A stretch of 64,000 nt of DNA from Apilactobacillus quenuiae (GTDB lineage: Bacteria; Bacillota; Bacilli; Lactobacillales; Lactobacillaceae). The translations under genes and the position numbers were made by a program. The notes under the pieces are model-generated. The model saw nothing but the letters and a program-made list of their open reading frames with translations. It was not told the origin of the DNA and searched no databases. Positions 1 through 64,000 of this stretch are shown piece by piece (within the stretch, counting starts at the first letter, position 1; the number at the start of each line of letters is the position of its first letter). The stretch is taken from NCBI RefSeq assembly GCF_002994005.1, contig NZ_POSN01000003.1, positions 282,446-346,445 on the forward strand. The letters run 5' to 3'.

Positions 1-1
1 G

Positions 2-2239
2 CGTATGGCACAAGACTTCAGTTATCGTTACCCATTAGTTAATGGACATGGTAACTTTGGTTCTGTCGATGGTGACGGAGCTGCCGCTATGCGTTATACC
101 GAAGCTAAATTAAGTAAGATTGGGATGGAAATGTTACGTGATATCAACAAAGATACAGTTGATTTCCAAGATAACTTTGATGGTAGTGAACGTGAACCAG
201 AAGTTCTACCTTCAAGATTCCCTAACTTATTAGTTAATGGTGCTTCAGGAATTGCGGTTGGAATGGCTACTAACATTCCACCACATAATTTAAATGAAGT
301 TATTTCAGCATTGCATATTTTAATGGAAAATCCAGATGCAACAACTGCTGAGTTAATGGAAGCATTACCTGGACCTGACTTTCCTACTGGTGGAGTTGTG
401 CTAGGTAAATCTGGTATCAGAAAGGCTTACGAGACTGGTAAAGGTAGCATTATTTTACGTGCTAAAACTGATATTGAAGAAAATAAAAACGGTAAACAAC
501 GTATTATCGCAACTGAAATTCCATACATGACAAATAAAGCAAAGTTAATTGAACGAATTGCTGATTTAGTTCGTGATAAACGAATTGATGGTATTTCAGA
601 TATTAACGATGAATCTGACCGTGAAGGTATGCGGATTGTCATCGATGTTAAACGTGATGCTTCAGCACAAGTTGTATTAAATAATTTATACAAAATGACC
701 TTAATGCAAACTAGCTTTAGCTTTAACATGCTAGCCATTGTTGATGGAACGCCAAGAATTCTAAGCTTAAAAGAAATTCTTCAATACTATCTAGAACATC
801 AAGTTAGTGTCATTAAACGTCGTACTGAATACGAATTAAAAAAGGCTGAAAACCGTGCACATATTTTAGCTGGTTTAATTACTGCTTTAGATAATATTGA
901 TCGTGTGATTACAATTATCCGTGAATCACAAACTTCAGCGGTTGCTAAGAAGCAATTGATGGATGAATTTGATTTATCAGATAAACAATCACAAGCTATC
1001 TTAGATATGCGTTTAGTTCGTTTAACTGGACTAGAACGTGACAAGATTGCTAGTGAACATGATGAATTATTAAAGAGCATTAGTCATTATAAAGAAATCC
1101 TTGCAAGCCGTGAAAAAATCAATGAAATTATTTATGAAGAATTAATGGAAATTCAACATAAATTTGGTGATGATCGTAAGACTGAATTACGTGTTGGTGA
1201 AGTTCTAAGCATTGAAGATGAAGATCTTATTGCTGAAGAAGACATTATGATTACCTTAACTCATAATGGATACATTAAACGTACTGCTACTTCAGAATTT
1301 AAGAGTCAAAATCGTGGTGGTCGTGGAGTTCAAGGAATGGGTGTTCATGATGATGACTTCATTGAACATTTAGTTTCAACAACGACCCATCACACACTAT
1401 TGTTCTTCACTAATCAAGGTAAGGTTTACCGTATGAAGGGTTATGAAATCCCAGAATATGGTCGTTCTGCTAAGGGTCTTCCAATCATTAACTTATTAGG
1501 AATTGAAAATGCTGAAAAAGTTCAAGCAGTTATTACTATTAGTGAAAATGAAAACTATGATGATAAAGACTTGTTCTTCACTACCCTTCAAGGAACTGTA
1601 AAACGTACTTCAGTTGATGAGTTCAAGAATATCCGTAGTAACGGGCTAAAAGCAATTCATCTAAAAGATAAAGATGAATTGATGCGCGTTTCTACCGTTA
1701 ATGAAAACCAAAACATTATTATTGGGACCCATTTAGGTTACTGTGTCAGCTTTAAAGTATCTGATGTTCGTTCAATGGGACGATCTGCGACTGGAGTTCG
1801 TGGAATTCGTTTAAGAGATAAAGATTATGTTGTTGGTGCTGATGTCTTAAATCCAGATGACAATGTCTTTGTTATTTCAGAAAAAGGATATGGGAAACAA
1901 ACTCCTGCTTCTGAATATCAAATCAAAGGCCGTGGTGGAAAAGGTATCAAGACCGTGAATGTAACGGAAAAGAATGGTCCATTATCTGGTTTAACAACCG
2001 TTAAAGGTGACGAAGATATTATGTTAGTTACTGACGAAGGTGTTATGATTAGATTCAATGTTGCTGATGTTTCACAAACTGGTCGTGCTACTTTAGGAGT
2101 TCATTTAATTAAAATTGATGAAAATTCAAGAGTATCAACAGTTGCTAAGGTTTCCAATGAAGCAGAAGAAGCAAATGATGAAAAAGATAAAAAAGATAAT
2201 GAATCATCAGGTTCTAAAGATGAAACTACAAAAGAATAA
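2..2239 (+). CDS. gyrA: DNA gyrase subunit A, 5' end missing
   Basis: Subunit A of the type II topoisomerase that introduces negative supercoils; it cuts and rejoins DNA as a GyrA2GyrB2 tetramer. The frame is open to the window edge and the first codons (R-MAQ) align with about residue 89 of E. coli GyrA, so roughly the first 90 residues, including the quinolone-resistance region, lie outside the window. The catalytic tyrosine is in [11 protein letters not shown] (codon at about 95-97). The C-terminal pinwheel domain carries the GyrA box as QNRGGRG near 1310-1330. The protein ends in a Glu/Asp/Lys-rich acidic tail. It is followed by a strong hairpin terminator. Identification is certain; only the true start is unseen. 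Confidence 0.97.
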
Positions 2240-2250
2240 TTAAACAAAAA

Positions 2251-2290
2251 AATAAGCTAGTGATTTTATTAAATCACTAGCTTATTTTTT
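2251..2290 (+). terminator. Terminator of gyrA, bidirectional
   Basis: Perfect 16-bp stem (2251-2266 with 2271-2286) around a TATT loop, followed by T residues on the plus strand and preceded by A residues, so it can stop both gyrA and the converging gene ending at 2289. Confidence 0.9.
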
Positions 2291-2921
2291 AATAGATTCT
2301 GTAATGTTTTTTAGCATTATTAACATTACGGTAATACCAAGTAGTCATAGTAGTTTTCTTTGGTAAAGTTAAACGTCGTTTTGTATTTTTATTAGGAATA
2401 GCATCACTTAGACTTAAGCGATTATGCTTAACTGATAAGTACCATAAACCGTATTCTCGACCTTCATATATTGGTAGCACTTTAATATTTTTATATTTAT
2501 TACCAATCAATACCTTAGCGTGAATCATTTTCTTATTGATTCTTAGACCAAAATTGTAATCATCAGTTTTATGGTTCAATTTTAAGTATTTTAAAGAGTG
2601 TTCAGTATTATAAACATCACCTAAAGTAATTCGTTTAATTATGTGATTATTTATTACAGATTTTAAAATAATAAAAGGGACATGTTTTGAGTTAGCGGCT
2701 CCATGATCATCTTTTTCAGCGTTATACCAGTTACCCCAAAATTGTTTAGGCATTTTGTTTTCCTTATTGAAACCTAATTTTCTTAACTGCCTTTCATTGT
2801 AGTAGGTGGCTGGAATGCTGGCATTAACATTAATATTATTTATTCCGTAACCACAAAAAACAATTATGACAAGACCTAAAAATAAACTCAATAACTTGAA
2901 AATATTATTTTTAATATACAT
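2289..2921 (-). CDS. Secreted or membrane-anchored protein of unknown function
   Basis: A 210-residue protein with a hydrophobic N-terminus (about residues 9-28) that can act as a signal peptide or signal anchor; the rest is basic and hydrophilic. The stretch PKQFWGNWYNAEK (about residues 58-70) resembles a recurring segment of small lactobacillar extracellular proteins, which is recollection and not a search result. The start has an AGAGGT SD eight bases upstream. It ends inside the gyrA terminator and sits next to another secreted protein, the NlpC/P60 hydrolase upstream on the same strand. No catalytic motif recognised. Confidence 0.6.
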   Translation of the reverse strand: MYIKNNIFKLLSLFLGLVIIVFCGYGINNINVNASIPATYYNERQLRKLGFNKENKMPKQFWGNWYNAEKDDHGAANSKHVPFIILKSVINNHIIKRITLGDVYNTEHSLKYLKLNHKTDDYNFGLRINKKMIHAKVLIGNKYKNIKVLPIYEGREYGLWYLSVKHNRLSLSDAIPNKNTKRRLTLPKKTTMTTWYYRNVNNAKKHYRIY

Positions 2922-3004
2922 ATATAAAGACCTCTTATATATTCAATTCTAAGATTGCTTGATTATAGTTTCAAATAAAAAGGTAGACATAAATGTAAAT
3001 AAAA

Positions 3005-3034
3005 AAGACATAGCTATTAACTATGTCTTAAAAT
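3005..3034 (-). terminator. Terminator of the NlpC/P60 gene
   Basis: Stem 3005-3013 with 3021-3029 (AAGACATAG / CTATGTCTT) followed on the minus strand by a T-run below 3005. It ends the hydrolase transcript. Confidence 0.8.
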
Positions 3035-3036
3035 TA

Positions 3037-3894
3037 TTATTTTTCAATCCATGGACGAGCTACATATCCAGTGTGAGTGGATCTAGCATAAATACTTGAT
3101 ACTTGAACTCTTGGAGGCCAACTTTCAATGATTCTATCTTTACCTAAATATAATGCAACATGCCAAATGGTCTTAGTACCTGGTTCATAATAAAAGATTA
3201 AGTCACCACGTTTGCGTTGACCGAATGGTACAAATTTAAATTTGTTGGTTGCCCATAGTTTACGTGAGTTCCATTCATTACCAGGGTGGGCATGTTGAAT
3301 AGCACTAACTGGTTTAGGATTAATTCCACCAGCGTATAAGGCTTGTACAACCAATCCAGAACAATCATTTCCATAATTAGGACTTGAAGATGCTCCATAA
3401 ATATATGGCTTACCTAAATACTTATATGCTTGTTTGATAGCAGCATTAATATGTGCTTCTCTACCTTGAGTAATTTTTGCACCTAAAGGAGCTACATATT
3501 TATCAATACTGTAAAATTGCCATCTTGGGAAACCTAATTTAACCCATGTGTTTACATCGACATCACCAGTAACCTTTAGGTGGTGTTTCTTTTGAAAATT
3601 CATAACAGCATTTTTGGTTGCGTAGTTATATTCATAATGTCCAGTTCCAATAGGACCCATATTAATACCTAATCTACGCATTATTTTGACTGTTTTGATA
3701 CCTTCATAACCAACTTTTACTGTATAGCCAACTTTTCCAACCGGTTTGATTTGTTTGTCAGAAATTTGATAATAGCGTTTTGGATTTTGATAAATGTTTT
3801 CTTTGGCATGAATTGTATGTACGGATATTCCCCCGAATGACATAATTAAAAGTAATGTTGCAAATGGAAGCATCCATTTTTTTAATTTTGACAT
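3037..3894 (-). CDS. Secreted peptidoglycan hydrolase, PG_binding_1 plus NlpC/P60
   Basis: Predicted D,L-endopeptidase acting on cell-wall peptides outside the cell. Signal peptide at about 1-30 (ends HTIHA). A PG_binding_1-type wall-binding region lies at about 52-125 (NAVMNFQKKHHLKVTGDVD). The NlpC/P60 domain at about 145-285 has the catalytic Cys178 in NDCSG and His245 in IWHVALYLG; the third polar residue is not assigned. Length 285 fits the family. A GAAGGA SD precedes the ATG. It diverges from the C39-like peptidase gene at 3997, so the two secreted enzymes share a promoter region. Family assignment is firm; bond specificity is inferred. Confidence 0.9.
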   Translation of the reverse strand: MSKLKKWMLPFATLLLIMSFGGISVHTIHAKENIYQNPKRYYQISDKQIKPVGKVGYTVKVGYEGIKTVKIMRRLGINMGPIGTGHYEYNYATKNAVMNFQKKHHLKVTGDVDVNTWVKLGFPRWQFYSIDKYVAPLGAKITQGREAHINAAIKQAYKYLGKPYIYGASSSPNYGNDCSGLVVQALYAGGINPKPVSAIQHAHPGNEWNSRKLWATNKFKFVPFGQRKRGDLIFYYEPGTKTIWHVALYLGKDRIIESWPPRVQVSSIYARSTHTGYVARPWIEK

Positions 3895-3996
3895 AAATTT
3901 TCCTTCTTTCTTAAAATAACATTAAATTACAATTATATTTTAACACTTTTTTAGTGTTATAATTATAAATAAATATTTTAATAAGGAAGAATAAAT

Positions 3997-5001
3997 ATGA
4001 AAAATAAAATTCATTTTGGCTTTTTGGTAGTTGTTCCTATACTACTAATTCTTATATTTTTGCAATCACCAAATGTTAGTGCGGATGATGTAAACACTAG
4101 TTCTAGTGTTAATAATTCAGAAAGTGCTGTCTCAGCAGAATCTAATAATAATTCTAATTCAGTTGCTGATAATAACAGTAATCAGCCTAATAATGATGAC
4201 CAATCGAACAAAAATGATTCTAATAATCAAAATCATGCCCAAAAGGTTAAAAAACATAAATACTTTAGAGCTTTTTCAAAACAATCCACTAATTTTAATA
4301 CTGTTGTTAGAAAGAATCGTAGCCTTTATAAAAATGGTGCTTATAACACCAATCAAAATAACATTAAAAGCTATCATAATAGTAAAATTTTAATCAATAA
4401 ATGGGTTCATGTAACTCAATTTGAAAATACACAATTAGGAAAATATGCTCATATTATACATAATGGTAAAGATGAGGGCTGGATTAATAATTCTGCTTTA
4501 GATTATTCATCATTTAAATTGAATAATGTTCCTTTAATTCATCAACGCCCACAATTGCCAACCGGTTGTGAAATTACAGCAGTTACAATGATGATCAATT
4601 ATGCTACTGGTAAAAAATATACTAAAACCTATATGGCCAATCAGATGCCACGTAGTACTAATCCAAATAAAGGATTTGTAGGTAGTCCTTATTCAAAAAA
4701 AGGTTGGTATGTTTATCCACCAGCATTGATGAAACTAGTTCATAAGTATGTTGGTTCTAGTATTAATTTAACAGGTAAAAGTACAGGATATTTAAAATTA
4801 TATTTAAAAAATCATCAGCATCCAATTGTAATTTGGGTGGCAAACGTAGACGGTTTCCCTAATCATGCAATAACGATTACAGGTTTTACCAAAAATAAAT
4901 TGTTTTATAATGATCCATGGACTGGCAAAAAAACAAATATGGATATTAATAAAATAAACATTCATCGTAGCCATGATGATAAAAGAGCTATTAGTTATTA
5001 A
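3997..5001 (+). CDS. Secreted C39-like (Peptidase_C39_2) cysteine peptidase
   Basis: A 334-residue exported protein. Signal peptide about 1-29 (ends NVSA), then an Asn/Ser-rich low-complexity linker to about 85, an SH3-like segment at about 93-172 (YAHIIHNGKDEGWINNSAL), and a C39_2-type papain-like domain at about 176-334. The likely catalytic residues are Cys191 in PTGCEITAV, His290 in NHAITITGF and Asp306 in YNDPW. SH3-like and C39_2 domains together suggest a wall-associated enzyme; the substrate is not known. It shares the segment NPN-G-(F/Y)-GSPY with the second C39-like protein at 34082. It ends at a strong terminator shared with the converging MerR gene. Confidence 0.8.
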   Translation: MKNKIHFGFLVVVPILLILIFLQSPNVSADDVNTSSSVNNSESAVSAESNNNSNSVADNNSNQPNNDDQSNKNDSNNQNHAQKVKKHKYFRAFSKQSTNFNTVVRKNRSLYKNGAYNTNQNNIKSYHNSKILINKWVHVTQFENTQLGKYAHIIHNGKDEGWINNSALDYSSFKLNNVPLIHQRPQLPTGCEITAVTMMINYATGKKYTKTYMANQMPRSTNPNKGFVGSPYSKKGWYVYPPALMKLVHKYVGSSINLTGKSTGYLKLYLKNHQHPIVIWVANVDGFPNHAITITGFTKNKLFYNDPWTGKKTNMDINKINIHRSHDDKRAISY

Positions 5002-5039
5002 AAAAGCACTTCTCAGTAGATAATTGGGAAGTGCTTTTT
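5001..5039 (+). terminator. Bidirectional terminator
   Basis: Stem AAAAAGCACTTC (5001-5012) with GAAGTGCTTTTT (5028-5039). The stop codon of the C39-like gene overlaps its first bases and the MerR gene stop lies at its far edge. Confidence 0.88.
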
Positions 5040-5427
5040 ACCATCTTTTCGGATTTAATATATCATTATTACCATTTTTCATACTTTCTTCATAAAGATG
5101 TTCTTTTTTTGATAAATATTTTACTCTTTTTTGTGCTTCCAATAATTGATTGTGCGCATTTTGATTTAATTTTTTAATAATCTGACGTCTTTCTGGAATT
5201 GTGATTGATCCTTCTAAACATAATGTTACATATCTTTTTAATTCATCAATCGACATGCCAGCTTCACGCATCCTTTTATCACCAACTAACCAATTAATAG
5301 ATTCTTTACTAAAAATTCTATGATTATTTTTATCTCTTTTGACATTGGGTACTAAACCATGATCAGAATAGTATCTAATCGTGTTTTCATTTAAGCCAAC
5401 AGCTTTGGCAATCTCTTTAATTTCCAT
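5038..5427 (-). CDS. MerR-family transcriptional regulator
   Basis: A 129-residue regulator. Winged helix-turn-helix at about 1-70 (MEIKEIAKAVGLNENTIRYY, then GLVPNVKRDKNNHRIFS), followed by a coiled-coil helix at about 78-115. It lacks the Cys/His metal sites of MerR or ZntR, which fits the small aldehyde/redox-responsive AdhR-like group; the inducer is unknown. It diverges from an aldo-keto reductase, and the intergenic region has a MerR-type promoter with a 19-bp spacer and a perfect dyad pointing at that gene, so this regulator very probably controls it. SD is AAGGAG. Confidence 0.9.
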   Translation of the reverse strand: MEIKEIAKAVGLNENTIRYYSDHGLVPNVKRDKNNHRIFSKESINWLVGDKRMREAGMSIDELKRYVTLCLEGSITIPERRQIIKKLNQNAHNQLLEAQKRVKYLSKKEHLYEESMKNGNNDILNPKRW

Positions 5428-5442
5428 ATTGAGTCTCCTTAC

Positions 5443-5473
5443 TTGCCTTCATGTTACATGAAGGTGATATGAT
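5443..5473 (+). promoter_or_regulatory. MerR-type promoter with operator dyad
   Basis: A -35 element TTGCCT (5443-5448) and -10 element TATGAT (5468-5473) are separated by 19 bp instead of 17. The perfect inverted repeat CCTTCATG / CATGAAGG (5446-5453 and 5457-5464) fills the spacer. Overlong spacer plus internal dyad is the hallmark of promoters that MerR proteins activate by DNA distortion. It faces the aldo-keto reductase gene. Confidence 0.85.
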
Positions 5474-5502
5474 ATTAAAACATTAATTAGGAGGTAATTT
5501 CA

Positions 5503-6357
5503 ATGGTACAAGTTCCAAACGTAAAATTAAATAATGATGTTTTAATGCCCCAAGAGGGCTTTGGTGTTTACCAAGTTCCTGATTATGAACAATGTAAACA
5601 AGCCGTTAAAGATGCTTTATCAGTAGGCTATCGTGCAATTGATACCGCTCAAGGTTATAAAAATGAAGGTGCAGTCGGTGATGCAATTGCTGAAAGTGGT
5701 ATCGCTAGAAAAGATATCTTTATTACTACAAAGGTATGGATTAGTAATTTTGGCTACGAAAGAACTTTAGCTTCAGTAAATGAGTCGTTAAAGAAATTAA
5801 AAACAGACTATCTGGATTTAGTTTTAATTCACCAACCAGTTGCCGATTATTACAGTGCTTACCATGCTTTAGAAAAATTATATAATGATGGTAAAATTAG
5901 AGCTATTGGGGTATCTAATCTAGATCCTGCTAAATATGTTGATTTTATTATGAATAATGAAGTTAAACCAGCAGTGAACCAAGTTGAAACCCATGTTTTC
6001 AATCAACAAAAAGCTTTAAGAAAATACATGCATGAAAATGATACCCAAATCGAGTCATGGGCTCCATTTGCGGAAGGAAAAAATGATTTCTTCAATAATG
6101 AGACATTAACTTCAATTGGTGATAAATATAATAAATCCGCTGCTCAAGTAGCTTTAAGATTTTTGGCGCAAAGTGGAGTTGTAATAATCCCTAAATCTAC
6201 GCATATTGAACGTATGAAAGAAAATATTGATATTTGGGACTTTGAATTAACTGCTGATGAAATGAAAAAAATCAGCAATTTGGATTTAGATAAGAGTCTA
6301 TTCTTAGATCATTCCAATCCTGAAACGATTAAATGGCTAAATCAATTAAAAATATAA
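5503..6357 (+). CDS. Aldo/keto reductase
   Basis: NAD(P)H-dependent cytoplasmic reductase of aldehydes or ketones, 284 residues, a TIM-barrel of the AKR superfamily. The catalytic tetrad is visible: Asp47 and Tyr52 in AIDTAQGYKNE, Lys77 in TTKVW and His110 in LVLIHQP. The cofactor-binding segment IPKSTHIERMKEN lies near the C-terminus. It is most like the 2,5-diketogluconate reductase or methylglyoxal reductase group. Divergent from, and probably activated by, the MerR regulator at 5038, which suggests a role in reactive aldehyde stress. SD is GGAGG. A terminator follows directly. Confidence 0.93.
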   Translation: MVQVPNVKLNNDVLMPQEGFGVYQVPDYEQCKQAVKDALSVGYRAIDTAQGYKNEGAVGDAIAESGIARKDIFITTKVWISNFGYERTLASVNESLKKLKTDYLDLVLIHQPVADYYSAYHALEKLYNDGKIRAIGVSNLDPAKYVDFIMNNEVKPAVNQVETHVFNQQKALRKYMHENDTQIESWAPFAEGKNDFFNNETLTSIGDKYNKSAAQVALRFLAQSGVVIIPKSTHIERMKENIDIWDFELTADEMKKISNLDLDKSLFLDHSNPETIKWLNQLKI

Positions 6358-6361
6358 TAAG

Positions 6362-6397
6362 AAATACGGAATCTATTATGATTCCGTATTTTTTTTA
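6362..6397 (+). terminator. Terminator of the aldo/keto reductase gene
   Basis: Stem AAATACGGAATC (6362-6373) with GATTCCGTATTT (6380-6391), then a T-run. Confidence 0.9.
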
Positions 6398-6448
6398 ATT
6401 TATATTAGTTTTATAATAGATATAAATATATTTTAAAGGAATAAAATA

Positions 6449-7498
6449 ATGCATAATTTTAAACAAAAAATTTTGATACCATGTTTTATATTAATAATGT
6501 TTTTACTAGCGTTTTCTATTAGTACTAATGCTAAAGTAAAAGTTTATAATCAACATGGTGTAGCACTTAAAAAGTTTAGGGTTTCTAAATTTAAATATGT
6601 ACATAATCATAACTATACTCGAAAAGATTACCATAAACATTATCATCGAGGTTATCGTCATACTCATAATCATATTAAATCTTATGGGGGTAACTATCGA
6701 ACATATGCAAAAACACTATTCTTTTTAACTAGCGCTAGAAGAGATTCTAAACATCGTCGTTGGAACCCACAAAGCTTAGTAATTACACCTAGTGGTAAAT
6801 TTGCTTTTGTGATGTATCCAAGAGAAGTTGTTAGATATGATCTATTTAAGTTAAATAAGATGGGCGTTAATTATAAACATCCTGTTTTAACTAAAAAACA
6901 AATTCATGCTGCGGTTAAATTTGGCCCCATTATTCAAAATGGCCATGGTCAATCCCTTAGCTACAATTATAAAACTCATCGTCTATGGTTTATTAACATG
7001 GGGATTATGAATAAGCATGCTAAGTTGGAAGAATTAAGTATGAAAACTTTAAAGCCAGTGCAAATTATTAAATTTCATTATAGTTCAGATTATTCATTAA
7101 GTAATGAACTTGCTTTTGATAAACATGGTAACTTGTATACTTATACTAGAACCAGTGGGAACGGTGCAATTAAAAATGGCACATTAAGAATTAGCAAGGG
7201 ATATATATCCCATCATAAAGTTCATTTTAAAATGATTATGCAGGGCATTCGTCATGCGCCTGGATATTTAACCCAGTCTTTATCATATAATCCTAAAAAT
7301 AATCGTTTGTATTTTGTTTCTGACGGTGGAATTTTGTCGGCGCCGGTTAATAAGCTAGGCCATCTTAAAAATCATGATATTCGTGATACTAAATTTCTAA
7401 CTCGTCGGGAATTCGAAGGCTTGGCATTTACTAGAACGGGTAGAGGTTATTTACTATTAAATAGATCACCTGAAATTATGAGTTTTAATCATTTTTAA
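6449..7498 (+). CDS. Secreted His-rich beta-propeller-like protein, paralogue 1
   Basis: A 349-residue exported protein of no function known to me. Signal peptide about 1-28 (ends STNA). A strongly His-rich segment follows at about 50-75 (HNHNY, HKHYHRGYRHTHNH), able in principle to bind metal. The rest holds repeating motifs of the type NPQSLVITPSGKFAFVMY, GHGQSLSYN, LSNELAFDKHGNLYTY and QSLSYNPKNNRLYFVSD, which look like beta-propeller blades of the SMP-30/NHL kind. Its neighbour at 7499 is a clear tandem duplicate. SD is AAAGGA. It could be a surface sugar- or metal-binding protein; that is guesswork. Confidence 0.75.
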   Translation: MHNFKQKILIPCFILIMFLLAFSISTNAKVKVYNQHGVALKKFRVSKFKYVHNHNYTRKDYHKHYHRGYRHTHNHIKSYGGNYRTYAKTLFFLTSARRDSKHRRWNPQSLVITPSGKFAFVMYPREVVRYDLFKLNKMGVNYKHPVLTKKQIHAAVKFGPIIQNGHGQSLSYNYKTHRLWFINMGIMNKHAKLEELSMKTLKPVQIIKFHYSSDYSLSNELAFDKHGNLYTYTRTSGNGAIKNGTLRISKGYISHHKVHFKMIMQGIRHAPGYLTQSLSYNPKNNRLYFVSDGGILSAPVNKLGHLKNHDIRDTKFLTRREFEGLAFTRTGRGYLLLNRSPEIMSFNHF

Positions 7499-8614
7499 AT
7501 GAATGGGAGAAAATTAATTATTAATCATAAACGCGTTATCTTTGTTGCTTTTCTTTGCTTACTAGCTTTTGGAAGTATAGACATTAACGCTAAAGTAAAA
7601 GAATATCATCAAAAGTCTGTAGCCGTGAAAAGTGGCAAAGCTGTTAATTTTGTTAAAAATAGAAGTTATTTTCATTTGCATAAATATAATTATGGACATA
7701 GTCACGGTTACTATTCTTCAAAAACTTATCAAAAATATCCACAAAAGTTATTATTTAAATCAGGAAATTTTAAACAAAATGGTAAAACCGATTTTTATTT
7801 GCCAGTATCTAGACGTAAAAGTGCTGATATGGGTAATCCACAAAGTATCACTAAGAGTCCTGATGGTCATTTTGCTTTTATTATGTATTCTAATAAGGTA
7901 CATGGTAAAAATAATGGTACTAGTAATATTGTAAGATACGATTTATGGAAACTATATAAACTTAAATTAAACATGAATAACATGGATGCAATTCGTCGTG
8001 GAATTAAGCATAATCCAAAAATTAGAGCAGCAATCAAATTTGGTCCCAAAATTAATGTTGGGCATGGTCAATCGCTAGCTTACAATCCTAAAAATAATAC
8101 ACTTTGGTATATTTTGATGGGAGTGAATGGACATAAAGCAACCTTAGTAAGGGCTAGTTTAAAAACTTTCTCACCAATTAAGAAAATTCATTTTAAATTT
8201 AGCTCTAGTTATAATCTTAGTAACGAATTAACTTTTGATAAACATGGTAATATGTATACTTACATTAAATATTTACCCAATAAAAGATCAGCTGGTAGAA
8301 TTGTTATTTTTAAGGGGAAAATTTTGGGTAATAGAGTTCATTTTAATGTTATTAAACAAGGAATTTTAAATGGACCTGGTTTTCATACCCAGGGATTGGG
8401 CTATAATCCTAAAAGTAATCGATTATATTTTGTTTCTGATGGAATAATATCATCAATTCCAATTAAAAAATTAGGTCGATTGAAACCTAATGATGTTCAT
8501 ACTACTTGTTTTAAAACTAAGCGTGAATTTGAAGGTATTGCTTTTTCCAAAAATGGAACTGGTCATATTTTAATGAATCGAGGACCTGAATTATCCAAAA
8601 TTATTAATTTTTAA
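7499..8614 (+). CDS. Secreted His-containing beta-propeller-like protein, paralogue 2
   Basis: A 371-residue paralogue of the preceding protein with the same signal peptide ending (DINA followed by KVKEYHQ), the same motifs (NPQSITKSPDGHFAFIMY, GHGQSLAYNPKNNTLWY, LSNELTFDKHGNMYTY, GLGYNPKSNRLYFVSDG, REFEGIAFSKNGTGH) and a milder His cluster at about 57-73 (FHLHKYNYGHSHGYY). Its ATG directly follows the TAA of paralogue 1 with no SD in front, so translation probably depends on re-initiation after the upstream gene. The pair forms one transcript. Function unknown. Confidence 0.72.
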   Translation: MNGRKLIINHKRVIFVAFLCLLAFGSIDINAKVKEYHQKSVAVKSGKAVNFVKNRSYFHLHKYNYGHSHGYYSSKTYQKYPQKLLFKSGNFKQNGKTDFYLPVSRRKSADMGNPQSITKSPDGHFAFIMYSNKVHGKNNGTSNIVRYDLWKLYKLKLNMNNMDAIRRGIKHNPKIRAAIKFGPKINVGHGQSLAYNPKNNTLWYILMGVNGHKATLVRASLKTFSPIKKIHFKFSSSYNLSNELTFDKHGNMYTYIKYLPNKRSAGRIVIFKGKILGNRVHFNVIKQGILNGPGFHTQGLGYNPKSNRLYFVSDGIISSIPIKKLGRLKPNDVHTTCFKTKREFEGIAFSKNGTGHILMNRGPELSKIINF

Positions 8615-8673
8615 AATAAATGCTTTTTATTGCCGTATCTATATATGTATCGTAAACAATTTCCCGTATTGTA

Positions 8674-8702
8674 TTGAATAAAATGATTTTTGATGGTAAA
8701 CT
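8674..8702 (+). promoter_or_regulatory. Promoter of rpsF-ssb-rpsR
   Basis: TTGAAT (8674-8679), 17-bp spacer, TAAACT (8697-8702), with an extended-10 TG at 8694-8695. Predicted transcription begins near 8709. Confidence 0.75.
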
Positions 8703-8708
8703 AATTGA

Positions 8709-8785
8709 ACGTGAGTATTAGTTATAAAACTTATACTCCTTACTCTCAATTATGAGGGTCTAAAGTCCACAAGGAGGTGTAATTC
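8709..8785 (+). promoter_or_regulatory. Structured leader of rpsF, possible ribosomal-protein leader
   Basis: The leader of about 75 nt can form two hairpins before the AAGGAGGTG SD: GAGTAT..AGTT / AACT..ATACTC, then ACTCTCA / TGAGGGT. Autoregulatory S6:S18 leaders are known upstream of rpsF in many bacteria, but I do not see their conserved CCG element here, so a regulatory role is only possible. Confidence 0.4.
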
Positions 8786-9076
8786 ATGGAAGAACATAAA
8801 TATGAAATTACTTACATTATTCGTCCAGATTTAGAAGAAGGCGCTAAAAATGATTTAGTTGCTAGATTCGACAAGGTTTTAACTGACAATGGTGCTAAGC
8901 TAATTGACTCAAAAGACTGGTCAAAACGCCGTTTCGCATTTGAAATTGGTGGTTATAACGAAGGTGTATACCACGTTATTAACTTAACTACTGCTGAAAA
9001 AACAGCATTAGACGAATTTGATCGTCAATCAAAATACAGTGACGACATTTTACGTCACATGATCGTAAGAAGATAA
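8786..9076 (+). CDS. rpsF: 30S ribosomal protein S6
   Basis: A 96-residue protein of the ribosome platform that pairs with S18. It matches S6 throughout ([44 protein letters not shown]), with usual length. First gene of the conserved rpsF-ssb-rpsR operon, transcribed from the extended-10 promoter at 8674. The SD is a near-perfect AAGGAGGTG. Confidence 0.97.
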
Positions 9077-9120
9077 TTTAAAAATTTATTGTTTTTTAAA
9101 AAGAGAGGAGTACTTTCAGC

Positions 9121-9639
9121 ATGATTAATCGTACAACTTTAACGGGTAGATTAACACGGGACGTTGATTTGCGATACACTCCAAACGGTGCTGCCGTGGG
9201 TAATTTTACCTTAGCTGTTGATCGTAGATTTACTAACCAAAATGGTGAAAGAGAAGCAGATTTTATTAACTGTGTTATCTGGCGTAAATCTGCTGAAAAC
9301 TTTGCTAACTTCACTCATAAAGGTGCTTTGGTTGGAATTGATGGACGTCTTCAAACAAGAAATTACGAAAATCAACAAGGTCAAAGAGTTTATGTTACTG
9401 AAGTAGTTGTTGAAAACTTTGCTTTGTTAGAACCTCGTTCTGCAAATAATGGTAGCAACAACAATGGTGCTCCTCAAAATCATTCAGGAAATAACAATCC
9501 GTTTGATAACCAAAATAACAATTCATCAAATAATGGTGGAAGTAATGGAAACAACATGAATAATAATAATAATTCATCTGATCCATTTGCTAATTCTGGT
9601 GATCAAATTGATATTTCCGATGATGATTTACCATTCTAA
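9121..9639 (+). CDS. ssb: Single-stranded DNA-binding protein
   Basis: A 172-residue SSB, which coats single-stranded DNA during replication, repair and recombination. OB fold at about 1-108 ([39 protein letters not shown]). A long Asn/Gly/Ser-rich disordered linker spans about 112-160, and the acidic tip DISDDDLPF that recruits partner proteins closes the chain. It sits between the genes of S6 and S18, the standard arrangement that ties it to ribosomal-protein expression. Confidence 0.97.
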
Positions 9640-9667
9640 TGAGTAGATAATAGGGGAGGGAATTTTA

Positions 9668-9910
9668 ATGCCACAACAAAGAAGAGGTGGCGGCCGTCGT
9701 CGTCGCAAAGTTGACTTTATCGCAGCCAACCACATCGATTACATCGATTACAAAGACATCGCATTGTTAGGACGTTTTGTTTCAGAAAGAGGTAAGATTT
9801 TACCACGTCGTGTTACTGGAACAAGTGCTAAGAACCAACGTCGTGTTACTTTAGCTATTAAACGTGCTCGTATCATGGGCTTAATGCCATTTGTTACTGA
9901 AAATGCATAA
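9668..9910 (+). CDS. rpsR: 30S ribosomal protein S18
   Basis: An 80-residue basic protein that binds 16S rRNA with S6. Signature segments [17 protein letters not shown] and [16 protein letters not shown] are present; the N-terminus is Arg-rich ([10 protein letters not shown]). No CxxC zinc site is seen, so this is a zinc-independent S18. Last gene of its operon, followed by a strong terminator. SD is GGGAGGG. Confidence 0.97.
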
Positions 9911-9922
9911 AATTAATAATTT

Positions 9923-9955
9923 TACTGAGATAACTTATAGTTATCTCAGTTTTTT
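9923..9955 (+). terminator. Terminator of rpsF-ssb-rpsR
   Basis: Perfect 12-bp stem ACTGAGATAACT (9923-9934) with AGTTATCTCAGT (9938-9949), then seven T. Confidence 0.92.
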
Positions 9956-10014
9956 TATTACATAATTTTTGTGATAAAATAGAAATACAAAAACAGTATA
10001 AAAGAGGAGTTACA

Positions 10015-12051
10015 ATGAAAAAATTGTTTTCATTTACTAACTTACCACCTTTCCTTAAAAATAAGATTTTAAGATGGATTACGTTAGCTTTAACTTTACT
10101 ATCAATTTTTAGTTTAGTAGTCTCATTTTTATATAATTTCATTATCGGAATTGGATTCTTAGTTGCTGTATGTGTACTTCTATCTTATATCTTTAAAAAG
10201 ATGAATGATTTAAGTGAAAGCACTGAAAACTATATTTCTGATTTATCATATCGAATTAATCGTGGTGACCAAGAAGCATTATTAGAAATGCCGGTTGGTG
10301 TCATCATTGTTAGTGAAAATGGTGCAATCGAATGGGTTAACCCATATTTAATGCCTTATTTTGGTAATCAAGACTTGTTAGGTGCCAATTTGGAAGATAC
10401 TAATCCAGAGTTAAATGATATTCTAACAAACAATTGGAATAATCCAGATAATGCAACAGTTAAGTGGCAAGATCATTATTTTACCTTGTTGATTCAAAAA
10501 GAATATCACACTGCTTATATGGTTGATATAACTAAATACTACCAAATTGAAAAAGACTATAGTGATGAAAAGATTTCTATTGGGCAAGTTTTTCTAGATA
10601 ATTATGATGAAATAACTCAATCTATGAGTGATCAAGAAATATCCAACTTGAATAATTACGTTACTAATGAGTTGAATATTTGGGCACAAAAGTTTGGTTT
10701 CTTCATAAAACAAGTTGATGAAGATCACTATATTATGTTTACTTATTCTAAGATATTAAAAGATATTGAATCTGATAAATTTAATATCTTAGATACTATT
10801 CGTGAATCTACATCTAAACAAAACTTTCCATTAACGTTGAGTATTGGAATTGCCTATGGTGAAGATAATTTAAATGAATTAGCTGAACAAGCACAAAGTG
10901 ATTTAGACTTAGCACTTGGTCGTGGTGGAGATCAGGTGGTTGTGAAAGCAAAGGATCATGAAGCTCGTTTCTATGGTGGGAAAACTAATCCCATGGAAAA
11001 ACGTACTAGAGTCCGTGCTCGTATGATTTCACAAGCATTACAAGAAGTATTCAGAGAATCTGATCAAATCTTTGTACAAGGGCATGGTCAACCAGATATG
11101 GACTCAATTGGTGCTTGTATGGGAATGCATCGGCTTGCTCAAATGAATAACAAACATTGTTATATTGTTATTCCAGAGGGAACTTTCCATTCTGATGTGC
11201 AAAGATTAATTAATAAAATTCAAGAGGATGATGAATTGAAGAATGACGTCATTACTCCTGATGAAGCTTTACAAAAAGCAACTGATAACAGTTTACTAAT
11301 TATGGTTGATCATTCTAAGCCTTCAATGAGTGTTTCTTCTAAGTTATATGAACGACTTGAAAATAAAGTTATGATCATTGACCACCATAGACGTGGTGAA
11401 GAATTCCCTGAAAATCCAGTTTTAGTTTACATCGAGCCATATGCTTCATCGACTTGTGAATTAATTACTGAAATGTTTGAATATCAATCACAAGATGCTG
11501 AACCAATTAACAAACTTGAAGCAACTGCGATGTTAACGGGAATCTTTATTGATACGCAATCATTTACTTTAAGAACTGGAACGAGAACTTTCGATGCAGC
11601 CAGTTACCTGCGCTCTGCGGGAGCTGATTCTAGTGAAATGAAAGAATTTATGCAGGAAAATCCAGATAGTTATATGGCTAGAATGCATTTAATTTCATTA
11701 GCTCGTTTTATTAGTGATGAGAAAAATATGATGGTTGTTTCTGGAGAACAAGATAAAGTATATGATCCAGTAACTGCTGCACAAGCTGCTGATTCATTAT
11801 TAAATATGTCTGGTGTTAGTGCTTCATTCGTCATTACTCATCGTCCAGATGATTTAATTGGAATTTCTGCTAGAAGTAATGGTGAAGTCAATGTTCAAAG
11901 AGTCATGGAAGAACTAGGTGGTGGTGGTCACCTATCTAGTGGTGCGACCCAAATTGCTGATAAGAAGATTGATGAAGTTGATAAGATGTTAGATGAAGCT
12001 ATTAAGAAAGCTAAGTCTGAAGAAGCTCCTGAAGAAAATGAAGATTCTTAA
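10015..12051 (+). CDS. gdpP: Cyclic-di-AMP phosphodiesterase GdpP
   Basis: Membrane-bound enzyme that hydrolyses c-di-AMP and so controls potassium and osmotic balance and wall stress. Two membrane helices at about 17-60, a PAS-like domain at about 85-170, a degenerate GGDEF domain at about 175-312 (LSIGIAYGEDNLNELAEQA), and a DHH/DHHA1 module from about 350. Mn-binding residues are seen in QGHGQPDMDSIG (about 355-366), VDHSKP (431), IDHHRR (455-460) and DTQSF (513); DHHA1 has LGGGGHLSSGA. Length 678 is normal. It lies upstream of rplI-dnaB as in other Firmicutes, after its own extended-10 promoter (TGATAAAAT near 9971). Confidence 0.95.
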   Translation: MKKLFSFTNLPPFLKNKILRWITLALTLLSIFSLVVSFLYNFIIGIGFLVAVCVLLSYIFKKMNDLSESTENYISDLSYRINRGDQEALLEMPVGVIIVSENGAIEWVNPYLMPYFGNQDLLGANLEDTNPELNDILTNNWNNPDNATVKWQDHYFTLLIQKEYHTAYMVDITKYYQIEKDYSDEKISIGQVFLDNYDEITQSMSDQEISNLNNYVTNELNIWAQKFGFFIKQVDEDHYIMFTYSKILKDIESDKFNILDTIRESTSKQNFPLTLSIGIAYGEDNLNELAEQAQSDLDLALGRGGDQVVVKAKDHEARFYGGKTNPMEKRTRVRARMISQALQEVFRESDQIFVQGHGQPDMDSIGACMGMHRLAQMNNKHCYIVIPEGTFHSDVQRLINKIQEDDELKNDVITPDEALQKATDNSLLIMVDHSKPSMSVSSKLYERLENKVMIIDHHRRGEEFPENPVLVYIEPYASSTCELITEMFEYQSQDAEPINKLEATAMLTGIFIDTQSFTLRTGTRTFDAASYLRSAGADSSEMKEFMQENPDSYMARMHLISLARFISDEKNMMVVSGEQDKVYDPVTAAQAADSLLNMSGVSASFVITHRPDDLIGISARSNGEVNVQRVMEELGGGGHLSSGATQIADKKIDEVDKMLDEAIKKAKSEEAPEENEDS

Positions 12052-12122
12052 TAAAACATAATTTAAAAAAAGTTCATTTAAGTTTATAATTGTATGCAGA
12101 ATAATAAGAGGAGTGATATTGT

Positions 12123-12575
12123 ATGAAGGTTATATTTTTAGAAGATGTACGCGGAAAAGGTAAACGTGGAGAAATCAAAAACGTACCTGATGGATATGCA
12201 CAAAACTTCTTGATTAAACGTAATAAGGCTAAGGCTGCAACTAACTCAGCAGTGAGCCAATTAGATGGTGAAAAGAAGGCTGAAAAGAAAGAAGCTGCAG
12301 CTGAATTATCAGAAGCTAAAGATTTGAAAGCTGAATTAGAAAACGATAAAAATGTTGTTGAAGTATCTGCTAAAGTAGGTGCTGATGGTCGTTTATTTGG
12401 ATCAGTTTCATCTAAGCAAATTGTTAATGAAATGCAAAAACAACACAATCTTAAGGTTGATAAACGTAAGGTTGAACTAAAAGAACCTATTAAATCACTT
12501 GGTTACACAAATATTCCAGTTAAATTGCATAAGCAAGTAACTGCTACTATGCGTGTTCATGTTAGTGAAAAATAG
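12123..12575 (+). CDS. rplI: 50S ribosomal protein L9
   Basis: A 150-residue protein bound near the L1 stalk. The N-terminal domain ([30 protein letters not shown], signature of L9) binds 23S rRNA, a Lys/Ala/Glu-rich connecting helix spans about 42-75, and the C-terminal domain ends in [11 protein letters not shown]. It lies 71 bases after gdpP and 28 before dnaB. SD is AGAGGAG. Confidence 0.97.
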
Positions 12576-12603
12576 TTCTCTGGATTTAAAATAGAGGATT
12601 AAT

Positions 12604-13983
12604 ATGAGTAATGATTATTTAAATACCCAAACTCCTCCTCAAGATGTTCAAGCTGAAAAAGCACTCTTGGGTGCGATTCTGTTAGATAATGACCAATTAC
12701 CCGAATCGCAGGAGTATTTAGAGCCTGATGACTTTTATCAACGTGCGCATCAATTAATTTATGCAGCGATGGTTCATTTATCTGATGAAGATCAACCGAT
12801 TGATGCTTCTACTTTACGTTCTGAATTAGATGGTCAAAAACAATTAGAAGATGCTGGTGGAGTGGCCTATTTGGCTGATTTAGCATCATCAACTCCAACT
12901 GCAGCAAATGCGATGTATTATGCCAAGAATGTGCGTAAGAAGGCAGTTGCTAGAAAACTGATTAAAACTGCTACTAATATTGTGACCGAAAGTTATAATA
13001 ATAATGACAATATCGATGACTTATTAGATGAAGCAGAAAGATCAATCTTAAATGTTTCAGAAGATCGTAATGATACTGGTTTTCAAGAAATCGGTGAAGT
13101 TCTAAAAAATGCTTTAAACAATATTGAAGATTTAGCAGAAAGTACGACTGAAGTTACAGGGCTTTCAACTGGTTATCCGGCATTAGATAAAATGACAACT
13201 GGATTGCACGAAGATGAATTAATTATTTTGGCTGCTCGTCCAGCGGTTGGAAAAACTGCTTTTGCATTGAACTTAGCCCAAAATGTTGGAACTAAGACTG
13301 ATAAAACCGTAGCCATTTTTAGTTTGGAAATGAGTGCTGAATCATTAGTTAATCGTATGATTTGTGCTGAAGGTAGTATTGATGCCAATCATTTAAGAAC
13401 TGGTCAATTATCTGATGAAGAGTGGAATAACATGATGATTGCGATGGGAAGTTTAGCGAATGCTAGTATTTACATTGATGATACGGCGGGAACTAAAATT
13501 TCTGAAATTCGTGCTAAATCACGTCGCTTGGCAAAAGATACCGGTAATCTTGGATTAATTGTAGTTGATTATTTACAATTAATTGATGGTGGAAATAAAG
13601 AAAACCGTCAACAAGAAGTATCATATATTTCACGACAATTAAAAAAAATTGCGAAGGAATTAGGTGTCCCAGTGATTGCTTTGTCCCAACTTTCTCGTGG
13701 AGTTGAACAACGTCAAGACAAACGTCCAGTTTTATCTGATATTCGTGAATCTGGTTCAATTGAACAAGATGCCGATATTGTTGCGTTTTTATATCGTGAT
13801 GATTATTACGAACGTGAAGATGACGACGATGAGGATGATGGCGATGAACAAGAAAATAATGATGTTGGTGAAGTTGAAGTCATTATTGAAAAGAATCGTT
13901 CTGGTCCACGTGGAACTGCGAAATTACTTTTTATTAAGTCGCATAATAAATTTTCATCGATTGCATATAATCAAGATGAATAA
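12604..13983 (+). CDS. dnaB: Replicative DNA helicase DnaB
   Basis: Hexameric 5'-3' helicase of the replication fork (named DnaC in Bacillus). N-terminal domain about 9-115 (PPQDVQAEKALLGAILLDN), RecA-like motor about 180-455 with Walker A ARPAVGKTAFALN, Walker B region LGLIVVDYLQLIDG and the arginine-bearing SRGVEQRQDKRPVLSDIRESGSIEQDAD. An acidic low-complexity insertion (about residues 405-425, mostly Asp/Glu) separates the Q-loop YRDDYYER from the last strands; such inserts occur in other lactobacilli. A terminator follows. Confidence 0.97.
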   Translation: MSNDYLNTQTPPQDVQAEKALLGAILLDNDQLPESQEYLEPDDFYQRAHQLIYAAMVHLSDEDQPIDASTLRSELDGQKQLEDAGGVAYLADLASSTPTAANAMYYAKNVRKKAVARKLIKTATNIVTESYNNNDNIDDLLDEAERSILNVSEDRNDTGFQEIGEVLKNALNNIEDLAESTTEVTGLSTGYPALDKMTTGLHEDELIILAARPAVGKTAFALNLAQNVGTKTDKTVAIFSLEMSAESLVNRMICAEGSIDANHLRTGQLSDEEWNNMMIAMGSLANASIYIDDTAGTKISEIRAKSRRLAKDTGNLGLIVVDYLQLIDGGNKENRQQEVSYISRQLKKIAKELGVPVIALSQLSRGVEQRQDKRPVLSDIRESGSIEQDADIVAFLYRDDYYEREDDDDEDDGDEQENNDVGEVEVIIEKNRSGPRGTAKLLFIKSHNKFSSIAYNQDE

Positions 13984-13988
13984 AAATT

Positions 13989-14021
13989 AAATTCTTAGCC
14001 AATATAGCTAAGAATTTTTTT
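13989..14021 (+). terminator. Terminator of rplI-dnaB
   Basis: Stem AAATTCTTAGC (13989-13999) with GCTAAGAATTT (14007-14017), then a T-run. Confidence 0.9.
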
Positions 14022-14055
14022 GTATAATAAAATAAAGGAAAAAGAAGGTGAATTG

Positions 14056-15234
14056 ATGAATGAAATAAAATTACATTGGTTATTTATGGGCTCATTGATT
14101 AATAATATTGCGGTGAGTACCGTTTGGCCACTTACGACCGTTTATATGCATGATAATTTAGGCAAAAGTTTAACCGAAGTGGGCATTATATTATTTTTAT
14201 ACTCAGCTTCTAATGTATTAGGTAATTATATTGGTGGAAAATTATTTGATCGGCATAATCGATACATATTAACAATATTAGGAATTATATTTTCTATTTT
14301 GGTATCTGCCGGTTTAATCTTTTTCAATGGCTGGCCTGCATATCCAATTGGTTTAGTTTTATTCGGTTTTTCAACTGGGTGGAACTTAACGATGATTAAC
14401 TCATTGGGGACAACAGTTAAAATGAAATCAGGCCGGTTTATTTTTAATATGTTGTATTTAGCACAAAATGTAGGGGTCGTTTTTGGAACCATGGCAGTTG
14501 GTTTGCTCTATCCGATTGGGATTAGTTCAGTTTTTATATTATCGACCGTTATTCTTATTATCTACGGTTTTAATGCAATTTTAACTTATAATAAACCTAA
14601 TTCTATTCATCCACTAATTAAGAAAACTGATACTAAAAAAGTTAAACTACCCAAACCAAATTTGGTAATTATTATGACCTTTTTTGTGAGCTTGGCGGTT
14701 ATTTGGATTGTATATGAACAGTGGGTTTCCAATATGTCTGTATATATAACTGGCATGGGGATTCCAATGAGTATGTACAGTTTATTATGGACGCTTAATG
14801 CATTCTTATTAGTTATATTTCAACTAATTATTAATTGGATTGCAAAGTATTATGATAGTCTGTATTTTCAAATTTACTTTGGGATTATTTTTATTGGACT
14901 ATCTTTCTTTACCCTTATTTTTATGCACTCATACTTAGGTTTCGTTATTTCAATGATCATTTTGACTCTAGGTGAGACTTCAGTAATTCCAGCTATTCCA
15001 GCTTTAGTTAATGAATTAACACCCGTTTCAGTTAAAGGGAAGTATCAAGGCTTAACAAATGCATGGGCTTCGGTGGGAAAAGCTATTGGTCCATTAGTTG
15101 GTGGAATCTTGATTGATATTACATCTTATCATTCATTATTCATTATTTGTGCATTAACATGTTTATTAATATTTATTTTATCAATGATAATCGCAAACTA
15201 TATTAAAAAACGAGTTACTAAATATTCTGAATAA
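14056..15234 (+). CDS. MFS transporter
   Basis: A 392-residue polytopic membrane protein with about 12 hydrophobic segments, of the major facilitator superfamily. The loop between segments 2 and 3 has the family motif as GGKLFDRHNR (about 68-77), and the second half carries PALVNELTPVSVKGKYQGLTNA. The chosen ATG has AGAAGGTGA seven bases upstream; an in-frame TTG at 14020 lies inside the dnaB terminator and is not the start. It resembles multidrug-type exporters such as YttB/MdtG; the substrate is unknown. It stands alone between terminators. Confidence 0.85.
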   Translation: MNEIKLHWLFMGSLINNIAVSTVWPLTTVYMHDNLGKSLTEVGIILFLYSASNVLGNYIGGKLFDRHNRYILTILGIIFSILVSAGLIFFNGWPAYPIGLVLFGFSTGWNLTMINSLGTTVKMKSGRFIFNMLYLAQNVGVVFGTMAVGLLYPIGISSVFILSTVILIIYGFNAILTYNKPNSIHPLIKKTDTKKVKLPKPNLVIIMTFFVSLAVIWIVYEQWVSNMSVYITGMGIPMSMYSLLWTLNAFLLVIFQLIINWIAKYYDSLYFQIYFGIIFIGLSFFTLIFMHSYLGFVISMIILTLGETSVIPAIPALVNELTPVSVKGKYQGLTNAWASVGKAIGPLVGGILIDITSYHSLFIICALTCLLIFILSMIIANYIKKRVTKYSE

Positions 15235-15271
15235 AAAAGGAGCAATAATTAAAAAATTACTGCTCCTTTTT
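15234..15271 (+). terminator. Bidirectional terminator
   Basis: Stem AAAAAGGAGCA (15234-15244) with TGCTCCTTTTT (15261-15271) between the MFS gene and the converging aspartase gene. Confidence 0.87.
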
Positions 15272-15272
15272 A

Positions 15273-16634
15273 TTAACCATTTACTAAATTTTTTGGTGCA
15301 AACAATTTATCTATTTTTGTTTTATCCAAAATATTACGATTTAATAGAATATCTTTCACAGATATTTTTTTCTTCAAAGATTCTTGAATAATTTTAGTTG
15401 TTTGTACATAACCTAATATTGGTGAAAGAATAGTTGCCGTAACGGCTGATTTTTTAACATCTTCTCTACACTTATCATCATTAACATCAATATCTTTTAA
15501 GCAATTATTAATTAATGTCTGCATCGCATTAGTTAGATGCTCTTCGGCTGTCAAAATACTCTTAAACATAATTGGTTCAAAAGCATTTAACTCAAGTTGT
15601 CCGGCCTCAGATGCAGCAGTGACGGTTGCATCAAAGCCAATGACTTCAAAAGCAACCTGATTAACTACTTCTGGAATGACAGGGTTAATTTTGTTAGGCA
15701 TAATGGATGAACCAGCTTGCCTTTTAGGAAGACGTAATTCATTTAAACCAGATTGTGGGCCGCTTGCTAATAATCTTAAGTCATTGCTTACTTTGGATAA
15801 ATCAACTGCCAAGGTTTTTAATGCTGCTGAAAATGTAACAAAATGATCGGTATTTTGAACCGCATCGATTAAATCTTGATCCGATTTTAAATTCATTTTT
15901 GAATATTTATTAATGTTTTCCACAATATGCTGTTGATAATATTTAGAAGCATTCATACCAGTTCCAATAGCGGTTCCACCCATGCTAATAGTTTTTAATT
16001 CTTCACTAGCATGTTTAATCCGATTGATATCGCGATTAAATAACGATGCATATGCATGGAAACTTTTACCATATGTAGTAGGCACCGCATCTTGTAATTG
16101 AGTTCTTCCTAGTTTAATGGTCTTTGAAAACTTTAATCCTAATTCTTTAAATGTGGTCACTAATCTGTTTAATTCACCTAATAGACCCGGAATTAATTTT
16201 AACATGGCCATTTTACCGGCAGTAGGATAAGTATCATTAGTAGATTGGGATTGGTTTACATCATCATTTGGATGGACAAATATATTTGGATCTATTTTCA
16301 TTGCTAAATTTGCGATTACTTCGTTGGTATTCATATTAGTTGATGTACCGGCACCACCTTGAATTGCAGGAGTAATAAATCCAGATTGATCGCCAGATTT
16401 TAATAGCCGGTCACAAGCTTTTATGATAATGTCATATTTTGTTACATCTAGTGTATTTGCAGCGTAATTTGTTTTTGCTGCGGCTTTTTTGATCTGAATA
16501 TAACTTTCAATTATTTTGGGATGAACTAAGTCCTTAGTGATCGGGAAATTACCGACAGCTCTAAGCGAATGAATACCATATAAAGCATTATCAGGAACTT
16601 CCATTTTACCAACGCAATCTTCTTCGATTCTCAT
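15273..16634 (-). CDS. aspA: Aspartate ammonia-lyase (aspartase)
   Basis: Converts L-aspartate to fumarate and ammonia. The 453-residue protein belongs to the fumarase/aspartase superfamily; the start RIEEDCVGKMEVPDNALYGIHSLRA and QGGAGTSTNMNTNE, GRTQLQDAVPTTYG and the signature loop GSSIMPNKINPV with catalytic Ser match aspartase better than fumarase C. The second ATG (16634) is chosen because the AGGAGA SD sits eight bases before it, while the first ATG overlaps the SD. Monocistronic and divergent from the aminotransferase gene at 16813. Fumarate could serve as a precursor of malate/succinate or as electron sink. Confidence 0.92.
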   Translation of the reverse strand: MRIEEDCVGKMEVPDNALYGIHSLRAVGNFPITKDLVHPKIIESYIQIKKAAAKTNYAANTLDVTKYDIIIKACDRLLKSGDQSGFITPAIQGGAGTSTNMNTNEVIANLAMKIDPNIFVHPNDDVNQSQSTNDTYPTAGKMAMLKLIPGLLGELNRLVTTFKELGLKFSKTIKLGRTQLQDAVPTTYGKSFHAYASLFNRDINRIKHASEELKTISMGGTAIGTGMNASKYYQQHIVENINKYSKMNLKSDQDLIDAVQNTDHFVTFSAALKTLAVDLSKVSNDLRLLASGPQSGLNELRLPKRQAGSSIMPNKINPVIPEVVNQVAFEVIGFDATVTAASEAGQLELNAFEPIMFKSILTAEEHLTNAMQTLINNCLKDIDVNDDKCREDVKKSAVTATILSPILGYVQTTKIIQESLKKKISVKDILLNRNILDKTKIDKLFAPKNLVNG

Positions 16635-16734
16635 TACAAGCATCTCCTAAACATTCATTTGTTATAAAACCTTACATAGAATTATAGTTCATATCTTTAA
16701 TAAGTCAATTTAAATTTGAAGTTTATTTGTTATG

Positions 16735-16763
16735 TTGACAATTATTTCTTATAAGATTAGAAT
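16735..16763 (+). promoter_or_regulatory. Promoter of the aminotransferase / hydroxyacid dehydrogenase pair
   Basis: Consensus -35 TTGACA (16735-16740), 17-bp spacer, -10 TAGAAT (16758-16763). Downstream AT-rich inverted repeats (AATTATT / AATAATT near 16780-16797) might bind a regulator. Confidence 0.8.
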
Positions 16764-16812
16764 TTTGATAATTATTCTAATTATTTTCTAATAATTGTTG
16801 TAGGTGATTTAT

Positions 16813-17973
16813 ATGATTGAAAACATTAATAAAAATTTAAAAGCAATTAAACCTAATCCAATTTTAGGTTTCAATGATGAATTGTCGAAAGAAGAGGGGT
16901 TGATTCCGCTAACTTTAGGCGAACCAGATTTTAATACTCCTGAGCATGTTAAAAATGCTGCAATAGATGCAATTAACGATAATTATAGTCACTACACTAA
17001 TCCACGCGGAATTTTAAAATTGAGAGAAGCTGCTGCCCACTTTTTTGCTAAAAAATATGGACTCAATTATGATTCAAATACACAAATTATTACTACAGCT
17101 GGAGTGACTGAAGGAATTTTTGATTCTTTAGCTACAATTTTAAATCCAGGAGATAGCGTGATTGTACCAACACCAGCTTTTCCGTTATACATGGATAATA
17201 TTCAGTTGCATGGTGCACATTTAATTGAAGTTGATACATCAAAAGATGGCTTTATATTAACGCCGGAAAAATTAAAACAAGCACTAGCTGAAAATGAAAA
17301 TGTAAAAGCAATTGTTATTAATTCTCCTGGGAATCCAACTGGAATATCTTATGATGAAACAACGCTTAAAGAATTGGCCAAAGTTATAAAAGATAGTTCA
17401 ATTTTTTGTATTAGTGATGAAATATACAGTGAATTGACTTATGGTAAACCACATGTTTCAATTGCAAAATTTATTCCCGAACAGACAATTGTTTTGAATG
17501 GATTATCCAAATCACATGCAATGACTGGTTGGAGAATTGGTTTCATTATGGCGCCAGCAGATTTGATTGATATGATTAATGTTGTTCATCAATATGCAGT
17601 GACGTCAGTTACTGATAATGTCCAATTTGCAGCGCTTGAAGCTTTAAAAAATGGTTTTGATGATGGTATAAAAATGAGAGATATTTATGCAAAACGACTT
17701 AATTTACTGAGATCTGGATTGTCAAAATCGGGTTTTATTAGTTCTAAACCCACTGGAGCATTTTATATTTTTGCTAAAATACCTGAACAATTTACTCAAG
17801 ATGATTTTGAATTTAGTCGTCAATTAGCCCATCAAGCTAAAGTGGGTGTGATTCCAGGAAGTTCATTTGGCGAAGGTGGCGCTGGATATATTCGTATCAG
17901 CTATGCCACTAGTGAAAATAATTTAAAAGAAGCAATCAAAAGAATCCAAAATTTTGTTAAACAAGAAGGTTAA
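16813..17973 (+). CDS. Class I/II aminotransferase (AraT/PatA-like)
   Basis: PLP-dependent fold-type I transaminase, 386 residues. Seen: TLGEPDFNTP, the NSPGNPTG loop (about 170-177), ISDEIYSELTYG, and the PLP-binding Lys233 in NGLSKSHAMTGWRIGF. Lactobacillar relatives act on aromatic and branched-chain amino acids (AraT) or are named PatA; the sequence alone does not decide. ATG 16813 is preferred over the upstream GTG because AGGTGA lies correctly before it. The dehydrogenase starts two bases after its stop, so the two probably act in series: amino acid to 2-oxoacid to 2-hydroxyacid. Confidence 0.9.
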   Translation: MIENINKNLKAIKPNPILGFNDELSKEEGLIPLTLGEPDFNTPEHVKNAAIDAINDNYSHYTNPRGILKLREAAAHFFAKKYGLNYDSNTQIITTAGVTEGIFDSLATILNPGDSVIVPTPAFPLYMDNIQLHGAHLIEVDTSKDGFILTPEKLKQALAENENVKAIVINSPGNPTGISYDETTLKELAKVIKDSSIFCISDEIYSELTYGKPHVSIAKFIPEQTIVLNGLSKSHAMTGWRIGFIMAPADLIDMINVVHQYAVTSVTDNVQFAALEALKNGFDDGIKMRDIYAKRLNLLRSGLSKSGFISSKPTGAFYIFAKIPEQFTQDDFEFSRQLAHQAKVGVIPGSSFGEGGAGYIRISYATSENNLKEAIKRIQNFVKQEG

Positions 17974-17975
17974 AT

Positions 17976-18965
17976 ATGAAATTATTAATGTATTCAGTTA
18001 GAGCAGATGAATTAGAAAATTTAAAAGCAATTGAGCAAAAATATGACGTTGAAATTAAGACAACCGATAAGCCATTAAATTTAGATACTGTAGATTTGGC
18101 AAAGGGGGTTGACGGCATTACAGTGCAACAACATGGCAAGATTGATGATCCACTAATTTATAAAAAACTTCATGATTTTGGCATAAAACAAATTTCATTG
18201 CGCATTACTGGTTATGACATCATTAATTTTGTAGAGGCGCAGAAGTATGATCTTAAAATCACTAACGTTCCAGCATATTCACCACGTTCGGTCAGTGAAT
18301 TGGTTTTAGCTGATGTGATGGCGTTATTACGTCACTTACGTGAAACACATTTGCGTGAAGATAATTCTGATTTTGCTTGGAATGGATTACAAGCTAGAGA
18401 AATTCATAATCTTACTGTCGGCATTATTGGTGCTGGAAAAATTGGTAGCGCAGTTGCTCGTATTTTTAAAGCATTAGGATCTAAAGTAATTGTTTCTGAT
18501 CCAGTGAAACGACCAGAATTATTTGATACCGTTGAATATGTAGATTATGATACTTTGTTAACGAAAGCTGATGTTGTGACTATGCATACGCCAATGACTG
18601 ATTTTATGCATCATTTCATGAATATTGATAAATTCAAGCAAATGAAAAACGATGCTATTTTTATTAATGCCTCTCGTGGACCAGTTGTTAATACTTCAGA
18701 TTTAATTAAGGCATTAGATGATAAAGAACTTGCTGCCGCTGCAGTAGATACATTTGAAGGCGAAGCTGGTATTACAGGTGTTGATTTGTCTAATGAAGGA
18801 TTTGAAAATAAACATTTATCAAAACTTTTACAAATGCCCAATGTAATAGTTACTCCACATATTGGATTTTACACAGACGACGCTGTTAAAAACATGGATT
18901 TAATATCATCAATCGATGCAATTAAAATTATTAAAGGTGAAGAACCATTGCATTTAGTTAAATAA
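17976..18965 (+). CDS. D-2-hydroxyacid dehydrogenase
   Basis: NAD-dependent reductase of 2-oxoacids to D-2-hydroxyacids, 329 residues, of the D-lactate / D-hydroxyisocaproate dehydrogenase family. The Rossmann motif GIIGAGKIGSAVARIF is at about 149-164; catalytic Arg234 (NASRGP), Glu263 (FEGEAG) and His295 (VTPHIGF) are all present. Its coupling to the aminotransferase suggests branched or aromatic oxoacids (hydroxyisocaproate, phenyllactate) as substrates more than pyruvate, but that is inference. Possible main role: NADH re-oxidation. Transcription ends at the terminator that follows. Confidence 0.92.
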   Translation: MKLLMYSVRADELENLKAIEQKYDVEIKTTDKPLNLDTVDLAKGVDGITVQQHGKIDDPLIYKKLHDFGIKQISLRITGYDIINFVEAQKYDLKITNVPAYSPRSVSELVLADVMALLRHLRETHLREDNSDFAWNGLQAREIHNLTVGIIGAGKIGSAVARIFKALGSKVIVSDPVKRPELFDTVEYVDYDTLLTKADVVTMHTPMTDFMHHFMNIDKFKQMKNDAIFINASRGPVVNTSDLIKALDDKELAAAAVDTFEGEAGITGVDLSNEGFENKHLSKLLQMPNVIVTPHIGFYTDDAVKNMDLISSIDAIKIIKGEEPLHLVK

Positions 18966-18974
18966 AATATTATA

Positions 18975-19010
18975 AAAACAGTAATCTTAATCAAGGTTAC
19001 TGTTTTATTT
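18975..19010 (+). terminator. Terminator after the hydroxyacid dehydrogenase
   Basis: 14-bp stem AAAACAGTAATCTT (18975-18988) with AAGGTTACTGTTTT (18993-19006), one G-T pair. Confidence 0.85.
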
Positions 19011-19062
19011 TGTCATATATATTTGACAAAATTATGAATTAGTTTTATGTTATGTGTAACAT
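19007..19062 (+). promoter_or_regulatory. Promoter with two operator-like dyads for the XRE gene
   Basis: TTGACA (19023-19028), 17 bp, TATGTT (19046-19051). A 9-bp perfect inverted repeat ATTTTGTCA / TGACAAAAT (19007-19015 and 19024-19032) covers the -35, and ATGTTA / TAACAT (19047-19052 and 19057-19062) covers the -10 and start. Both are placed to let the XRE protein repress its own operon. Confidence 0.75.
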
Positions 19063-19089
19063 ATATGTGACTAAATTGGAGGAGTGATT

Positions 19090-19290
19090 TTGAATCGTGT
19101 TCGCGAATATCGAGAGAAACAAGGATTATCACAATTTGCTTTGTCACAAAAAATTGGGGTAGCAAGGCAAACGATTAACTTAATTGAGAATAATAAATAT
19201 AATCCATCACTAAATCTATGTATCAGGTTGGCCAAAGTATTAGGTACAGATTTGAATGGACTATTTTGGGAGGAAGAAGATGAAAAATAA
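19090..19290 (+). CDS. XRE/Cro-family transcriptional regulator
   Basis: A 66-residue protein that is almost only a helix-turn-helix domain (LSQFALSQKIGVARQTINLIENNKYNPSLNLCIRLAKVLGTDLNGLFW). The start is the TTG at 19090, five bases after the GGAGGAG SD; a GTG at 19084 overlaps that SD. Its promoter carries two dyads, so autoregulation is likely. The next gene overlaps its end by 11 bases. Small regulators of this type commonly precede DUF3278 membrane proteins in lactobacilli. Confidence 0.88.
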   Translation: MNRVREYREKQGLSQFALSQKIGVARQTINLIENNKYNPSLNLCIRLAKVLGTDLNGLFWEEEDEK

Positions 19291-19813
19291 GGAAAATTTT
19301 TTAACTAAATGTATTAAAAGATTTTATGGAATTACTGGACCTTTAGATGAGTATAAACGTCAAGAGATTAATCGCATTGGCAATAATTCATTTATTATTT
19401 GTTGGATTTATTTAATGATATCTAATTTTATATTCTTTTTTTGTGGATATAATCATCCAGGACATGCTGTAATTATTTATGGTGGAGTTAATTTCATTTT
19501 TTTAATGTCCATTAGTTTTTATATAATGATTGCATCTTATAGATCTAAAATAACTATAAATGAAGTTTCAGAAAATAATTATAAAAACGAAAAAAGAAAA
19601 ATAAAATATCGAATGATAATTAGTGGAATTATTTTTGGGTTATTGATTTATTTAATTAATCCTCTTACATCTGTTGTTGTAGATCATGAGTCTTATTTAA
19701 ATCAAATAATTCATCCTACTAAAAGATATTTGATTCAATGTATATTAGAAACAGTATTTTGGTGCTTATTTATGTATCTTATTATGAAAAATCGTACGAA
19801 AAAAATGAAATAA
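19280..19813 (+). CDS. DUF3278-like membrane protein, paralogue 1
   Basis: A 177-residue membrane protein with four hydrophobic segments (about 38-58, 64-86, 116-134, 155-172). The N-terminus KRFYGITGPLDEYKRQEINRIGNNSF is what I recall as the DUF3278 signature; function unknown. Start at ATG 19280 with GGAGG seven bases upstream, overlapping the XRE stop, so the two are translationally coupled. The paralogue follows at 19913. Confidence 0.75.
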   Translation: MKNKENFLTKCIKRFYGITGPLDEYKRQEINRIGNNSFIICWIYLMISNFIFFFCGYNHPGHAVIIYGGVNFIFLMSISFYIMIASYRSKITINEVSENNYKNEKRKIKYRMIISGIIFGLLIYLINPLTSVVVDHESYLNQIIHPTKRYLIQCILETVFWCLFMYLIMKNRTKKMK

Positions 19814-19912
19814 AACATATATGTAAAGTTAAAAAATAATTGCCTATAATTTATCTTTAAATTTATTTATTATTTTGAAAAAGTATTAGATACAAAGTTT
19901 AGGAGGAATAAC

Positions 19913-20437
19913 ATGAAAAATAAGGAATCTTTATTTACAAAATATATGATGTTATTTTATGGCATATCTGGTCCCTTAGATGAATATAAAAAACAGGAGA
20001 TGCGCAGAATTGGAAATAATTCATTTATAGTTAGTTTGTTTTATATATGTATATCTAGTTTATTTTTTGTTATATATGGTATTCATAACAAATATGCAGG
20101 ATCTATATATGCAATGGTTAATGTGGTATTTTTAGTTATATTAAGTATTTATATTTCTATAGCTACTCATAAAGCAAAGCTAACAGAATTAGATGTTAAT
20201 GATGCTATATCATATAAAATAGCCCACAAAAGTGCCATATATAAGGGCTTTGGGGCAGCAATATATTTCGGATTATTTATGTATTTATGGAATGCTGTAA
20301 TGGAACACTTTATAGATGGAAAATCATTTTATCTAGCATTTTTTAAACCAGAAAAAGGATTCATAATTTTTATCATTGGTGGTATTGTTTTTGGTATTGC
20401 TATGTACATTCAATGGAGAATTCGTATTAAAAAATGA
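19913..20437 (+). CDS. DUF3278-like membrane protein, paralogue 2
   Basis: A 174-residue paralogue of the preceding protein, sharing FYGISGPLDEYKKQEMRRIGNNSF and the four-helix layout. The 100-bp gap before it holds no terminator and a strong AGGAGG SD, so it is probably part of the same operon. The ABC-exporter genes follow within 10 bases. Role unknown; with an XRE regulator and an exporter next to it, a part in stress response or peptide export or immunity is possible but unproven. Confidence 0.75.
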   Translation: MKNKESLFTKYMMLFYGISGPLDEYKKQEMRRIGNNSFIVSLFYICISSLFFVIYGIHNKYAGSIYAMVNVVFLVILSIYISIATHKAKLTELDVNDAISYKIAHKSAIYKGFGAAIYFGLFMYLWNAVMEHFIDGKSFYLAFFKPEKGFIIFIIGGIVFGIAMYIQWRIRIKK

Positions 20438-20445
20438 AATAGGAG

Positions 20446-21351
20446 ATGAACTTTATCTTACATATAAGTAAACTAGATAAATATTTTGATAATTTACATG
20501 CTTTAAACGATGTAAATTTTGATGCAAAAGATGGTCGTATTTTAGGATTAATTGGTCAAAATGGTGCTGGTAAATCTACAACGTTTCATAGTATTTTAGA
20601 TTTTATTAAATACAATGGTGAAATAACATGGAATGGTAACCCCATAAATGAAAAAACATTTGATGAAATTGGTTATTTACCTGAAGAACGTAGTCTCATG
20701 GAAAAAGCCACAGTTCAACAACAAATTGTTTATTTTGCCAAACTAAAAAATCGTAAGGCTAATTGGACTAAACCTAGAATTAAAAATTGGATGAAAAAAT
20801 TTGATGTTAAAGGTGATTTAAATTCAAAATTAAAATCATTATCAAAAGGTAACCAACAAAAGATTCAATTAATTTGTACATTAATTCATGAGCCTAAATT
20901 AATTATTTTAGATGAACCATTTAGTGGTTTGGATCCAGTTAATGCTGATTTATTAAAACAATCTATCTTAGAAGCAAAAGCTAATGGAGCCACAATTATT
21001 TTTTCTAGCCATAATATGAATAATGTTGAAGAAATATGTGATGATTTAGTAATGCTTAGAAATGGCGAGGTTGTCTTAAACGGTAGTGTTCAAGCTGTTA
21101 GAAATCAATTTGGTAAAAATGAATTGTATGTAACAACGCCAATGCCGAAGGAAGAATTAAGGCAATTACCAGGTGTCGAAACTGTATTTGTTCGTGATAA
21201 TGAAAAATATAAACTTAAATTATCTAATCCAGATGCTGGAGTTGAATTATTTAAATTAATCAGTAAAGGTGAATATATTGAGGAATTTAGCCAACAACCA
21301 CCATCGTTAGACGAAATCTTTAGAGAAAAAGTTGGTGAAACTAATGAATAA
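20446..21351 (+). CDS. ABC transporter ATP-binding protein (ABC-2/NatA type)
   Basis: A 301-residue ATPase of a two-component exporter. Walker A GQNGAGKST (about 37-45), signature LSKGNQQKIQ, Walker B LIILDEPFSGLDP, and a C-terminal extension typical of NatA-like exporters. The ATG at 20446 directly abuts its AGGAG SD, which is poor spacing; the conserved alignment (LHISKLDKYF) would also allow an ATC start at 20455, nine bases after the SD. Partner permease overlaps its end by eight bases. Confidence 0.9.
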   Translation: MNFILHISKLDKYFDNLHALNDVNFDAKDGRILGLIGQNGAGKSTTFHSILDFIKYNGEITWNGNPINEKTFDEIGYLPEERSLMEKATVQQQIVYFAKLKNRKANWTKPRIKNWMKKFDVKGDLNSKLKSLSKGNQQKIQLICTLIHEPKLIILDEPFSGLDPVNADLLKQSILEAKANGATIIFSSHNMNNVEEICDDLVMLRNGEVVLNGSVQAVRNQFGKNELYVTTPMPKEELRQLPGVETVFVRDNEKYKLKLSNPDAGVELFKLISKGEYIEEFSQQPPSLDEIFREKVGETNE

Positions 21352-22588
21352 ATTTAAGGCGATTGTTCAAGAGACTTATGTAAATCAAGTTAAATCTAAG
21401 AGTTTTATCATTCTATGTTTATTACCAATTATTGCTATTGCTCTTATCGTCATAGTTGGATTGATTAGTTATCAGAACGCAGCTTCATCTGGGAATGATG
21501 ATACCAATCAAATTGCTTTAATTGCAGATAGTGGAATTAAAAAATCCATTGTTCAAAAAGATGGAGATTCAATTGATTCATCTATTAAAACTGAACAACA
21601 GGCAAAACACAAATTAAAGAATGACGATATTTATGGTTATGTAAAAGTCACAAAAAATAATGATAAATATACAGCCAAATATATCGGAAATGAATCCATT
21701 GATGGAGGTGTTAGGGATGATTTAATGCAAAATTTATCATTACATCAAAATAAATTAAATTTAAGTAATAATAATTTAACATCAGAACAAATCAAAAAAT
21801 TATCCAATAAGCCATCATTTTATAACTATGTAAAAAGCCGAAGTAATGATAATAAATCTGATGATAATGATATCAAGATGGGGTCATTACAATTATTAAT
21901 ATATATTCTATACTTCTTCTTATTTTTCTATTCATCAATAACTGCTACCGTAATTTCAAAGGAAAAAGGCTCTAAATTAGTTGAAGTTATTTTTAGTAGT
22001 ACTACCGCTACTAAATATTTTATAGGTAAAATTACTGGAATTGTTCTCATGATGTTAACACAATTTGCTATATATTTGATTATGTTGTTTAGCAGTTATG
22101 CATTTTTATCTCAAGCAGATTTTGCCAAAAGTTTTATCAAAGAAAATTCAAATTATGTTCATCAGATAGTAAGTAATTTATTTAATATTAATTTATTATT
22201 CATTATTTTTGGATTACTATTGGGGATTATTTTGTCAGCTACTGCTGGATCTTTAGTTTCTAGAAGGGAAGATGCTAATAAAGCTGGGCAACCAGTATTT
22301 ATGATTGTGATCATACTTTTTGTACTTTCTATTATGTTTCAAAATAACAGTAACAGCATTATTCCTAAAATCCTTTCTTATTTCCCATTGTCATCATATT
22401 TCTTCATGCCAATTAGAATGATTAACAATCAAGCTAATATTTATGAAGGCCTAATTTCTTTATTCATCTTAATCATATTTATTATTGGACTAACTTACTT
22501 TATTTCTAAAGTCTATAAAGGACTTATGTTACAAAATAATAATGAAGGATGGTTTAAAAATTTAATTAGAGGGGTAAAATACCGTTAA
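21344..22588 (+). CDS. ABC-2 type permease (NatB-like)
   Basis: A 414-residue membrane partner of the preceding ATPase. One N-terminal membrane helix (about 20-43), a large extracellular domain to about 185, then five or six helices, the NatB / ABC2_membrane_3 plan; KEKGSKLVEVIFSSTTATKYFIGK and a SRREDANKAGQP loop are typical. Start ATG 21344 overlaps the ATPase stop and has GGTGA upstream. Substrate unknown: sodium, peptides or drugs in relatives. Confidence 0.88.
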   Translation: MNKFKAIVQETYVNQVKSKSFIILCLLPIIAIALIVIVGLISYQNAASSGNDDTNQIALIADSGIKKSIVQKDGDSIDSSIKTEQQAKHKLKNDDIYGYVKVTKNNDKYTAKYIGNESIDGGVRDDLMQNLSLHQNKLNLSNNNLTSEQIKKLSNKPSFYNYVKSRSNDNKSDDNDIKMGSLQLLIYILYFFLFFYSSITATVISKEKGSKLVEVIFSSTTATKYFIGKITGIVLMMLTQFAIYLIMLFSSYAFLSQADFAKSFIKENSNYVHQIVSNLFNINLLFIIFGLLLGIILSATAGSLVSRREDANKAGQPVFMIVIILFVLSIMFQNNSNSIIPKILSYFPLSSYFFMPIRMINNQANIYEGLISLFILIIFIIGLTYFISKVYKGLMLQNNNEGWFKNLIRGVKYR

Positions 22589-22614
22589 TTATAATTTAAA
22601 GGAGCTCAATTTAA

Positions 22615-23172
22615 ATGACCGAATTTGAAAAAATGAAAAATGGCGAATGGTTTGAACTTTTTGATGAGGCTTTTTCGAAAAGAAAGCAAAAATACAAAAA
22701 ATTGTGCAGTGAATTTGCTGAAATTCCTTCATTAAATGAGAATGAACAGCAAAATAAAATCAAAGAAATGCTAGGTAGTTATGATGAACATGTCTATATT
22801 CAACCACCGTTTGCTTTTGATTATGGTCAAAATATACATGTGGGATCTCGTTTCTATGCAAATTATAATCTAACGGTTTTAGATATCAATGATGTTATTA
22901 TTGGAAACAATGTGTTAATTGGGCCCGATGTTGGTATTTATACAATTAATCATCCTATTAATGCTAAGGCTCGCAATAAAGGTTTAGGTCAAGCTTTTCC
23001 TGTCCATATTGGCAATGATGTTTGGATAGGTGGGCATGTAACCATTGTTCCAGGAGTAAATATTGGAAATAATGTGGTAATTGCAGCTGGAGCTGTAGTT
23101 ACTAAAGATGTTCCCGATAACGTAGTTGCAGGTGGAGTGCCCGCAAAAGTGATTAAAGAAATTGAAGATTAG
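22615..23172 (+). CDS. Maltose/galactoside O-acetyltransferase family protein
   Basis: A 185-residue acetyl-CoA-dependent sugar O-acetyltransferase with a left-handed beta-helix. N-terminal Mac domain (MKNGEWFELFDEAF), hexapeptide repeats (VIIGNNVLIGPDVGIYTINHP with the catalytic His; VHIGNDVWIGGHVTIVPGVNIGNNVVIAAGAVVTKDVP). Usual length. It follows the permease by 26 bases and may ride on the same transcript. Its in vivo substrate is unclear in all family members. Confidence 0.92.
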   Translation: MTEFEKMKNGEWFELFDEAFSKRKQKYKKLCSEFAEIPSLNENEQQNKIKEMLGSYDEHVYIQPPFAFDYGQNIHVGSRFYANYNLTVLDINDVIIGNNVLIGPDVGIYTINHPINAKARNKGLGQAFPVHIGNDVWIGGHVTIVPGVNIGNNVVIAAGAVVTKDVPDNVVAGGVPAKVIKEIED

Positions 23173-23177
23173 TGCAC

Positions 23178-23210
23178 AAAAAGCTCAAAGCGAAATGCTT
23201 TGAGCTTTTT
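23178..23210 (+). terminator. Bidirectional terminator
   Basis: 14-bp perfect stem AAAAAGCTCAAAGC (23178-23191) with GCTTTGAGCTTTTT (23197-23210) between two converging genes. Confidence 0.92.
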
Positions 23211-23211
23211 A

Positions 23212-23919
23212 CTACATACGTCCAACTAATAATGTTGGGATGTTTTTAACATCACTATTGTTAATGAAAACTTTGATTTCTTTAATTGATTGTTGAGCTA
23301 ATATTTGGCTGTGATCACTTAATTTATTAGTTAGCTTTATTGCAGTTTTTAAATCAGTATTAATTGATTCTTTAATTTGATTAATTTTTTTAGCGTGCAG
23401 CTTTTTACCTTCATATTGGTAGAAGGTAACGTCTTCTGCCTTATCGCAAATATTATTTTCTAATTGAACTAATTTTCTTAAGTTTTTATTATTGCGTTCT
23501 TTGTTATAAATGTCATTGTAATTAATCCAGCCACTAACTTTTCCAGATTGTGAGGTAACATTAACTTCTAGTCCATTTTTATAGCTCCAGATATGATTAA
23601 CTCTAAAATTCATATTTGAATTAGCGAATTTTTTAACATCTTTAATATTATAATTTGATGGTTTTTTATGACTAAAATTTCTTGTAAATTCACCATCATA
23701 GTAATCCATTTGGCTTTTCTTAATTCTGAACACATATCCATTTTTACTTAGGCGATTAGCCCACTTACTATTTTTAGTAATAGTTTTAGCACTATATTCT
23801 TGTTTGGTACTTTGTTTATTGTTTTTTTGACTAGCATTAGTTGAGATCCAACTAGTTACAGTTGATAAGGCGATAATTGTTGCAAATAAATATACGGATT
23901 TTTTATTAAATAATTTCAT
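23212..23919 (-). CDS. Secreted protein of unknown function
   Basis: A 235-residue exported protein: signal peptide about 1-30 (FATIIALSTVTSWISTNAS), then a Lys/Asn-rich body with a short SH3-like stretch VTSQSGKVSGWINYNDI. The ATG at 23919 is chosen for its GAGGG SD nine bases upstream. I do not recognise the family. It stands alone between a shared terminator and the parS-like site. Confidence 0.65.
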   Translation of the reverse strand: MKLFNKKSVYLFATIIALSTVTSWISTNASQKNNKQSTKQEYSAKTITKNSKWANRLSKNGYVFRIKKSQMDYYDGEFTRNFSHKKPSNYNIKDVKKFANSNMNFRVNHIWSYKNGLEVNVTSQSGKVSGWINYNDIYNKERNNKNLRKLVQLENNICDKAEDVTFYQYEGKKLHAKKINQIKESINTDLKTAIKLTNKLSDHSQILAQQSIKEIKVFINNSDVKNIPTLLVGRM

Positions 23920-24018
23920 AAATTGTATCCCTCTTTCAAACCTTCTTAACATCTCTGTAACTATAATGTAACACTATTGTAATATAAGTCAACATATATT
24001 AAAAAATAGCTAACAAAA

Positions 24019-24034
24019 TGTTTCACATGAAACA
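24019..24034. promoter_or_regulatory. parS-like centromere site
   Basis: TGTTTCACATGAAACA differs at one central base from the bacterial parS consensus TGTTTCACGTGAAACA bound by ParB/Spo0J. The position, tens of kb from gyrA and the origin, suits parS. The flanking bases extend the palindrome (AAATG / CATTT), so the site may also serve as a weak terminator for sufB. Confidence 0.6.
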
Positions 24035-24054
24035 TTTCATTAACTATCATTTAA

Positions 24055-25470
24055 TTAACCAACCGAATCTTCCATTTGATAATCGATTAATTTATTTAAT
24101 TCTACTGCATATTCCATTGGTAATTGATTTGAGAAGGGTTCAATAAAGCCCATAATAATCATTTTCGTAGCTTCGCTTTCTGATAGTCCACGACTCATTA
24201 AATAATACAAATCAGTTTCAGAAATCTTAGAAACTTTTGCTTCATGTTCAACTTCTGAATCGCCATTATTGATTTCGTTATGAGGAATAGTATCACTCGC
24301 AGAATCATCATCCATAATAATAGTGTCACATTCAATATGCGATTTAGAATAATGAGCGTCTTTATTCATACGAATAGTTCCACGGTAATTACAAATTCCA
24401 CCAGATTTACAGATAGATTTTGATATCACGTTTGATGAAGTATGTGGTGCATGATGACGCATAATACAGCCAGTATCTTGATAAATATTATTACTTGCAA
24501 AAGCAATCGATAACATCGTACCGGTTGCATGGGGACCATTTAAATCAATACTAGGGTATTTCATGGTTACTTTTGAGCCTAAATTACCATCGACCCATTC
24601 CATCGTGCCATTTTCATCAGTTGAGGCACGTTTGGTTTCTAAACTATAAACATTGTCTGACCAATTTTGAATGGTAGTGTAACGACAAAAGGCATTCTTC
24701 TTAACAAATACTTCGACATTTGCAGCATGTAAGCTATCTTCTGAATAATTGGGAGCAGTACAACCTTCAACATAATTGACACTAGCATCTTCATCAACAA
24801 CAATTAAAGTTCTTTCAAATTGACCAGTACGTCCAGCATTAATTCTAAAGAAAGCTTGAATAGGAATTTTAGCATGCACTTCTTTGGGAATATACAAGAA
24901 AACACCACCAGACCAGACGGCAGTATTCAAAGCTGCGAATTTATTCATTTGTGGAGTCACTAGTTTACCAAAATGTTCTTTTACTAGATCTGGATGTTCA
25001 CGAAGAGCAGTATCAGTATCACTAAAGATAATGCCCATTTCTTTAAATTCTTTTTTGATATTGGCATAGACAGCCTCTGACTCATACTGTGCTTCGGCAC
25101 CAGCTAAATATTTTCTTTCAGCCTCTGGGACCCCAATCTTTTCAAAAGTATTTTTGATTTTATCAGGTACATCATCCCAATTTCTTGAAACATGGTCCGA
25201 TGCACGTTGAAAATATCTGATTTTATTTAAATCTAAGTCGGATAAATCAGGGCCAAAATCAGGCATGGGTAATTTTTGATAAATTTTAAATGCTTTTAAG
25301 CGAATGTTTAACATCCACTTAGGTTCATTTTTATGAGCAGATATTTCACGAATAATATCCTCACTCAATCCATCACCGGTTGAATAAAGGGGATTGAAAT
25401 TATCCTTAAATCCATATTGATAATCATCATTTAAATTTTTAATTGAGTCATCGATTATTATCATCTCCAT
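24055..25470 (-). CDS. sufB: Fe-S cluster scaffold protein SufB
   Basis: Core of the SufBCD scaffold on which Fe-S clusters are built. Length 471 is normal. Seen: YQYGFKDNFNPLYSTGDGLSEDIIREIS, the central IQAFFRINAGRTGQFERTLIVVDEDASVNYVEGCTAP with conserved Cys, and ISKSICKSGGICNYRG near the C-terminal half. Last gene of the nrdDG-suf unit; it overlaps sufU by 23 bases. The first ATG lies very close to GGAG, so the start could be two codons later. Confidence 0.95.
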   Translation of the reverse strand: MEMIIIDDSIKNLNDDYQYGFKDNFNPLYSTGDGLSEDIIREISAHKNEPKWMLNIRLKAFKIYQKLPMPDFGPDLSDLDLNKIRYFQRASDHVSRNWDDVPDKIKNTFEKIGVPEAERKYLAGAEAQYESEAVYANIKKEFKEMGIIFSDTDTALREHPDLVKEHFGKLVTPQMNKFAALNTAVWSGGVFLYIPKEVHAKIPIQAFFRINAGRTGQFERTLIVVDEDASVNYVEGCTAPNYSEDSLHAANVEVFVKKNAFCRYTTIQNWSDNVYSLETKRASTDENGTMEWVDGNLGSKVTMKYPSIDLNGPHATGTMLSIAFASNNIYQDTGCIMRHHAPHTSSNVISKSICKSGGICNYRGTIRMNKDAHYSKSHIECDTIIMDDDSASDTIPHNEINNGDSEVEHEAKVSKISETDLYYLMSRGLSESEATKMIIMGFIEPFSNQLPMEYAVELNKLIDYQMEDSVG

Positions 25471-25873
25471 TCACTAATTGATAAATTGCTTTAAATGGTA
25501 ACATTGCACACTTAATACGCATTGGTAAATGTGATACTGATTGTAAAACAACCGCATCATCCAATAATTGTTTATTGATTTTTTTATCATTAGTCATAAA
25601 TTCAGAAAAGTTCATCACAATTTCTTCAATTTCATTTTTTGTTTTGTTAATACAAAGAGCCTTCATAAAGGAAGTTGCCGCTTTAAAAATAATGCAACCA
25701 TCAGCATTAATGTTTATTGCTTTCAAAATATGATTTTCATACCGACAGCTTATTGAAATATCATCGCCACAAGTTGGATTATGTAAATGAACAGATGGAT
25801 TTTGAATCTGCTCACTTGGACACTTTTTAGCATTTTCTAAAATAATGCGTTGATATAAATCTCTAATTTCCAT
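25448..25873 (-). CDS. sufU: SufU, sulfur-accepting partner of SufS
   Basis: A 141-residue zinc-containing IscU-like protein that takes persulfide sulfur from SufS in Gram-positive bacteria. Three conserved cysteines are visible in NPTCGDD, ADGCIIFKA and RIKCAMLP. It overlaps the end of sufS by 11 bases and the start of sufB. Confidence 0.94.
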   Translation of the reverse strand: MEIRDLYQRIILENAKKCPSEQIQNPSVHLHNPTCGDDISISCRYENHILKAININADGCIIFKAATSFMKALCINKTKNEIEEIVMNFSEFMTNDKKINKQLLDDAVVLQSVSHLPMRIKCAMLPFKAIYQLVNGDDNNR

Positions 25874-27074
25874 TGAAGAATGACCTCATTTCAATAATCT
25901 GTTGAATTAGTTCATCACATTCACTTTTATTGTTATAAAAATACATACTAGCGCGCAAGGTAGCGTTTACACCTAATTTATGGGTAAGTGGTTCGGCACA
26001 ATGTTGTCCAGCTCTAACGGCAATATGATTAAAGTCTAAATAAGTTGCGGCATCATGGGGATGAATGTTATCGACATTGAATGAAACAATGCCAGTTTGT
26101 CTCTTTTTAGGTCCATATACTGTAACTCCATTAATTTTTGTTAATTGATCATATAAGTATTGACCTAAATTTTGACAATATTTTTCAATGTTATGCATGC
26201 CGAGACTTTGTAAATAATCAATTGCTGCGGATAGACCAATGACACCTTCAATATTTGGGGTGCCAGCTTCTAAACGATAAGGAATATCTTTTGCTTTAAA
26301 ATTATCCTTATCAACATGTTCAATCATTTCACCACCAAGTTGGGTAGGATGCATTTGTTCTAATAATTCTTTTTTACCATATAAAATACCAATTCCAGTT
26401 GGTGCCAACATTTTATGTCCAGAAAATGCCAACCACTCTGGTTGTAATGCTTGGATATTAATTTTTATCTCAGGAGTAGCTTGAGCTGCATCAATTAAAA
26501 AATCTGCATTTTTTTGATGCGCAATCTTAATTAAAGCTTCTAAGTTATTAGTCGTGCCTATAACATTTGAAACGGCCGTAATAGCAACTAATTTAGTTTT
26601 AGCATTAATAACTTTTTTGGCAGATTCAAGATTTAGAGTACCATCTTGATTAATATCGATGAATTTTAATTTAGCGCTATTTTGTTTGGCAATATTTTGC
26701 CATGGCAATAAATTACTGTGATGCTCTGCAATTGATACGACAATTTCATCATCTTTTTTTAAATTATATTTGTAATAACCATTTGCGATTTTATTAATAC
26801 TTTGGGTAGTCCCAGCCGTAAAAACAATGGATTTACTATCTTTAGCATTAATAAATTTAGCAACCTTTATCCGACAATCTTCAAACATTTTAGTAGTTTT
26901 TTCGGCTGCTGAATAAACACTACGATGAACGTTAAAGTTATTATTTTCATAATAATTAGTTACAGCATTAATTACTGATTGAGGTTTTTGCGTAGTCGCA
27001 GCATTATCAAAATATATGAACTTTGGGTGCTTTATTAACATTGGGAAATCTGCTCTAATTTTTTGATTATCCAT
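25863..27074 (-). CDS. sufS: Cysteine desulfurase SufS
   Basis: PLP enzyme that removes sulfur from cysteine for Fe-S assembly; 403 residues. PLP Lys in FSGHKMLAPTGIGILYG and the persulfide-forming Cys in RAGQHCAEPL are present, with YFDNAATTQKP at the N-terminus and AEHHSNLLPW. It overlaps the end of sufD by eight bases, which indicates translational coupling. Confidence 0.96.
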   Translation of the reverse strand: MDNQKIRADFPMLIKHPKFIYFDNAATTQKPQSVINAVTNYYENNNFNVHRSVYSAAEKTTKMFEDCRIKVAKFINAKDSKSIVFTAGTTQSINKIANGYYKYNLKKDDEIVVSIAEHHSNLLPWQNIAKQNSAKLKFIDINQDGTLNLESAKKVINAKTKLVAITAVSNVIGTTNNLEALIKIAHQKNADFLIDAAQATPEIKINIQALQPEWLAFSGHKMLAPTGIGILYGKKELLEQMHPTQLGGEMIEHVDKDNFKAKDIPYRLEAGTPNIEGVIGLSAAIDYLQSLGMHNIEKYCQNLGQYLYDQLTKINGVTVYGPKKRQTGIVSFNVDNIHPHDAATYLDFNHIAVRAGQHCAEPLTHKLGVNATLRASMYFYNNKSECDELIQQIIEMRSFFNGN

Positions 27075-28224
27075 TGATGCGCTCCTCTAAGTTAATCATC
27101 ATTTGTTTTCTGATCTTTTCATCAGGAAACTTATTAATTAAAGGAATTAAAAATCCACGAGTAAGTAATAAACGAGCTTCTTTGGCGGGAATCCCACGAG
27201 TCTTTAGATAATATAATTGATCAGCGTTAACTCTACCGACGCTAGCTGCATGGCCTGCAATAACATCATGATTATCAATGAGCAAAATAGGATCAATTTT
27301 CCCTTTACTTTCCTTAGATAAGGTTAGTAAACGATTTGTTTGGTCTGAATAACTATTCGGCGCATCTTGTTTAATTTGACCAGTAGTGTCACAAATAGTT
27401 CTAGCTTCATCGGCTACAATGCCACGTTCATTAATGGTTCCACTAGTATGTTCACTTTGGTTCACAATCTTAGTTTTAATTAACTGCTTTTGTTGCTTAT
27501 CAGCTAAGTTAATTAAGTTGATGGTTGCTAAACTACCAACCCCGTCTAAATCAATATTACTGTCATAACGACTATTAAAATGGTTAAAGAGGCTAGTATA
27601 AGTATTTAATTCGGCATTCTGTGCTAAGTAAGCGTTCAAAACCCGATGGGTATTTTGTGCTTTTGATAAAGCAGCATCATAAAAGTTCACTTTAGCATGA
27701 TCACCTAAAAGTACTTCGATCATTAAGCGGTCATTTTCAATATTAGTGTTTTTATCTTCAAAAATAATATTAGATGCTGAACCAGCAGCGGCAATAATCA
27801 ACAGGTGCTTCTCTTGATTATCATGTTGAATTAAATTACTGATGTTAATTGGTTCATCAATATATTTATTATCGGGAATAAAAACAAATCCACCAGACTG
27901 TAAGTATGCTAGATGATTGGCATTTAATTGATTATCACGCCAATAAATAGCCTTTTCCATAAAATTCTCTTGGATTAATTCGGGAAATTGATTAGCCGCT
28001 GCAAATAAGTCCATCGCAATGACTCCATCTTTTTGATGCTGATCACTAGCTTGATTACTGAAATTGATTTTTTGTTGATTTAAGTTTGGCTTGGCAAAAT
28101 TAAAATTACGTTGTTGATTATCAATAGCAAAATTTGGTGCCATTTTGGCAGCCACCATTCTTTTAACTGCTAACCATTGTGGTTCATTATTTTTTTTTGC
28201 AAATTCTTGAATTGATAGGCTCAT
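27067..28224 (-). CDS. sufD: Fe-S cluster assembly protein SufD
   Basis: Paralogue of SufB that completes the SufBC2D scaffold; 385 residues. The C-terminal part AGHAASVGRVNADQLYYLKTRGIPAKEARLLLTRGF is the clearest family match, including the scaffold His. N-terminal part is Asn/Gln-rich and divergent. Start overlaps sufC stop by one base (TAATG). Confidence 0.93.
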   Translation of the reverse strand: MSLSIQEFAKKNNEPQWLAVKRMVAAKMAPNFAIDNQQRNFNFAKPNLNQQKINFSNQASDQHQKDGVIAMDLFAAANQFPELIQENFMEKAIYWRDNQLNANHLAYLQSGGFVFIPDNKYIDEPINISNLIQHDNQEKHLLIIAAAGSASNIIFEDKNTNIENDRLMIEVLLGDHAKVNFYDAALSKAQNTHRVLNAYLAQNAELNTYTSLFNHFNSRYDSNIDLDGVGSLATINLINLADKQQKQLIKTKIVNQSEHTSGTINERGIVADEARTICDTTGQIKQDAPNSYSDQTNRLLTLSKESKGKIDPILLIDNHDVIAGHAASVGRVNADQLYYLKTRGIPAKEARLLLTRGFLIPLINKFPDEKIRKQMMINLEERING

Positions 28225-28997
28225 TAATCATCCACCAACTTTGCATCAATGCCTAAGCGATCACGAAGGGTAGCATATCCACCAGCTTCTAATTGTTCTG
28301 CTAAATGATAGTCACCACTGATTACTACACGCCCATCCATCATGACATGGACTACATCAGGACGAACATATTTTAAAATACGATCATAATGAGTAATAAT
28401 TAATGCACTAAAATTATCATCACGCATTTCATTAATTCCTTTGGATACCACTTTTAAAGCATCGATATCTAGTCCGGAATCAATTTCATCTAAAATAGCT
28501 AATTGGGGTTGAATCATCATCATTTGAAGAATTTCGTTACGTTTTTTTTCTCCACCAGAAAATCCTTCATTTAAATAACGATCCGTATAATCTTCTGGAA
28601 TATCTAGAAAGTCCATGACTTTATCTAATCGGTGCATGAATTCTAAAACACTGACTTTTTGCTCAGCAGGTTTCATTGCATTCATGGCAGCATGAATAAA
28701 ATCAACATTTTTAACCCCGCTAATTTCAGTTGGGTATTGCATACCGATAAATAAACCTAGGCGTGCTCTTTCATCGGTTGCTAAATCATTTAATTTTTTA
28801 TGATTAAATTCAATTTCACCACTGGTAATACTATATTTTGGTGATCCCATAATAGTTTGCGAAAGGGTAGATTTACCAGTTCCATTAGGGCCCATGATGA
28901 CATGGACTTCACCATCTGGAATGGTTAAATTTAAACCTTTAATAACTTCTTTGTCGTTTTCGTTAATTTTGACATGTAAATTTTTAATTTCTAACAA
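28224..28997 (-). CDS. sufC: Fe-S assembly ATPase SufC
   Basis: ABC-type soluble ATPase that drives the SufBCD scaffold; 257 residues. Walker A GPNGTGKST, signature FSGGEKKRNE and Walker B LAILDEIDSGLDIDAL are intact. Starts at TTG with AGGGAG seven bases upstream, only 12 bases after the nrdG stop and with no terminator, so it is read through from nrdDG. Confidence 0.96.
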   Translation of the reverse strand: MLEIKNLHVKINENDKEVIKGLNLTIPDGEVHVIMGPNGTGKSTLSQTIMGSPKYSITSGEIEFNHKKLNDLATDERARLGLFIGMQYPTEISGVKNVDFIHAAMNAMKPAEQKVSVLEFMHRLDKVMDFLDIPEDYTDRYLNEGFSGGEKKRNEILQMMMIQPQLAILDEIDSGLDIDALKVVSKGINEMRDDNFSALIITHYDRILKYVRPDVVHVMMDGRVVISGDYHLAEQLEAGGYATLRDRLGIDAKLVDD

Positions 28998-29009
28998 TAG
29001 CTGACTCCC

Positions 29010-29591
29010 TTAGTGAACTAACTTATCCCAAATAATAACTGTATCTTGTTCTAATGATTCAGGGACGTTGATAATACGTTGATTGGAACTACCACGGAAT
29101 TGTAAAGTTAAGTCTTTTTTATCTTCCATAAAACGACCATCAACTAAAATATCAATCATTGATAATAATTTTAATTTATCATACGATTCTTTCATTAATT
29201 CTTCCCAACGATAACCGGACCATGACCAGATATCTTTGGTATGACCAAATTCTTTACGGACACGTTTACATAATTGTAAACAAACTTGGGTATTCAAGAA
29301 TGGTTCACCACCTAGAAGAGTTAGGCCCTGAACATAATCTTCCTTCATATCTTCAATAATTTGATCTTCTAAATCCTTTGAGTATGGTTGTCCGTAATGG
29401 AAATTTTGTGATGCCACATTGTAACAGCCAGGGCAATGAAAATTACACCCACTTACATAAATACTGCAACGAATGCCTTCACCATCAACAAAATTAAATG
29501 GCTTGTAATCAGCGATATATTGTAAACTTAAATTATCAGCAAGCCATTCTTTAGGCTTTGGATTGTTTGGCTGTCTCTTCATTTGCGACAT
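29010..29591 (-). CDS. nrdG: Anaerobic ribonucleotide reductase-activating protein
   Basis: Radical-SAM activase, 193 residues, that uses a 4Fe-4S cluster and S-adenosylmethionine to install the glycyl radical on NrdD. The cluster motif CNFHCPGC (CX3CX2C) follows VDGEGIRCSIYVSG, and TLLGGEPFLN is the SAM-binding GGE motif. It overlaps the 3' end of nrdD by 41 bases. As an Fe-S enzyme it is a direct client of the SUF proteins encoded downstream. Confidence 0.95.
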   Translation of the reverse strand: MSQMKRQPNNPKPKEWLADNLSLQYIADYKPFNFVDGEGIRCSIYVSGCNFHCPGCYNVASQNFHYGQPYSKDLEDQIIEDMKEDYVQGLTLLGGEPFLNTQVCLQLCKRVRKEFGHTKDIWSWSGYRWEELMKESYDKLKLLSMIDILVDGRFMEDKKDLTLQFRGSSNQRIINVPESLEQDTVIIWDKLVH

Positions 29592-31725
29592 CTTTAATCA
29601 TTCCTTTCGACATATTTTTTTGACGTGATGAAATTTCAACGTGACGACCATGAACCATTGGACGTGCTTGGGGGTTACCTAAATAACCACAAGTTCTTTT
29701 AACCACATCACAATACTTAGGATCATGATTTCCACATTGCGGACATTCAAATCCACGGGCAGTAGCTTTAAAGTCACCTTTAAAACCACATTTGAAACAT
29801 TTATCAATAGAAGTATTAGTACCTAAATATCCAACATGATCATATGCCCAATCCCAAACAGCTTCTAGCGCTTTAGGATTTTGTTTTAAATTAGGGTATT
29901 CACAATAGTGAATAAAACCAGCTGATGCATAGTGAGGATAGGCTTCTTCAAAGGTTAATTTTTCAAATGGATTAGGGCGTTTTCTAACATCATAATGGAA
30001 ACTATTAGTGTAATATTCCTTATCAGTAATATCTTTAACTTTACCGAATTTTTCAATATCATCTTGTGCAAAAGTATCAGTTAATGATTCAGCAGGAGTT
30101 GAATATAAACTATAGTGGTATCCACTTTGTTTAGACCATTTTTTACATAGATTATTTAATTCACGGACAATGCTGACAGTAAAATCATGAGCTTCTTGAT
30201 TATGTTCCCAATCAGGTCCATACATAGAAGTCGCAACTTCATAAAGACCAATATAACCTAGTGAAACAGTTGCTCGTTCATTATTGAATAATTGATCAAC
30301 ATCATCATCTGAGTTTAAGCGTTTTCCAAAAGCACCATATTTATATAATAGTGGGGCATTATCGGGTTTAGCCTGTTTAGTTCTTTCAATGCGATATGCC
30401 ATTGCTTGATGAACAATACGTAACTTTTCATCAAAAATTTTCCAGAATAATTCTTGATTACCTTTTGCGAATAATGCAATTCTTGGTAAATTAACAGTAA
30501 CCACACCTAAGTTCATGCGCCCAGCGTTAATTTCTTCGCCTTCAGGACTAACCCATTTAGGGACAAATGAACGACAACCCATTGGGGCTTTGAAGTTACC
30601 AGTGATTTCACAGAGCTTGTCATACATTAAAATATCTGGATACATACGTTTAGTGGCACAATCAATCGCCCATTCCTTAACATCATAATTAGGATCATTT
30701 GGTTTTAAGTTCAAGCCTTTTTTTAGGGTATAAATTAGTTTAGGAAAAATAGCAGTCCGACGTTCTTTACCTAAACCTTTAATTCTAATTTTTAAAATAT
30801 CAATTTGGATTTCTTTTTCAATCCAATTTTTACCCAAGCCAAAACTTACTGTGGTAAATGGGGTTTGGCCTTGTGAAGAATATAAGGTATTGATTTCATA
30901 TTCTAATGATTGCATAGCATCATAGATGTCTTGCTTAGTACTTTCTTTTGCATATGCTTCTTGTTCATCTTCAGGAACCCATTGTTGGGCGATTTTTAAA
31001 TGTTTTTGATAATTAATTTCAGCAAATGGAGCTAAGACTTCATCAGCGCGATCAAAAGATAAACCACCATATTGTAAGGAAGCAACATTTGCGATAATTT
31101 GTGAAACTTGGGCAGTAGCGGTTTGAATTGAACGAGGCGACTTAACTTCAGCATTTCCAATTTTAAAACCATTGGTTAACATTTCTTTAAAATCAACCAA
31201 ACAGCAATTAGTTTCTGGAGTAGCAGGTGAATAATCTAAATCATGCCAATGAATATCACCACGTAGATGAGCCTTAGCTACCATTTCTGGCAGCATTTTT
31301 AAGCCAATCGCTTTACTTGCCGCACCAGCTTCTAAATCACGTTGCGTATTGAAAACTTTACTATCTTTATTTGCATTTTCATGCACAACACGATCTTCTC
31401 GTCCAAATAATTGATTGATACGATGTTCTACATCAGTCGCTTCGGCAAAATTCTCTTTATCTTTAGCTTGAAAATTTAGATATTGTTGTTTTTCATTTAG
31501 AAGATTATTTTCTTCTAGAAATTGAATAATAAAATCATGAATATGTACAGCAGTGATTTCATTTTGATCTTTTGTTAATAAGTTTAATTTTTCAAAGAAA
31601 TTTTTTCTTTGTTCATCTGAAAATTTTAATTGATCAAAAATATAATCAATTTTGTATTTATAAAATGGAGTTTTATCTCCAGTTTTTTTGATAACATTTA
31701 AATGGTTGAATAGAGTGTCTAACAT
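29551..31725 (-). CDS. nrdD: Anaerobic ribonucleoside-triphosphate reductase (class III)
   Basis: Makes dNTPs from NTPs without oxygen. 724 residues: a degenerate ATP-cone at about 1-90, the ten-stranded barrel core, zinc-binding CX2C...CX2C (CFKCGFKG, CPQCGNHD) near the end and the glycyl-radical site RTCGYLG. The ATG 31725 follows an AAAGG SD; an in-frame TTG at 31743 is an alternative. Promoter region holds two NrdR boxes. Presence of class III reductase shows dNTP synthesis in anoxic growth. Confidence 0.95.
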   Translation of the reverse strand: MLDTLFNHLNVIKKTGDKTPFYKYKIDYIFDQLKFSDEQRKNFFEKLNLLTKDQNEITAVHIHDFIIQFLEENNLLNEKQQYLNFQAKDKENFAEATDVEHRINQLFGREDRVVHENANKDSKVFNTQRDLEAGAASKAIGLKMLPEMVAKAHLRGDIHWHDLDYSPATPETNCCLVDFKEMLTNGFKIGNAEVKSPRSIQTATAQVSQIIANVASLQYGGLSFDRADEVLAPFAEINYQKHLKIAQQWVPEDEQEAYAKESTKQDIYDAMQSLEYEINTLYSSQGQTPFTTVSFGLGKNWIEKEIQIDILKIRIKGLGKERRTAIFPKLIYTLKKGLNLKPNDPNYDVKEWAIDCATKRMYPDILMYDKLCEITGNFKAPMGCRSFVPKWVSPEGEEINAGRMNLGVVTVNLPRIALFAKGNQELFWKIFDEKLRIVHQAMAYRIERTKQAKPDNAPLLYKYGAFGKRLNSDDDVDQLFNNERATVSLGYIGLYEVATSMYGPDWEHNQEAHDFTVSIVRELNNLCKKWSKQSGYHYSLYSTPAESLTDTFAQDDIEKFGKVKDITDKEYYTNSFHYDVRKRPNPFEKLTFEEAYPHYASAGFIHYCEYPNLKQNPKALEAVWDWAYDHVGYLGTNTSIDKCFKCGFKGDFKATARGFECPQCGNHDPKYCDVVKRTCGYLGNPQARPMVHGRHVEISSRQKNMSKGMIKDVANEETAKQSKA

Positions 31726-31754
31726 TTGTACATAACCTTTCAAAATAAAAAATT

Positions 31755-31801
31755 ACACTATAAATTGTGTCCATTTCTAGATTAACACATACATATAGTG
31801 T
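31755..31801 (-). promoter_or_regulatory. Paired NrdR boxes upstream of nrdD
   Basis: ACACTATAAATTGTGT (31755-31770) matches the 16-bp NrdR box; a second, less regular box CACATACATATAGTGT lies at 31786-31801. Their centres are 31 bp (three helical turns) apart, the usual spacing of tandem NrdR sites, so NrdR repression by (d)ATP level is likely. Confidence 0.85.
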
Positions 31802-31986
31802 AATTACATTCTTGAAAAGTAATTTGAATAGTGCATACTTAACGATTAAAAGGTTTTAATTTTCTTAGAAAGCCGCAAAAATGGTAATGCTTTTATAAAA
31901 AGCTTAACGTTTTGAAAAAATAAAATATAATTGTTCTAAAATTATGTTAGTATTAGTAAAAATAAATTATTGAAAAAGGATATTTT

Positions 31987-32298
31987 ATGCAGAAATTATT
32001 TAGACTCGTTTTTATTATATTTTTAATACTATCTGGTATTTTTCTACTAAATCGTCCGCATTTATCTAATGGATTTTATGTAGGTTCTTCAAATCAAAGT
32101 GAAATTATGCTTAAAAATTATAATTATTATTCTGTACCAAATAAAGGTAAATTACCGCTTAAATTACAAAGTGGTCATTACACGGTATCTGGCAATAAAA
32201 TTTTACTAGATAATAAGCTTAAAGGTCATATAAATAATAAAAGATCCTTTGAATTATCTAATGGTAATTACAATGAAACGTTTAAGCTAGTTGAATAA
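31987..32298 (+). CDS. Small membrane-anchored or secreted protein, unknown
   Basis: A 103-residue protein with one N-terminal hydrophobic helix (about 6-23) and a short extracellular domain with repeats of turn-rich beta character (NGFYVGSSNQSEIMLKNYNYYS, LSNGNYNETFKL). No lipobox Cys. SD AAAGGA is well placed and a strong terminator follows, so it is a separate transcription unit. Family not recognised. Confidence 0.6.
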   Translation: MQKLFRLVFIIFLILSGIFLLNRPHLSNGFYVGSSNQSEIMLKNYNYYSVPNKGKLPLKLQSGHYTVSGNKILLDNKLKGHINNKRSFELSNGNYNETFKLVE

Positions 32299-32334
32299 AA
32301 AAGCACTTAGAAAAAATTCTAAGTGCTTTTTAAA
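32298..32334 (+). terminator. Terminator
   Basis: 15-bp perfect stem AAAAAGCACTTAGAA (32298-32312) with TTCTAAGTGCTTTTT (32317-32331). Confidence 0.92.
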
Positions 32335-32421
32335 TGTTAATATAGCAGCGTTGCAAGAAATCATTGCTAGCATTATATCTACATAAAAATTATATTTAAT
32401 TAGTAATAAGAGGTGATAAAT

Positions 32422-33042
32422 ATGAAATTTGGTAATCGCTTAAAACAAGCACGTAAAGATAATAATTTAACTCAAGAAAATGTTGCAAAACATATGATAG
32501 TTTCTAGGCAAACAATTTCTAGTTGGGAAAATGAAAAAACATATCCTGACATTACTAGCTTAATTAAGTTAAGTGAATATTATGATGTTTCTTTAGACTT
32601 GTTATTGAAGGAGGACAATGGAATGAGAGAATATTTGAGAAAGAAAGATTTAGCTAAAACAATAAAACCCATTAGTACTTTATTACTAGTGATTGATCTT
32701 ATTTTTGTTATTTTAATGCTTGGGGAGTCATTAAATATTATTAAATTAGGTGCTTCAGGAGTATTCATATTAATAATTGGTGTTATAAATGCATTAGCTA
32801 TAGGTAAAATTGATGATTTAAGAGAACAAATTGGAATTGAACGTAAAAGAAAAATTAAATCATTTCTAAAAGAAAATATTGTAAAACATTTTTGGATTAT
32901 TTTGTTATTTTCTTCATTAATTACATTAATTGGTATTTTTGTTTTCATTAAAACTTTAGGTAATAATATTGGAGTATTTATTTTTGGTTTAGTTATTTCA
33001 ATATTTACATTTTCAATATTAATTAAAAATAATAAAGCCTAA
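32422..33042 (+). CDS. XRE-family regulator with C-terminal membrane domain
   Basis: A 206-residue protein with an N-terminal HTH_3 domain (FGNRLKQARKDNNLTQENVAKHMIVSRQTISSWENEKTYPD, about 2-62) followed by four hydrophobic helices at about 85-205. Membrane-tethered XRE proteins of this plan are common in lactobacilli; ligand unknown. Start ATG 32422 with AGAGGTG upstream. Its 3' end overlaps the converging gene at 33019 by 24 bases, with no terminator between. Confidence 0.82.
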   Translation: MKFGNRLKQARKDNNLTQENVAKHMIVSRQTISSWENEKTYPDITSLIKLSEYYDVSLDLLLKEDNGMREYLRKKDLAKTIKPISTLLLVIDLIFVILMLGESLNIIKLGASGVFILIIGVINALAIGKIDDLREQIGIERKRKIKSFLKENIVKHFWIILLFSSLITLIGIFVFIKTLGNNIGVFIFGLVISIFTFSILIKNNKA

Positions 33043-33570
33043 CTGAATGATTGAGCATCCGGTTATAAGGATCCATACTATTAACTCAATAGCATTATCT
33101 TCAAAATTGTTAAATTTAGTCATTTCAGTAACAAGCTTGATTAATACTATCGACATTAGAATAATCCATATATTAAATGAACCAGTGGTGAATTCGATAA
33201 CAAAGAAGGTTAGTTGTAGTAATTTAATGATTAAGTATCTAATCACAATGTTAATTTTCATTAACTGCTTATTTAGTTTAGTGAATGAATGATCAATAAA
33301 TACTGTTATGCGATTTTCAGCAAAAAAATGTTTAATCTTTTTATCTATTTTTTCAAAGGTACTTAATACCTTTTCAGTGAAATCATCAAATGATTCTAGC
33401 TTGCCCATTTTTTTGTATATATACCTAATTAATAAGTACAAGTTGAATAGTACTAAAACAAATAAACTTAATAAAAAAGAAAAAGTTGAAATTAGAACAG
33501 CAGCGAATATTATCAAGTTTAAGATTAATATTATTATAAATGGATTGTCTTCTAGTTTTTTCTTTTTCAT
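33019..33570 (-). CDS. Integral membrane protein of unknown function
   Basis: A 183-residue Ile/Leu/Phe-rich protein with two N-terminal hydrophobic segments (about 10-50), a charged cytoplasmic loop with coiled-coil character (about 55-100, KVLSTFEKIDKKIKHFF) and two to three C-terminal helices. It follows the gene at 33584 by 13 bases, so they form a two-gene operon. No family recognised; strongly AT-rich composition. Confidence 0.55.
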   Translation of the reverse strand: MKKKKLEDNPFIIILILNLIIFAAVLISTFSFLLSLFVLVLFNLYLLIRYIYKKMGKLESFDDFTEKVLSTFEKIDKKIKHFFAENRITVFIDHSFTKLNKQLMKINIVIRYLIIKLLQLTFFVIEFTTGSFNIWIILMSIVLIKLVTEMTKFNNFEDNAIELIVWILITGCSIIQLGFIIFN

Positions 33571-33583
33571 TTAATCATCTCAA

Positions 33584-33967
33584 TTATTTTAATTTGTCAG
33601 ATTGTTGCTTAAATAAGTCTAAAATTAAATCGTTTTTTATGTATGCATCATCTACATCCGCTAAAAGTGGCTTATTTTCTAATGCAATTTTTTTAAAATT
33701 ATCAGTACTTTCACCATTTTGCTTAGCATTATCGTACAATTTAGCATAATTAAAAAACGTATAATATTCTTTGATAAAATGATTTAATTGAATTAATGAA
33801 TTAACATAGTCATTATTATCTTCGGCATCAATCAAAGTTTCACCATCATCTTTCTTAATACTTTGATTTTTATTATCATGATTACTAACGGTTAGTTTAA
33901 TTACTTCATCGTTAGCGGGAAATTCTAAAACGTCTTGGTCAATGTTAATATTTAAAATCGTATACAA
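33584..33967 (-). CDS. Small acidic protein of unknown function
   Basis: A 127-residue soluble, acidic, Asp/Asn-rich protein. The N-terminal 30 residues look like beta strands (YTILNINIDQDVLEFPANDEVIKLTV), the remainder is helical (LIQLNHFIKEYYTFFNYAKLYDNAK). It begins with TTG ten bases after GGAG. Operon partner of the membrane protein at 33019. I do not recognise it; phage-like or partner-protein roles cannot be judged. Confidence 0.5.
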   Translation of the reverse strand: MYTILNINIDQDVLEFPANDEVIKLTVSNHDNKNQSIKKDDGETLIDAEDNNDYVNSLIQLNHFIKEYYTFFNYAKLYDNAKQNGESTDNFKKIALENKPLLADVDDAYIKNDLILDLFKQQSDKLK

Positions 33968-34081
33968 ATCTTATCAACTCCTTAAATGGTATTTTATACG
34001 TTAAGCAAAAAAATGTACATTTATGTTAATTATGATTAATATAATATTTATTATGGAAATAAAACTAGGTGGTTAATTAAA

Positions 34082-34765
34082 TTGTTTAAATATAAAAAGA
34101 CTATAATATCAATGGGATTTTTAGTGACATTAGCTATTTTTTACACTGCTAGTATGATTGTAAGTGGCAACAAAATTCCAGGTACCTATATTGACCGTCC
34201 AATTGAACAAAATGCAAAAGTTGTAGAACTAAATGCTCCTTATATTAGTCAACAATCAGACAGAGCTTGGAATGGTTGTGAAGCTGCTAGTTTATTGGAA
34301 GGTTTTCATGAAAAAGGTATTCTTTTAAATATGAACTTATCAAGCTTTCTAAAACAAATGCCTTATAGCAAAGATGAAAATCCAAATAATGGTTATGCAG
34401 GTTCACCATACGTTGAAAACCAAAATAATATGCCACAGTCTATTTATCCTAAAGCATTAAGTAATTGGGGAAATTTATATCATCATGTAAGTGATATGAC
34501 TGGAGCAACTACTAATGACTTGAGAGAACAGGTTAAAAAGGGAAATCCGGTAGTGACTTATATTGTTAGTCATTATAATGAAACACCTGAGTATCAACAT
34601 TATAAATGGGGATCTGGGATCGTAAATAGTCACGTTGTACTAATGGACGGATATGAACGTGGCTATTATCATATTTCTGATCCTAATCGTGGCAAATATT
34701 GGGTTAAAGCTCACTTGTTTGAAAAAGCATATAACTATAAACGCTATGCTGTTGCTATCCAATAA
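34082..34765 (+). CDS. Exported C39-like (Peptidase_C39_2) cysteine peptidase
   Basis: A 227-residue protein with one N-terminal membrane helix (about 8-28) that anchors or exports it and a C39_2-type domain. Likely catalytic residues: Cys66 in WNGCEAASL, His184 in SHVVLMDGY, Asp200 in HISDPNRG. It lacks the linker and SH3-like part of the homologue at 3997 but keeps NPNNGYAGSPY. TTG start with AGGTGG nine bases upstream; terminator directly after. Confidence 0.8.
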   Translation: MFKYKKTIISMGFLVTLAIFYTASMIVSGNKIPGTYIDRPIEQNAKVVELNAPYISQQSDRAWNGCEAASLLEGFHEKGILLNMNLSSFLKQMPYSKDENPNNGYAGSPYVENQNNMPQSIYPKALSNWGNLYHHVSDMTGATTNDLREQVKKGNPVVTYIVSHYNETPEYQHYKWGSGIVNSHVVLMDGYERGYYHISDPNRGKYWVKAHLFEKAYNYKRYAVAIQ

Positions 34766-34798
34766 AAAAGTTCTCAAACATGATTTGAGAACTTTTTT
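34765..34798 (+). terminator. Terminator
   Basis: 14-bp stem AAAAAGTTCTCAAA (34765-34778) with TTTGAGAACTTTTT (34784-34797) and further T. Confidence 0.92.
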
Positions 34799-34909
34799 TA
34801 TTTAAATAATTAGAATAATTAGAAGAGGTCTAATTTATTTATAATCGATATTTAATATTGCATTTAAAAGTAGTATCATTTATATTAACAAAATTTTAAG
34901 AGGGTGTTT

Positions 34910-35416
34910 TTGATTTTCAAATCAGTCTTTAATTACATTGGTATTATTATTTGGGGACTTTTTGCTTTGATTACTATTTTTTATTTTAACGAAACTATTC
35001 AAATAAATAGTTCTACAACTGCAATGGGGCAAAGTTCATTTAGCTTTAAAATGGTTTACAGTTATTGGGATTATTATTTTATATTTTCACTATTAATATT
35101 ATTACCATATGTTGTTCATCAAATCCCTATCCTATATAAAAAACACATTAGTAAGATTGATACTTATAAAGATCGGGCGATGAAGTTACATAATCAAGAT
35201 TTAAACCAAAACCATACTAATCGTGTGTGGTCAGTAAATGGTTCTCGTATGAATAATCCTTATAACTATTCATTCTCAGAAACCCAATCGTATGGCGATC
35301 TTTCTGGTAGTCTATTAAACCTTTTGCAAAAGTATTTAATAAATATTATCGTAATTATTTTTGCCCCAATTTTTATTATCTTTATAATTATTAGGAAAAC
35401 TATAAAGAAAAAATGA
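34910..35416 (+). CDS. Membrane protein of unknown function
   Basis: A 168-residue protein with three hydrophobic helices (about 5-26, 48-70, 140-162) and a hydrophilic loop between the second and third (about 73-135, Asn/Ser/Tyr-rich). The TTG at 34910 has GAGGG five bases upstream; the GTG at 34904 overlaps it. Its end overlaps the converging DUF1304 gene by 17 bases. Family not recognised. Confidence 0.55.
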   Translation: MIFKSVFNYIGIIIWGLFALITIFYFNETIQINSSTTAMGQSSFSFKMVYSYWDYYFIFSLLILLPYVVHQIPILYKKHISKIDTYKDRAMKLHNQDLNQNHTNRVWSVNGSRMNNPYNYSFSETQSYGDLSGSLLNLLQKYLINIIVIIFAPIFIIFIIIRKTIKKK

Positions 35417-35765
35417 TGCTTATTAAAGCAATTATTGGGAGTAAACCTTGCTTTATAATGATACTTTTTTGACTAGTTAATGATCCATAAATTGCAACCA
35501 AAATTGCATAAATTAAAATTGGAATTACTATTTCTTTGGGATGAGGAGCAATAAATATTCCATATAATAATAAAAATCCAATTAAGCCATTATAAATACC
35601 TTGGTTTTTCATTAAGGTTCCGGTAAATTTGTCGTTGATTGCACTATTAGGAATTTTAAAAATTCTAATAGTGTTTTTGGAATTAGTTTTAAATGTTTGA
35701 ATAAACATAATATATACAAACTCAATTGATACTAGGATAGTCAATATATTTGATAAGATGTTCAT
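35400..35765 (-). CDS. DUF1304 family membrane protein
   Basis: A 121-residue protein with four membrane helices. The stretch FVYIMFIQTF, then FTGTLMKNQGIYNGLIGFLLLYGI, matches the DUF1304 pattern as I recall it. Function unknown for the family. The ATG 35765 has GGTGAT before it. Converges with and overlaps the gene ending at 35416. Confidence 0.75.
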   Translation of the reverse strand: MNILSNILTILVSIEFVYIMFIQTFKTNSKNTIRIFKIPNSAINDKFTGTLMKNQGIYNGLIGFLLLYGIFIAPHPKEIVIPILIYAILVAIYGSLTSQKSIIIKQGLLPIIALISIIFSL

Positions 35766-35838
35766 TTTAATCACCACGATTTATTTAAAGTTTAATTTAT
35801 AACACAATACTATCGAACTAATTATAGGAGGAGTTTAT

Positions 35839-37119
35839 ATGGATGAAAATGTCACCAATGTTAATATAACTGATCATCAATCTAATATTCAAATTATTAA
35901 AGATATTACAAGTAATTTAATCGGTTCATTTACCGGTGGAATGCTTTCTTTTGCAATGGGCTTGATGCTACTTAGTGCAACTCATTCAGCAATCAGTTTT
36001 GGACTTAGTATGATTATAACCCCCGTTATTGGATTATTATTCATGGTTCCAATAGGTAATATTGTTGATACATATCGCCATAAAAATATTATTGTCATTA
36101 GTATGATTATTAGGATAATAGCAATGATTATATTTTATTTTACAATTAATACGTTTATAGGTGAATATAAATTAATTCCAGTAGCCATATTTTTAAGTAT
36201 TGATGCTATTTCTACCAATTTTAATAGTACTAGTGTTGACGCATCAGTACATGAGTTAGTTAATGATAGTAATATTGAAAAGTTGACTTCGCTGGTACAA
36301 AGTTCAATGGCAATTTCGTCAATATTTGCACCGATGTTAGGAGCTGCTTTATATTCATTATTTGGATTTGATTTATTTATTCTCATAGAAATTATTTCTA
36401 GTATCATATCTTTATTTATAACATTTTCAATGCAATTCCATTATCTTCCTGATGTCTCATCAGGTAATCTTAATAAAGAATCATCACTTGAAAAATTTAA
36501 ATCAGGATTAGAGTATGTAAAAAAATTTAAATTTATAAGATATATTATCATGATTGGGGTCGTCTTTAATTTTTTCTTTACTGCTATAACAACTGGAATG
36601 CCTTATATTATTCAAGTTCAATTACATATGGGAAAACTGCCAATTAGTATCCTTGAGTCTAGTGCGTCATTAGGGATGCTGATTGGTGGATTAATTATAA
36701 ACATTATTCCTAAAAATGCTGGGTATAACATTAAATTCATTTTTCCAATCATTGGGACTGTACTTTCATTAATCTTATTTGGTTTTGTATTTTCAATTCA
36801 TTCAATCATTGGAATATCAATTATTGGTGGAATTGTAATGTTTTTCATAATGGGTTTAATTACAATAATGAATATTTCGGTACAAGTAATGCTACAAAAA
36901 AATGTGAAAAACAAAATGCTAGGTCGAGTGATGTCTATGACTATAACTTTTAACATGTCTGTAATGCCATTAGGAATATTATTTTATTCATTTATATTTA
37001 ACAAGTTTAATAACGGAGGATTAATTTTTATAGTTAATGGATTGTTATTGTTAACTTACATTTTATTTTTAATTCCTTCAATTTTAAAAATGCTTAAATC
37101 ATCCAAAATCAAAATTTAG
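35839..37119 (+). CDS. MFS transporter (MefA/TetV-like)
   Basis: A 426-residue polytopic protein with about 12 hydrophobic segments. The loop after helix 2 (GNIVDTYRHKNIIVISMIIR) and the region VNDSNIEKLTSLVQSSMAISSIFAPMLGAALYSLFG fit MFS exporters of the macrolide-efflux type (MFS_3); central LQKNVKNKMLGRVMSM is also typical. Substrate unknown. SD is AGGAGG. Not linked to a regulator on the same strand. Confidence 0.83.
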   Translation: MDENVTNVNITDHQSNIQIIKDITSNLIGSFTGGMLSFAMGLMLLSATHSAISFGLSMIITPVIGLLFMVPIGNIVDTYRHKNIIVISMIIRIIAMIIFYFTINTFIGEYKLIPVAIFLSIDAISTNFNSTSVDASVHELVNDSNIEKLTSLVQSSMAISSIFAPMLGAALYSLFGFDLFILIEIISSIISLFITFSMQFHYLPDVSSGNLNKESSLEKFKSGLEYVKKFKFIRYIIMIGVVFNFFFTAITTGMPYIIQVQLHMGKLPISILESSASLGMLIGGLIINIIPKNAGYNIKFIFPIIGTVLSLILFGFVFSIHSIIGISIIGGIVMFFIMGLITIMNISVQVMLQKNVKNKMLGRVMSMTITFNMSVMPLGILFYSFIFNKFNNGGLIFIVNGLLLLTYILFLIPSILKMLKSSKIKI

Positions 37120-37266
37120 CCAAGCAGAATTATAATAGTATAATTACTTAACTATACTTGTATTGACGATGTTTTAATTGACTAATTGGCAACTATGAAT
37201 TAATGTTAATAACAGAAATATCAAATATATATATTAAATATATAACTGAAAGGGAGATTTCTAATT

Positions 37267-37746
37267 ATGCCTGAAGAACGTAAATTACCGGTTATTGAAT
37301 TACCAGAAAGACAAATTACTCTTAGCAAACTAGATGAAAAATATGATCCAATTGTTAAAATGATTAATCGCTTCTCAAGAATTGCTCTAGATGGACAATT
37401 TGATGAACGTTACACATTTATTGCTAATTTGAGAGAACTACAAACTTATGCAAAACGTTTTAATCATTACTACAAGTTACAAAAATTAATTATGGTTAAA
37501 ATTGATGATTTAACTAAAGCTAATGATTCAGAAGAAAAAATTAATTTATTGAAGGAATTTTTGAATGGGTACAATGAACACTTGCAAGAAATTCAAGATG
37601 AATTAGACGAAAGCTTTTCTGCTCCTGAAATTGTTGGAATGGGTCATGCTCTTGATAAGTTTATTTATAAAAACTTTGATAAGCTAGAAGATCGCCCTGA
37701 ATTCAATGAATATTTGGAATATAGAATTAAAAATAAAGAACTATAA
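37267..37746 (+). CDS. Helical cytoplasmic protein of unknown function
   Basis: A 159-residue charged, almost wholly alpha-helical protein (coiled-coil tendency at about 20-130) with no signal peptide, Cys-free. Proline-rich start MPEERKLPVIELPER. It has its own SD (AAGGGAG) and terminator and lies just upstream of the secreted ADP-ribosyltransferase, but the two are separate transcripts. I do not recognise the family. Confidence 0.6.
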   Translation: MPEERKLPVIELPERQITLSKLDEKYDPIVKMINRFSRIALDGQFDERYTFIANLRELQTYAKRFNHYYKLQKLIMVKIDDLTKANDSEEKINLLKEFLNGYNEHLQEIQDELDESFSAPEIVGMGHALDKFIYKNFDKLEDRPEFNEYLEYRIKNKEL

Positions 37747-37782
37747 AAAATAATCCTCCAAAACATTGGAGGATTATTTTTT
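37747..37782 (+). terminator. Terminator
   Basis: 15-bp perfect stem AAAATAATCCTCCAA (37747-37761) with TTGGAGGATTATTTT (37766-37780). Confidence 0.93.
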
Positions 37783-37852
37783 ATTTACCATTTAAATATG
37801 TTTTAAAATATTATTATAAAATATATAATTGAATGCATCGAGGAGGGAAAAT

Positions 37853-38839
37853 ATGAAACGATCATACTTAATCGCAATGTTATCTACCTTATCCATTGCT
37901 TTTGTTTTTATTTCAGGTCAATCTGTTGAAGCCAAGCAAAAGACTAATTATGTATATGCTTATAGTAATACAAACTCTGAGTTTAATGTTTCAGATACAC
38001 CAGTAACGCAAAGGGTGGCAAATAAAGATTTTACCGCCAATATCCAAGATAGTGATGCCCAATTACAAATAAAAAAGGGTACCGTTATGAACCTTAAAGA
38101 TGGTAATAATCAGTTAGTAACAATTCCTGATAATACTTCGACTTTATCAATACCTGAAATTAATAGTGTTTCTTATCCTTATAAAGACTATTATTATAGT
38201 AGAAAAGATTATAAAAATTTATCAAAAGATGGTGCTAAATGGGCTAAAGGGTTAAGCAAAGCTCAATATAAAGCTATAGGTGATTATAGTGATTCTGGGT
38301 ATCAAAATGATAATACTTATCTTCGAACCGGAACATCTAAGAAAATTACCAAAACTAAACAAGAAGTTCATAATATTCAAAATGCTTTGAAAAAATTTAA
38401 TTTAAAGAAACCAATGACTGTTTATCGTGGATTAAATGGATCAGGATATTCAAAGGGCTTGAATGGACAAAAAAGTCAAATTGGTTCCGTCTATTCTGAT
38501 AATGCATTTCAATCAACAAGTATTGATAAAAATGCAGCCATTAGATTTTTGAATATGACTGAGAAGAACGCTAATAATAATATTTTAATTAAATTAAATG
38601 TTCCTTCTGGGTATAATGGTGCTTATATTTCATCTGTATCTCAAATTAAAGATGAAAAAGAGTACTTAATTAACTCAAAACAACATGCAGTAATAACTAG
38701 AATTCAAAAGGTTAATGCGAAAATGAATTATAAATATTATTATAAAACCAATTTATCTAAGTCTAAAAGCAAAAAAGTCAGCAATAATTCTAATAATAAT
38801 TTTAACTACACATTAGTTACTATGAATCTTGTTAAATAG
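37853..38839 (+). CDS. Secreted mono-ADP-ribosyltransferase (ADPrib_exo_Tox-like)
   Basis: A 328-residue exported enzyme predicted to transfer ADP-ribose from NAD to a protein. Signal peptide about 1-27 (ends SVEA). Residues about 28-110 form an unassigned N-terminal region; the catalytic domain covers about 113-290. It shows the complete R-S-E set: Arg192 in VYRGLN, Ser-Thr-Ser at 221-223 in FQSTSID, and E268-x-E270 in DEKEYLI. NILIKLNVPSGYNGAYISSV matches the strand pair of iota/C2-type actin-modifying toxins, and the EXE form (instead of QXE) points to an arginine-type acceptor. A Ser/Asn/Lys-rich tail follows. Start ATG 37853 has AGGAGG in front. No binding subunit is encoded nearby. Family fit is strong; target and role are unknown. 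Confidence 0.88.
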   Translation: MKRSYLIAMLSTLSIAFVFISGQSVEAKQKTNYVYAYSNTNSEFNVSDTPVTQRVANKDFTANIQDSDAQLQIKKGTVMNLKDGNNQLVTIPDNTSTLSIPEINSVSYPYKDYYYSRKDYKNLSKDGAKWAKGLSKAQYKAIGDYSDSGYQNDNTYLRTGTSKKITKTKQEVHNIQNALKKFNLKKPMTVYRGLNGSGYSKGLNGQKSQIGSVYSDNAFQSTSIDKNAAIRFLNMTEKNANNNILIKLNVPSGYNGAYISSVSQIKDEKEYLINSKQHAVITRIQKVNAKMNYKYYYKTNLSKSKSKKVSNNSNNNFNYTLVTMNLVK

Positions 38840-38876
38840 AAAAAGGATGTTTTCAATTTTGAAAACATCCTTTTTT
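38840..38876 (+). terminator. Bidirectional terminator
   Basis: Stem of about 16 bp: AAAAAGGATGTTTTCA (38840-38855) with TGAAAACATCCTTTTT (38860-38875), after the ADP-ribosyltransferase gene and before the converging catalase gene. Confidence 0.92.
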
Positions 38877-38892
38877 AGTTATTATATTTTAA

Positions 38893-39699
38893 TTAACCTT
38901 GATCATTATGAAGACGTTTGTCTGCAGGTTTTGTTTTTGGAATTCCACCCATTGCTTCCGGATTTTCTTGATAAGTGAACTTTTTACCATCTTTGGCAGT
39001 TTGACCTTCAAATGCACGTGAACCTTCACCATCAGAGAAGTTCATTAGCACATGAGTAAATTCGTCATGTTCAATATCTTTCATATCGCCAGGTACAACG
39101 ACACCATATTTTTCTTCTAATTCTTCTTGAGCTTTCATAAATTGTAATTGATGTTGAGTTTCACGAGCTAATAAGAATTTTAGCATGTCGCGAACACCTT
39201 CATCTTCAGTCATGTAATATAGACGACTTACTTGCAATCTAGCTTCTGATTCACGAACAACATTAAATCTCATGTCAGCAACTAGATTACCACTTGAGGT
39301 AGTGTAACCTGCATTCCAAGCACCACCATTAGGGTTATTTAAACTAGCTGTCATTCCGTGAACAATTGAATGTTCTGGATCCATTCCAGCATATTTTGCA
39401 GCTAATGAAGGGTCTTTCTTTAAATCTTCTTCACTAGGGTTTAAAGGAGCATCTTCTAAAAGATAAGCAATCATGGTAGAAATCATTTCTACGTGAGCTA
39501 TTTCTTCAGTTCCTGTATCTAATAATAGGTCTTTATATTTTTCATCACCAGTAGATGACCAGCCTTGTGATAAATAGGACATCATTCCAGTTACTTCACC
39601 CCATTGACCACCAAGTGATTCCTGTAATCTACGTGCCATTAATGGATCTGGTCTGTCTGGCTTAGCGTTATATTGTAATTTACGAGTGTGTTTAAACAT
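38893..39699 (-). CDS. Manganese catalase (pseudocatalase)
   Basis: Haem-free dimanganese catalase that splits hydrogen peroxide; 268 residues, family length. Metal ligands known from the L. plantarum enzyme are in place: Glu35 (QWGEVTG), Glu66 and His69 (TGTEEIAHVE), then Glu150 (VVRESEAR) and His183 (RETQHQLQF). The ATG 39699 is chosen for the AAGGAG SD; upstream in-frame codons are not coding-like. The window also encodes MntH, which could supply manganese. It suits a lactobacillus that relies on Mn instead of haem. Confidence 0.95.
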   Translation of the reverse strand: MFKHTRKLQYNAKPDRPDPLMARRLQESLGGQWGEVTGMMSYLSQGWSSTGDEKYKDLLLDTGTEEIAHVEMISTMIAYLLEDAPLNPSEEDLKKDPSLAAKYAGMDPEHSIVHGMTASLNNPNGGAWNAGYTTSSGNLVADMRFNVVRESEARLQVSRLYYMTEDEGVRDMLKFLLARETQHQLQFMKAQEELEEKYGVVVPGDMKDIEHDEFTHVLMNFSDGEGSRAFEGQTAKDGKKFTYQENPEAMGGIPKTKPADKRLHNDQG

Positions 39700-39773
39700 A
39701 AAAATCCTTCTCCTTTTAAATGCTGAGAAAATGAAGAAATTAAATATGATGAAATACAAAGATTATGTATTAC

Positions 39774-39802
39774 CTAATATATAATTTTCATATCTCTTGT
39801 AA
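39774..39802 (-). promoter_or_regulatory. Possible promoter of the manganese catalase gene
   Basis: On the minus strand TTACAA (39797-39802), 17 bp, TATTAG (39774-39779). The rest of the 330-bp gap between catalase and tRNA holds only AT-rich sequence, a short palindrome ACAACGTTGT near 39826-39835, and the tRNA terminator. Confidence 0.5.
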
Positions 39803-39969
39803 TAGATATCATAAATTTGCAAGGACAACGTTGTTTTATATAATTATATCTTGCACGATTTAATATACCACGACGTAAAATTATAGTCTAATATAATGAC
39901 TTTTAAATTTTAAGGAAAATGTTTATTTATTATTATGGATAATGAAAGGAGTGATTATATATTTATAAA

Positions 39970-40019
39970 CAAAAAAAGCTACCTTAATAAGATTTTATAA
40001 CCTTATCAAGATAGCTTTT
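39970..40019 (-). terminator. Terminator of the tRNA-Lys transcript
   Basis: Long imperfect stem (39974-39991 with 40002-40019), mismatches of which are G-U pairs on the minus-strand RNA, followed by a T-run. Confidence 0.8.
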
Positions 40020-40029
40020 ATATCAGTTA

Positions 40030-40102
40030 TGGGCAGTCAGGGGCTCGAACCCTGGACCCACGGATTAAGAGTCCGTTGCTCTACCAACTGAGCTAACTGC
40101 CC
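40030..40102 (-). tRNA. tRNA-Lys (anticodon CTT)
   Basis: On the minus strand the acceptor stem GGGCAGT / ACTGCCC, D arm TAGCTCAGTTGGTAGAGCA, anticodon loop CTCTTAA with CTT, and T arm GGGTTCGAACCCC form a full cloverleaf; discriminator base A. CCA is not encoded. It reads AAG codons. Single-tRNA transcript with its own promoter and terminator. Confidence 0.96.
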
Positions 40103-40139
40103 AAACACTTATTAAGTTGTTATTAACTCAACAAATAAT

Positions 40140-40168
40140 ATAATATCATTTAGAAAATATTTTGACAA
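40140..40168 (-). promoter_or_regulatory. Promoter of tRNA-Lys
   Basis: On the minus strand TTGTCA (40163-40168), 17 bp, TATTAT (40140-40145), about 37 bases before the tRNA. Confidence 0.8.
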
Positions 40169-40251
40169 GTGTTTTTGAAAAAATATTACAAATATTTAAA
40201 GATAATTAAATTTGTAATTCATAAGATTACCTATGAAGAAATGAATGGGTT

Positions 40252-40290
40252 TTGCGTGTTATAATATTAATGGTTAATTAAAATTAACCT
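40252..40290 (+). promoter_or_regulatory. Extended -10 promoter and leader hairpin of the wal operon
   Basis: TGTTATAAT (TATAAT at 40260-40265) gives an extended -10 element; no good -35 is seen. A hairpin GGTTAATT / AATTAACC (40272-40279 with 40282-40289) starts the leader. Confidence 0.65.
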
Positions 40291-40358
40291 AAGAAAACTT
40301 AAAATAAAAATAATCAATCCAAAATATAAAATATTCTTGTAAAAGGAGAGTATAGTTT

Positions 40359-41066
40359 ATGACAAAAATTTTAGTAGTAGATGACGAAAAACCGATAACA
40401 GATATTGAAAAGTTCAACTTAGAAAAAGAAGGTTATGAAGTTTCTGTTGCCTATGATGGTGAAGAAGCTATTCAAAAGGTCGAAGATGACTCTCCAGATT
40501 TAATCATTCTAGATTTGATGTTGCCTAAAATTGATGGTCTGGAAGTAGCCCGAGAAGTTAGAAAAAATCATGACATGCCAATTATTATGGTAACAGCAAA
40601 AGATTCTGAACTAGATAAAGTCCTTGGATTAGAACTAGGTGCTGATGATTATGTTACGAAGCCATTTTCTAACCGTGAACTAGTTGCTCGTGTAAAAGCT
40701 AATTTAAGAAGACAATCTAGCAACGATAATGCTCAAGCAAAAGATGATGAAAATAAAGATATTCAGATTGGTGACTTAGTAATTCATCCAGAAGCTTACA
40801 CCGTAAGTAAACGTGGAGAAAATATCGAATTAACTCATCGTGAATTTGAATTGTTACATTATTTAGCCCAACATATTGGCCAAGTTATGACTCGTGAACA
40901 CTTGTTGCAAACTGTTTGGGGATATGATTACTTTGGTGATGTTAGAACAGTTGACGTTACAGTTCGTAGATTAAGAGAAAAAATAGAAGATAGTCCTAGT
41001 CATCCTATTTGGTTAATTACTAGACGTGGTGTTGGCTACTATTTAAGAAATTCAGAAAATGAATAG
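40359..41066 (+). CDS. walR: Response regulator WalR
   Basis: Essential OmpR-type regulator (YycF/VicR) that controls cell-wall hydrolases. 235 residues: receiver domain about 1-120 with phosphate-accepting Asp52 (IILDLMLP) and Lys in the TKPF motif, then winged-helix DNA-binding domain about 135-230 ([41 protein letters not shown]). First gene of walRKHIJ. Confidence 0.97.
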
Positions 41067-41098
41067 TTACTTAACTATTCAATAAGGAGTATTTTACA

Positions 41099-42952
41099 TT
41101 GAATAATAAAATTAAGTATTTCCAATCAATTCATTTTAAGATTGCGCTGGTTTTAGCGTTAATTTTATTAGTAACTTTAGAAATTGTAGGAGCTGTTTTT
41201 GTTAGTCAACTGGAAACTAAGAATGTTGACTCTTATAAAAAACAAGTACAACTTCCTACATATGTAAATACAACCTTAATTAACGAGCTTTCAAAAACTA
41301 ATATTAGCAAAGCAAATGTTGGTATTAGCTCTTTATTGTCAGATATCGATAATAAAAATTCTACTGAAGTTGAAGTAGTTGATGCCAAGAATACAGTTCG
41401 TGGGACCAATGAAAGTGGAAATCAAAGTCAAGTTGGTCAAAAAAATGTAAAAACTAACATCAAAAATACTTTGATTAATCGTCAATCTTATAGTGGAATT
41501 ATTAGTGATTCTAGTAATTCTAGTAGATACTACACAGTTATTACCCCTCTAATTAAGAGTAGTAATAATGAGTTAGTAGGGGTTGTATATGTTCGTGCCA
41601 ATTTAGATTCAGTGTATAAAGAAATCAATCAAATTACTTTGATATATGTTGCTGCCGCTTTAGTTGCTATTTTAGCAGGATTGTTAATTTCGATTGTCAT
41701 TTCTAGAGCAATTACTAAGCCAATTGATGAAATGAAACAACAAACATTACAAATTGCTAAGGGTGATTATTCAGGTCAAGTTCATGTTTACGGTCGAGAT
41801 GAGTTAGGTCAATTGGCTAATGCAGTTAACAACTTATCAGTTAAAGTTGAAGAGTCCCAAGAATCTACTGAATCTGAAAGACAAAGACTTGATTCGGTGT
41901 TAACTAACATGACTGATGGTGTGATTGCGACTGATCGGCGCGGAAAAGTAATCATTATGAATGATGAAGCTGCTAACTCACTTGAAATTTCAGAATCAGA
42001 AGCAATTGATAAATCTATTCTTGATGTTTTAGATATTGGTGAAGAATATACTTTAAGAGAAATTATTGAAAATCCTGATGAAACAATTATTGATCGTTCT
42101 GATCATTCTCATGATTTAATCTTACATGCTCATTTTTCACTTATCCAGAGAGAATCTGGATTTGTTTCTGGTCTAGTATGTGTTTTACATGATGTTACTG
42201 AACAACAAAAGATTGATAATGATCGTAAGCAATTTGTTTCTAATGTTTCTCATGAACTAAGAACGCCTCTAACCAGTGTGCATTCATATATTGAAGCCTT
42301 ACAAGATGGTGCTTGGAAAGATAATACGATTGCACCTAAATTCTTAAAAGTAACACAAGATGAAACTGATCGAATGATTAGAATGATTAATGATTTGTTG
42401 ACATTATCCAGAATGGATTCTAATACGCAAAAAATTAATAAAGAACTAGTGAATATTAAAGAGTTATTTAACTATATTCTAGATCGTTTTGATATGATTA
42501 TTAAAAGTGATGATGATAGTAAGAAACCTATGAAAGATTATAAAATTATCAGAAAATTCACTAAAATTGATTTATGGGTAGAAATTGATACCGATAGATT
42601 TACTCAAGTTATTGATAATTTAATGAATAATGCAATTAAATATTCGCCCGATGGTGGAACGATTACTTGTTCACTTTATGAGACGCACAACAATGTTATT
42701 TTAAGCGTTAAAGACCAGGGACTAGGAATTCCACGGAGTTCAATTCCTCATATATTTGATCGCTTTTATCGCGTTGATAAAGCTCGTTCCAGAGCACAAG
42801 GTGGAACTGGTTTAGGTTTGGCCATTTCAAAAGAAGTTATTCAAGCTTTAGGCGGTAGAATCTGGGTTGAAAGTACTGAAAATAAGGGTTCTACTTTCTA
42901 TATTGCTTTACCATATGAACCAATTGAGGAGGACCTTTGGGATGAAAATTAA
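41099..42952 (+). CDS. walK: Sensor histidine kinase WalK
   Basis: Membrane kinase of WalR, 617 residues. Two membrane helices (about 14-36 and 180-203) flank an extracellular Cache-like sensor; then HAMP (about 204-256), PAS (about 262-368), HisKA with phosphorylated His385 in FVSNVSHELRTPLTS, and HATPase with NLMNNAIKYSP, DQGLGIP and GGTGLGLAISK. Starts with TTG after AAGGAG. The walH start overlaps its end by 11 bases. Confidence 0.96.
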   Translation: MNNKIKYFQSIHFKIALVLALILLVTLEIVGAVFVSQLETKNVDSYKKQVQLPTYVNTTLINELSKTNISKANVGISSLLSDIDNKNSTEVEVVDAKNTVRGTNESGNQSQVGQKNVKTNIKNTLINRQSYSGIISDSSNSSRYYTVITPLIKSSNNELVGVVYVRANLDSVYKEINQITLIYVAAALVAILAGLLISIVISRAITKPIDEMKQQTLQIAKGDYSGQVHVYGRDELGQLANAVNNLSVKVEESQESTESERQRLDSVLTNMTDGVIATDRRGKVIIMNDEAANSLEISESEAIDKSILDVLDIGEEYTLREIIENPDETIIDRSDHSHDLILHAHFSLIQRESGFVSGLVCVLHDVTEQQKIDNDRKQFVSNVSHELRTPLTSVHSYIEALQDGAWKDNTIAPKFLKVTQDETDRMIRMINDLLTLSRMDSNTQKINKELVNIKELFNYILDRFDMIIKSDDDSKKPMKDYKIIRKFTKIDLWVEIDTDRFTQVIDNLMNNAIKYSPDGGTITCSLYETHNNVILSVKDQGLGIPRSSIPHIFDRFYRVDKARSRAQGGTGLGLAISKEVIQALGGRIWVESTENKGSTFYIALPYEPIEEDLWDEN

Positions 42953-44246
42953 AAACTTATTTTTACCAGGATTACTATCTATCGCAGTTGTAGTTAGTGT
43001 GGTTTTATCTTCTTCAATTTGGGTTAATCCAGCTCATTACCGTGATAGCCAACAAACAAGTTTAAATAATAACTCATCTATTGATAATAAACCTATGTCA
43101 TATGTATATTCACCTACTCAATTAATTAAGACTGATGAAAATGGTAAACAGAATATGTTGACTAATCATTCAATTAACTTAATTTCTGAAGTTGGTAATC
43201 AGATGAAAAATTATCATAATAAGTCAATTAAAAAGTTATCGTCAGGGAATGTTTCTGAATACAAAAAGTTTTTGCAATATAATAACTCCATTATTTTAAA
43301 TTATCCTTCTAAAATTTCTATCAAAATTTTTAGTAAATTTATTAATGACTCATTGTCTAAAGGACCGAATCGCAGTATTAATAGAATCGTTGTTCCTTTT
43401 AATGATAGTAATGAAATTTATTTAATGAGTGATAATGGTTTCAATATTTATAAAGCTAAATTTAAGAATACCAATGTTTCAGGTTTAAAAAATGCTATTA
43501 AAAACAATGTTGGAACAATTCCGGTAAAAATAGAGATGGTTAATAAAACGCCAACAATTGATTTTATTAAATCTTTTAAGATGCCACAGTATGGATATTT
43601 GATTAATAAAACTTCACAAAATTATTATGTAACTCGTTTATTACCTAACTTGCATAACACTAATAATATTAAGCGTCATCGTAATTCAGTTGTTTACAAT
43701 GATCAGTCTTCTAAACAATTAACCTTTTATAATAATGGTGAAGCAGAATATTTTGATAGTCGACCTAATTTTATATCCAGTGATTTCACCCAGACATTAA
43801 TTGATTCCTATAAGAATATTTCTAAGTTGAATATTAGTGATAATTTAAGCAATCTTAGATACTTTAGTTATAGCCCTAAAAATTCTACGATTATCTATCG
43901 TAATTATGTCGAAGGCTTTCCAATTTTTAATCAAAATCAATATGGAGCTGTTCAAATAAAATTAGTTGATAATACATCTTTAAGATATAACTTCTCATTA
44001 AATAATTTACAAATTCCAGTTCCTACTGGTGGCTCTGATATTAAAATGAAAACTACTAATGAAGTTGTAAATGATTTGTCCAAATCAGGTTATGATACTA
44101 AAAAAATTGGTCCAATTGAATTAGGTTATCAATGGAGTAGTTCTAAAAATTCTAATATATTAGTTACATTACAACCTACTTGGTTTATTTATTATAATGG
44201 TCGTTGGAATAACTATGACCAAATGATTAATAAAATTGGATATTAG
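42942..44246 (+). CDS. walH: WalK regulatory protein WalH (YycH)
   Basis: A 434-residue membrane-anchored extracytoplasmic protein that modulates WalK. One N-terminal helix (about 5-27) and a long extracellular Asn/Ser-rich domain with the YycH pattern. Divergent, as is usual for the family, so assignment leans on operon place. Start ATG 42942, GAGGAGG upstream, overlaps walK. Confidence 0.88.
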   Translation: MKIKNLFLPGLLSIAVVVSVVLSSSIWVNPAHYRDSQQTSLNNNSSIDNKPMSYVYSPTQLIKTDENGKQNMLTNHSINLISEVGNQMKNYHNKSIKKLSSGNVSEYKKFLQYNNSIILNYPSKISIKIFSKFINDSLSKGPNRSINRIVVPFNDSNEIYLMSDNGFNIYKAKFKNTNVSGLKNAIKNNVGTIPVKIEMVNKTPTIDFIKSFKMPQYGYLINKTSQNYYVTRLLPNLHNTNNIKRHRNSVVYNDQSSKQLTFYNNGEAEYFDSRPNFISSDFTQTLIDSYKNISKLNISDNLSNLRYFSYSPKNSTIIYRNYVEGFPIFNQNQYGAVQIKLVDNTSLRYNFSLNNLQIPVPTGGSDIKMKTTNEVVNDLSKSGYDTKKIGPIELGYQWSSSKNSNILVTLQPTWFIYYNGRWNNYDQMINKIGY

Positions 44247-44263
44247 AGATTGGGGTGAATTGA

Positions 44264-45100
44264 ATGGATTTTAAGAAGATTCAGATAATATTTTTGGCTA
44301 TTTTTGTAATGATTGATGTATTTCTTTTTATGATGTTTCATCAAAACACTTCTTTGCAAAGTGAAAATGTTAATCAAGGTAGTAATTCTGAAATCATAAA
44401 ACAAATGCAGAATGATCAAATTAATTTTAAACTCAATCTCACCGATAAAAAAAGTACTGGATACTATTTGTCTGCAACTTTAAATAATAATTTAAAACGA
44501 GATAGTAAACATTTGAAAAATCAAAAGTTTTCTTACAATAATAATATTTTAAGAAGTACATTTAAACGTCCTTACGGTATTTATTATTCTAATCCAGAAG
44601 AATTATTGAATAAATTAATTAAGCAGAAAAACTTTATTTCTAACGGGTCAGATTATGAATATAGTTCCTCGTTATCTACCAATAATACGATTGTTTATCT
44701 ACAAAAAGCTGAAGATAGGCATATTTATTCTGGCACTCGTGGTCAAATTAAATTTGATATTAGTGATGACCATACTTTAACTGGGTATACACAAAGTTAC
44801 TTGGATAATGTAAAAATTCTTCGTGAAAAGTCTGATGTTATTTCTAATAAGAGTGCATTAGTGGGGTTATACCAATATAATGAAATTCCTAATAATTCTA
44901 AAATTAATTGGATTCATTTATATTACACCAGACTACTTTCGATTAAAGATAATCAAGTATTAATTCCAACTTGGGTTATTTCATTTAATAGTGATAATTC
45001 TTCAACTTCAACTATTAAGCGAATTAATGCATACACAGGAGCTATTTTAGATGGTAGTGGGACAACAAAATCCGCTAGAGACAGTGTTAATAATAACTAG
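44264..45100 (+). CDS. walI: WalK regulatory protein WalI (YycI)
   Basis: A 278-residue single-pass membrane protein (helix about 5-24) with a YycI-type external domain (TWVISFNSDNSSTSTIKRINAYTGAILDG close to the end). Acts with WalH on WalK in relatives. Lies 17 bases after walH. Confidence 0.88.
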   Translation: MDFKKIQIIFLAIFVMIDVFLFMMFHQNTSLQSENVNQGSNSEIIKQMQNDQINFKLNLTDKKSTGYYLSATLNNNLKRDSKHLKNQKFSYNNNILRSTFKRPYGIYYSNPEELLNKLIKQKNFISNGSDYEYSSSLSTNNTIVYLQKAEDRHIYSGTRGQIKFDISDDHTLTGYTQSYLDNVKILREKSDVISNKSALVGLYQYNEIPNNSKINWIHLYYTRLLSIKDNQVLIPTWVISFNSDNSSTSTIKRINAYTGAILDGSGTTKSARDSVNNN

Positions 45101-45121
45101 ATTATAGAAATGAGGAATATT

Positions 45122-45934
45122 ATGAGTAACAATGCTGATTCGATGCGCATTAGTGTTCTATCCAGCGGTAGTGGTGGAAATGTTACCTATATTGAAACCA
45201 ATAAACATAAGGTTTTATTAGACGCTGGATTAAGTGGTATTCGGATTGAAAAACTAATGACGTCAATTGGCCGTGATATAAATGATGTGGATATGTTACT
45301 AGTGACTCACGAGCATAATGATCATAGTAAAGCTGTTGGCATTTTGGCACGTAAATATCCTAAAATGAATGTTTATGCTAACGAGGAAACCTGGGATGCG
45401 ATGGCTTCAACGATTGGTAATGTTTCAGAAGAACAAAAAAATATTTTTCCTCCTAATATGACTCTGTCATTTGGCGATTTAGATATTGAAAGCTTTTCTG
45501 TATCGCATGATGCAGCAAGAGCACAATTTTATAATTTTCATCACCATAATAAAAGTTTTGTTGTAATTACTGATGTAGGATACGTTTCTGAGCGCATTCT
45601 TGGTGTGATTAATAATGCTAATGCATATGTTTTTGAATGTAACCATGACTTAGAAATGCTGCGAAGTGGTGAATATCCATGGTCATTGAAACAAAGGATT
45701 ATGGGCGATGAAGGTCACTTATCTAATGAAGATGGCGCTAATGCGTTAATGGATTGTATTGGTTGCAATACTGAATATATTTTTATTGGTCATCGTAGTC
45801 ACCATAATAATGTAAAAGAATTAGCGCATTTAACGGTTGCTTCTATGTTAGAAGAACATGATTTTGGTGTAGATCATGATTTTGATTTGTTAGATACTGA
45901 TGTTGAACAAGCATCATCATTGTATACTTTATAG
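45122..45934 (+). CDS. walJ: Metallo-beta-lactamase fold protein WalJ (YycJ)
   Basis: A 270-residue MBL-fold exonuclease-like protein. Zinc ligands in THEHNDHSKAVG, SHDAA and IGHRSHHNN are visible. In Bacillus it is linked to DNA mismatch repair or coordination of division. Start ATG 45122 follows GAGGAA. Last gene of the wal operon proper. Confidence 0.94.
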   Translation: MSNNADSMRISVLSSGSGGNVTYIETNKHKVLLDAGLSGIRIEKLMTSIGRDINDVDMLLVTHEHNDHSKAVGILARKYPKMNVYANEETWDAMASTIGNVSEEQKNIFPPNMTLSFGDLDIESFSVSHDAARAQFYNFHHHNKSFVVITDVGYVSERILGVINNANAYVFECNHDLEMLRSGEYPWSLKQRIMGDEGHLSNEDGANALMDCIGCNTEYIFIGHRSHHNNVKELAHLTVASMLEEHDFGVDHDFDLLDTDVEQASSLYTL

Positions 45935-46003
45935 TGCTTTTTTTAGCTTATTTTAAGCTTCAAAGTTATAATATAAACATAGTAAAAGTGGGGAGGATTA
46001 TTT

Positions 46004-47239
46004 ATGAAAAATAATAATCATTTAATGCCCAAAGTAGTCATAGCAGCGCTAGTTGCAGGATTACTTGGTGGTGGAATTACTTATGGTGGAATTAATATGT
46101 TCCAAAATTCTGGTTTGGATACGGCAGTTCCGACTGGATCTAATGCTGGTGGTACTACTGGAACTTCAAATATTAAAGTTAATGTACAAAATCAATCTGA
46201 AAAAGCTTATAAAGCGGTCAAAAATTCAGTTGTTTCAGTTATTAATTTAAAAAAATCACAATCAAGTAATGATCCATTTGCCTCCATTTTCGGTGAAAAC
46301 CAAAGTAGTAAAGATTCTAATAAATTAGAAGCTAATAGTGAAGGCTCTGGTGTAATTTACAAAAAGAGTGGTAACGCAGCTTATATTGTTACTAATAATC
46401 ATGTGGTTGCGGGAGCCTCAGCATTACAAATTTTATTAAGCAATGGTAAACAATTAGAAGCTAAATTAGTGGGACGTGATTCAGTTACTGATTTAGCAGT
46501 TTTGAAGATTAATGGTAGTCAAATTAAAGATATTGCTAGCTTCGGTAATTCTGATAACATTAATGTAGGTGAAACTTCACTTGCTATTGGTTCTCCATTA
46601 GGATCAGCTTATGCTTCATCATTAACGCAAGGAATTATTTCTGCTAAGAAACGTGAAGTTCAATTAACGGGTTCTAATGGTCAACAAACTGGGAATACAG
46701 CTTCAGTTATTCAAACTGACACTGCTATTAATCCTGGTAACTCTGGTGGACCATTAATTAATTTAGCTGGACAAGTTATTGGAATTAATTCTATGAAATT
46801 AGCTTCTGATGGTCAAGGTACCAGCGTTGAAGGAATTGGTTTTGCTATTCCAAGTAATGAAGTTACTAGGATTATTAATGAATTGGTTAAAAATGGTAAA
46901 ATAGAACGTCCTGCATTAGGTATTAGATATATTAATTTATCTAATATTGCTGTCAGTCAACAAAAGTCTGTATTGAAACTACCTTCATCAGTTGAAAATG
47001 GAGTAGTAGTATTTGATGTTACCAAGAATGGTCCTGCTGCTAATGCTGGATTGAAAAAGTACGATGTAATTACTGAATTGGCTGGTAAGAAGATTAGTAG
47101 TCAAGATCAAATTAGAAGTATTTTATATGAACAAAAGATAGGTTCAACTATTCAAGTGAAGTTCTATCGTGGTGGACATTTACACACTGGTAATATTAAA
47201 TTAAGTGAAAATAGTTCACAACTAAAAATTAACGATTAA
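46004..47239 (+). CDS. htrA: Serine protease HtrA (DegP family)
   Basis: Surface-bound quality-control protease for misfolded exported proteins; 411 residues. N-terminal membrane anchor about 9-28, protease domain with His133 (TNNHVVAG), Asp163 (VTDLAVLKI) and Ser247 (NPGNSGGPL), and one PDZ domain at about 305-400. Its own promoter has TATAAT at 45967. It follows walJ as in other lactobacilli; the rlmH gene often found next is absent here. Confidence 0.96.
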   Translation: MKNNNHLMPKVVIAALVAGLLGGGITYGGINMFQNSGLDTAVPTGSNAGGTTGTSNIKVNVQNQSEKAYKAVKNSVVSVINLKKSQSSNDPFASIFGENQSSKDSNKLEANSEGSGVIYKKSGNAAYIVTNNHVVAGASALQILLSNGKQLEAKLVGRDSVTDLAVLKINGSQIKDIASFGNSDNINVGETSLAIGSPLGSAYASSLTQGIISAKKREVQLTGSNGQQTGNTASVIQTDTAINPGNSGGPLINLAGQVIGINSMKLASDGQGTSVEGIGFAIPSNEVTRIINELVKNGKIERPALGIRYINLSNIAVSQQKSVLKLPSSVENGVVVFDVTKNGPAANAGLKKYDVITELAGKKISSQDQIRSILYEQKIGSTIQVKFYRGGHLHTGNIKLSENSSQLKIND

Positions 47240-47245
47240 AAGAAT

Positions 47246-47282
47246 AAAGCACTAATAATATTATTTTATTAGTGCTTTTTTT
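47246..47282 (+). terminator. Terminator of htrA
   Basis: 13-bp stem AAAGCACTAATAA (47246-47258) with TTATTAGTGCTTT (47266-47278), then T-run. Confidence 0.9.
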
Positions 47283-47360
47283 ATTCCATATTTGAATTTT
47301 TTTTATAAAGGCATATTATATATAGTTGTATTATTTAATATTATTAAGGGAGTTTTTATT

Positions 47361-48209
47361 ATTACTATTTTAGGATTTAGTATTTGGACCCTGCTATTAT
47401 TTATACCAGTAGGTGTAATTGCGGGAATTTTAAGTACTGTAACTGGATTAGCTTCACTAGCTTCTTATCCGGCTTTATTATATTTTACCGGTGGAGCTTT
47501 GAATCCAATTTCAGCCAATATTACGAATACTTCAGCATTGTTATTTAATGTTGTAAGTTCCGGCCTTTCTTCTAAACAAGAATTAAAAGGTCATGGCAAA
47601 GAACTAATGAAAGTTATGACGATCATTTTCTTTGGTGGAATTGTTGGTGTGATTTTACTAACATTATTACCTTCAAAGGATTTTGAATATGCAGTACCAG
47701 TTTTCATTGCAGCCGCAGGTATTGGTATTTTGTTACCATCTAAGGACACTACTAAAGCAAATACTTCTACTGAATTTGCAGAAAAATCAGTAGGATCAAA
47801 GAAAATGTTAGCTGATCTTGCACTAATTATCGGTTACTTCTTAATTGGTATCTATGGTAGTTATTTTGGTGCTGCAGCAGGAGTTATCTTATTAGCCGTA
47901 CTATCAAGAACTAGTAAGGATCCATTCCCTGTTTATAATGCAATTAGAAATGTTGCAATGGGTTCGGCGAATGTAATTGGTACTATTTTATATTCCTTTA
48001 AGTATGGTCAACATGGTAGTACCCATATTTATTGGGCACTAGCAATTCCATTAGGAATTGGCTTTTTAATTGGTGGTTATGTTGGCCCTAAATTAGTACG
48101 TGTTTTGCCAACTAAATTGATTAAAATTGTTACTGGTATTCTTGCTTTAGTTTTAGCATATACGCAATTTTCTTCAGCTTACAATATTCGTTTATTCTAT
48201 TTCTTTTAA
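47361..48209 (+). CDS. TauE/SafE-family permease, paralogue 1, probable ATT start
   Basis: A 282-residue membrane protein with about eight helices of the TauE/SafE (sulfite/organosulfonate exporter) family; GILSTVTGLASLASYPALLYF and the second-half repeat YGSYFGAAAGVILLAVLSRTS are diagnostic. Start: the ATT at 47361 sits eight bases after AAGGGAG and aligns with the paralogue's start; the only upstream in-frame NTG is a TTG at 47292, which has no SD and lies just behind the htrA terminator. Substrate unknown. Confidence 0.8.
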   Translation: MTILGFSIWTLLLFIPVGVIAGILSTVTGLASLASYPALLYFTGGALNPISANITNTSALLFNVVSSGLSSKQELKGHGKELMKVMTIIFFGGIVGVILLTLLPSKDFEYAVPVFIAAAGIGILLPSKDTTKANTSTEFAEKSVGSKKMLADLALIIGYFLIGIYGSYFGAAAGVILLAVLSRTSKDPFPVYNAIRNVAMGSANVIGTILYSFKYGQHGSTHIYWALAIPLGIGFLIGGYVGPKLVRVLPTKLIKIVTGILALVLAYTQFSSAYNIRLFYFF

Positions 48210-48217
48210 AAATTAGA

Positions 48218-48252
48218 GCTATGCTTAAATTATTTAAACATGGCTTTTTTAT
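48218..48252 (+). terminator. Terminator between the TauE/SafE genes
   Basis: Long interrupted stem (AGCTATG, TTAAAT, then ATTTAA, CATGGCT; 48218-48246) followed by six T. Confidence 0.8.
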
Positions 48253-48335
48253 TATAATCATTTAGTTTAGTTTTTTACTTAATATTGTTAGAATTAGATT
48301 AGAATTATCACTTTATAAAAAGAAGGTCGATTAAA

Positions 48336-49166
48336 ATTACTCTTTTTGGGATTAGCATATGGATAATTTTTCTATTTATACCTGTTGGAATTTTGGCAGG
48401 CATTCTAGGCACTGTGACTGGTTTAGCTTCACTGGCTTCATATCCAGCATTGTTATATTTTGCAGGATTGCCAGCTGTATCTGCCAATGTGGTAAACAAG
48501 GCCGCATTAATGTTTAATTCAATTGGTTCAGCTGTTTCATCAACTCAAGAATTACATAACCATTGGAAAGAATTACTTAAAACGATGATTATTATTTTCT
48601 TTGGTGGCATTACTGGAGCCATTTTATTAACTGCATTACCATCATCTAGTTTTACGCATATTGTTCCAGTTTTTATTGCTGCTGGTGGAATTATGATTCT
48701 TATTCCGTCTAAAAATGAACATGAACATAAAGGGGCTAACAATTTTGAACCACGCAAAGGCCATGTTAATCAACATTCATGGTTACGCAATATATTAATT
48801 ATTTTCTTAGTATATTTAATCGGTACTTATAGTGGCTACTTTGGTGCTGCATCTGGAATTTTGTTATTGGTATTATTAACTAGAACCAGTTCAAATGAAT
48901 ATACAGTAAGTAATGCAATTAGAAATGTTGCGATGGGTGCTGCTAATATTGTTGCAACCATTTATTATTCATTTGAAGCACACATTGTGTGGATCTTAGT
49001 TTTACCATTAGGAATTGGTTTCTTTATTGGCGGATACATAGGACCTAAGATTGTTAGAGTTTTACCAGTTAAATACATTAGAATACTAACCGGTATTTTA
49101 GCTTTGATTTTAGCTTATACGCAATTCTCAGCTGCATATAATATTAAGTTATTCTACCTATTTTAA
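48336..49166 (+). CDS. TauE/SafE-family permease, paralogue 2, probable ATT start
   Basis: A 276-residue tandem paralogue of the preceding permease (GILGTVTGLASLASYPALLYFAG, YSGYFGAASGILLLVLLTRTS). The reading frame has a stop at 48300-48302 and no ATG, GTG or TTG until 48393, which is already inside the first helix and would delete the conserved start. AAGAAGGT lies nine bases before the ATT at 48336, so ATT is the probable start codon. Substrate unknown. Confidence 0.8.
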   Translation: MTLFGISIWIIFLFIPVGILAGILGTVTGLASLASYPALLYFAGLPAVSANVVNKAALMFNSIGSAVSSTQELHNHWKELLKTMIIIFFGGITGAILLTALPSSSFTHIVPVFIAAGGIMILIPSKNEHEHKGANNFEPRKGHVNQHSWLRNILIIFLVYLIGTYSGYFGAASGILLLVLLTRTSSNEYTVSNAIRNVAMGAANIVATIYYSFEAHIVWILVLPLGIGFFIGGYIGPKIVRVLPVKYIRILTGILALILAYTQFSAAYNIKLFYLF

Positions 49167-49171
49167 ATTTG

Positions 49172-49193
49172 AGGATGAGCAATCATCCTTTTA
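49172..49193 (+). terminator. Terminator of TauE/SafE paralogue 2
   Basis: Short stem AGGATGA / TCATCCT (49172-49178 with 49183-49189) followed by a T-rich run. Confidence 0.7.
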
Positions 49194-49210
49194 TTTTATT
49201 TAATATATGA

Positions 49211-49245
49211 TATAATTTTCATATGTTAAAAAATTCATATGAAAA
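49211..49245 (+). promoter_or_regulatory. Promoter and operator of the ArsR-type regulator
   Basis: TATAAT at 49211-49216 is followed by a perfect 10-bp inverted repeat TTTTCATATG / CATATGAAAA (49216-49225 and 49236-49245). The placement over the start of transcription suits repression by the ArsR protein. Confidence 0.78.
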
Positions 49246-49256
49246 GTGAGGATAAC

Positions 49257-49565
49257 ATGAATACAAATTATTTAAAAGAAGCCAGTCAAATATTCAAGTT
49301 ATTGAGTAATGAAATTAGATTAAAAATGTTAGTTAATTTAGAAGACAAGGATATTAATGTAAATGAATTGAGTAAGATACTTAACCTGGAACAATCTGCA
49401 GTTTCACATCAATTATCTATTTTGAAGCAACATCAATTAGTAGATACTAATCGAGTAGGAAAATCTATTTATTATCGATTAGATGATCCGCATATTTTAG
49501 ATATTGTAAATGAAGCGGTTCAACATTCTAGTCATGTTATTAGGGGGAAAAAGCATGGCGAATAA
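49257..49565 (+). CDS. ArsR/SmtB-family metal sensor, CzrA type
   Basis: A 102-residue winged-helix repressor (VNELSKILNLEQSAVSHQLSILKQHQLV). The last helix carries D77-P-H79 and H90-x2-H93, the exact D-X-H-X10-H-X2-H alpha-5 pattern of the Zn(II)/Co(II) sensor CzrA; there are no cysteines, so arsenic or cadmium sites are absent. Start ATG 49257 with GAGG upstream. The next gene overlaps by 11 bases and encodes a cation transporter, so zinc-induced export is likely. Confidence 0.88.
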   Translation: MNTNYLKEASQIFKLLSNEIRLKMLVNLEDKDINVNELSKILNLEQSAVSHQLSILKQHQLVDTNRVGKSIYYRLDDPHILDIVNEAVQHSSHVIRGKKHGE

Positions 49566-50154
49566 TACACTTAGAAAAAGTATTAACATTGAATATTTAT
49601 CAACATTATGGATGTTACTTGAATTTGTGGTTGCATTATATTCAGGAATTATGGCTAAATCTATTTTATTAATTGCTTTTGGATTAGATAGCTTTTTAGA
49701 AATTATTTCTGGTAGCATATTAATTTGGCGCTTGAAAAAAGAAGCTAATGGTGCAGATAGTGAAACGATTGAAAAAGTAGAAAAAATTACTTCAAGATTA
49801 GTGGGAATAATATTGATATTATTGTCAGTATACGTGACGCTCACTTCTTTTCTGAACTTATTTGGTCATGGGGTGGCTGATGATTCGTTGTCAGGAATTA
49901 TTATTGCAATTTTATCTATATTAATCATGCCATTTTTTATTATTAAAAAACGTCGTTATGGTAATCTATTAAATTCAGGTGCTTTGATTGAAGATAGTTA
50001 TTGTAATGTTACTTGTGCATATATTGCCGGAACGGTATTAGTAGGGATAGTATTAAACGAATTGTTTGGCTTTTGGTGGGCTGATTCAGTTTCTGCTTTA
50101 GTTTTAGTATACTTTATTTTTACAGAAGGTATTGAAGGAATTAAAGGCGAATAA
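49555..50154 (+). CDS. CDF-like cation transporter
   Basis: A 199-residue membrane protein with about six helices and no C-terminal cytoplasmic domain, shorter than standard cation diffusion facilitators. Acidic residues expected in metal transport occur in FGLDSFLEII and FWWADSVSALV. Start ATG 49555 behind GGGGGA overlaps the sensor gene. Probably exports zinc or a related metal; metal is inferred from the sensor. Confidence 0.8.
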   Translation: MANNTLRKSINIEYLSTLWMLLEFVVALYSGIMAKSILLIAFGLDSFLEIISGSILIWRLKKEANGADSETIEKVEKITSRLVGIILILLSVYVTLTSFLNLFGHGVADDSLSGIIIAILSILIMPFFIIKKRRYGNLLNSGALIEDSYCNVTCAYIAGTVLVGIVLNELFGFWWADSVSALVLVYFIFTEGIEGIKGE

Positions 50155-50182
50155 AAAGACTTAGCTAATGCTAAGTCTTTTT
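50153..50182 (+). terminator. Bidirectional terminator
   Basis: 13-bp perfect stem AAAAAGACTTAGC (50153-50165) with GCTAAGTCTTTTT (50170-50182). Confidence 0.92.
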
Positions 50183-51857
50183 ATTTAGGTTGAATATCAA
50201 TAAATTTTTGTTGATTAAAATCATATAACCCTTGGTCAGTTAATTTAATAGTTGGGATAACTGGCAAAGTTAGAAATGATAGAGTAATAAATGGATTGAA
50301 ATTAATCTCACCGCTAATTTGTTTAAATGCTTGAGTAATTGCATTTAAATCTTCACTAGCATTTTGCCATGATTTATTAGACATTAGTCCAGCTACTGGT
50401 AATGGCATGGTGGCTAAAACTTTTTCATCATCAACTACAGCAATTCCACCACCAACTTTTGTAATTTCTTGAATGGCTTTATAAATACTTTCATCGGAAG
50501 TTCCAACAGCCACAATATTATGTGAGTCATGCGCAACTGTAGTAGCAATCGCACCGTGTTTAATATTAAAGCCATGAACTAAACCAAGACCAAAGGTACC
50601 TAAGTTATGATGACGTTCAACATCCACCATTTTTAGAATGTCATTTTCTAAATCAGATTTGAACGCGCCATCTTCAACTGGCACTTTTATCTTTAAATGA
50701 TCAGTTTCAATATGGTTAGGTTGAATACCAATGACATGGCATTCTTGATTACTTTTTAATGGTAACGCTAGATCTTCTAATTTGATATTTTGATGAACAG
50801 TATTTTTAGTGAATTTCAATGGAGTTGTTTTAAAATTATTTTCCGTCATTACTTTTCCATTTTTAATCACCTGTTTTACATCCACCTTTTTAGGATCAGA
50901 GATCATTAAAATGTCAGCTTTATATCCAGGAGCTAAGGCTCCCAAATTATTAATTTTATGTGCTTTAGCCGCATTTAAACTAGCCATAACATAAGCATCT
51001 TCTGGTTTAATACCATATTCAATCGCTAGCTGAATATTAAAATTAATACTTCCTTCATTAATAATGGTAGTGATAAATTTGTCATCAGTACAAAATGAAA
51101 ATTTATCAATATTATCTTCATTGACTGCTTGAATGGTATTTTGCAAGTCTCTTTCAACAGTACCTTCGCGTAAGAAGATATTCATTCCAACATCTAGACG
51201 GTCATACATTTGGTTTAAATCAGTAGATTCATGGTCAGTAGAAATACCGACTTCCTTGTATTCGCCTAATTGCTTGGCTGATAGACCAGCTCCATGACCA
51301 TCAACTTGATAGCCTTTTTCTAAAGCATCATTAATTTTTTTCATCATATCATGGTCACGATTATGAACTGCCGGAAAGTCCATGACCTCAGCTAATCCGA
51401 TGACAGATGGTTCATTATAAAGAGAATTTAATGAAGAAGCGTTTAAAGTTGCACCATTATGTTCAAAAGAAGTAGCTGGAACACTAGAAGGAAGCATAAC
51501 AAAAACATCTAACGGAGATTGTTTAGCATCATTAATCATATATTTGATGCCATCAATGCCAGCTACATTCGCAATTTCATGTGGGTCGGTAACCACTGAG
51601 GTAACTCCCATTGGAACAATCACTTTGCCCAATTCAGATGGGGTGATTAATGAGCTTTCAATATGAACATGTGAATCAATAAAACCAGGGACTAAATACT
51701 GATTGCTAGCACCAATAATTTTTGTTGCTTTAAATTCAGATTCATTTTCAGTGGAGACTATCTTTCCATCATTGATCCATAAATTTTTCTTTTCAAATTT
51801 TTTAGTAAAAACATTTAAAACTTTTCCATTCTTAATCAATAAATCGATAGTTTGCAT
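50181..51857 (-). CDS. ade: Adenine deaminase
   Basis: Converts adenine to hypoxanthine and ammonia in purine salvage. 558 residues, amidohydrolase fold: metal site VPGFIDSHVHIESS, TDPHEIANVAG, GHGAGLS, STDHES and SFCTDDK; the C-terminal adenine-deaminase domain has TTVAHDSHNIVAVGTSDES. Length close to the family's usual. SD is GGATGGGA. Promoter is flanked by inverted ATACGAA elements that resemble PurBoxes. Confidence 0.94.
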   Translation of the reverse strand: MQTIDLLIKNGKVLNVFTKKFEKKNLWINDGKIVSTENESEFKATKIIGASNQYLVPGFIDSHVHIESSLITPSELGKVIVPMGVTSVVTDPHEIANVAGIDGIKYMINDAKQSPLDVFVMLPSSVPATSFEHNGATLNASSLNSLYNEPSVIGLAEVMDFPAVHNRDHDMMKKINDALEKGYQVDGHGAGLSAKQLGEYKEVGISTDHESTDLNQMYDRLDVGMNIFLREGTVERDLQNTIQAVNEDNIDKFSFCTDDKFITTIINEGSINFNIQLAIEYGIKPEDAYVMASLNAAKAHKINNLGALAPGYKADILMISDPKKVDVKQVIKNGKVMTENNFKTTPLKFTKNTVHQNIKLEDLALPLKSNQECHVIGIQPNHIETDHLKIKVPVEDGAFKSDLENDILKMVDVERHHNLGTFGLGLVHGFNIKHGAIATTVAHDSHNIVAVGTSDESIYKAIQEITKVGGGIAVVDDEKVLATMPLPVAGLMSNKSWQNASEDLNAITQAFKQISGEINFNPFITLSFLTLPVIPTIKLTDQGLYDFNQQKFIDIQPK

Positions 51858-51880
51858 TTTGATAGTCCCATCCTTTTTTT

Positions 51881-51952
51881 ATACGAATAAAATTATCAAA
51901 TATTATGAGACATTAACATTAATTTGTCAACGTTTGTAATAGTTCGTATTTT
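51881..51952 (-). promoter_or_regulatory. Promoter of ade with flanking PurBox-like elements
   Basis: Minus-strand promoter TTGACA (51925-51930), 17 bp, CATAAT (51902-51907). ATACGAA occurs at 51881-51887 and inverted at 51943-51949. The distal copy, read on the minus strand, fits the lactococcal PurBox AWWWCCGAACWWT at 12 of 13 positions. The 40-nt leader is too short for a purine riboswitch. Confidence 0.6.
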
Positions 51953-51968
51953 ATGTTAATGAGATAAA

Positions 51969-52000
51969 TAAAAAAGCTTTGCGTATGCAAAACTTTTTAA
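51969..52000 (-). terminator. Terminator of the WxL operon
   Basis: Stem 51971-51982 with 51987-51998, one mismatch that becomes G-U on the minus-strand RNA, then a T-run. Confidence 0.82.
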
Positions 52001-52007
52001 TAATTTA

Positions 52008-52766
52008 TTATTTTGGAGTGCTGGAATTTACACCATTATCAGATGCACCAGAAGTCAAATTCCAAGTAATAGTACCATTATAAGTACCTGATTGTGATTG
52101 CCCATATTTTAATTGAATAGAGTTAAATAAATCAAACCAAGTTAAACCACCTTGATTTTGATTGGCCTGCATAACTTGTTTTGTGCCATCATTTTGTGAT
52201 AAAGAGAATAATTTGTTATTTGTAGGAGCTTGATTATCATTATCTGTTTCTGTAGCATTTCCATATGCTGGTTTTGCACCATCATTAGAGTTAAAAGTTA
52301 TTGACGCTCCCTTTAATTTTGCTCCATTTTCTGATTGCATTGGATTACTTAATGTTGCAGTCAAATTCCAACCTGGTTTATTATTCCTATTGTCTGTTAC
52401 TTGCGTGTAGTAATACTGACCATTATTATTTTGATTGTTGTAAATAGTTTCATTATTATTTCCATTTTCTGCTTGGTTAGTTGTTTGACCAAAGTTTAAA
52501 TCAGTAGGGACAGCATCAAGTGTTAACTCACCACTAGAATTAGTGTCAGTTATATTGTTATTTTTACCGTCATTAGGCAATTCATTTTGTGGTGTAATTG
52601 GATCAACTGGAAAAGTATGGTTTCCAGAATTATCTATTTTAAACATTGTATTTGTCACATTATTATTACCATTAATATTATCAGCCTTAGTATTAGTTTT
52701 GCTCAAAATGATTGAACTTCCAGCAAACATTGTTAAGGCAGCTGTACATAATAATAATTTTTTCAT
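52008..52766 (-). CDS. WxL domain surface protein
   Basis: A 252-residue exported wall-binding protein. Signal peptide about 1-28 (ends TKA), Asn-rich region, and a WxL domain with the first motif in PGWNLTATLSNP and the closing motif GTYNGTITWNLTSGA. WxL domains bind peptidoglycan non-covalently. Third gene of a complex with the large WxL-like protein and the DUF916 protein. Confidence 0.9.
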   Translation of the reverse strand: MKKLLLCTAALTMFAGSSIILSKTNTKADNINGNNNVTNTMFKIDNSGNHTFPVDPITPQNELPNDGKNNNITDTNSSGELTLDAVPTDLNFGQTTNQAENGNNNETIYNNQNNNGQYYYTQVTDNRNNKPGWNLTATLSNPMQSENGAKLKGASITFNSNDGAKPAYGNATETDNDNQAPTNNKLFSLSQNDGTKQVMQANQNQGGLTWFDLFNSIQLKYGQSQSGTYNGTITWNLTSGASDNGVNSSTPK

Positions 52767-52806
52767 ATTAAAATCTCCCTTTATAAATTCATTGTAATTC
52801 TATTTT

Positions 52807-54177
52807 CTATGGTCCATTGACCAAATTCCATGTTGCAATTCCTTGATATTTTCCTGAAGGTGATGGGGTAAAATCTAATATAATATTATTTTTATTAACA
52901 CTATAGTCAAAAGTTCCATTATTAGATCCCTTATTATTAAAATAATTTATGCTTTCTCCAGGCATTGCTCTTTGGTTATTAATGATAAAACTTGTATTTG
53001 ATAATACTTGATTATGTTTGTTTTTTAATGTTGACAACTTAACACTTATATTAAAATCACTTACATTAAATTTTGATAATACTAGGTTACTGTTCAATGT
53101 TTGAGATGATAATTGTGTCATTCCACTACTACTGTTAGTACTTTCAAAGAATAAATCTGGCATACTATTTATTTTAAGTAAATAAATTTTGCTTAATTTA
53201 TCTAATATATTTTCTTGTGTTTGAATCAAACCAGGTGAATTTTTGATGCCATTTACGATATATTTTATTAAGTTCATATTTAAATATGAATGTGGAGAAT
53301 TATACATTTTAAAGGTGGAATTGTTATCTACTTCTTTATTTATTAAATTTTTATAATTATACTGTTTGCTAAATTTAGATTTACTAATTTTTAACCGGAT
53401 TTGTCTTTCTACATTCTTAATTTTTTCAATTGATGCTTTAATTAAGTCACTGTAAGTTAAAGTTTGAGCTGTTTCAAAAATATGATATTCAGGTGTGAAA
53501 TTATTGTCGGGCTTGTAATTATAATCGCCTGATTTGTAATAAAGATAAACTAAAGGACTACTATTATAAGAATTAGTATTGAAATTCATTTTTGGTTCAT
53601 TTGAAACCGAACTATTCAAATATAATCTTACGGTTATTATTCCACTATGATAATTCATACCTTTCAGACTTATTTTAAAGCTATAAACTCTTTGATTATT
53701 TTGTGTATAGTGATCGTAAGTTATGATTTTTTTATTATTATTCTTATTTAAATTAAACTCAATAGGATCATTATTAGATTTGTAATAAAGTTTAGAATTA
53801 TCACCATCTATCATATTTTCAGAATTTCTGAAATCATTATCAAATTCCATTTGAAAGTTAACATACCTATTGGCTCCACCAGTACCTCCGGGGCTACCAT
53901 AATCAAATTGAATATATGGTTTCGTATCATCATACCCCATTTGAATATTTCTAATACTATTGTCATAGTTATTAAAATTTGAACTACCTTTTGTACCATT
54001 ATCTGATTTAATCCGGTTTACATATTGATGGTTCTTAAAAAAATTATCATCAAAAACATTCTTATCATTATGTGGTGGATCGTCTGAAATGTTTGTATCA
54101 GCTTTAACTGAAATTGAAAATAAAATCGTACATAAGAAAAAGGATAGTACCCATATTTTTGTCTTTTTTTTAATCAA
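52807..54177 (-). CDS. Large WxL-like surface protein
   Basis: A 456-residue exported protein. Signal peptide about 1-26 (ends SVKA); a lectin-like or beta-rich region at about 45-210 (YVNFQMEFDNDF, YSFKISLKGMNYHSGIITVRLYLN); helical stretch about 235-330; C-terminal WxL-like domain ending in YQGIATWNLVNGP. The first WxL motif is replaced by FNISVKLS, so the pair of tryptophans is incomplete. TTG start eight bases after GAGGAG. Probable ligand-binding member of the cell-surface complex. Confidence 0.8.
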   Translation of the reverse strand: MIKKKTKIWVLSFFLCTILFSISVKADTNISDDPPHNDKNVFDDNFFKNHQYVNRIKSDNGTKGSSNFNNYDNSIRNIQMGYDDTKPYIQFDYGSPGGTGGANRYVNFQMEFDNDFRNSENMIDGDNSKLYYKSNNDPIEFNLNKNNNKKIITYDHYTQNNQRVYSFKISLKGMNYHSGIITVRLYLNSSVSNEPKMNFNTNSYNSSPLVYLYYKSGDYNYKPDNNFTPEYHIFETAQTLTYSDLIKASIEKIKNVERQIRLKISKSKFSKQYNYKNLINKEVDNNSTFKMYNSPHSYLNMNLIKYIVNGIKNSPGLIQTQENILDKLSKIYLLKINSMPDLFFESTNSSSGMTQLSSQTLNSNLVLSKFNVSDFNISVKLSTLKNKHNQVLSNTSFIINNQRAMPGESINYFNNKGSNNGTFDYSVNKNNIILDFTPSPSGKYQGIATWNLVNGP

Positions 54178-54201
54178 TTAAATCGCTCCTCAAAATAAAA
54201 A

Positions 54202-55254
54202 CTATTTATTTTGATTGTCTTCTTCATCATTCTTTCTACGTTTTAGGAATATAAACAATAGAATTAATAATAAAATTATGATAATTACAATTAAGCTAAT
54301 GATTATAATCATGGTCCATGGGAATGGCTTTTTATTTGTCACAATATTATTTTGTGTGTTATTAAAGTTTTGTTTAGTAACATTAAAGGTTTTGTGCCAA
54401 TGCCATGTTTGACCATCACTAGCACTAGCATTGCCATCCAATGTATAGTCACCAGGAGATAATGTTTCCTTTAACGGTATTGATAAATCAAACTGGCTAA
54501 TAGGCGCAATTTGACCTAAACTGGTTGAATTCTTTGCTACTGTTTTGCCATTCTCATCCTTAACTACAGATTCAGTTTTAACACCACTAATAAAGTTACG
54601 TTTATCATTTTTAAGTGTACTTGTAACAGCGGGAGCATAATTATCAGGAGCTTGTTTAGCATCAATTAGTTTTAAGTCTGGTAATACATTGCCCTTTTGA
54701 TTTCTTAATAACACAGCAATCGAATAAACAAATCGATTACTAATATTGACACCGTTTTTATTATTACTTTGTTGTTTGTAATAACTATCATCTTTGTAAA
54801 CTGATATTCCACCCATGATAATGCCCTTAAATTTTTCTTTAGGCATATTCAATTTGAAAGTGATAACTTTAGAACTTTTTGCAGGCATTGCAATTTTTTG
54901 TTCTAAATTGCCATCAATTAATTCTGATAACTTAGGTGAGCCAATTAACTTTTGTTTACTTTTGGTATAGTCAATTGCGAGTCCATTACTAGTAGTTGCA
55001 TCGTTCGCGGAAACGATAAAATGCTGGGTAGCGTTAGAACTATTTCTAACATTTACTTGTACATTTTGTTTTTGTCCTGGGTTATATAATGCATCGATAT
55101 AGCTAGTTTTGCTATTTATCTGATTTTTGGGATGAATAGCATTTATTGTAAATGGAATTGATGTATTGTTATTTTCCGCATGGACAGAATTAATTCCTCC
55201 AATAAAGAATAATAAAGCAGTAATGAAAATTAAGTATATATTTTTTCTTTTCAT
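54202..55254 (-). CDS. WxL-interacting protein, DUF916/DUF3324
   Basis: A 350-residue membrane-anchored partner of WxL proteins. Signal peptide about 1-26 (ends HA), DUF916-like region about 30-155 (FTINAIHPKNQ, GIIMGGISVYKD), DUF3324-like region about 170-295, then one membrane helix about 313-337 and a basic tail KRRKND. Start ATG 55254 has AAAGGAG. First gene of the three-gene WxL operon. Confidence 0.9.
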   Translation of the reverse strand: MKRKNIYLIFITALLFFIGGINSVHAENNNTSIPFTINAIHPKNQINSKTSYIDALYNPGQKQNVQVNVRNSSNATQHFIVSANDATTSNGLAIDYTKSKQKLIGSPKLSELIDGNLEQKIAMPAKSSKVITFKLNMPKEKFKGIIMGGISVYKDDSYYKQQSNNKNGVNISNRFVYSIAVLLRNQKGNVLPDLKLIDAKQAPDNYAPAVTSTLKNDKRNFISGVKTESVVKDENGKTVAKNSTSLGQIAPISQFDLSIPLKETLSPGDYTLDGNASASDGQTWHWHKTFNVTKQNFNNTQNNIVTNKKPFPWTMIIIISLIVIIIILLLILLFIFLKRRKNDEEDNQNK

Positions 55255-55404
55255 TTTTTCTCCTTTCATAAATTTATACATAAACTAAAATAATAGCATG
55301 AATTTACATAATGTCTATATTTATTTTATATTTTATATTTAATGGGCCAAAATATTTTGCTTATTAGGATATTATTCATAACAATATATGACCTTAATTG
55401 ATGT

Positions 55405-55459
55405 TTTTTTTAGTATTACCTAAAAAAACATTTAATTTTATTTAAATATAATGTATAAT
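55405..55459 (+). promoter_or_regulatory. Promoter of mntH with MntR-like dyad
   Basis: TATAAT at 55454-55459 without a clear -35 (TTTAAT at 55431). Upstream, TTTTTTTAG / CTAAAAAAA (55405-55413 and 55420-55428) forms a dyad whose core TTTAGTATTACCTAAA resembles DtxR/MntR-family operators. No yybP-ykoY riboswitch was seen in the leader. Confidence 0.55.
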
Positions 55460-55511
55460 ACATATGTCTTCTTGAAAGATGTTTTTTTAATTATGGAAAG
55501 GGTGGAAAGTT

Positions 55512-57086
55512 TTGAGTGAAAACAATTCACACGCAAAAAAAGGTTTCGTTCAATATGCGAACGGACCTTCTCTAGATGAAATAAACGGTAAGATTTCCGT
55601 TCCTAAAGGTATGGGATTTTGGAAAACATTATTCGCATATTCTGGTCCAGGTGCATTAGTTGCCGTTGGTTATATGGATCCCGGTAATTGGGCAACTTCA
55701 ATTACTGGTGGTCAAAATTTTGGTTACCTATTAATGTCTGTCATCTTAATCTCAAGTTTGATTGCGATGTTACTACAATACATGGCAGCTAAACTTGGAA
55801 TCGTGAGTCAGATGGATTTAGCGCAAGCTATTCGTGCAAGAACTAGTAAAACATTAGGAATTGTATTATGGATTATGACAGAATTTGCTATTATGGCTAC
55901 TGATATCGCCGAAGTTATTGGTGGAGCAATTGCTTTATATCTATTATTTAATATTCCACTAATCATTGCGGTATTCTTAACCGTATTTGATGTTTTGATA
56001 TTGCTATTATTAACTAAGATTGGTTTTAGAAAAATTGAAGCAATTGTTGTTTGTTTAATTGTGGTTATTTTACTTGTTTTCGTATACCAAGTAGTTCTAT
56101 CACATCCTGATTGGGCTGGTGCTCTTAAAGGTCTACTTCCAGTTCCTGAAACTGTTTCAACTGGACATGAAGTTGCTGGTATGACTCCATTATCAGGTGC
56201 TTTAGGTATTATTGGTGCTACTGTTATGCCACATAACTTATATTTACATTCAGCTATTTCACAAACTCGTAAGATTGATCATAGTGATGAAGACGATGTT
56301 GCTAGAACTATTCGTTTTACAACATGGGACTCAAATGTTCAATTAACTTTTGCTTTCTTCGTTAATGCTTTACTATTAATCATGGGTGTTGCTGTATTTA
56401 AATCAGGAGCTGTTCAAGATACTTCATTCTTTGGTTTATTTGATGCTTTAAATAATACTAAGATGTTATCTAATCCAATTTTGATCAGTGTTGCTAAATC
56501 AGGAATTTTATCAACATTATTTGCCGTTGCTTTACTAGCCTCTGGTCAAAACTCTACTATCACTGGTACTTTGACTGGTCAAGTTATTATGGAAGGTTTC
56601 ATTAACTTGAAAGTCCCATTATGGGCACGTCGTTTAATTACTCGTTTAATATCAGTTATCCCAGTTTTGATTTGTGTATCAATGACTGCTGGTGAATCAA
56701 CATTAAAACAACATGCAGCTATTAATGACTTAATTGAAAACTCCCAAATATTTCTAGCTTTTGCTTTACCATTCTCAATGCTACCATTGTTAATGATGAC
56801 TAATAGTAAAGTTGAAATGGGTAAGAAATTTGCTAATAGATTATGGGTAAGCATTTGTGGTTGGTTATCAGTTCTTGTGTTAACTGGATTTAACTTATAC
56901 AACATGCATGATTCTGTTGCTGGTTTCTATGGTGATGGGATAACTGCTGCTCAAGACAAACAAGCAGGTATTATTGCTTGGATTATCAACATATTAATTG
57001 TGTTACTATTAATTTGGACATTAACTGAATTACACCGTGGTAATAAGCGATTCATTAATGCTCATCCTGAATTAAATAATGACTAA
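55512..57086 (+). CDS. mntH: NRAMP-family manganese transporter MntH
   Basis: Proton-coupled Mn(II) importer; 524 residues and 11-12 membrane helices. The metal-binding motif of helix 1, Asp56-Pro-Gly-Asn59 in [11 protein letters not shown], and of helix 6, in [14 protein letters not shown], are intact. TTG start behind AGGGTGG. A universal stress protein gene follows by 37 bases, the usual lactobacillar arrangement. Supplies manganese for e.g. the Mn-catalase. Confidence 0.95.
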
Positions 57087-57123
57087 TCTTTAAACTAATA
57101 TTAATAGAATAGAAGGTTTAAAT

Positions 57124-57570
57124 ATGAAAAATATGAATATGGATATTAACTTTAAGAATATTCTAGTTGCTGTTGATGATTCTGATGACGCCATTTTAGC
57201 TTTTAAATATGCTATTGCACGTGCTAAAGAAGAAAATGCTAAGTTAACTATTGTTTCAGTTCTTGAAGATGAAGATATTAATATTTATCAAGCATTATCT
57301 GGAAAGTATGTTCATGGTAAATATGAAGATCTTGAAAAACATATTAAGAAATATGAAGAAACAGCTAAAAAAGCTGGCGTTAAAGATGTTGCAGTTATGG
57401 CGTCACAAGGTGAAGCTGGAGAAACTATCGTTAAGGATGTTATCCCTAAGGTAAATCCTGATTTATTAATTGTTGGATCAGAATCCAAAAAAGGATTATC
57501 TAGACACTTTGGTAGTCAAGCTGCTTACATGGCTAAATACTCACCAGTTTCAGTTATGGTTATCAGATAA
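57124..57570 (+). CDS. Universal stress protein (UspA family)
   Basis: A 148-residue cytoplasmic protein with the Usp fold. NILVAVDDSDDAILAFKYA at the N-terminus and the ATP-binding motif VGSESKKGLSRHFGSQAAYMAKYSPVSVMVIR at the C-terminus, G-x2-G-x9-GS like. Co-transcribed with mntH. Confidence 0.93.
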   Translation: MKNMNMDINFKNILVAVDDSDDAILAFKYAIARAKEENAKLTIVSVLEDEDINIYQALSGKYVHGKYEDLEKHIKKYEETAKKAGVKDVAVMASQGEAGETIVKDVIPKVNPDLLIVGSESKKGLSRHFGSQAAYMAKYSPVSVMVIR

Positions 57571-57608
57571 AATTATATTTAAAGCTAATTAAATTATTAA
57601 CTACTACA

Positions 57609-57649
57609 AAAAATAACCGCTAAGATTTTATATCTTAGCGGTTATTTTT
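57609..57649. terminator. Bidirectional terminator
   Basis: 16-bp stem AAATAACCGCTAAGAT (57611-57626) with ATCTTAGCGGTTATTT (57632-57647), A- and T-runs on both sides. Confidence 0.92.
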
Positions 57650-58316
57650 ATGCTTCATTATTTAAATTAAGATAGTATCTGATCATGGTTAATGAAGTAT
57701 ATGGAGTTACATAAATCGCAGCAATTCCAAATGTTATTATTACAACAAACCACCATCCAATGAAACTTAGTCTTAGGACAAAGTATTCAGCTTTATGTCC
57801 ATCCATTAGTTGACGACTTTTGGTGATAGCTTCTAGTACGCCAATCGGATGACCATTTTTTGCAGCATCACGATAGATATATACTGCTTGTGAATATGAA
57901 CATGCTTTAATAAATGCAGGGAAGAAGAGTAAAAATGCCCATAATGTAATGAAAATAAAAGACATTATAAACACACCAATCGTTCCCCAGAAAACTTTTT
58001 GACTAGACATAATGTTGAATGATTTAGAAAAGCCATTTTCAAAATCACTTTTATTACGCCATGCATCTAATATATTGAATTCAGCACTATAAGAAAATAT
58101 CACTGCTACAAGTCCAAAAAGACCAGTTGATAAAAGTAAATTACCATTATATGTTGTTTGTAATACACCATCAATCATAGAAAAAGACTCACTACCGTTA
58201 TTAGTCATACTGGTTAATATTTCCATAACAAAATATGGTATAAATAGGGTAAAAAAGAAGCCAAAATGTTTACTTAACATTTGATTAGCTTCCATTTTTA
58301 ATTGTGAACGATCCAA
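57648..58316 (-). CDS. DUF975 family membrane protein
   Basis: A 222-residue protein with five to six membrane helices. The C-terminal block IGVLEAITKSRQLMDGHKAEYFVLRLSFIGWWFV...YVTPYTSLTMIRYY matches DUF975 as I know it. The TTG at 58316 is seven bases after GGAGG. Function unknown; found widely in Firmicutes. Confidence 0.82.
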   Translation of the reverse strand: MDRSQLKMEANQMLSKHFGFFFTLFIPYFVMEILTSMTNNGSESFSMIDGVLQTTYNGNLLLSTGLFGLVAVIFSYSAEFNILDAWRNKSDFENGFSKSFNIMSSQKVFWGTIGVFIMSFIFITLWAFLLFFPAFIKACSYSQAVYIYRDAAKNGHPIGVLEAITKSRQLMDGHKAEYFVLRLSFIGWWFVVIITFGIAAIYVTPYTSLTMIRYYLNLNNEA

Positions 58317-58359
58317 TGAAAGACCTCCTTGTATGTTTTCTTTTATTATACTATATGTA

Positions 58360-58394
58360 AAAAACTCTTTAAGCAATTTACTTAAAGAGTTTTT
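58360..58394 (-). terminator. Terminator of oxidoreductase paralogue A
   Basis: 14-bp stem AAAAACTCTTTAAG (58360-58373) with CTTAAAGAGTTTTT (58381-58394), T-run on the minus strand. It lies in the region that must also hold the promoter of the DUF975 gene. Confidence 0.88.
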
Positions 58395-58400
58395 ATTTTT

Positions 58401-59741
58401 TTATAAGTTTTTCCAAGCTTCATGACCAATTGAAGGGAAAAGATGAACGTTACGTTCAATTTCTTCTTCATTCATATGCATATTAACTGCGGGGACAAGT
58501 GTATCAATTGTATTATCAGCATCATCAGAAATTTCTGTAAAACCAACTAAACGATGTTCTTTATCAAATACATATGCATTTTCAGCAATTTTAGCTTTAG
58601 TGGCTTGTCTAAACCATGTTCCTGCCATATCATGCTTTTCAACTATATATGCATCACTTTTTTCAGCTTCAGCAACTGAAACGCCCATTTGGCTAATTCT
58701 TGGAGATGTAAAGACAACTGAAGGAATAGCAGGAAAATCAATAGCCTTATCAGTTTCCCCAGCAAAAAGATGGTTTAAATATTGTGATTCGAAAGTGGCA
58801 GTAGGGGTTAAATTAGGTTGTCCAGTAGCTGCAACATCACCGGAAGCGTAAATGTTATCAACTGAAGTTTGTAAATGATCATTTACGATAACACCTTTTT
58901 TATCATCATATTTAACACCAATTTCTTCTAGTCCCATATTATGAACCATAGGAACACGACCAGATGCATCTAAAATCCATTCTACATTTAGTTCTTTTTT
59001 ATCACCATAATTTACAACATAATTGTCGCCATCACGATTAAAAGCATGAATATCGGCATTTTGAATGAAATGAATGCCTGAGCCTTTCATTTCATTAATC
59101 ACTTTTTCTACATATGGTTGATAAAAACTACGTAATGCTTTATCACTATGCATTAGCATTGTGACATCAGCACCAGCTTCATTAGCCATAGTAGCGAATT
59201 CCATTGCGATATAACCGGTTCCTACAACGGCCATGGATTTAGGCATTTCGTCTAAGTTTAAAAAATCTTTAGAATCATGAGATAATTCTGTATTTTCTAC
59301 ATTCACTCTATGAGGAGTTAAACCAGTTGCGATGACGATTTTATCGGAAGTAACATGTTCACCATTAATTTCTAATGTATGAGCATCAGTAAATTTGGCA
59401 AATCCATGAATAACATCCATGCCTAATGACTTCATAGTAGCTTCACGATTTACTTTAATATTATCAATTCCAGCATGTTTATTTTGCATATTAGCATGCC
59501 AATTGATCTTGGTATCACCTTCAACAATACTACTCATGCGATGTTGCTTTTTGGCTAAAGTGATTGGTAAATCTAATGTAATTTTTGCATTACATCCCCA
59601 ATTAGGACATGTACCACCAACAGCATCGGCTTCAACAAACGCAATTTTGAATCCTTTTTTACATAATTTTTTAGCACCATCAAAAGCAGCGTGACCAGAA
59701 CCAATATAAATTACATCGTAATTATATTTATTATTTTGCAT
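58401..59741 (-). CDS. Pyridine nucleotide-disulfide oxidoreductase, paralogue A
   Basis: A 446-residue FAD/NAD(P)H flavoprotein of the glutathione reductase / dihydrolipoamide dehydrogenase family. FAD motif VIYIGSGHAAFDGA, redox-active Cys45 and Cys50 in GGTCPNWGCNAK, NAD(P) motif AVVGTGYIAMEFA, FAD site ASGDVAATGQPNLTPTA, and a C-terminal dimer domain whose usual His-Pro catalytic motif is replaced by HLFPSIGHEAW. Substrate not clear: oxidised low-molecular thiol, bacillithiol-like disulfide or other. Start ATG 59741 behind AAGGAGG. Adjacent paralogue B has its own terminator. Confidence 0.88.
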   Translation of the reverse strand: MQNNKYNYDVIYIGSGHAAFDGAKKLCKKGFKIAFVEADAVGGTCPNWGCNAKITLDLPITLAKKQHRMSSIVEGDTKINWHANMQNKHAGIDNIKVNREATMKSLGMDVIHGFAKFTDAHTLEINGEHVTSDKIVIATGLTPHRVNVENTELSHDSKDFLNLDEMPKSMAVVGTGYIAMEFATMANEAGADVTMLMHSDKALRSFYQPYVEKVINEMKGSGIHFIQNADIHAFNRDGDNYVVNYGDKKELNVEWILDASGRVPMVHNMGLEEIGVKYDDKKGVIVNDHLQTSVDNIYASGDVAATGQPNLTPTATFESQYLNHLFAGETDKAIDFPAIPSVVFTSPRISQMGVSVAEAEKSDAYIVEKHDMAGTWFRQATKAKIAENAYVFDKEHRLVGFTEISDDADNTIDTLVPAVNMHMNEEEIERNVHLFPSIGHEAWKNL

Positions 59742-59827
59742 AACAAATCCTCCTTGATATATGTATCTATCAACACTTAATTTAATATAGTGTTCATTAA
59801 TAAACAAATAAATAGACTTATATAAAT

Positions 59828-59855
59828 AAAAAGTTCCAGTTTCCTGGAATTTTTT
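59828..59855 (-). terminator. Terminator of oxidoreductase paralogue B
   Basis: Hairpin with TTCCAG / CTGGAA around a GAAA loop on the minus strand and A/T flanks. Confidence 0.75.
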
Positions 59856-59888
59856 ATTTATAGATATGCTTGTTTTAAATTTTAGTGA

Positions 59889-61223
59889 TTAGATATTTTG
59901 CCATGCATCGCTTCCAATGGATGGGAATAAGTGAACTAATCTACCAATTTGTTTTTGATCTAGTTTTAGAGCAACGGCAGGTAAGATTGAATCGATAACA
60001 GAATCAGCTTGATCAGATACTTCAGTAGCACCTACTAAGTGATGTTCTTTATCAAAGATATATGCACGTTTGGCAATTTGTTCTTTGGTAATGGCACGAT
60101 ACCAATCTTTAGTCATATCAGTTTCTTCAACTGTATATTCATCGCTATTCTTAGCTTCATCAACTGAGACACCGACTTCTGCAATGCGTGGAGTTGTGAA
60201 TACAACTGATGGAATAGCAGGAAAATCAATAGCAGCTTTAGTTTCACCAGAGAATAAACTAGTTAGATATTTAGATTCAAACATAGCAGTAGGGGTCAAC
60301 TTAGGTTTACCAGTATCAGCAACATCGCCAGAAGCATAGATATTATCAACATTTGTTGCTAAATGATCATTAACTTTGATACCACTTTTATCATATTTGA
60401 TACCTAAGTCTTCTAAGCCCATGTTTTCAACATTTGGAATTCTACCAGTGGCATCTAAAATGTAGTCGGTACGAATATCTTCATTATCTAATTGAACAGC
60501 GGTTACGCAGTCATCTTTTTGTATAAAATCTTTAATTTTAGCATTTTTTACAAAACGAACACCTTTATTTTCTAAGTCTTTCATAACCATATCAACATAG
60601 TCTTGATTAAATTGACGAAGTGCTTTGTCACCATGCATTAAAACTGTGACTTGAGCATCAGCAGCATTAGCGATGGTTGCAAATTCCATTGCAATATATC
60701 CAGCACCGATGATTGTCACATGTTTAGGCATTTCATCTAAGTTTAAGAAATCTTTAGAGTCATGAGCTAATTCTTTACCGCTAACATCTAAACGATGTGG
60801 ACGTAGTCCAGTGGCAATGACAATTTTATCTGCAGAATAGCTTTTATCACCAACAGTTACAGTATGATTATCATTTAATTTAGCAAAACCATGAATTAAA
60901 TTGATACCAAGGGATTTGATTAATCCACTAATTGCATCAGGTAATCCATCAATTACCTTGTGTTTATTAATCATATTTTCTTTCCAGTTGATTGAAGTAT
61001 CGCCATTAATGATATTTTGTAATCGTTTTTGGGTTTCATTTAATTGGACTGGAATGTCTAAAGCGATTTTAGCGTTACATCCCCAATTAGGACATGTTCC
61101 ACCAACTTTATCTGCTTCAACGACTGCAATTTTATAACCCTTTTGTGCTAATGGAATAGCACCATCAAATGTACCATGACCAGCACCAATATATAAAACA
61201 TCATAATCGTATTTATCAGCCAT
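59889..61223 (-). CDS. Pyridine nucleotide-disulfide oxidoreductase, paralogue B
   Basis: A 444-residue tandem relative of paralogue A with the same landmarks: LYIGAGHGTFDGA, redox pair Cys44 and Cys49 in GGTCPNWGCNAK, TIIGAGYIAMEFA, ASGDVADTGKPKLTPTA, and C-terminal HLFPSIGSDAW. The paralogues diverge most in the third quarter. It has its own promoter region with an inverted repeat TCTATT / AATAGA near 61264-61281. Likely role in NAD(P)H-dependent disulfide or peroxide defence; the true substrate is unknown. Confidence 0.88.
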   Translation of the reverse strand: MADKYDYDVLYIGAGHGTFDGAIPLAQKGYKIAVVEADKVGGTCPNWGCNAKIALDIPVQLNETQKRLQNIINGDTSINWKENMINKHKVIDGLPDAISGLIKSLGINLIHGFAKLNDNHTVTVGDKSYSADKIVIATGLRPHRLDVSGKELAHDSKDFLNLDEMPKHVTIIGAGYIAMEFATIANAADAQVTVLMHGDKALRQFNQDYVDMVMKDLENKGVRFVKNAKIKDFIQKDDCVTAVQLDNEDIRTDYILDATGRIPNVENMGLEDLGIKYDKSGIKVNDHLATNVDNIYASGDVADTGKPKLTPTAMFESKYLTSLFSGETKAAIDFPAIPSVVFTTPRIAEVGVSVDEAKNSDEYTVEETDMTKDWYRAITKEQIAKRAYIFDKEHHLVGATEVSDQADSVIDSILPAVALKLDQKQIGRLVHLFPSIGSDAWQNI

Positions 61224-61381
61224 TTATAATCATTCCTAACATTATTAAAATTATTAATTAATATTTCTATTTTCTAGAATAGATGCCTTATTATTATAAT
61301 TCAAATATTTTGCTTTAGATTGTTTAGAGTGCGACTAAAATCTTATGTATTTTTAATATTTATTATGTATTATAATAGTGA

Positions 61382-62185
<804 letters not shown>

Positions 62186-62207
62186 TAATTCCATATTAGA
62201 CAAAAAT

Positions 62208-62240
62208 AAAAGGACATGCATAAAATGCATGTCCTTTTTT
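62208..62240 (+). terminator. Terminator of butA
   Basis: 14-bp perfect stem AAAAGGACATGCAT (62208-62221) with ATGCATGTCCTTTT (62225-62238). Confidence 0.93.
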
Positions 62241-62267
62241 GTGAGATATAATAAAAACAATATTAAT

Positions 62268-62418
62268 AAAAAAGTACTCCAAAAATTAAATCTTCAAAGT
62301 ACTTTGGTTAGTGAGCTGTGATGCTTCGAACACCATCTTCTCAGCAAAGGACTGAGTGCTTTTTACCTTAAGCTAACAGCTCATAATATTGAATTAATTG
62401 TCGATTACTAATCAACAA
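62268..62418 (-). ncRNA. Candidate structured small RNA
   Basis: An intergenic minus-strand transcript of about 150 nt is predicted between promoter 62424-62452 and a T-run at 62273-62268. Predicted parts, 5' to 3': a hairpin (62411 side with 62393-62405); a closing helix TGAGCTG / CAGCTCA (62377-62383 with 62312-62318) that encloses CTCAG / CTGAG (62340-62356) and GATG / CATC (62320-62337) hairpins; and a terminator stem AGTACTTT (62271-62278 with 62298-62305). No open reading frame fits. It does not look like tmRNA, SRP RNA, RNase P or 6S RNA. No gene follows it on its strand, so it is not a leader. Confidence 0.55.
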
Positions 62419-62423
62419 TTAAT

Positions 62424-62452
62424 ATTAAACCATAATATTAATTTTAATGCAA
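62424..62452 (-). promoter_or_regulatory. Promoter of the candidate small RNA
   Basis: Minus strand TTGCAT (62447-62452), 17 bp, TTTAAT (62424-62429), with an extended-10 TG (62431-62432). Confidence 0.65.
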
Positions 62453-62459
62453 CAAAAAT

Positions 62460-62489
62460 TTGGCATTTTTTTCTAAATTTAGATATACT
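62460..62489 (+). promoter_or_regulatory. Promoter of the 34-residue membrane peptide gene
   Basis: TTGGCA (62460-62465), 18 bp, TATACT (62484-62489); divergent from the small-RNA promoter. Confidence 0.6.
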
Positions 62490-62522
62490 TTGTCTACGAA
62501 TACATATTTGGGAGGCTTTATA

Positions 62523-62627
62523 ATGAGTTTTATTATTTATTTAATTTTATTTGTGATAATTTTATTTTTAGTATCAACACTTACTACTGTTTGGATTCTT
62601 CATCGTCAAAATAAAAGACACAAATAG
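62523..62627 (+). CDS. Small membrane protein, 34 residues
   Basis: ATG at 62523 behind a strong GGGAGG SD, ending TAG at 62625-62627. The peptide is one hydrophobic helix (about 2-26, MSFIIYLILFVIILFLVST) with a short basic tail HRQNKRHK, oriented with the tail inside. Its own promoter precedes it. No family known to me; size suits a regulatory microprotein or type I toxin-like peptide, without proof. Confidence 0.6.
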   Translation: MSFIIYLILFVIILFLVSTLTTVWILHRQNKRHK

Positions 62628-62784
62628 CTTTATAACAACAATATAAATGATCTTTCTATTGACATATAAATTTTATTTATAATGAACGTATTTTTTGACT
62701 ATATCTTATGCGATGTTTTATAGTTTGATATCGTTAAATAAATTTAAAAATAAAATTTTATATAATTAATAGGAGGGGTTAAAA

Positions 62785-63756
62785 ATGGATGTATTTTTTA
62801 CATCAATTCAAAGTGTCCTAGTAGTTGTACTAATCATGATTCTAGGTTATGTACTGCGTAAAACTGGATGGTTTGCTGACACATTTAGTAAGAATATTTC
62901 TAAACTAATTAAAAATATTGCGCTACCTGCTTCAATCTTTGTTGCAGTGTTAAATAAATTAACTCGTGATCAGCTAGTTGGTTTTAGTAGTTATTTAATC
63001 TGGGGAATTATTTCAGTAGTCATTGGCTACATTATTGCGTTTGCACTTGTTAAAATCATGAAGATCAGAGTGGGTCGTCGTGGAGTATTTATTAATGCCG
63101 TTGTAAACGCCAATACTATTTTTATTGGATTACCATTGAACTTAGCACTATTTCCTAACTCAATGACATATTTCTTGGTTTACTACATTATTAATACCGT
63201 TTCAACTTGGGCCTTTGGGGTCTTCTTAATTAGTAATGATGATCCTACTAAGAAAGACCAACCAAAAGAACATCACAAGATTAATTGGAAGCAAGTATTA
63301 CCAATGCCACTTGTAGGATTCTTAATTGCTTTGATTTTCTTATTATTAAACATTCCAGTATTAAAAGTACCATTTATTTCACAAACATTATCATATGTAG
63401 GAAGTTTAGTAACACCATTATCACTTATCTACATTGGAATTGTTTTAGCTGATGCTGGATTAAAGAGTATTTCATTTGATCGCGATACAGTAGTAGCCTT
63501 AATTGGTCGTTTCGTTTTAGCACCAGTTGTAATGATTGGAATCTTAGTCTTAGCTATGCACGGTGGAGTTTCATTGCCATCAATGTTCAACCAAACGATG
63601 ATTGTTCAATCTGCTACTCCAATGCTAGCTGTATTGCCTATCCTAGCTGCTGAAGCTCATGGTGACGTTAAATATGCTACCAATATTGTTACCACATCAA
63701 CTATTTTATTCATTGTAGTTATTCCTATTTTGATGACAATTGTTCAATATATTTAA
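62785..63756 (+). CDS. AEC-family transporter
   Basis: A 323-residue membrane protein with ten helices of the auxin efflux carrier family, whose lactobacillar members (often called malate permease) move organic acids. Helix 1 region VVLIMILGYVLRKTGWF, NANTIFIGLPLNLALF and the last half FNQTMIVQSATPMLAVLPILAAEAHGD are typical. SD is AGGAGGGG. Substrate not determinable here. Confidence 0.88.
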   Translation: MDVFFTSIQSVLVVVLIMILGYVLRKTGWFADTFSKNISKLIKNIALPASIFVAVLNKLTRDQLVGFSSYLIWGIISVVIGYIIAFALVKIMKIRVGRRGVFINAVVNANTIFIGLPLNLALFPNSMTYFLVYYIINTVSTWAFGVFLISNDDPTKKDQPKEHHKINWKQVLPMPLVGFLIALIFLLLNIPVLKVPFISQTLSYVGSLVTPLSLIYIGIVLADAGLKSISFDRDTVVALIGRFVLAPVVMIGILVLAMHGGVSLPSMFNQTMIVQSATPMLAVLPILAAEAHGDVKYATNIVTTSTILFIVVIPILMTIVQYI

Positions 63757-63761
63757 TTAAT

Positions 63762-63796
63762 AAAGAGTTGCCAATTTAATTGGCAATTCTTTTGTT
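63762..63796 (+). terminator. Terminator of the AEC transporter gene
   Basis: 14-bp stem 63762-63775 with 63779-63792 (core TTGCCAAT / ATTGGCAA), one G-U pair, then T-rich. Confidence 0.88.
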
Positions 63797-63799
63797 TTA

Positions 63800-63828
63800 T
63801 TGACAATAATTATGGGGTAGCATAAAAT
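63800..63828 (+). promoter_or_regulatory. Promoter of the 25-residue membrane peptide gene
   Basis: TTGACA (63800-63805), 17 bp, TAAAAT (63823-63828); start of transcription near 63835. Confidence 0.8.
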
Positions 63829-63867
63829 TTTAGTTAATCTGAATTCGCATACAAAGAAGGAATTTAT

Positions 63868-63945
63868 ATGTTTGAAAAGTTATGTTATATCTTAATCGCA
63901 ATCGCTATTATTATTGCTATCGCAGTTTATATTATTTGTTACTAA
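63868..63945 (+). CDS. Microprotein, 25-residue membrane peptide
   Basis: ATG at 63868, TAA at 63943-63945, with AGAAGGAA seven bases upstream and a consensus promoter before it. The peptide (MFEKLCYILIAIAIIIAIAV then YIICY) is a single hydrophobic helix with Cys6 and Cys24 near its two ends. No terminator is visible before the window end, so a following gene may share the transcript. No family known to me. Confidence 0.6.
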   Translation: MFEKLCYILIAIAIIIAIAVYIICY

Positions 63946-64000
63946 ATATTATTCATAAAAATTTTTCAATTTAATAAATGATAAAAATGGATGACTTTGT

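Follow-up and report, generated by a model that had tools for sequence, protein, structure and literature searches.

A putative secreted enzyme of the ADP-ribosylating-toxin type in a bee- and flower-associated lactobacillus

ADP-ribosyltransferases (ARTs) of the C2/C3/Vip2 superfamily are familiar chiefly as pathogen toxins, and the locus described here raises the question of what harmless, partly food-grade bacteria would ADP-ribosylate outside their cells. The window that we analysed is a 64,000-nucleotide stretch from Apilactobacillus quenuiae, whose genome (1.58 Mb, 11 contigs) contained one match to the ADPrib_exo_Tox profile (PF03496) in a profile search. A preliminary description of the window had called this gene, P0001, a secreted mono-ADP-ribosyltransferase with its catalytic residues intact, had likened it to the catalytic subunits of the iota and C2 actin toxins and had judged a free-standing exported copy unusual in a lactobacillus. 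The first point was borne out, as the gene product belongs to the C2/C3/Vip2 superfamily, is predicted to be secreted and is apparently intact; the iota/C2-type build and the rarity were not.

The 328-residue ORF begins with an ATG downstream of a ribosome binding site (GAGGAGGG; Table 1) and appears to form a single-gene unit because terminator-like stem-loops stand on both of its flanks. The stretch contains three terminator-like sites, of which one falls within the catalase gene, versus 0.8 expected; promoter-like sites numbered 23 versus 19.0 expected (sd 3.8), which is not clearly above chance. Upstream of the ART gene lies a gene for a 159-aa protein that is without a significant family match, and a manganese catalase gene converges on it from downstream, with a tRNA-Lys gene close to the locus. 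Elsewhere in the window is a gene for an exported-looking C39-like peptidase, of which the related locus L040 has two adjacent relatives.

Table 1. Positions of the ART gene, its parts and its surroundings in the window.
Feature	Position	Strand	Basis or remark
C39-like peptidase gene	34082..34765	+	PF13529, 3.5e-18
159-aa protein gene	37267..37746	+
Terminator-like stem-loop between 159-aa gene and ART gene	37743..37784	.
Promoter-like TTTAAA-16-TATAAT, 10/12	37802..37829	+	motif scan
Ribosome binding site	37840..37847	+
Exported ART gene (P0001), 328 aa	37853..38839	+	ORF reading, profile match
Predicted Sec-type signal peptide, residues 1-27	37853..37933	+	cleavage VEA/KQ by inspection
Linker, residues 28-52, poorly predicted	37934..38008	+	pLDDT <50 at residues 35-37 and 39-48
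Predicted SH3b-like beta fold, residues 53-109	38009..38179	+	structure prediction
ART domain, residues 116-328 (Pfam core 128-296)	38198..38836	+
Arg192 (region 1, YRG)	38426..38428	+	invariant 47/47
Ser221-Thr222-Ser223 (STS)	38513..38521	+	S221 invariant 47/47
Glu268-Lys-Glu270 (ExE)	38654..38662	+	both Glu invariant 47/47
Terminator-like stem-loop 3' of ART gene, ahead of catalase gene	38839..38876	+
Manganese catalase gene	38893..39759	-
tRNA-Lys gene	40029..40103	-

The catalytic domain matched PF03496 with 83.5 bits against a cut-off of 23.4. Structure prediction, which the preliminary description had named as a check, gave the window protein an ART fold of the R-S-E class with a long beta hairpin at its C terminus. 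Across 47 proteins of the same build from the Lactobacillaceae, R192, G193, S221, S263, E268, E270 and L272 never varied, which upheld the residues originally singled out, except that the STS motif is loose past its first serine (position 222 is T in 32, C in 10, S in 4 and A in 1; position 223 is S in 24 and T in 23). From their roles in the superfamily, we take R192 and S221 to lie in the NAD pocket, E270 to be the catalytic glutamate and E268 to point to an arginine acceptor, and judged by sequence the family most likely works like the arginine-specific ARTs of the R-S-E class. Actin-modifying A components are expected to have an aromatic residue three positions before the first glutamate of ExE. 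This residue is Phe in Vip2, Ile265 in the window protein and aromatic in 12 of the 47, so the sequence does not particularly favour actin. The C3 enzymes differ in another way: passages of a 2020 survey give the Rho-targeting C3-like ARTs a QxE motif (PMC7764402), versus ExE in all 47 lactobacillus proteins.

The build of the protein also departs from that of the iota and C2 catalytic subunits. In C2/iota-type A components an additional ART-like domain of ~200 residues serves as adaptor, whereas in the window protein only ~90 residues separate the signal peptide from the ART domain, and the adaptor's place is taken by a 57-residue domain with a predicted SH3b-like fold. The protein thus differs from the PF03496 catalytic components of C2, iota, CDTa and Vip2 both in this domain and in having no recognised binding component adjoining it, and it differs from the C3-like exoenzymes and Plx2A in having an extra N-terminal domain at all. 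Signal peptides, called as a hydrophobic stretch of at least 1.88 preceded by K or R in the output of a hydropathy script interpreted by eye, were present in 44 of the 47 proteins; for the three others (L044, L073, L086) the frame is cut or a start further downstream had been chosen. Within the family the ART domain averages 46% pairwise identity, the N-terminal domain 25% and the C-terminal tail 30%.

No SH3 model was among the 11 Pfam families matched up to an E value of 1 by 29 scanned members, and a profile of the N-terminal domain found only chance matches among PDB sequences (E 0.2 or worse). A profile search of 201 genomes for the domain in other proteins returned three weak matches, one in G106 and two that, from their letters, look like inositol monophosphatases; on the strength of these two we rejected an occurrence of the domain elsewhere. 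SH3b domains target bacterial walls, as in lysostaphin, and the small N-terminal domain may likewise hold the enzyme on a cell wall. It would offer a possible SH3b-kind targeting domain for an ART, a pairing for which a full-text search of open-access papers found none.

How widespread is this protein? PF03496 was matched in 57 of 397 Lactobacillaceae genomes, and the exported build accounted for 47 proteins in 42 of them (42/397), spread over 8 of 40 genera, so the idea that such a gene is unusual in a lactobacillus fails. The other 15 positive genomes were set aside, eight as a second architecture with weaker scores that by eye is a phage-head fusion (G027, G083, G103, G142, G275, G286, G290, G330) and seven with weak scores or short frames, which were left unread (G133, G135, G159, G222, G228, G356, G374). 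Order-wide, a full-length match occurred in 12 of 395 genomes, all of them Lactobacillaceae, and 13 further positives matched partially. The survey of related genomes that had been suggested at the outset therefore overturned the rarity of the gene and at the same time found the full build confined to the Lactobacillaceae as far as sampled. Levilactobacillus or Lentilactobacillus supplied 26 of the 42 genomes, and the 28 named loci include Levilactobacillus brevis, L. koreensis and L. parabrevis, Lentilactobacillus kefiri, L. hilgardii and L. parabuchneri, and three Secundilactobacillus; in Nicoliella spurrieriana the gene lies on a 344-kb plasmid. An exported-looking, catalytically invariant ART in L. 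brevis, L. kefiri, L. hilgardii, L. parabuchneri and symbionts of wild bees means that the question of its targets can be addressed in non-pathogenic, culturable species.

Six of 16 Apilactobacillus genomes were positive and fell into two groups: in four species the gene sits where it does in the window, and the remaining two have a distinct copy with other neighbours. The 159-aa gene was present in the same four genomes, and manganese catalase was detected in 14 of the 16; catalase genes are described as extremely uncommon among lactobacilli in PMC6685495. Within the 1.5 kb or less examined beside the catalase gene in 10 genomes outside the window's clade (one locus cut, one with masked bases), both the ART and the 159-aa gene were absent. 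In A. micheneri a phage-type integrase (L155:2734-3612) adjoins the catalase gene and, together with the nearby tRNA-Lys gene, hints at a possible hot spot for insertions.

We consider it probable, without great confidence, that these proteins, with an SH3b-like domain and an ART, leave the cell through Sec and mono-ADP-ribosylate targets outside the producer, possibly held at a wall and apparently working alone. Export and removal of the signal peptide would leave a flexible linker, the SH3b-like domain and the catalytic domain; the latter would bind NAD+, with R192 and S221 lying in its pocket, E270 serving as catalyst and E268 directing it towards an arginine acceptor, and would ADP-ribosylate proteins outside the producer, and the SH3b-like domain would anchor the enzyme to the peptidoglycan of the producer or of a neighbouring cell. 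Our data show the gene, its sequence family, the conservation of the catalytic residues and the distribution of the family; export and the two folds are predictions, and enzymatic activity, the arginine acceptor, wall binding and extracellular targets are the parts that we infer. As a tentative generalisation, one that may well fail, we propose a lineage-specific family of wall-tethered surface ARTs (signal peptide, SH3b-like domain, ExE-type ART), in several genera and also in food species, that would modify proteins of neighbouring cells or of animal, yeast or bacterial partners and need neither a binding subunit nor an immunity gene. The caution voiced earlier, that a host, a competitor or the cell's own envelope might each be the target, stands.

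That the enzyme seems to work alone rests on its surroundings, in which we recognised no partner, translocation subunit or immunity gene. The neighbourhood set comprised 53 loci (the 47, three named and three viral) with six ORFs on each side, although contig ends truncate some loci; no recurring immunity-like small gene stood beside the ART in these 53, and no neighbour cluster occurred in more than 14. Clusters shared across genera read, by eye, as ABC transporter ATPases, dehydrogenases, MFS transporters and LysR regulators, and genus-local ones included a glutamine-amidotransferase-like gene (11 loci) and a small exported protein (7, mostly Levilactobacillus). The binding-subunit family Binary_toxB (PF03495) was found in 0 of 16 genus genomes, where the control genomes were silent too, and was not among the three scanned neighbours of the window gene. 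As the preliminary description had remarked, no binding subunit was recognised beside the gene. Macro and ARH families were likewise found in 0 of 16, with positive controls in 8/14 and 5/14, respectively. In Nicoliella, a macrodomain-type protein, annotated in the plasmid record as O-acetyl-ADP-ribose deacetylase, is encoded on the opposite strand as the second gene downstream of the plasmid ART (L035:9022-9513), and a relative lies farther off in another Nicoliella genome (L074:9999-10490); we rejected the macrodomain as an ART partner given 0/16 in the window's genus.

These absences bear on the idea of an interbacterial toxin, in which the SH3b-like domain would dock on the wall of related bacteria (as in lysostaphin) and the ART would damage them. 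The closest solved sequence is the C-terminal ART of Listeria Lmo0066 (5.8e-14 with the single sequence, 2.1e-33 by profile) in PDB entry 8za7, whose title names an ART-ARH toxin effector-immunity pair; there the ART occupies chain residues 425-604 and hence the end of a long protein, whereas the window protein is short, predicted to be Sec-exported and without a recognised immunity gene. Gene exchange among relatives also speaks for such a role: the ART of L. parabuchneri and those of two Secundilactobacillus are 96% identical in DNA over 1.2 kb, which points to a recent transfer between Lentilactobacillus and Secundilactobacillus. In the two latter (L111:4308-5885, L112:457-2000) direct repeats of 187-188 nt, 93% alike, flank the gene on both sides, which may make it a small transferable cassette; the L. 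parabuchneri stretch has no such pair around its ART. However, Lmo0066 (by the entry's title) and Bxa of Bacteroides, in the part of PMC11699363 used here, have ARH-type immunity, set against 0/16 for ARH and macrodomains in the genus, the 53 loci lack a recurring immunity-type gene, although immunity of some unfamiliar type may be present, and the protein has no route through a membrane, so that we consider an attack on bacteria rather improbable.

A real possibility, although we lean against it, is an exotoxin directed at eukaryotes that, like C3 and Plx2A, has no binding subunit and would act on actin, a small GTPase or some other protein in the insects, yeasts or protists sharing flowers, nests and fermentations with the producers. 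Levilactobacillus and Lentilactobacillus, which contribute most of the positive genomes (26/42), are known mostly from fermentations and plants. The highest fold scores include Plx2A of the honeybee pathogen Paenibacillus larvae, C3 enzymes and Vip2, and A. micheneri and A. timberlakei, sister species that both carry the ART gene, inhabit flowers, wild bees and the pollen that the bees store (PMC6685495, in part). A commensal ART with a host target also exists in Bxa of Bacteroides stercoris, an arginine ART serving fitness; unlike the window protein it is, in the sections of PMC11699363 consulted, prophage-encoded, with its ART at residues 621-869 and two immunity proteins. Beyond the genera involved, the exotoxin reading has to contend with the lack of a recognised delivery module, with an aromatic residue at the ARTT position in only 12/47 and with an SH3b-like domain that would point to bacterial walls.

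A wall-held enzyme with outside targets, the reading we prefer, can also be set against a housekeeping one, in which the protein would ADP-ribosylate the cell's own envelope or hydrolyse external NAD+ for nicotinamide salvage in a vitamin-dependent bacterium. The absence of a recognised partner or immunity gene would suit it, as would the retention of two paralogous groups by Lentilactobacillus-type genomes (g14) and the basic character of the exported protein, which is like many others in such bacteria; a control comparison with those led us to reject the high pI as a special feature. The first glutamate of ExE is a feature of transferases rather than pure NADases, and its conservation, together with the patchy presence of the gene (6/16 in the genus, 42/397 in the family), makes a housekeeping role unlikely.

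Against three related species, the window's ART is 67-70% identical, its 159-aa neighbour 88-97% and the catalase 97-98%, and other neighbours vary as well (C39-like 61-87%, 127-aa 50-76%, 118-aa 72-80%, MFS 62-86%). LG trees gave the ART a window branch of 0.41 versus 0.06-0.09 in the others; for four concatenated flanking proteins it was 0.09 versus 0.03 in two species and 0.36 in L040, and for the 127-aa protein alone it was long too, at 0.27 versus 0.10 and 0.06 (L040 0.58). The ART thus seems faster on the window branch by ~5-7x, versus ~3x in the flanks; synonymous sites are near saturation, and the signal is modest. Such fast change would fit a decayed or inactive remnant, a very improbable reading in view of the intact frame, the full set of catalytic residues and a pN/pS well below 1, which indicates overall purifying selection. 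Replacement of the allele at this locus was not needed as an explanation, as synonymous differences, although near saturation, still track the species order.

The open-access literature, among the matches listed, held no description of an exported lactobacillus ART family, and by sequence we regard the proteins as a conserved, exported-looking family with its own N-terminal domain. The string 'ribosyl' is absent from the main text of the wild-bee lactobacillus paper (PMC6685495), as is 'lactobacill' from PMC3000352 and the first 300,000 characters of PMC3482391. The 2020 data-mining survey lists a single L. kunkeei candidate mART, Lactobacillus kunkeei A0A0C3AG37, in its Tables 1 and 2 (PMC7764402); the protein, known here from those table rows alone, is from a genus now called Apilactobacillus, was kept by a secretion-requiring pipeline and was threaded onto Vip2. 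A regex from that survey was rejected as the cause of the family being overlooked, since 32 of the 47 match it, including the window protein.

Eight viral contigs from IMG/VR (L089-L096) terminate at or next to an ART gene. The one that we read, L093, has phage-type genes by eye and an ART nearly that of L. brevis, and we therefore take the eight to be L. brevis prophages. The L. brevis type strain has the ART gene with no phage genes recognised beside it, so the phage appears to sit beside the ART, which may border a phage integration site in L. brevis; we rejected the ART as phage cargo. The second architecture (L078-L084 and L088, from other Lactobacillaceae) joins a phage head protein, by eye, to a terminal ART, one of these being a short frame. 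It is comparable to Enterococcus phage AE4_2, whose matching gene is annotated as a minor head protein, and to the phage context of the EFV toxin as given in parts of PMC3000352.
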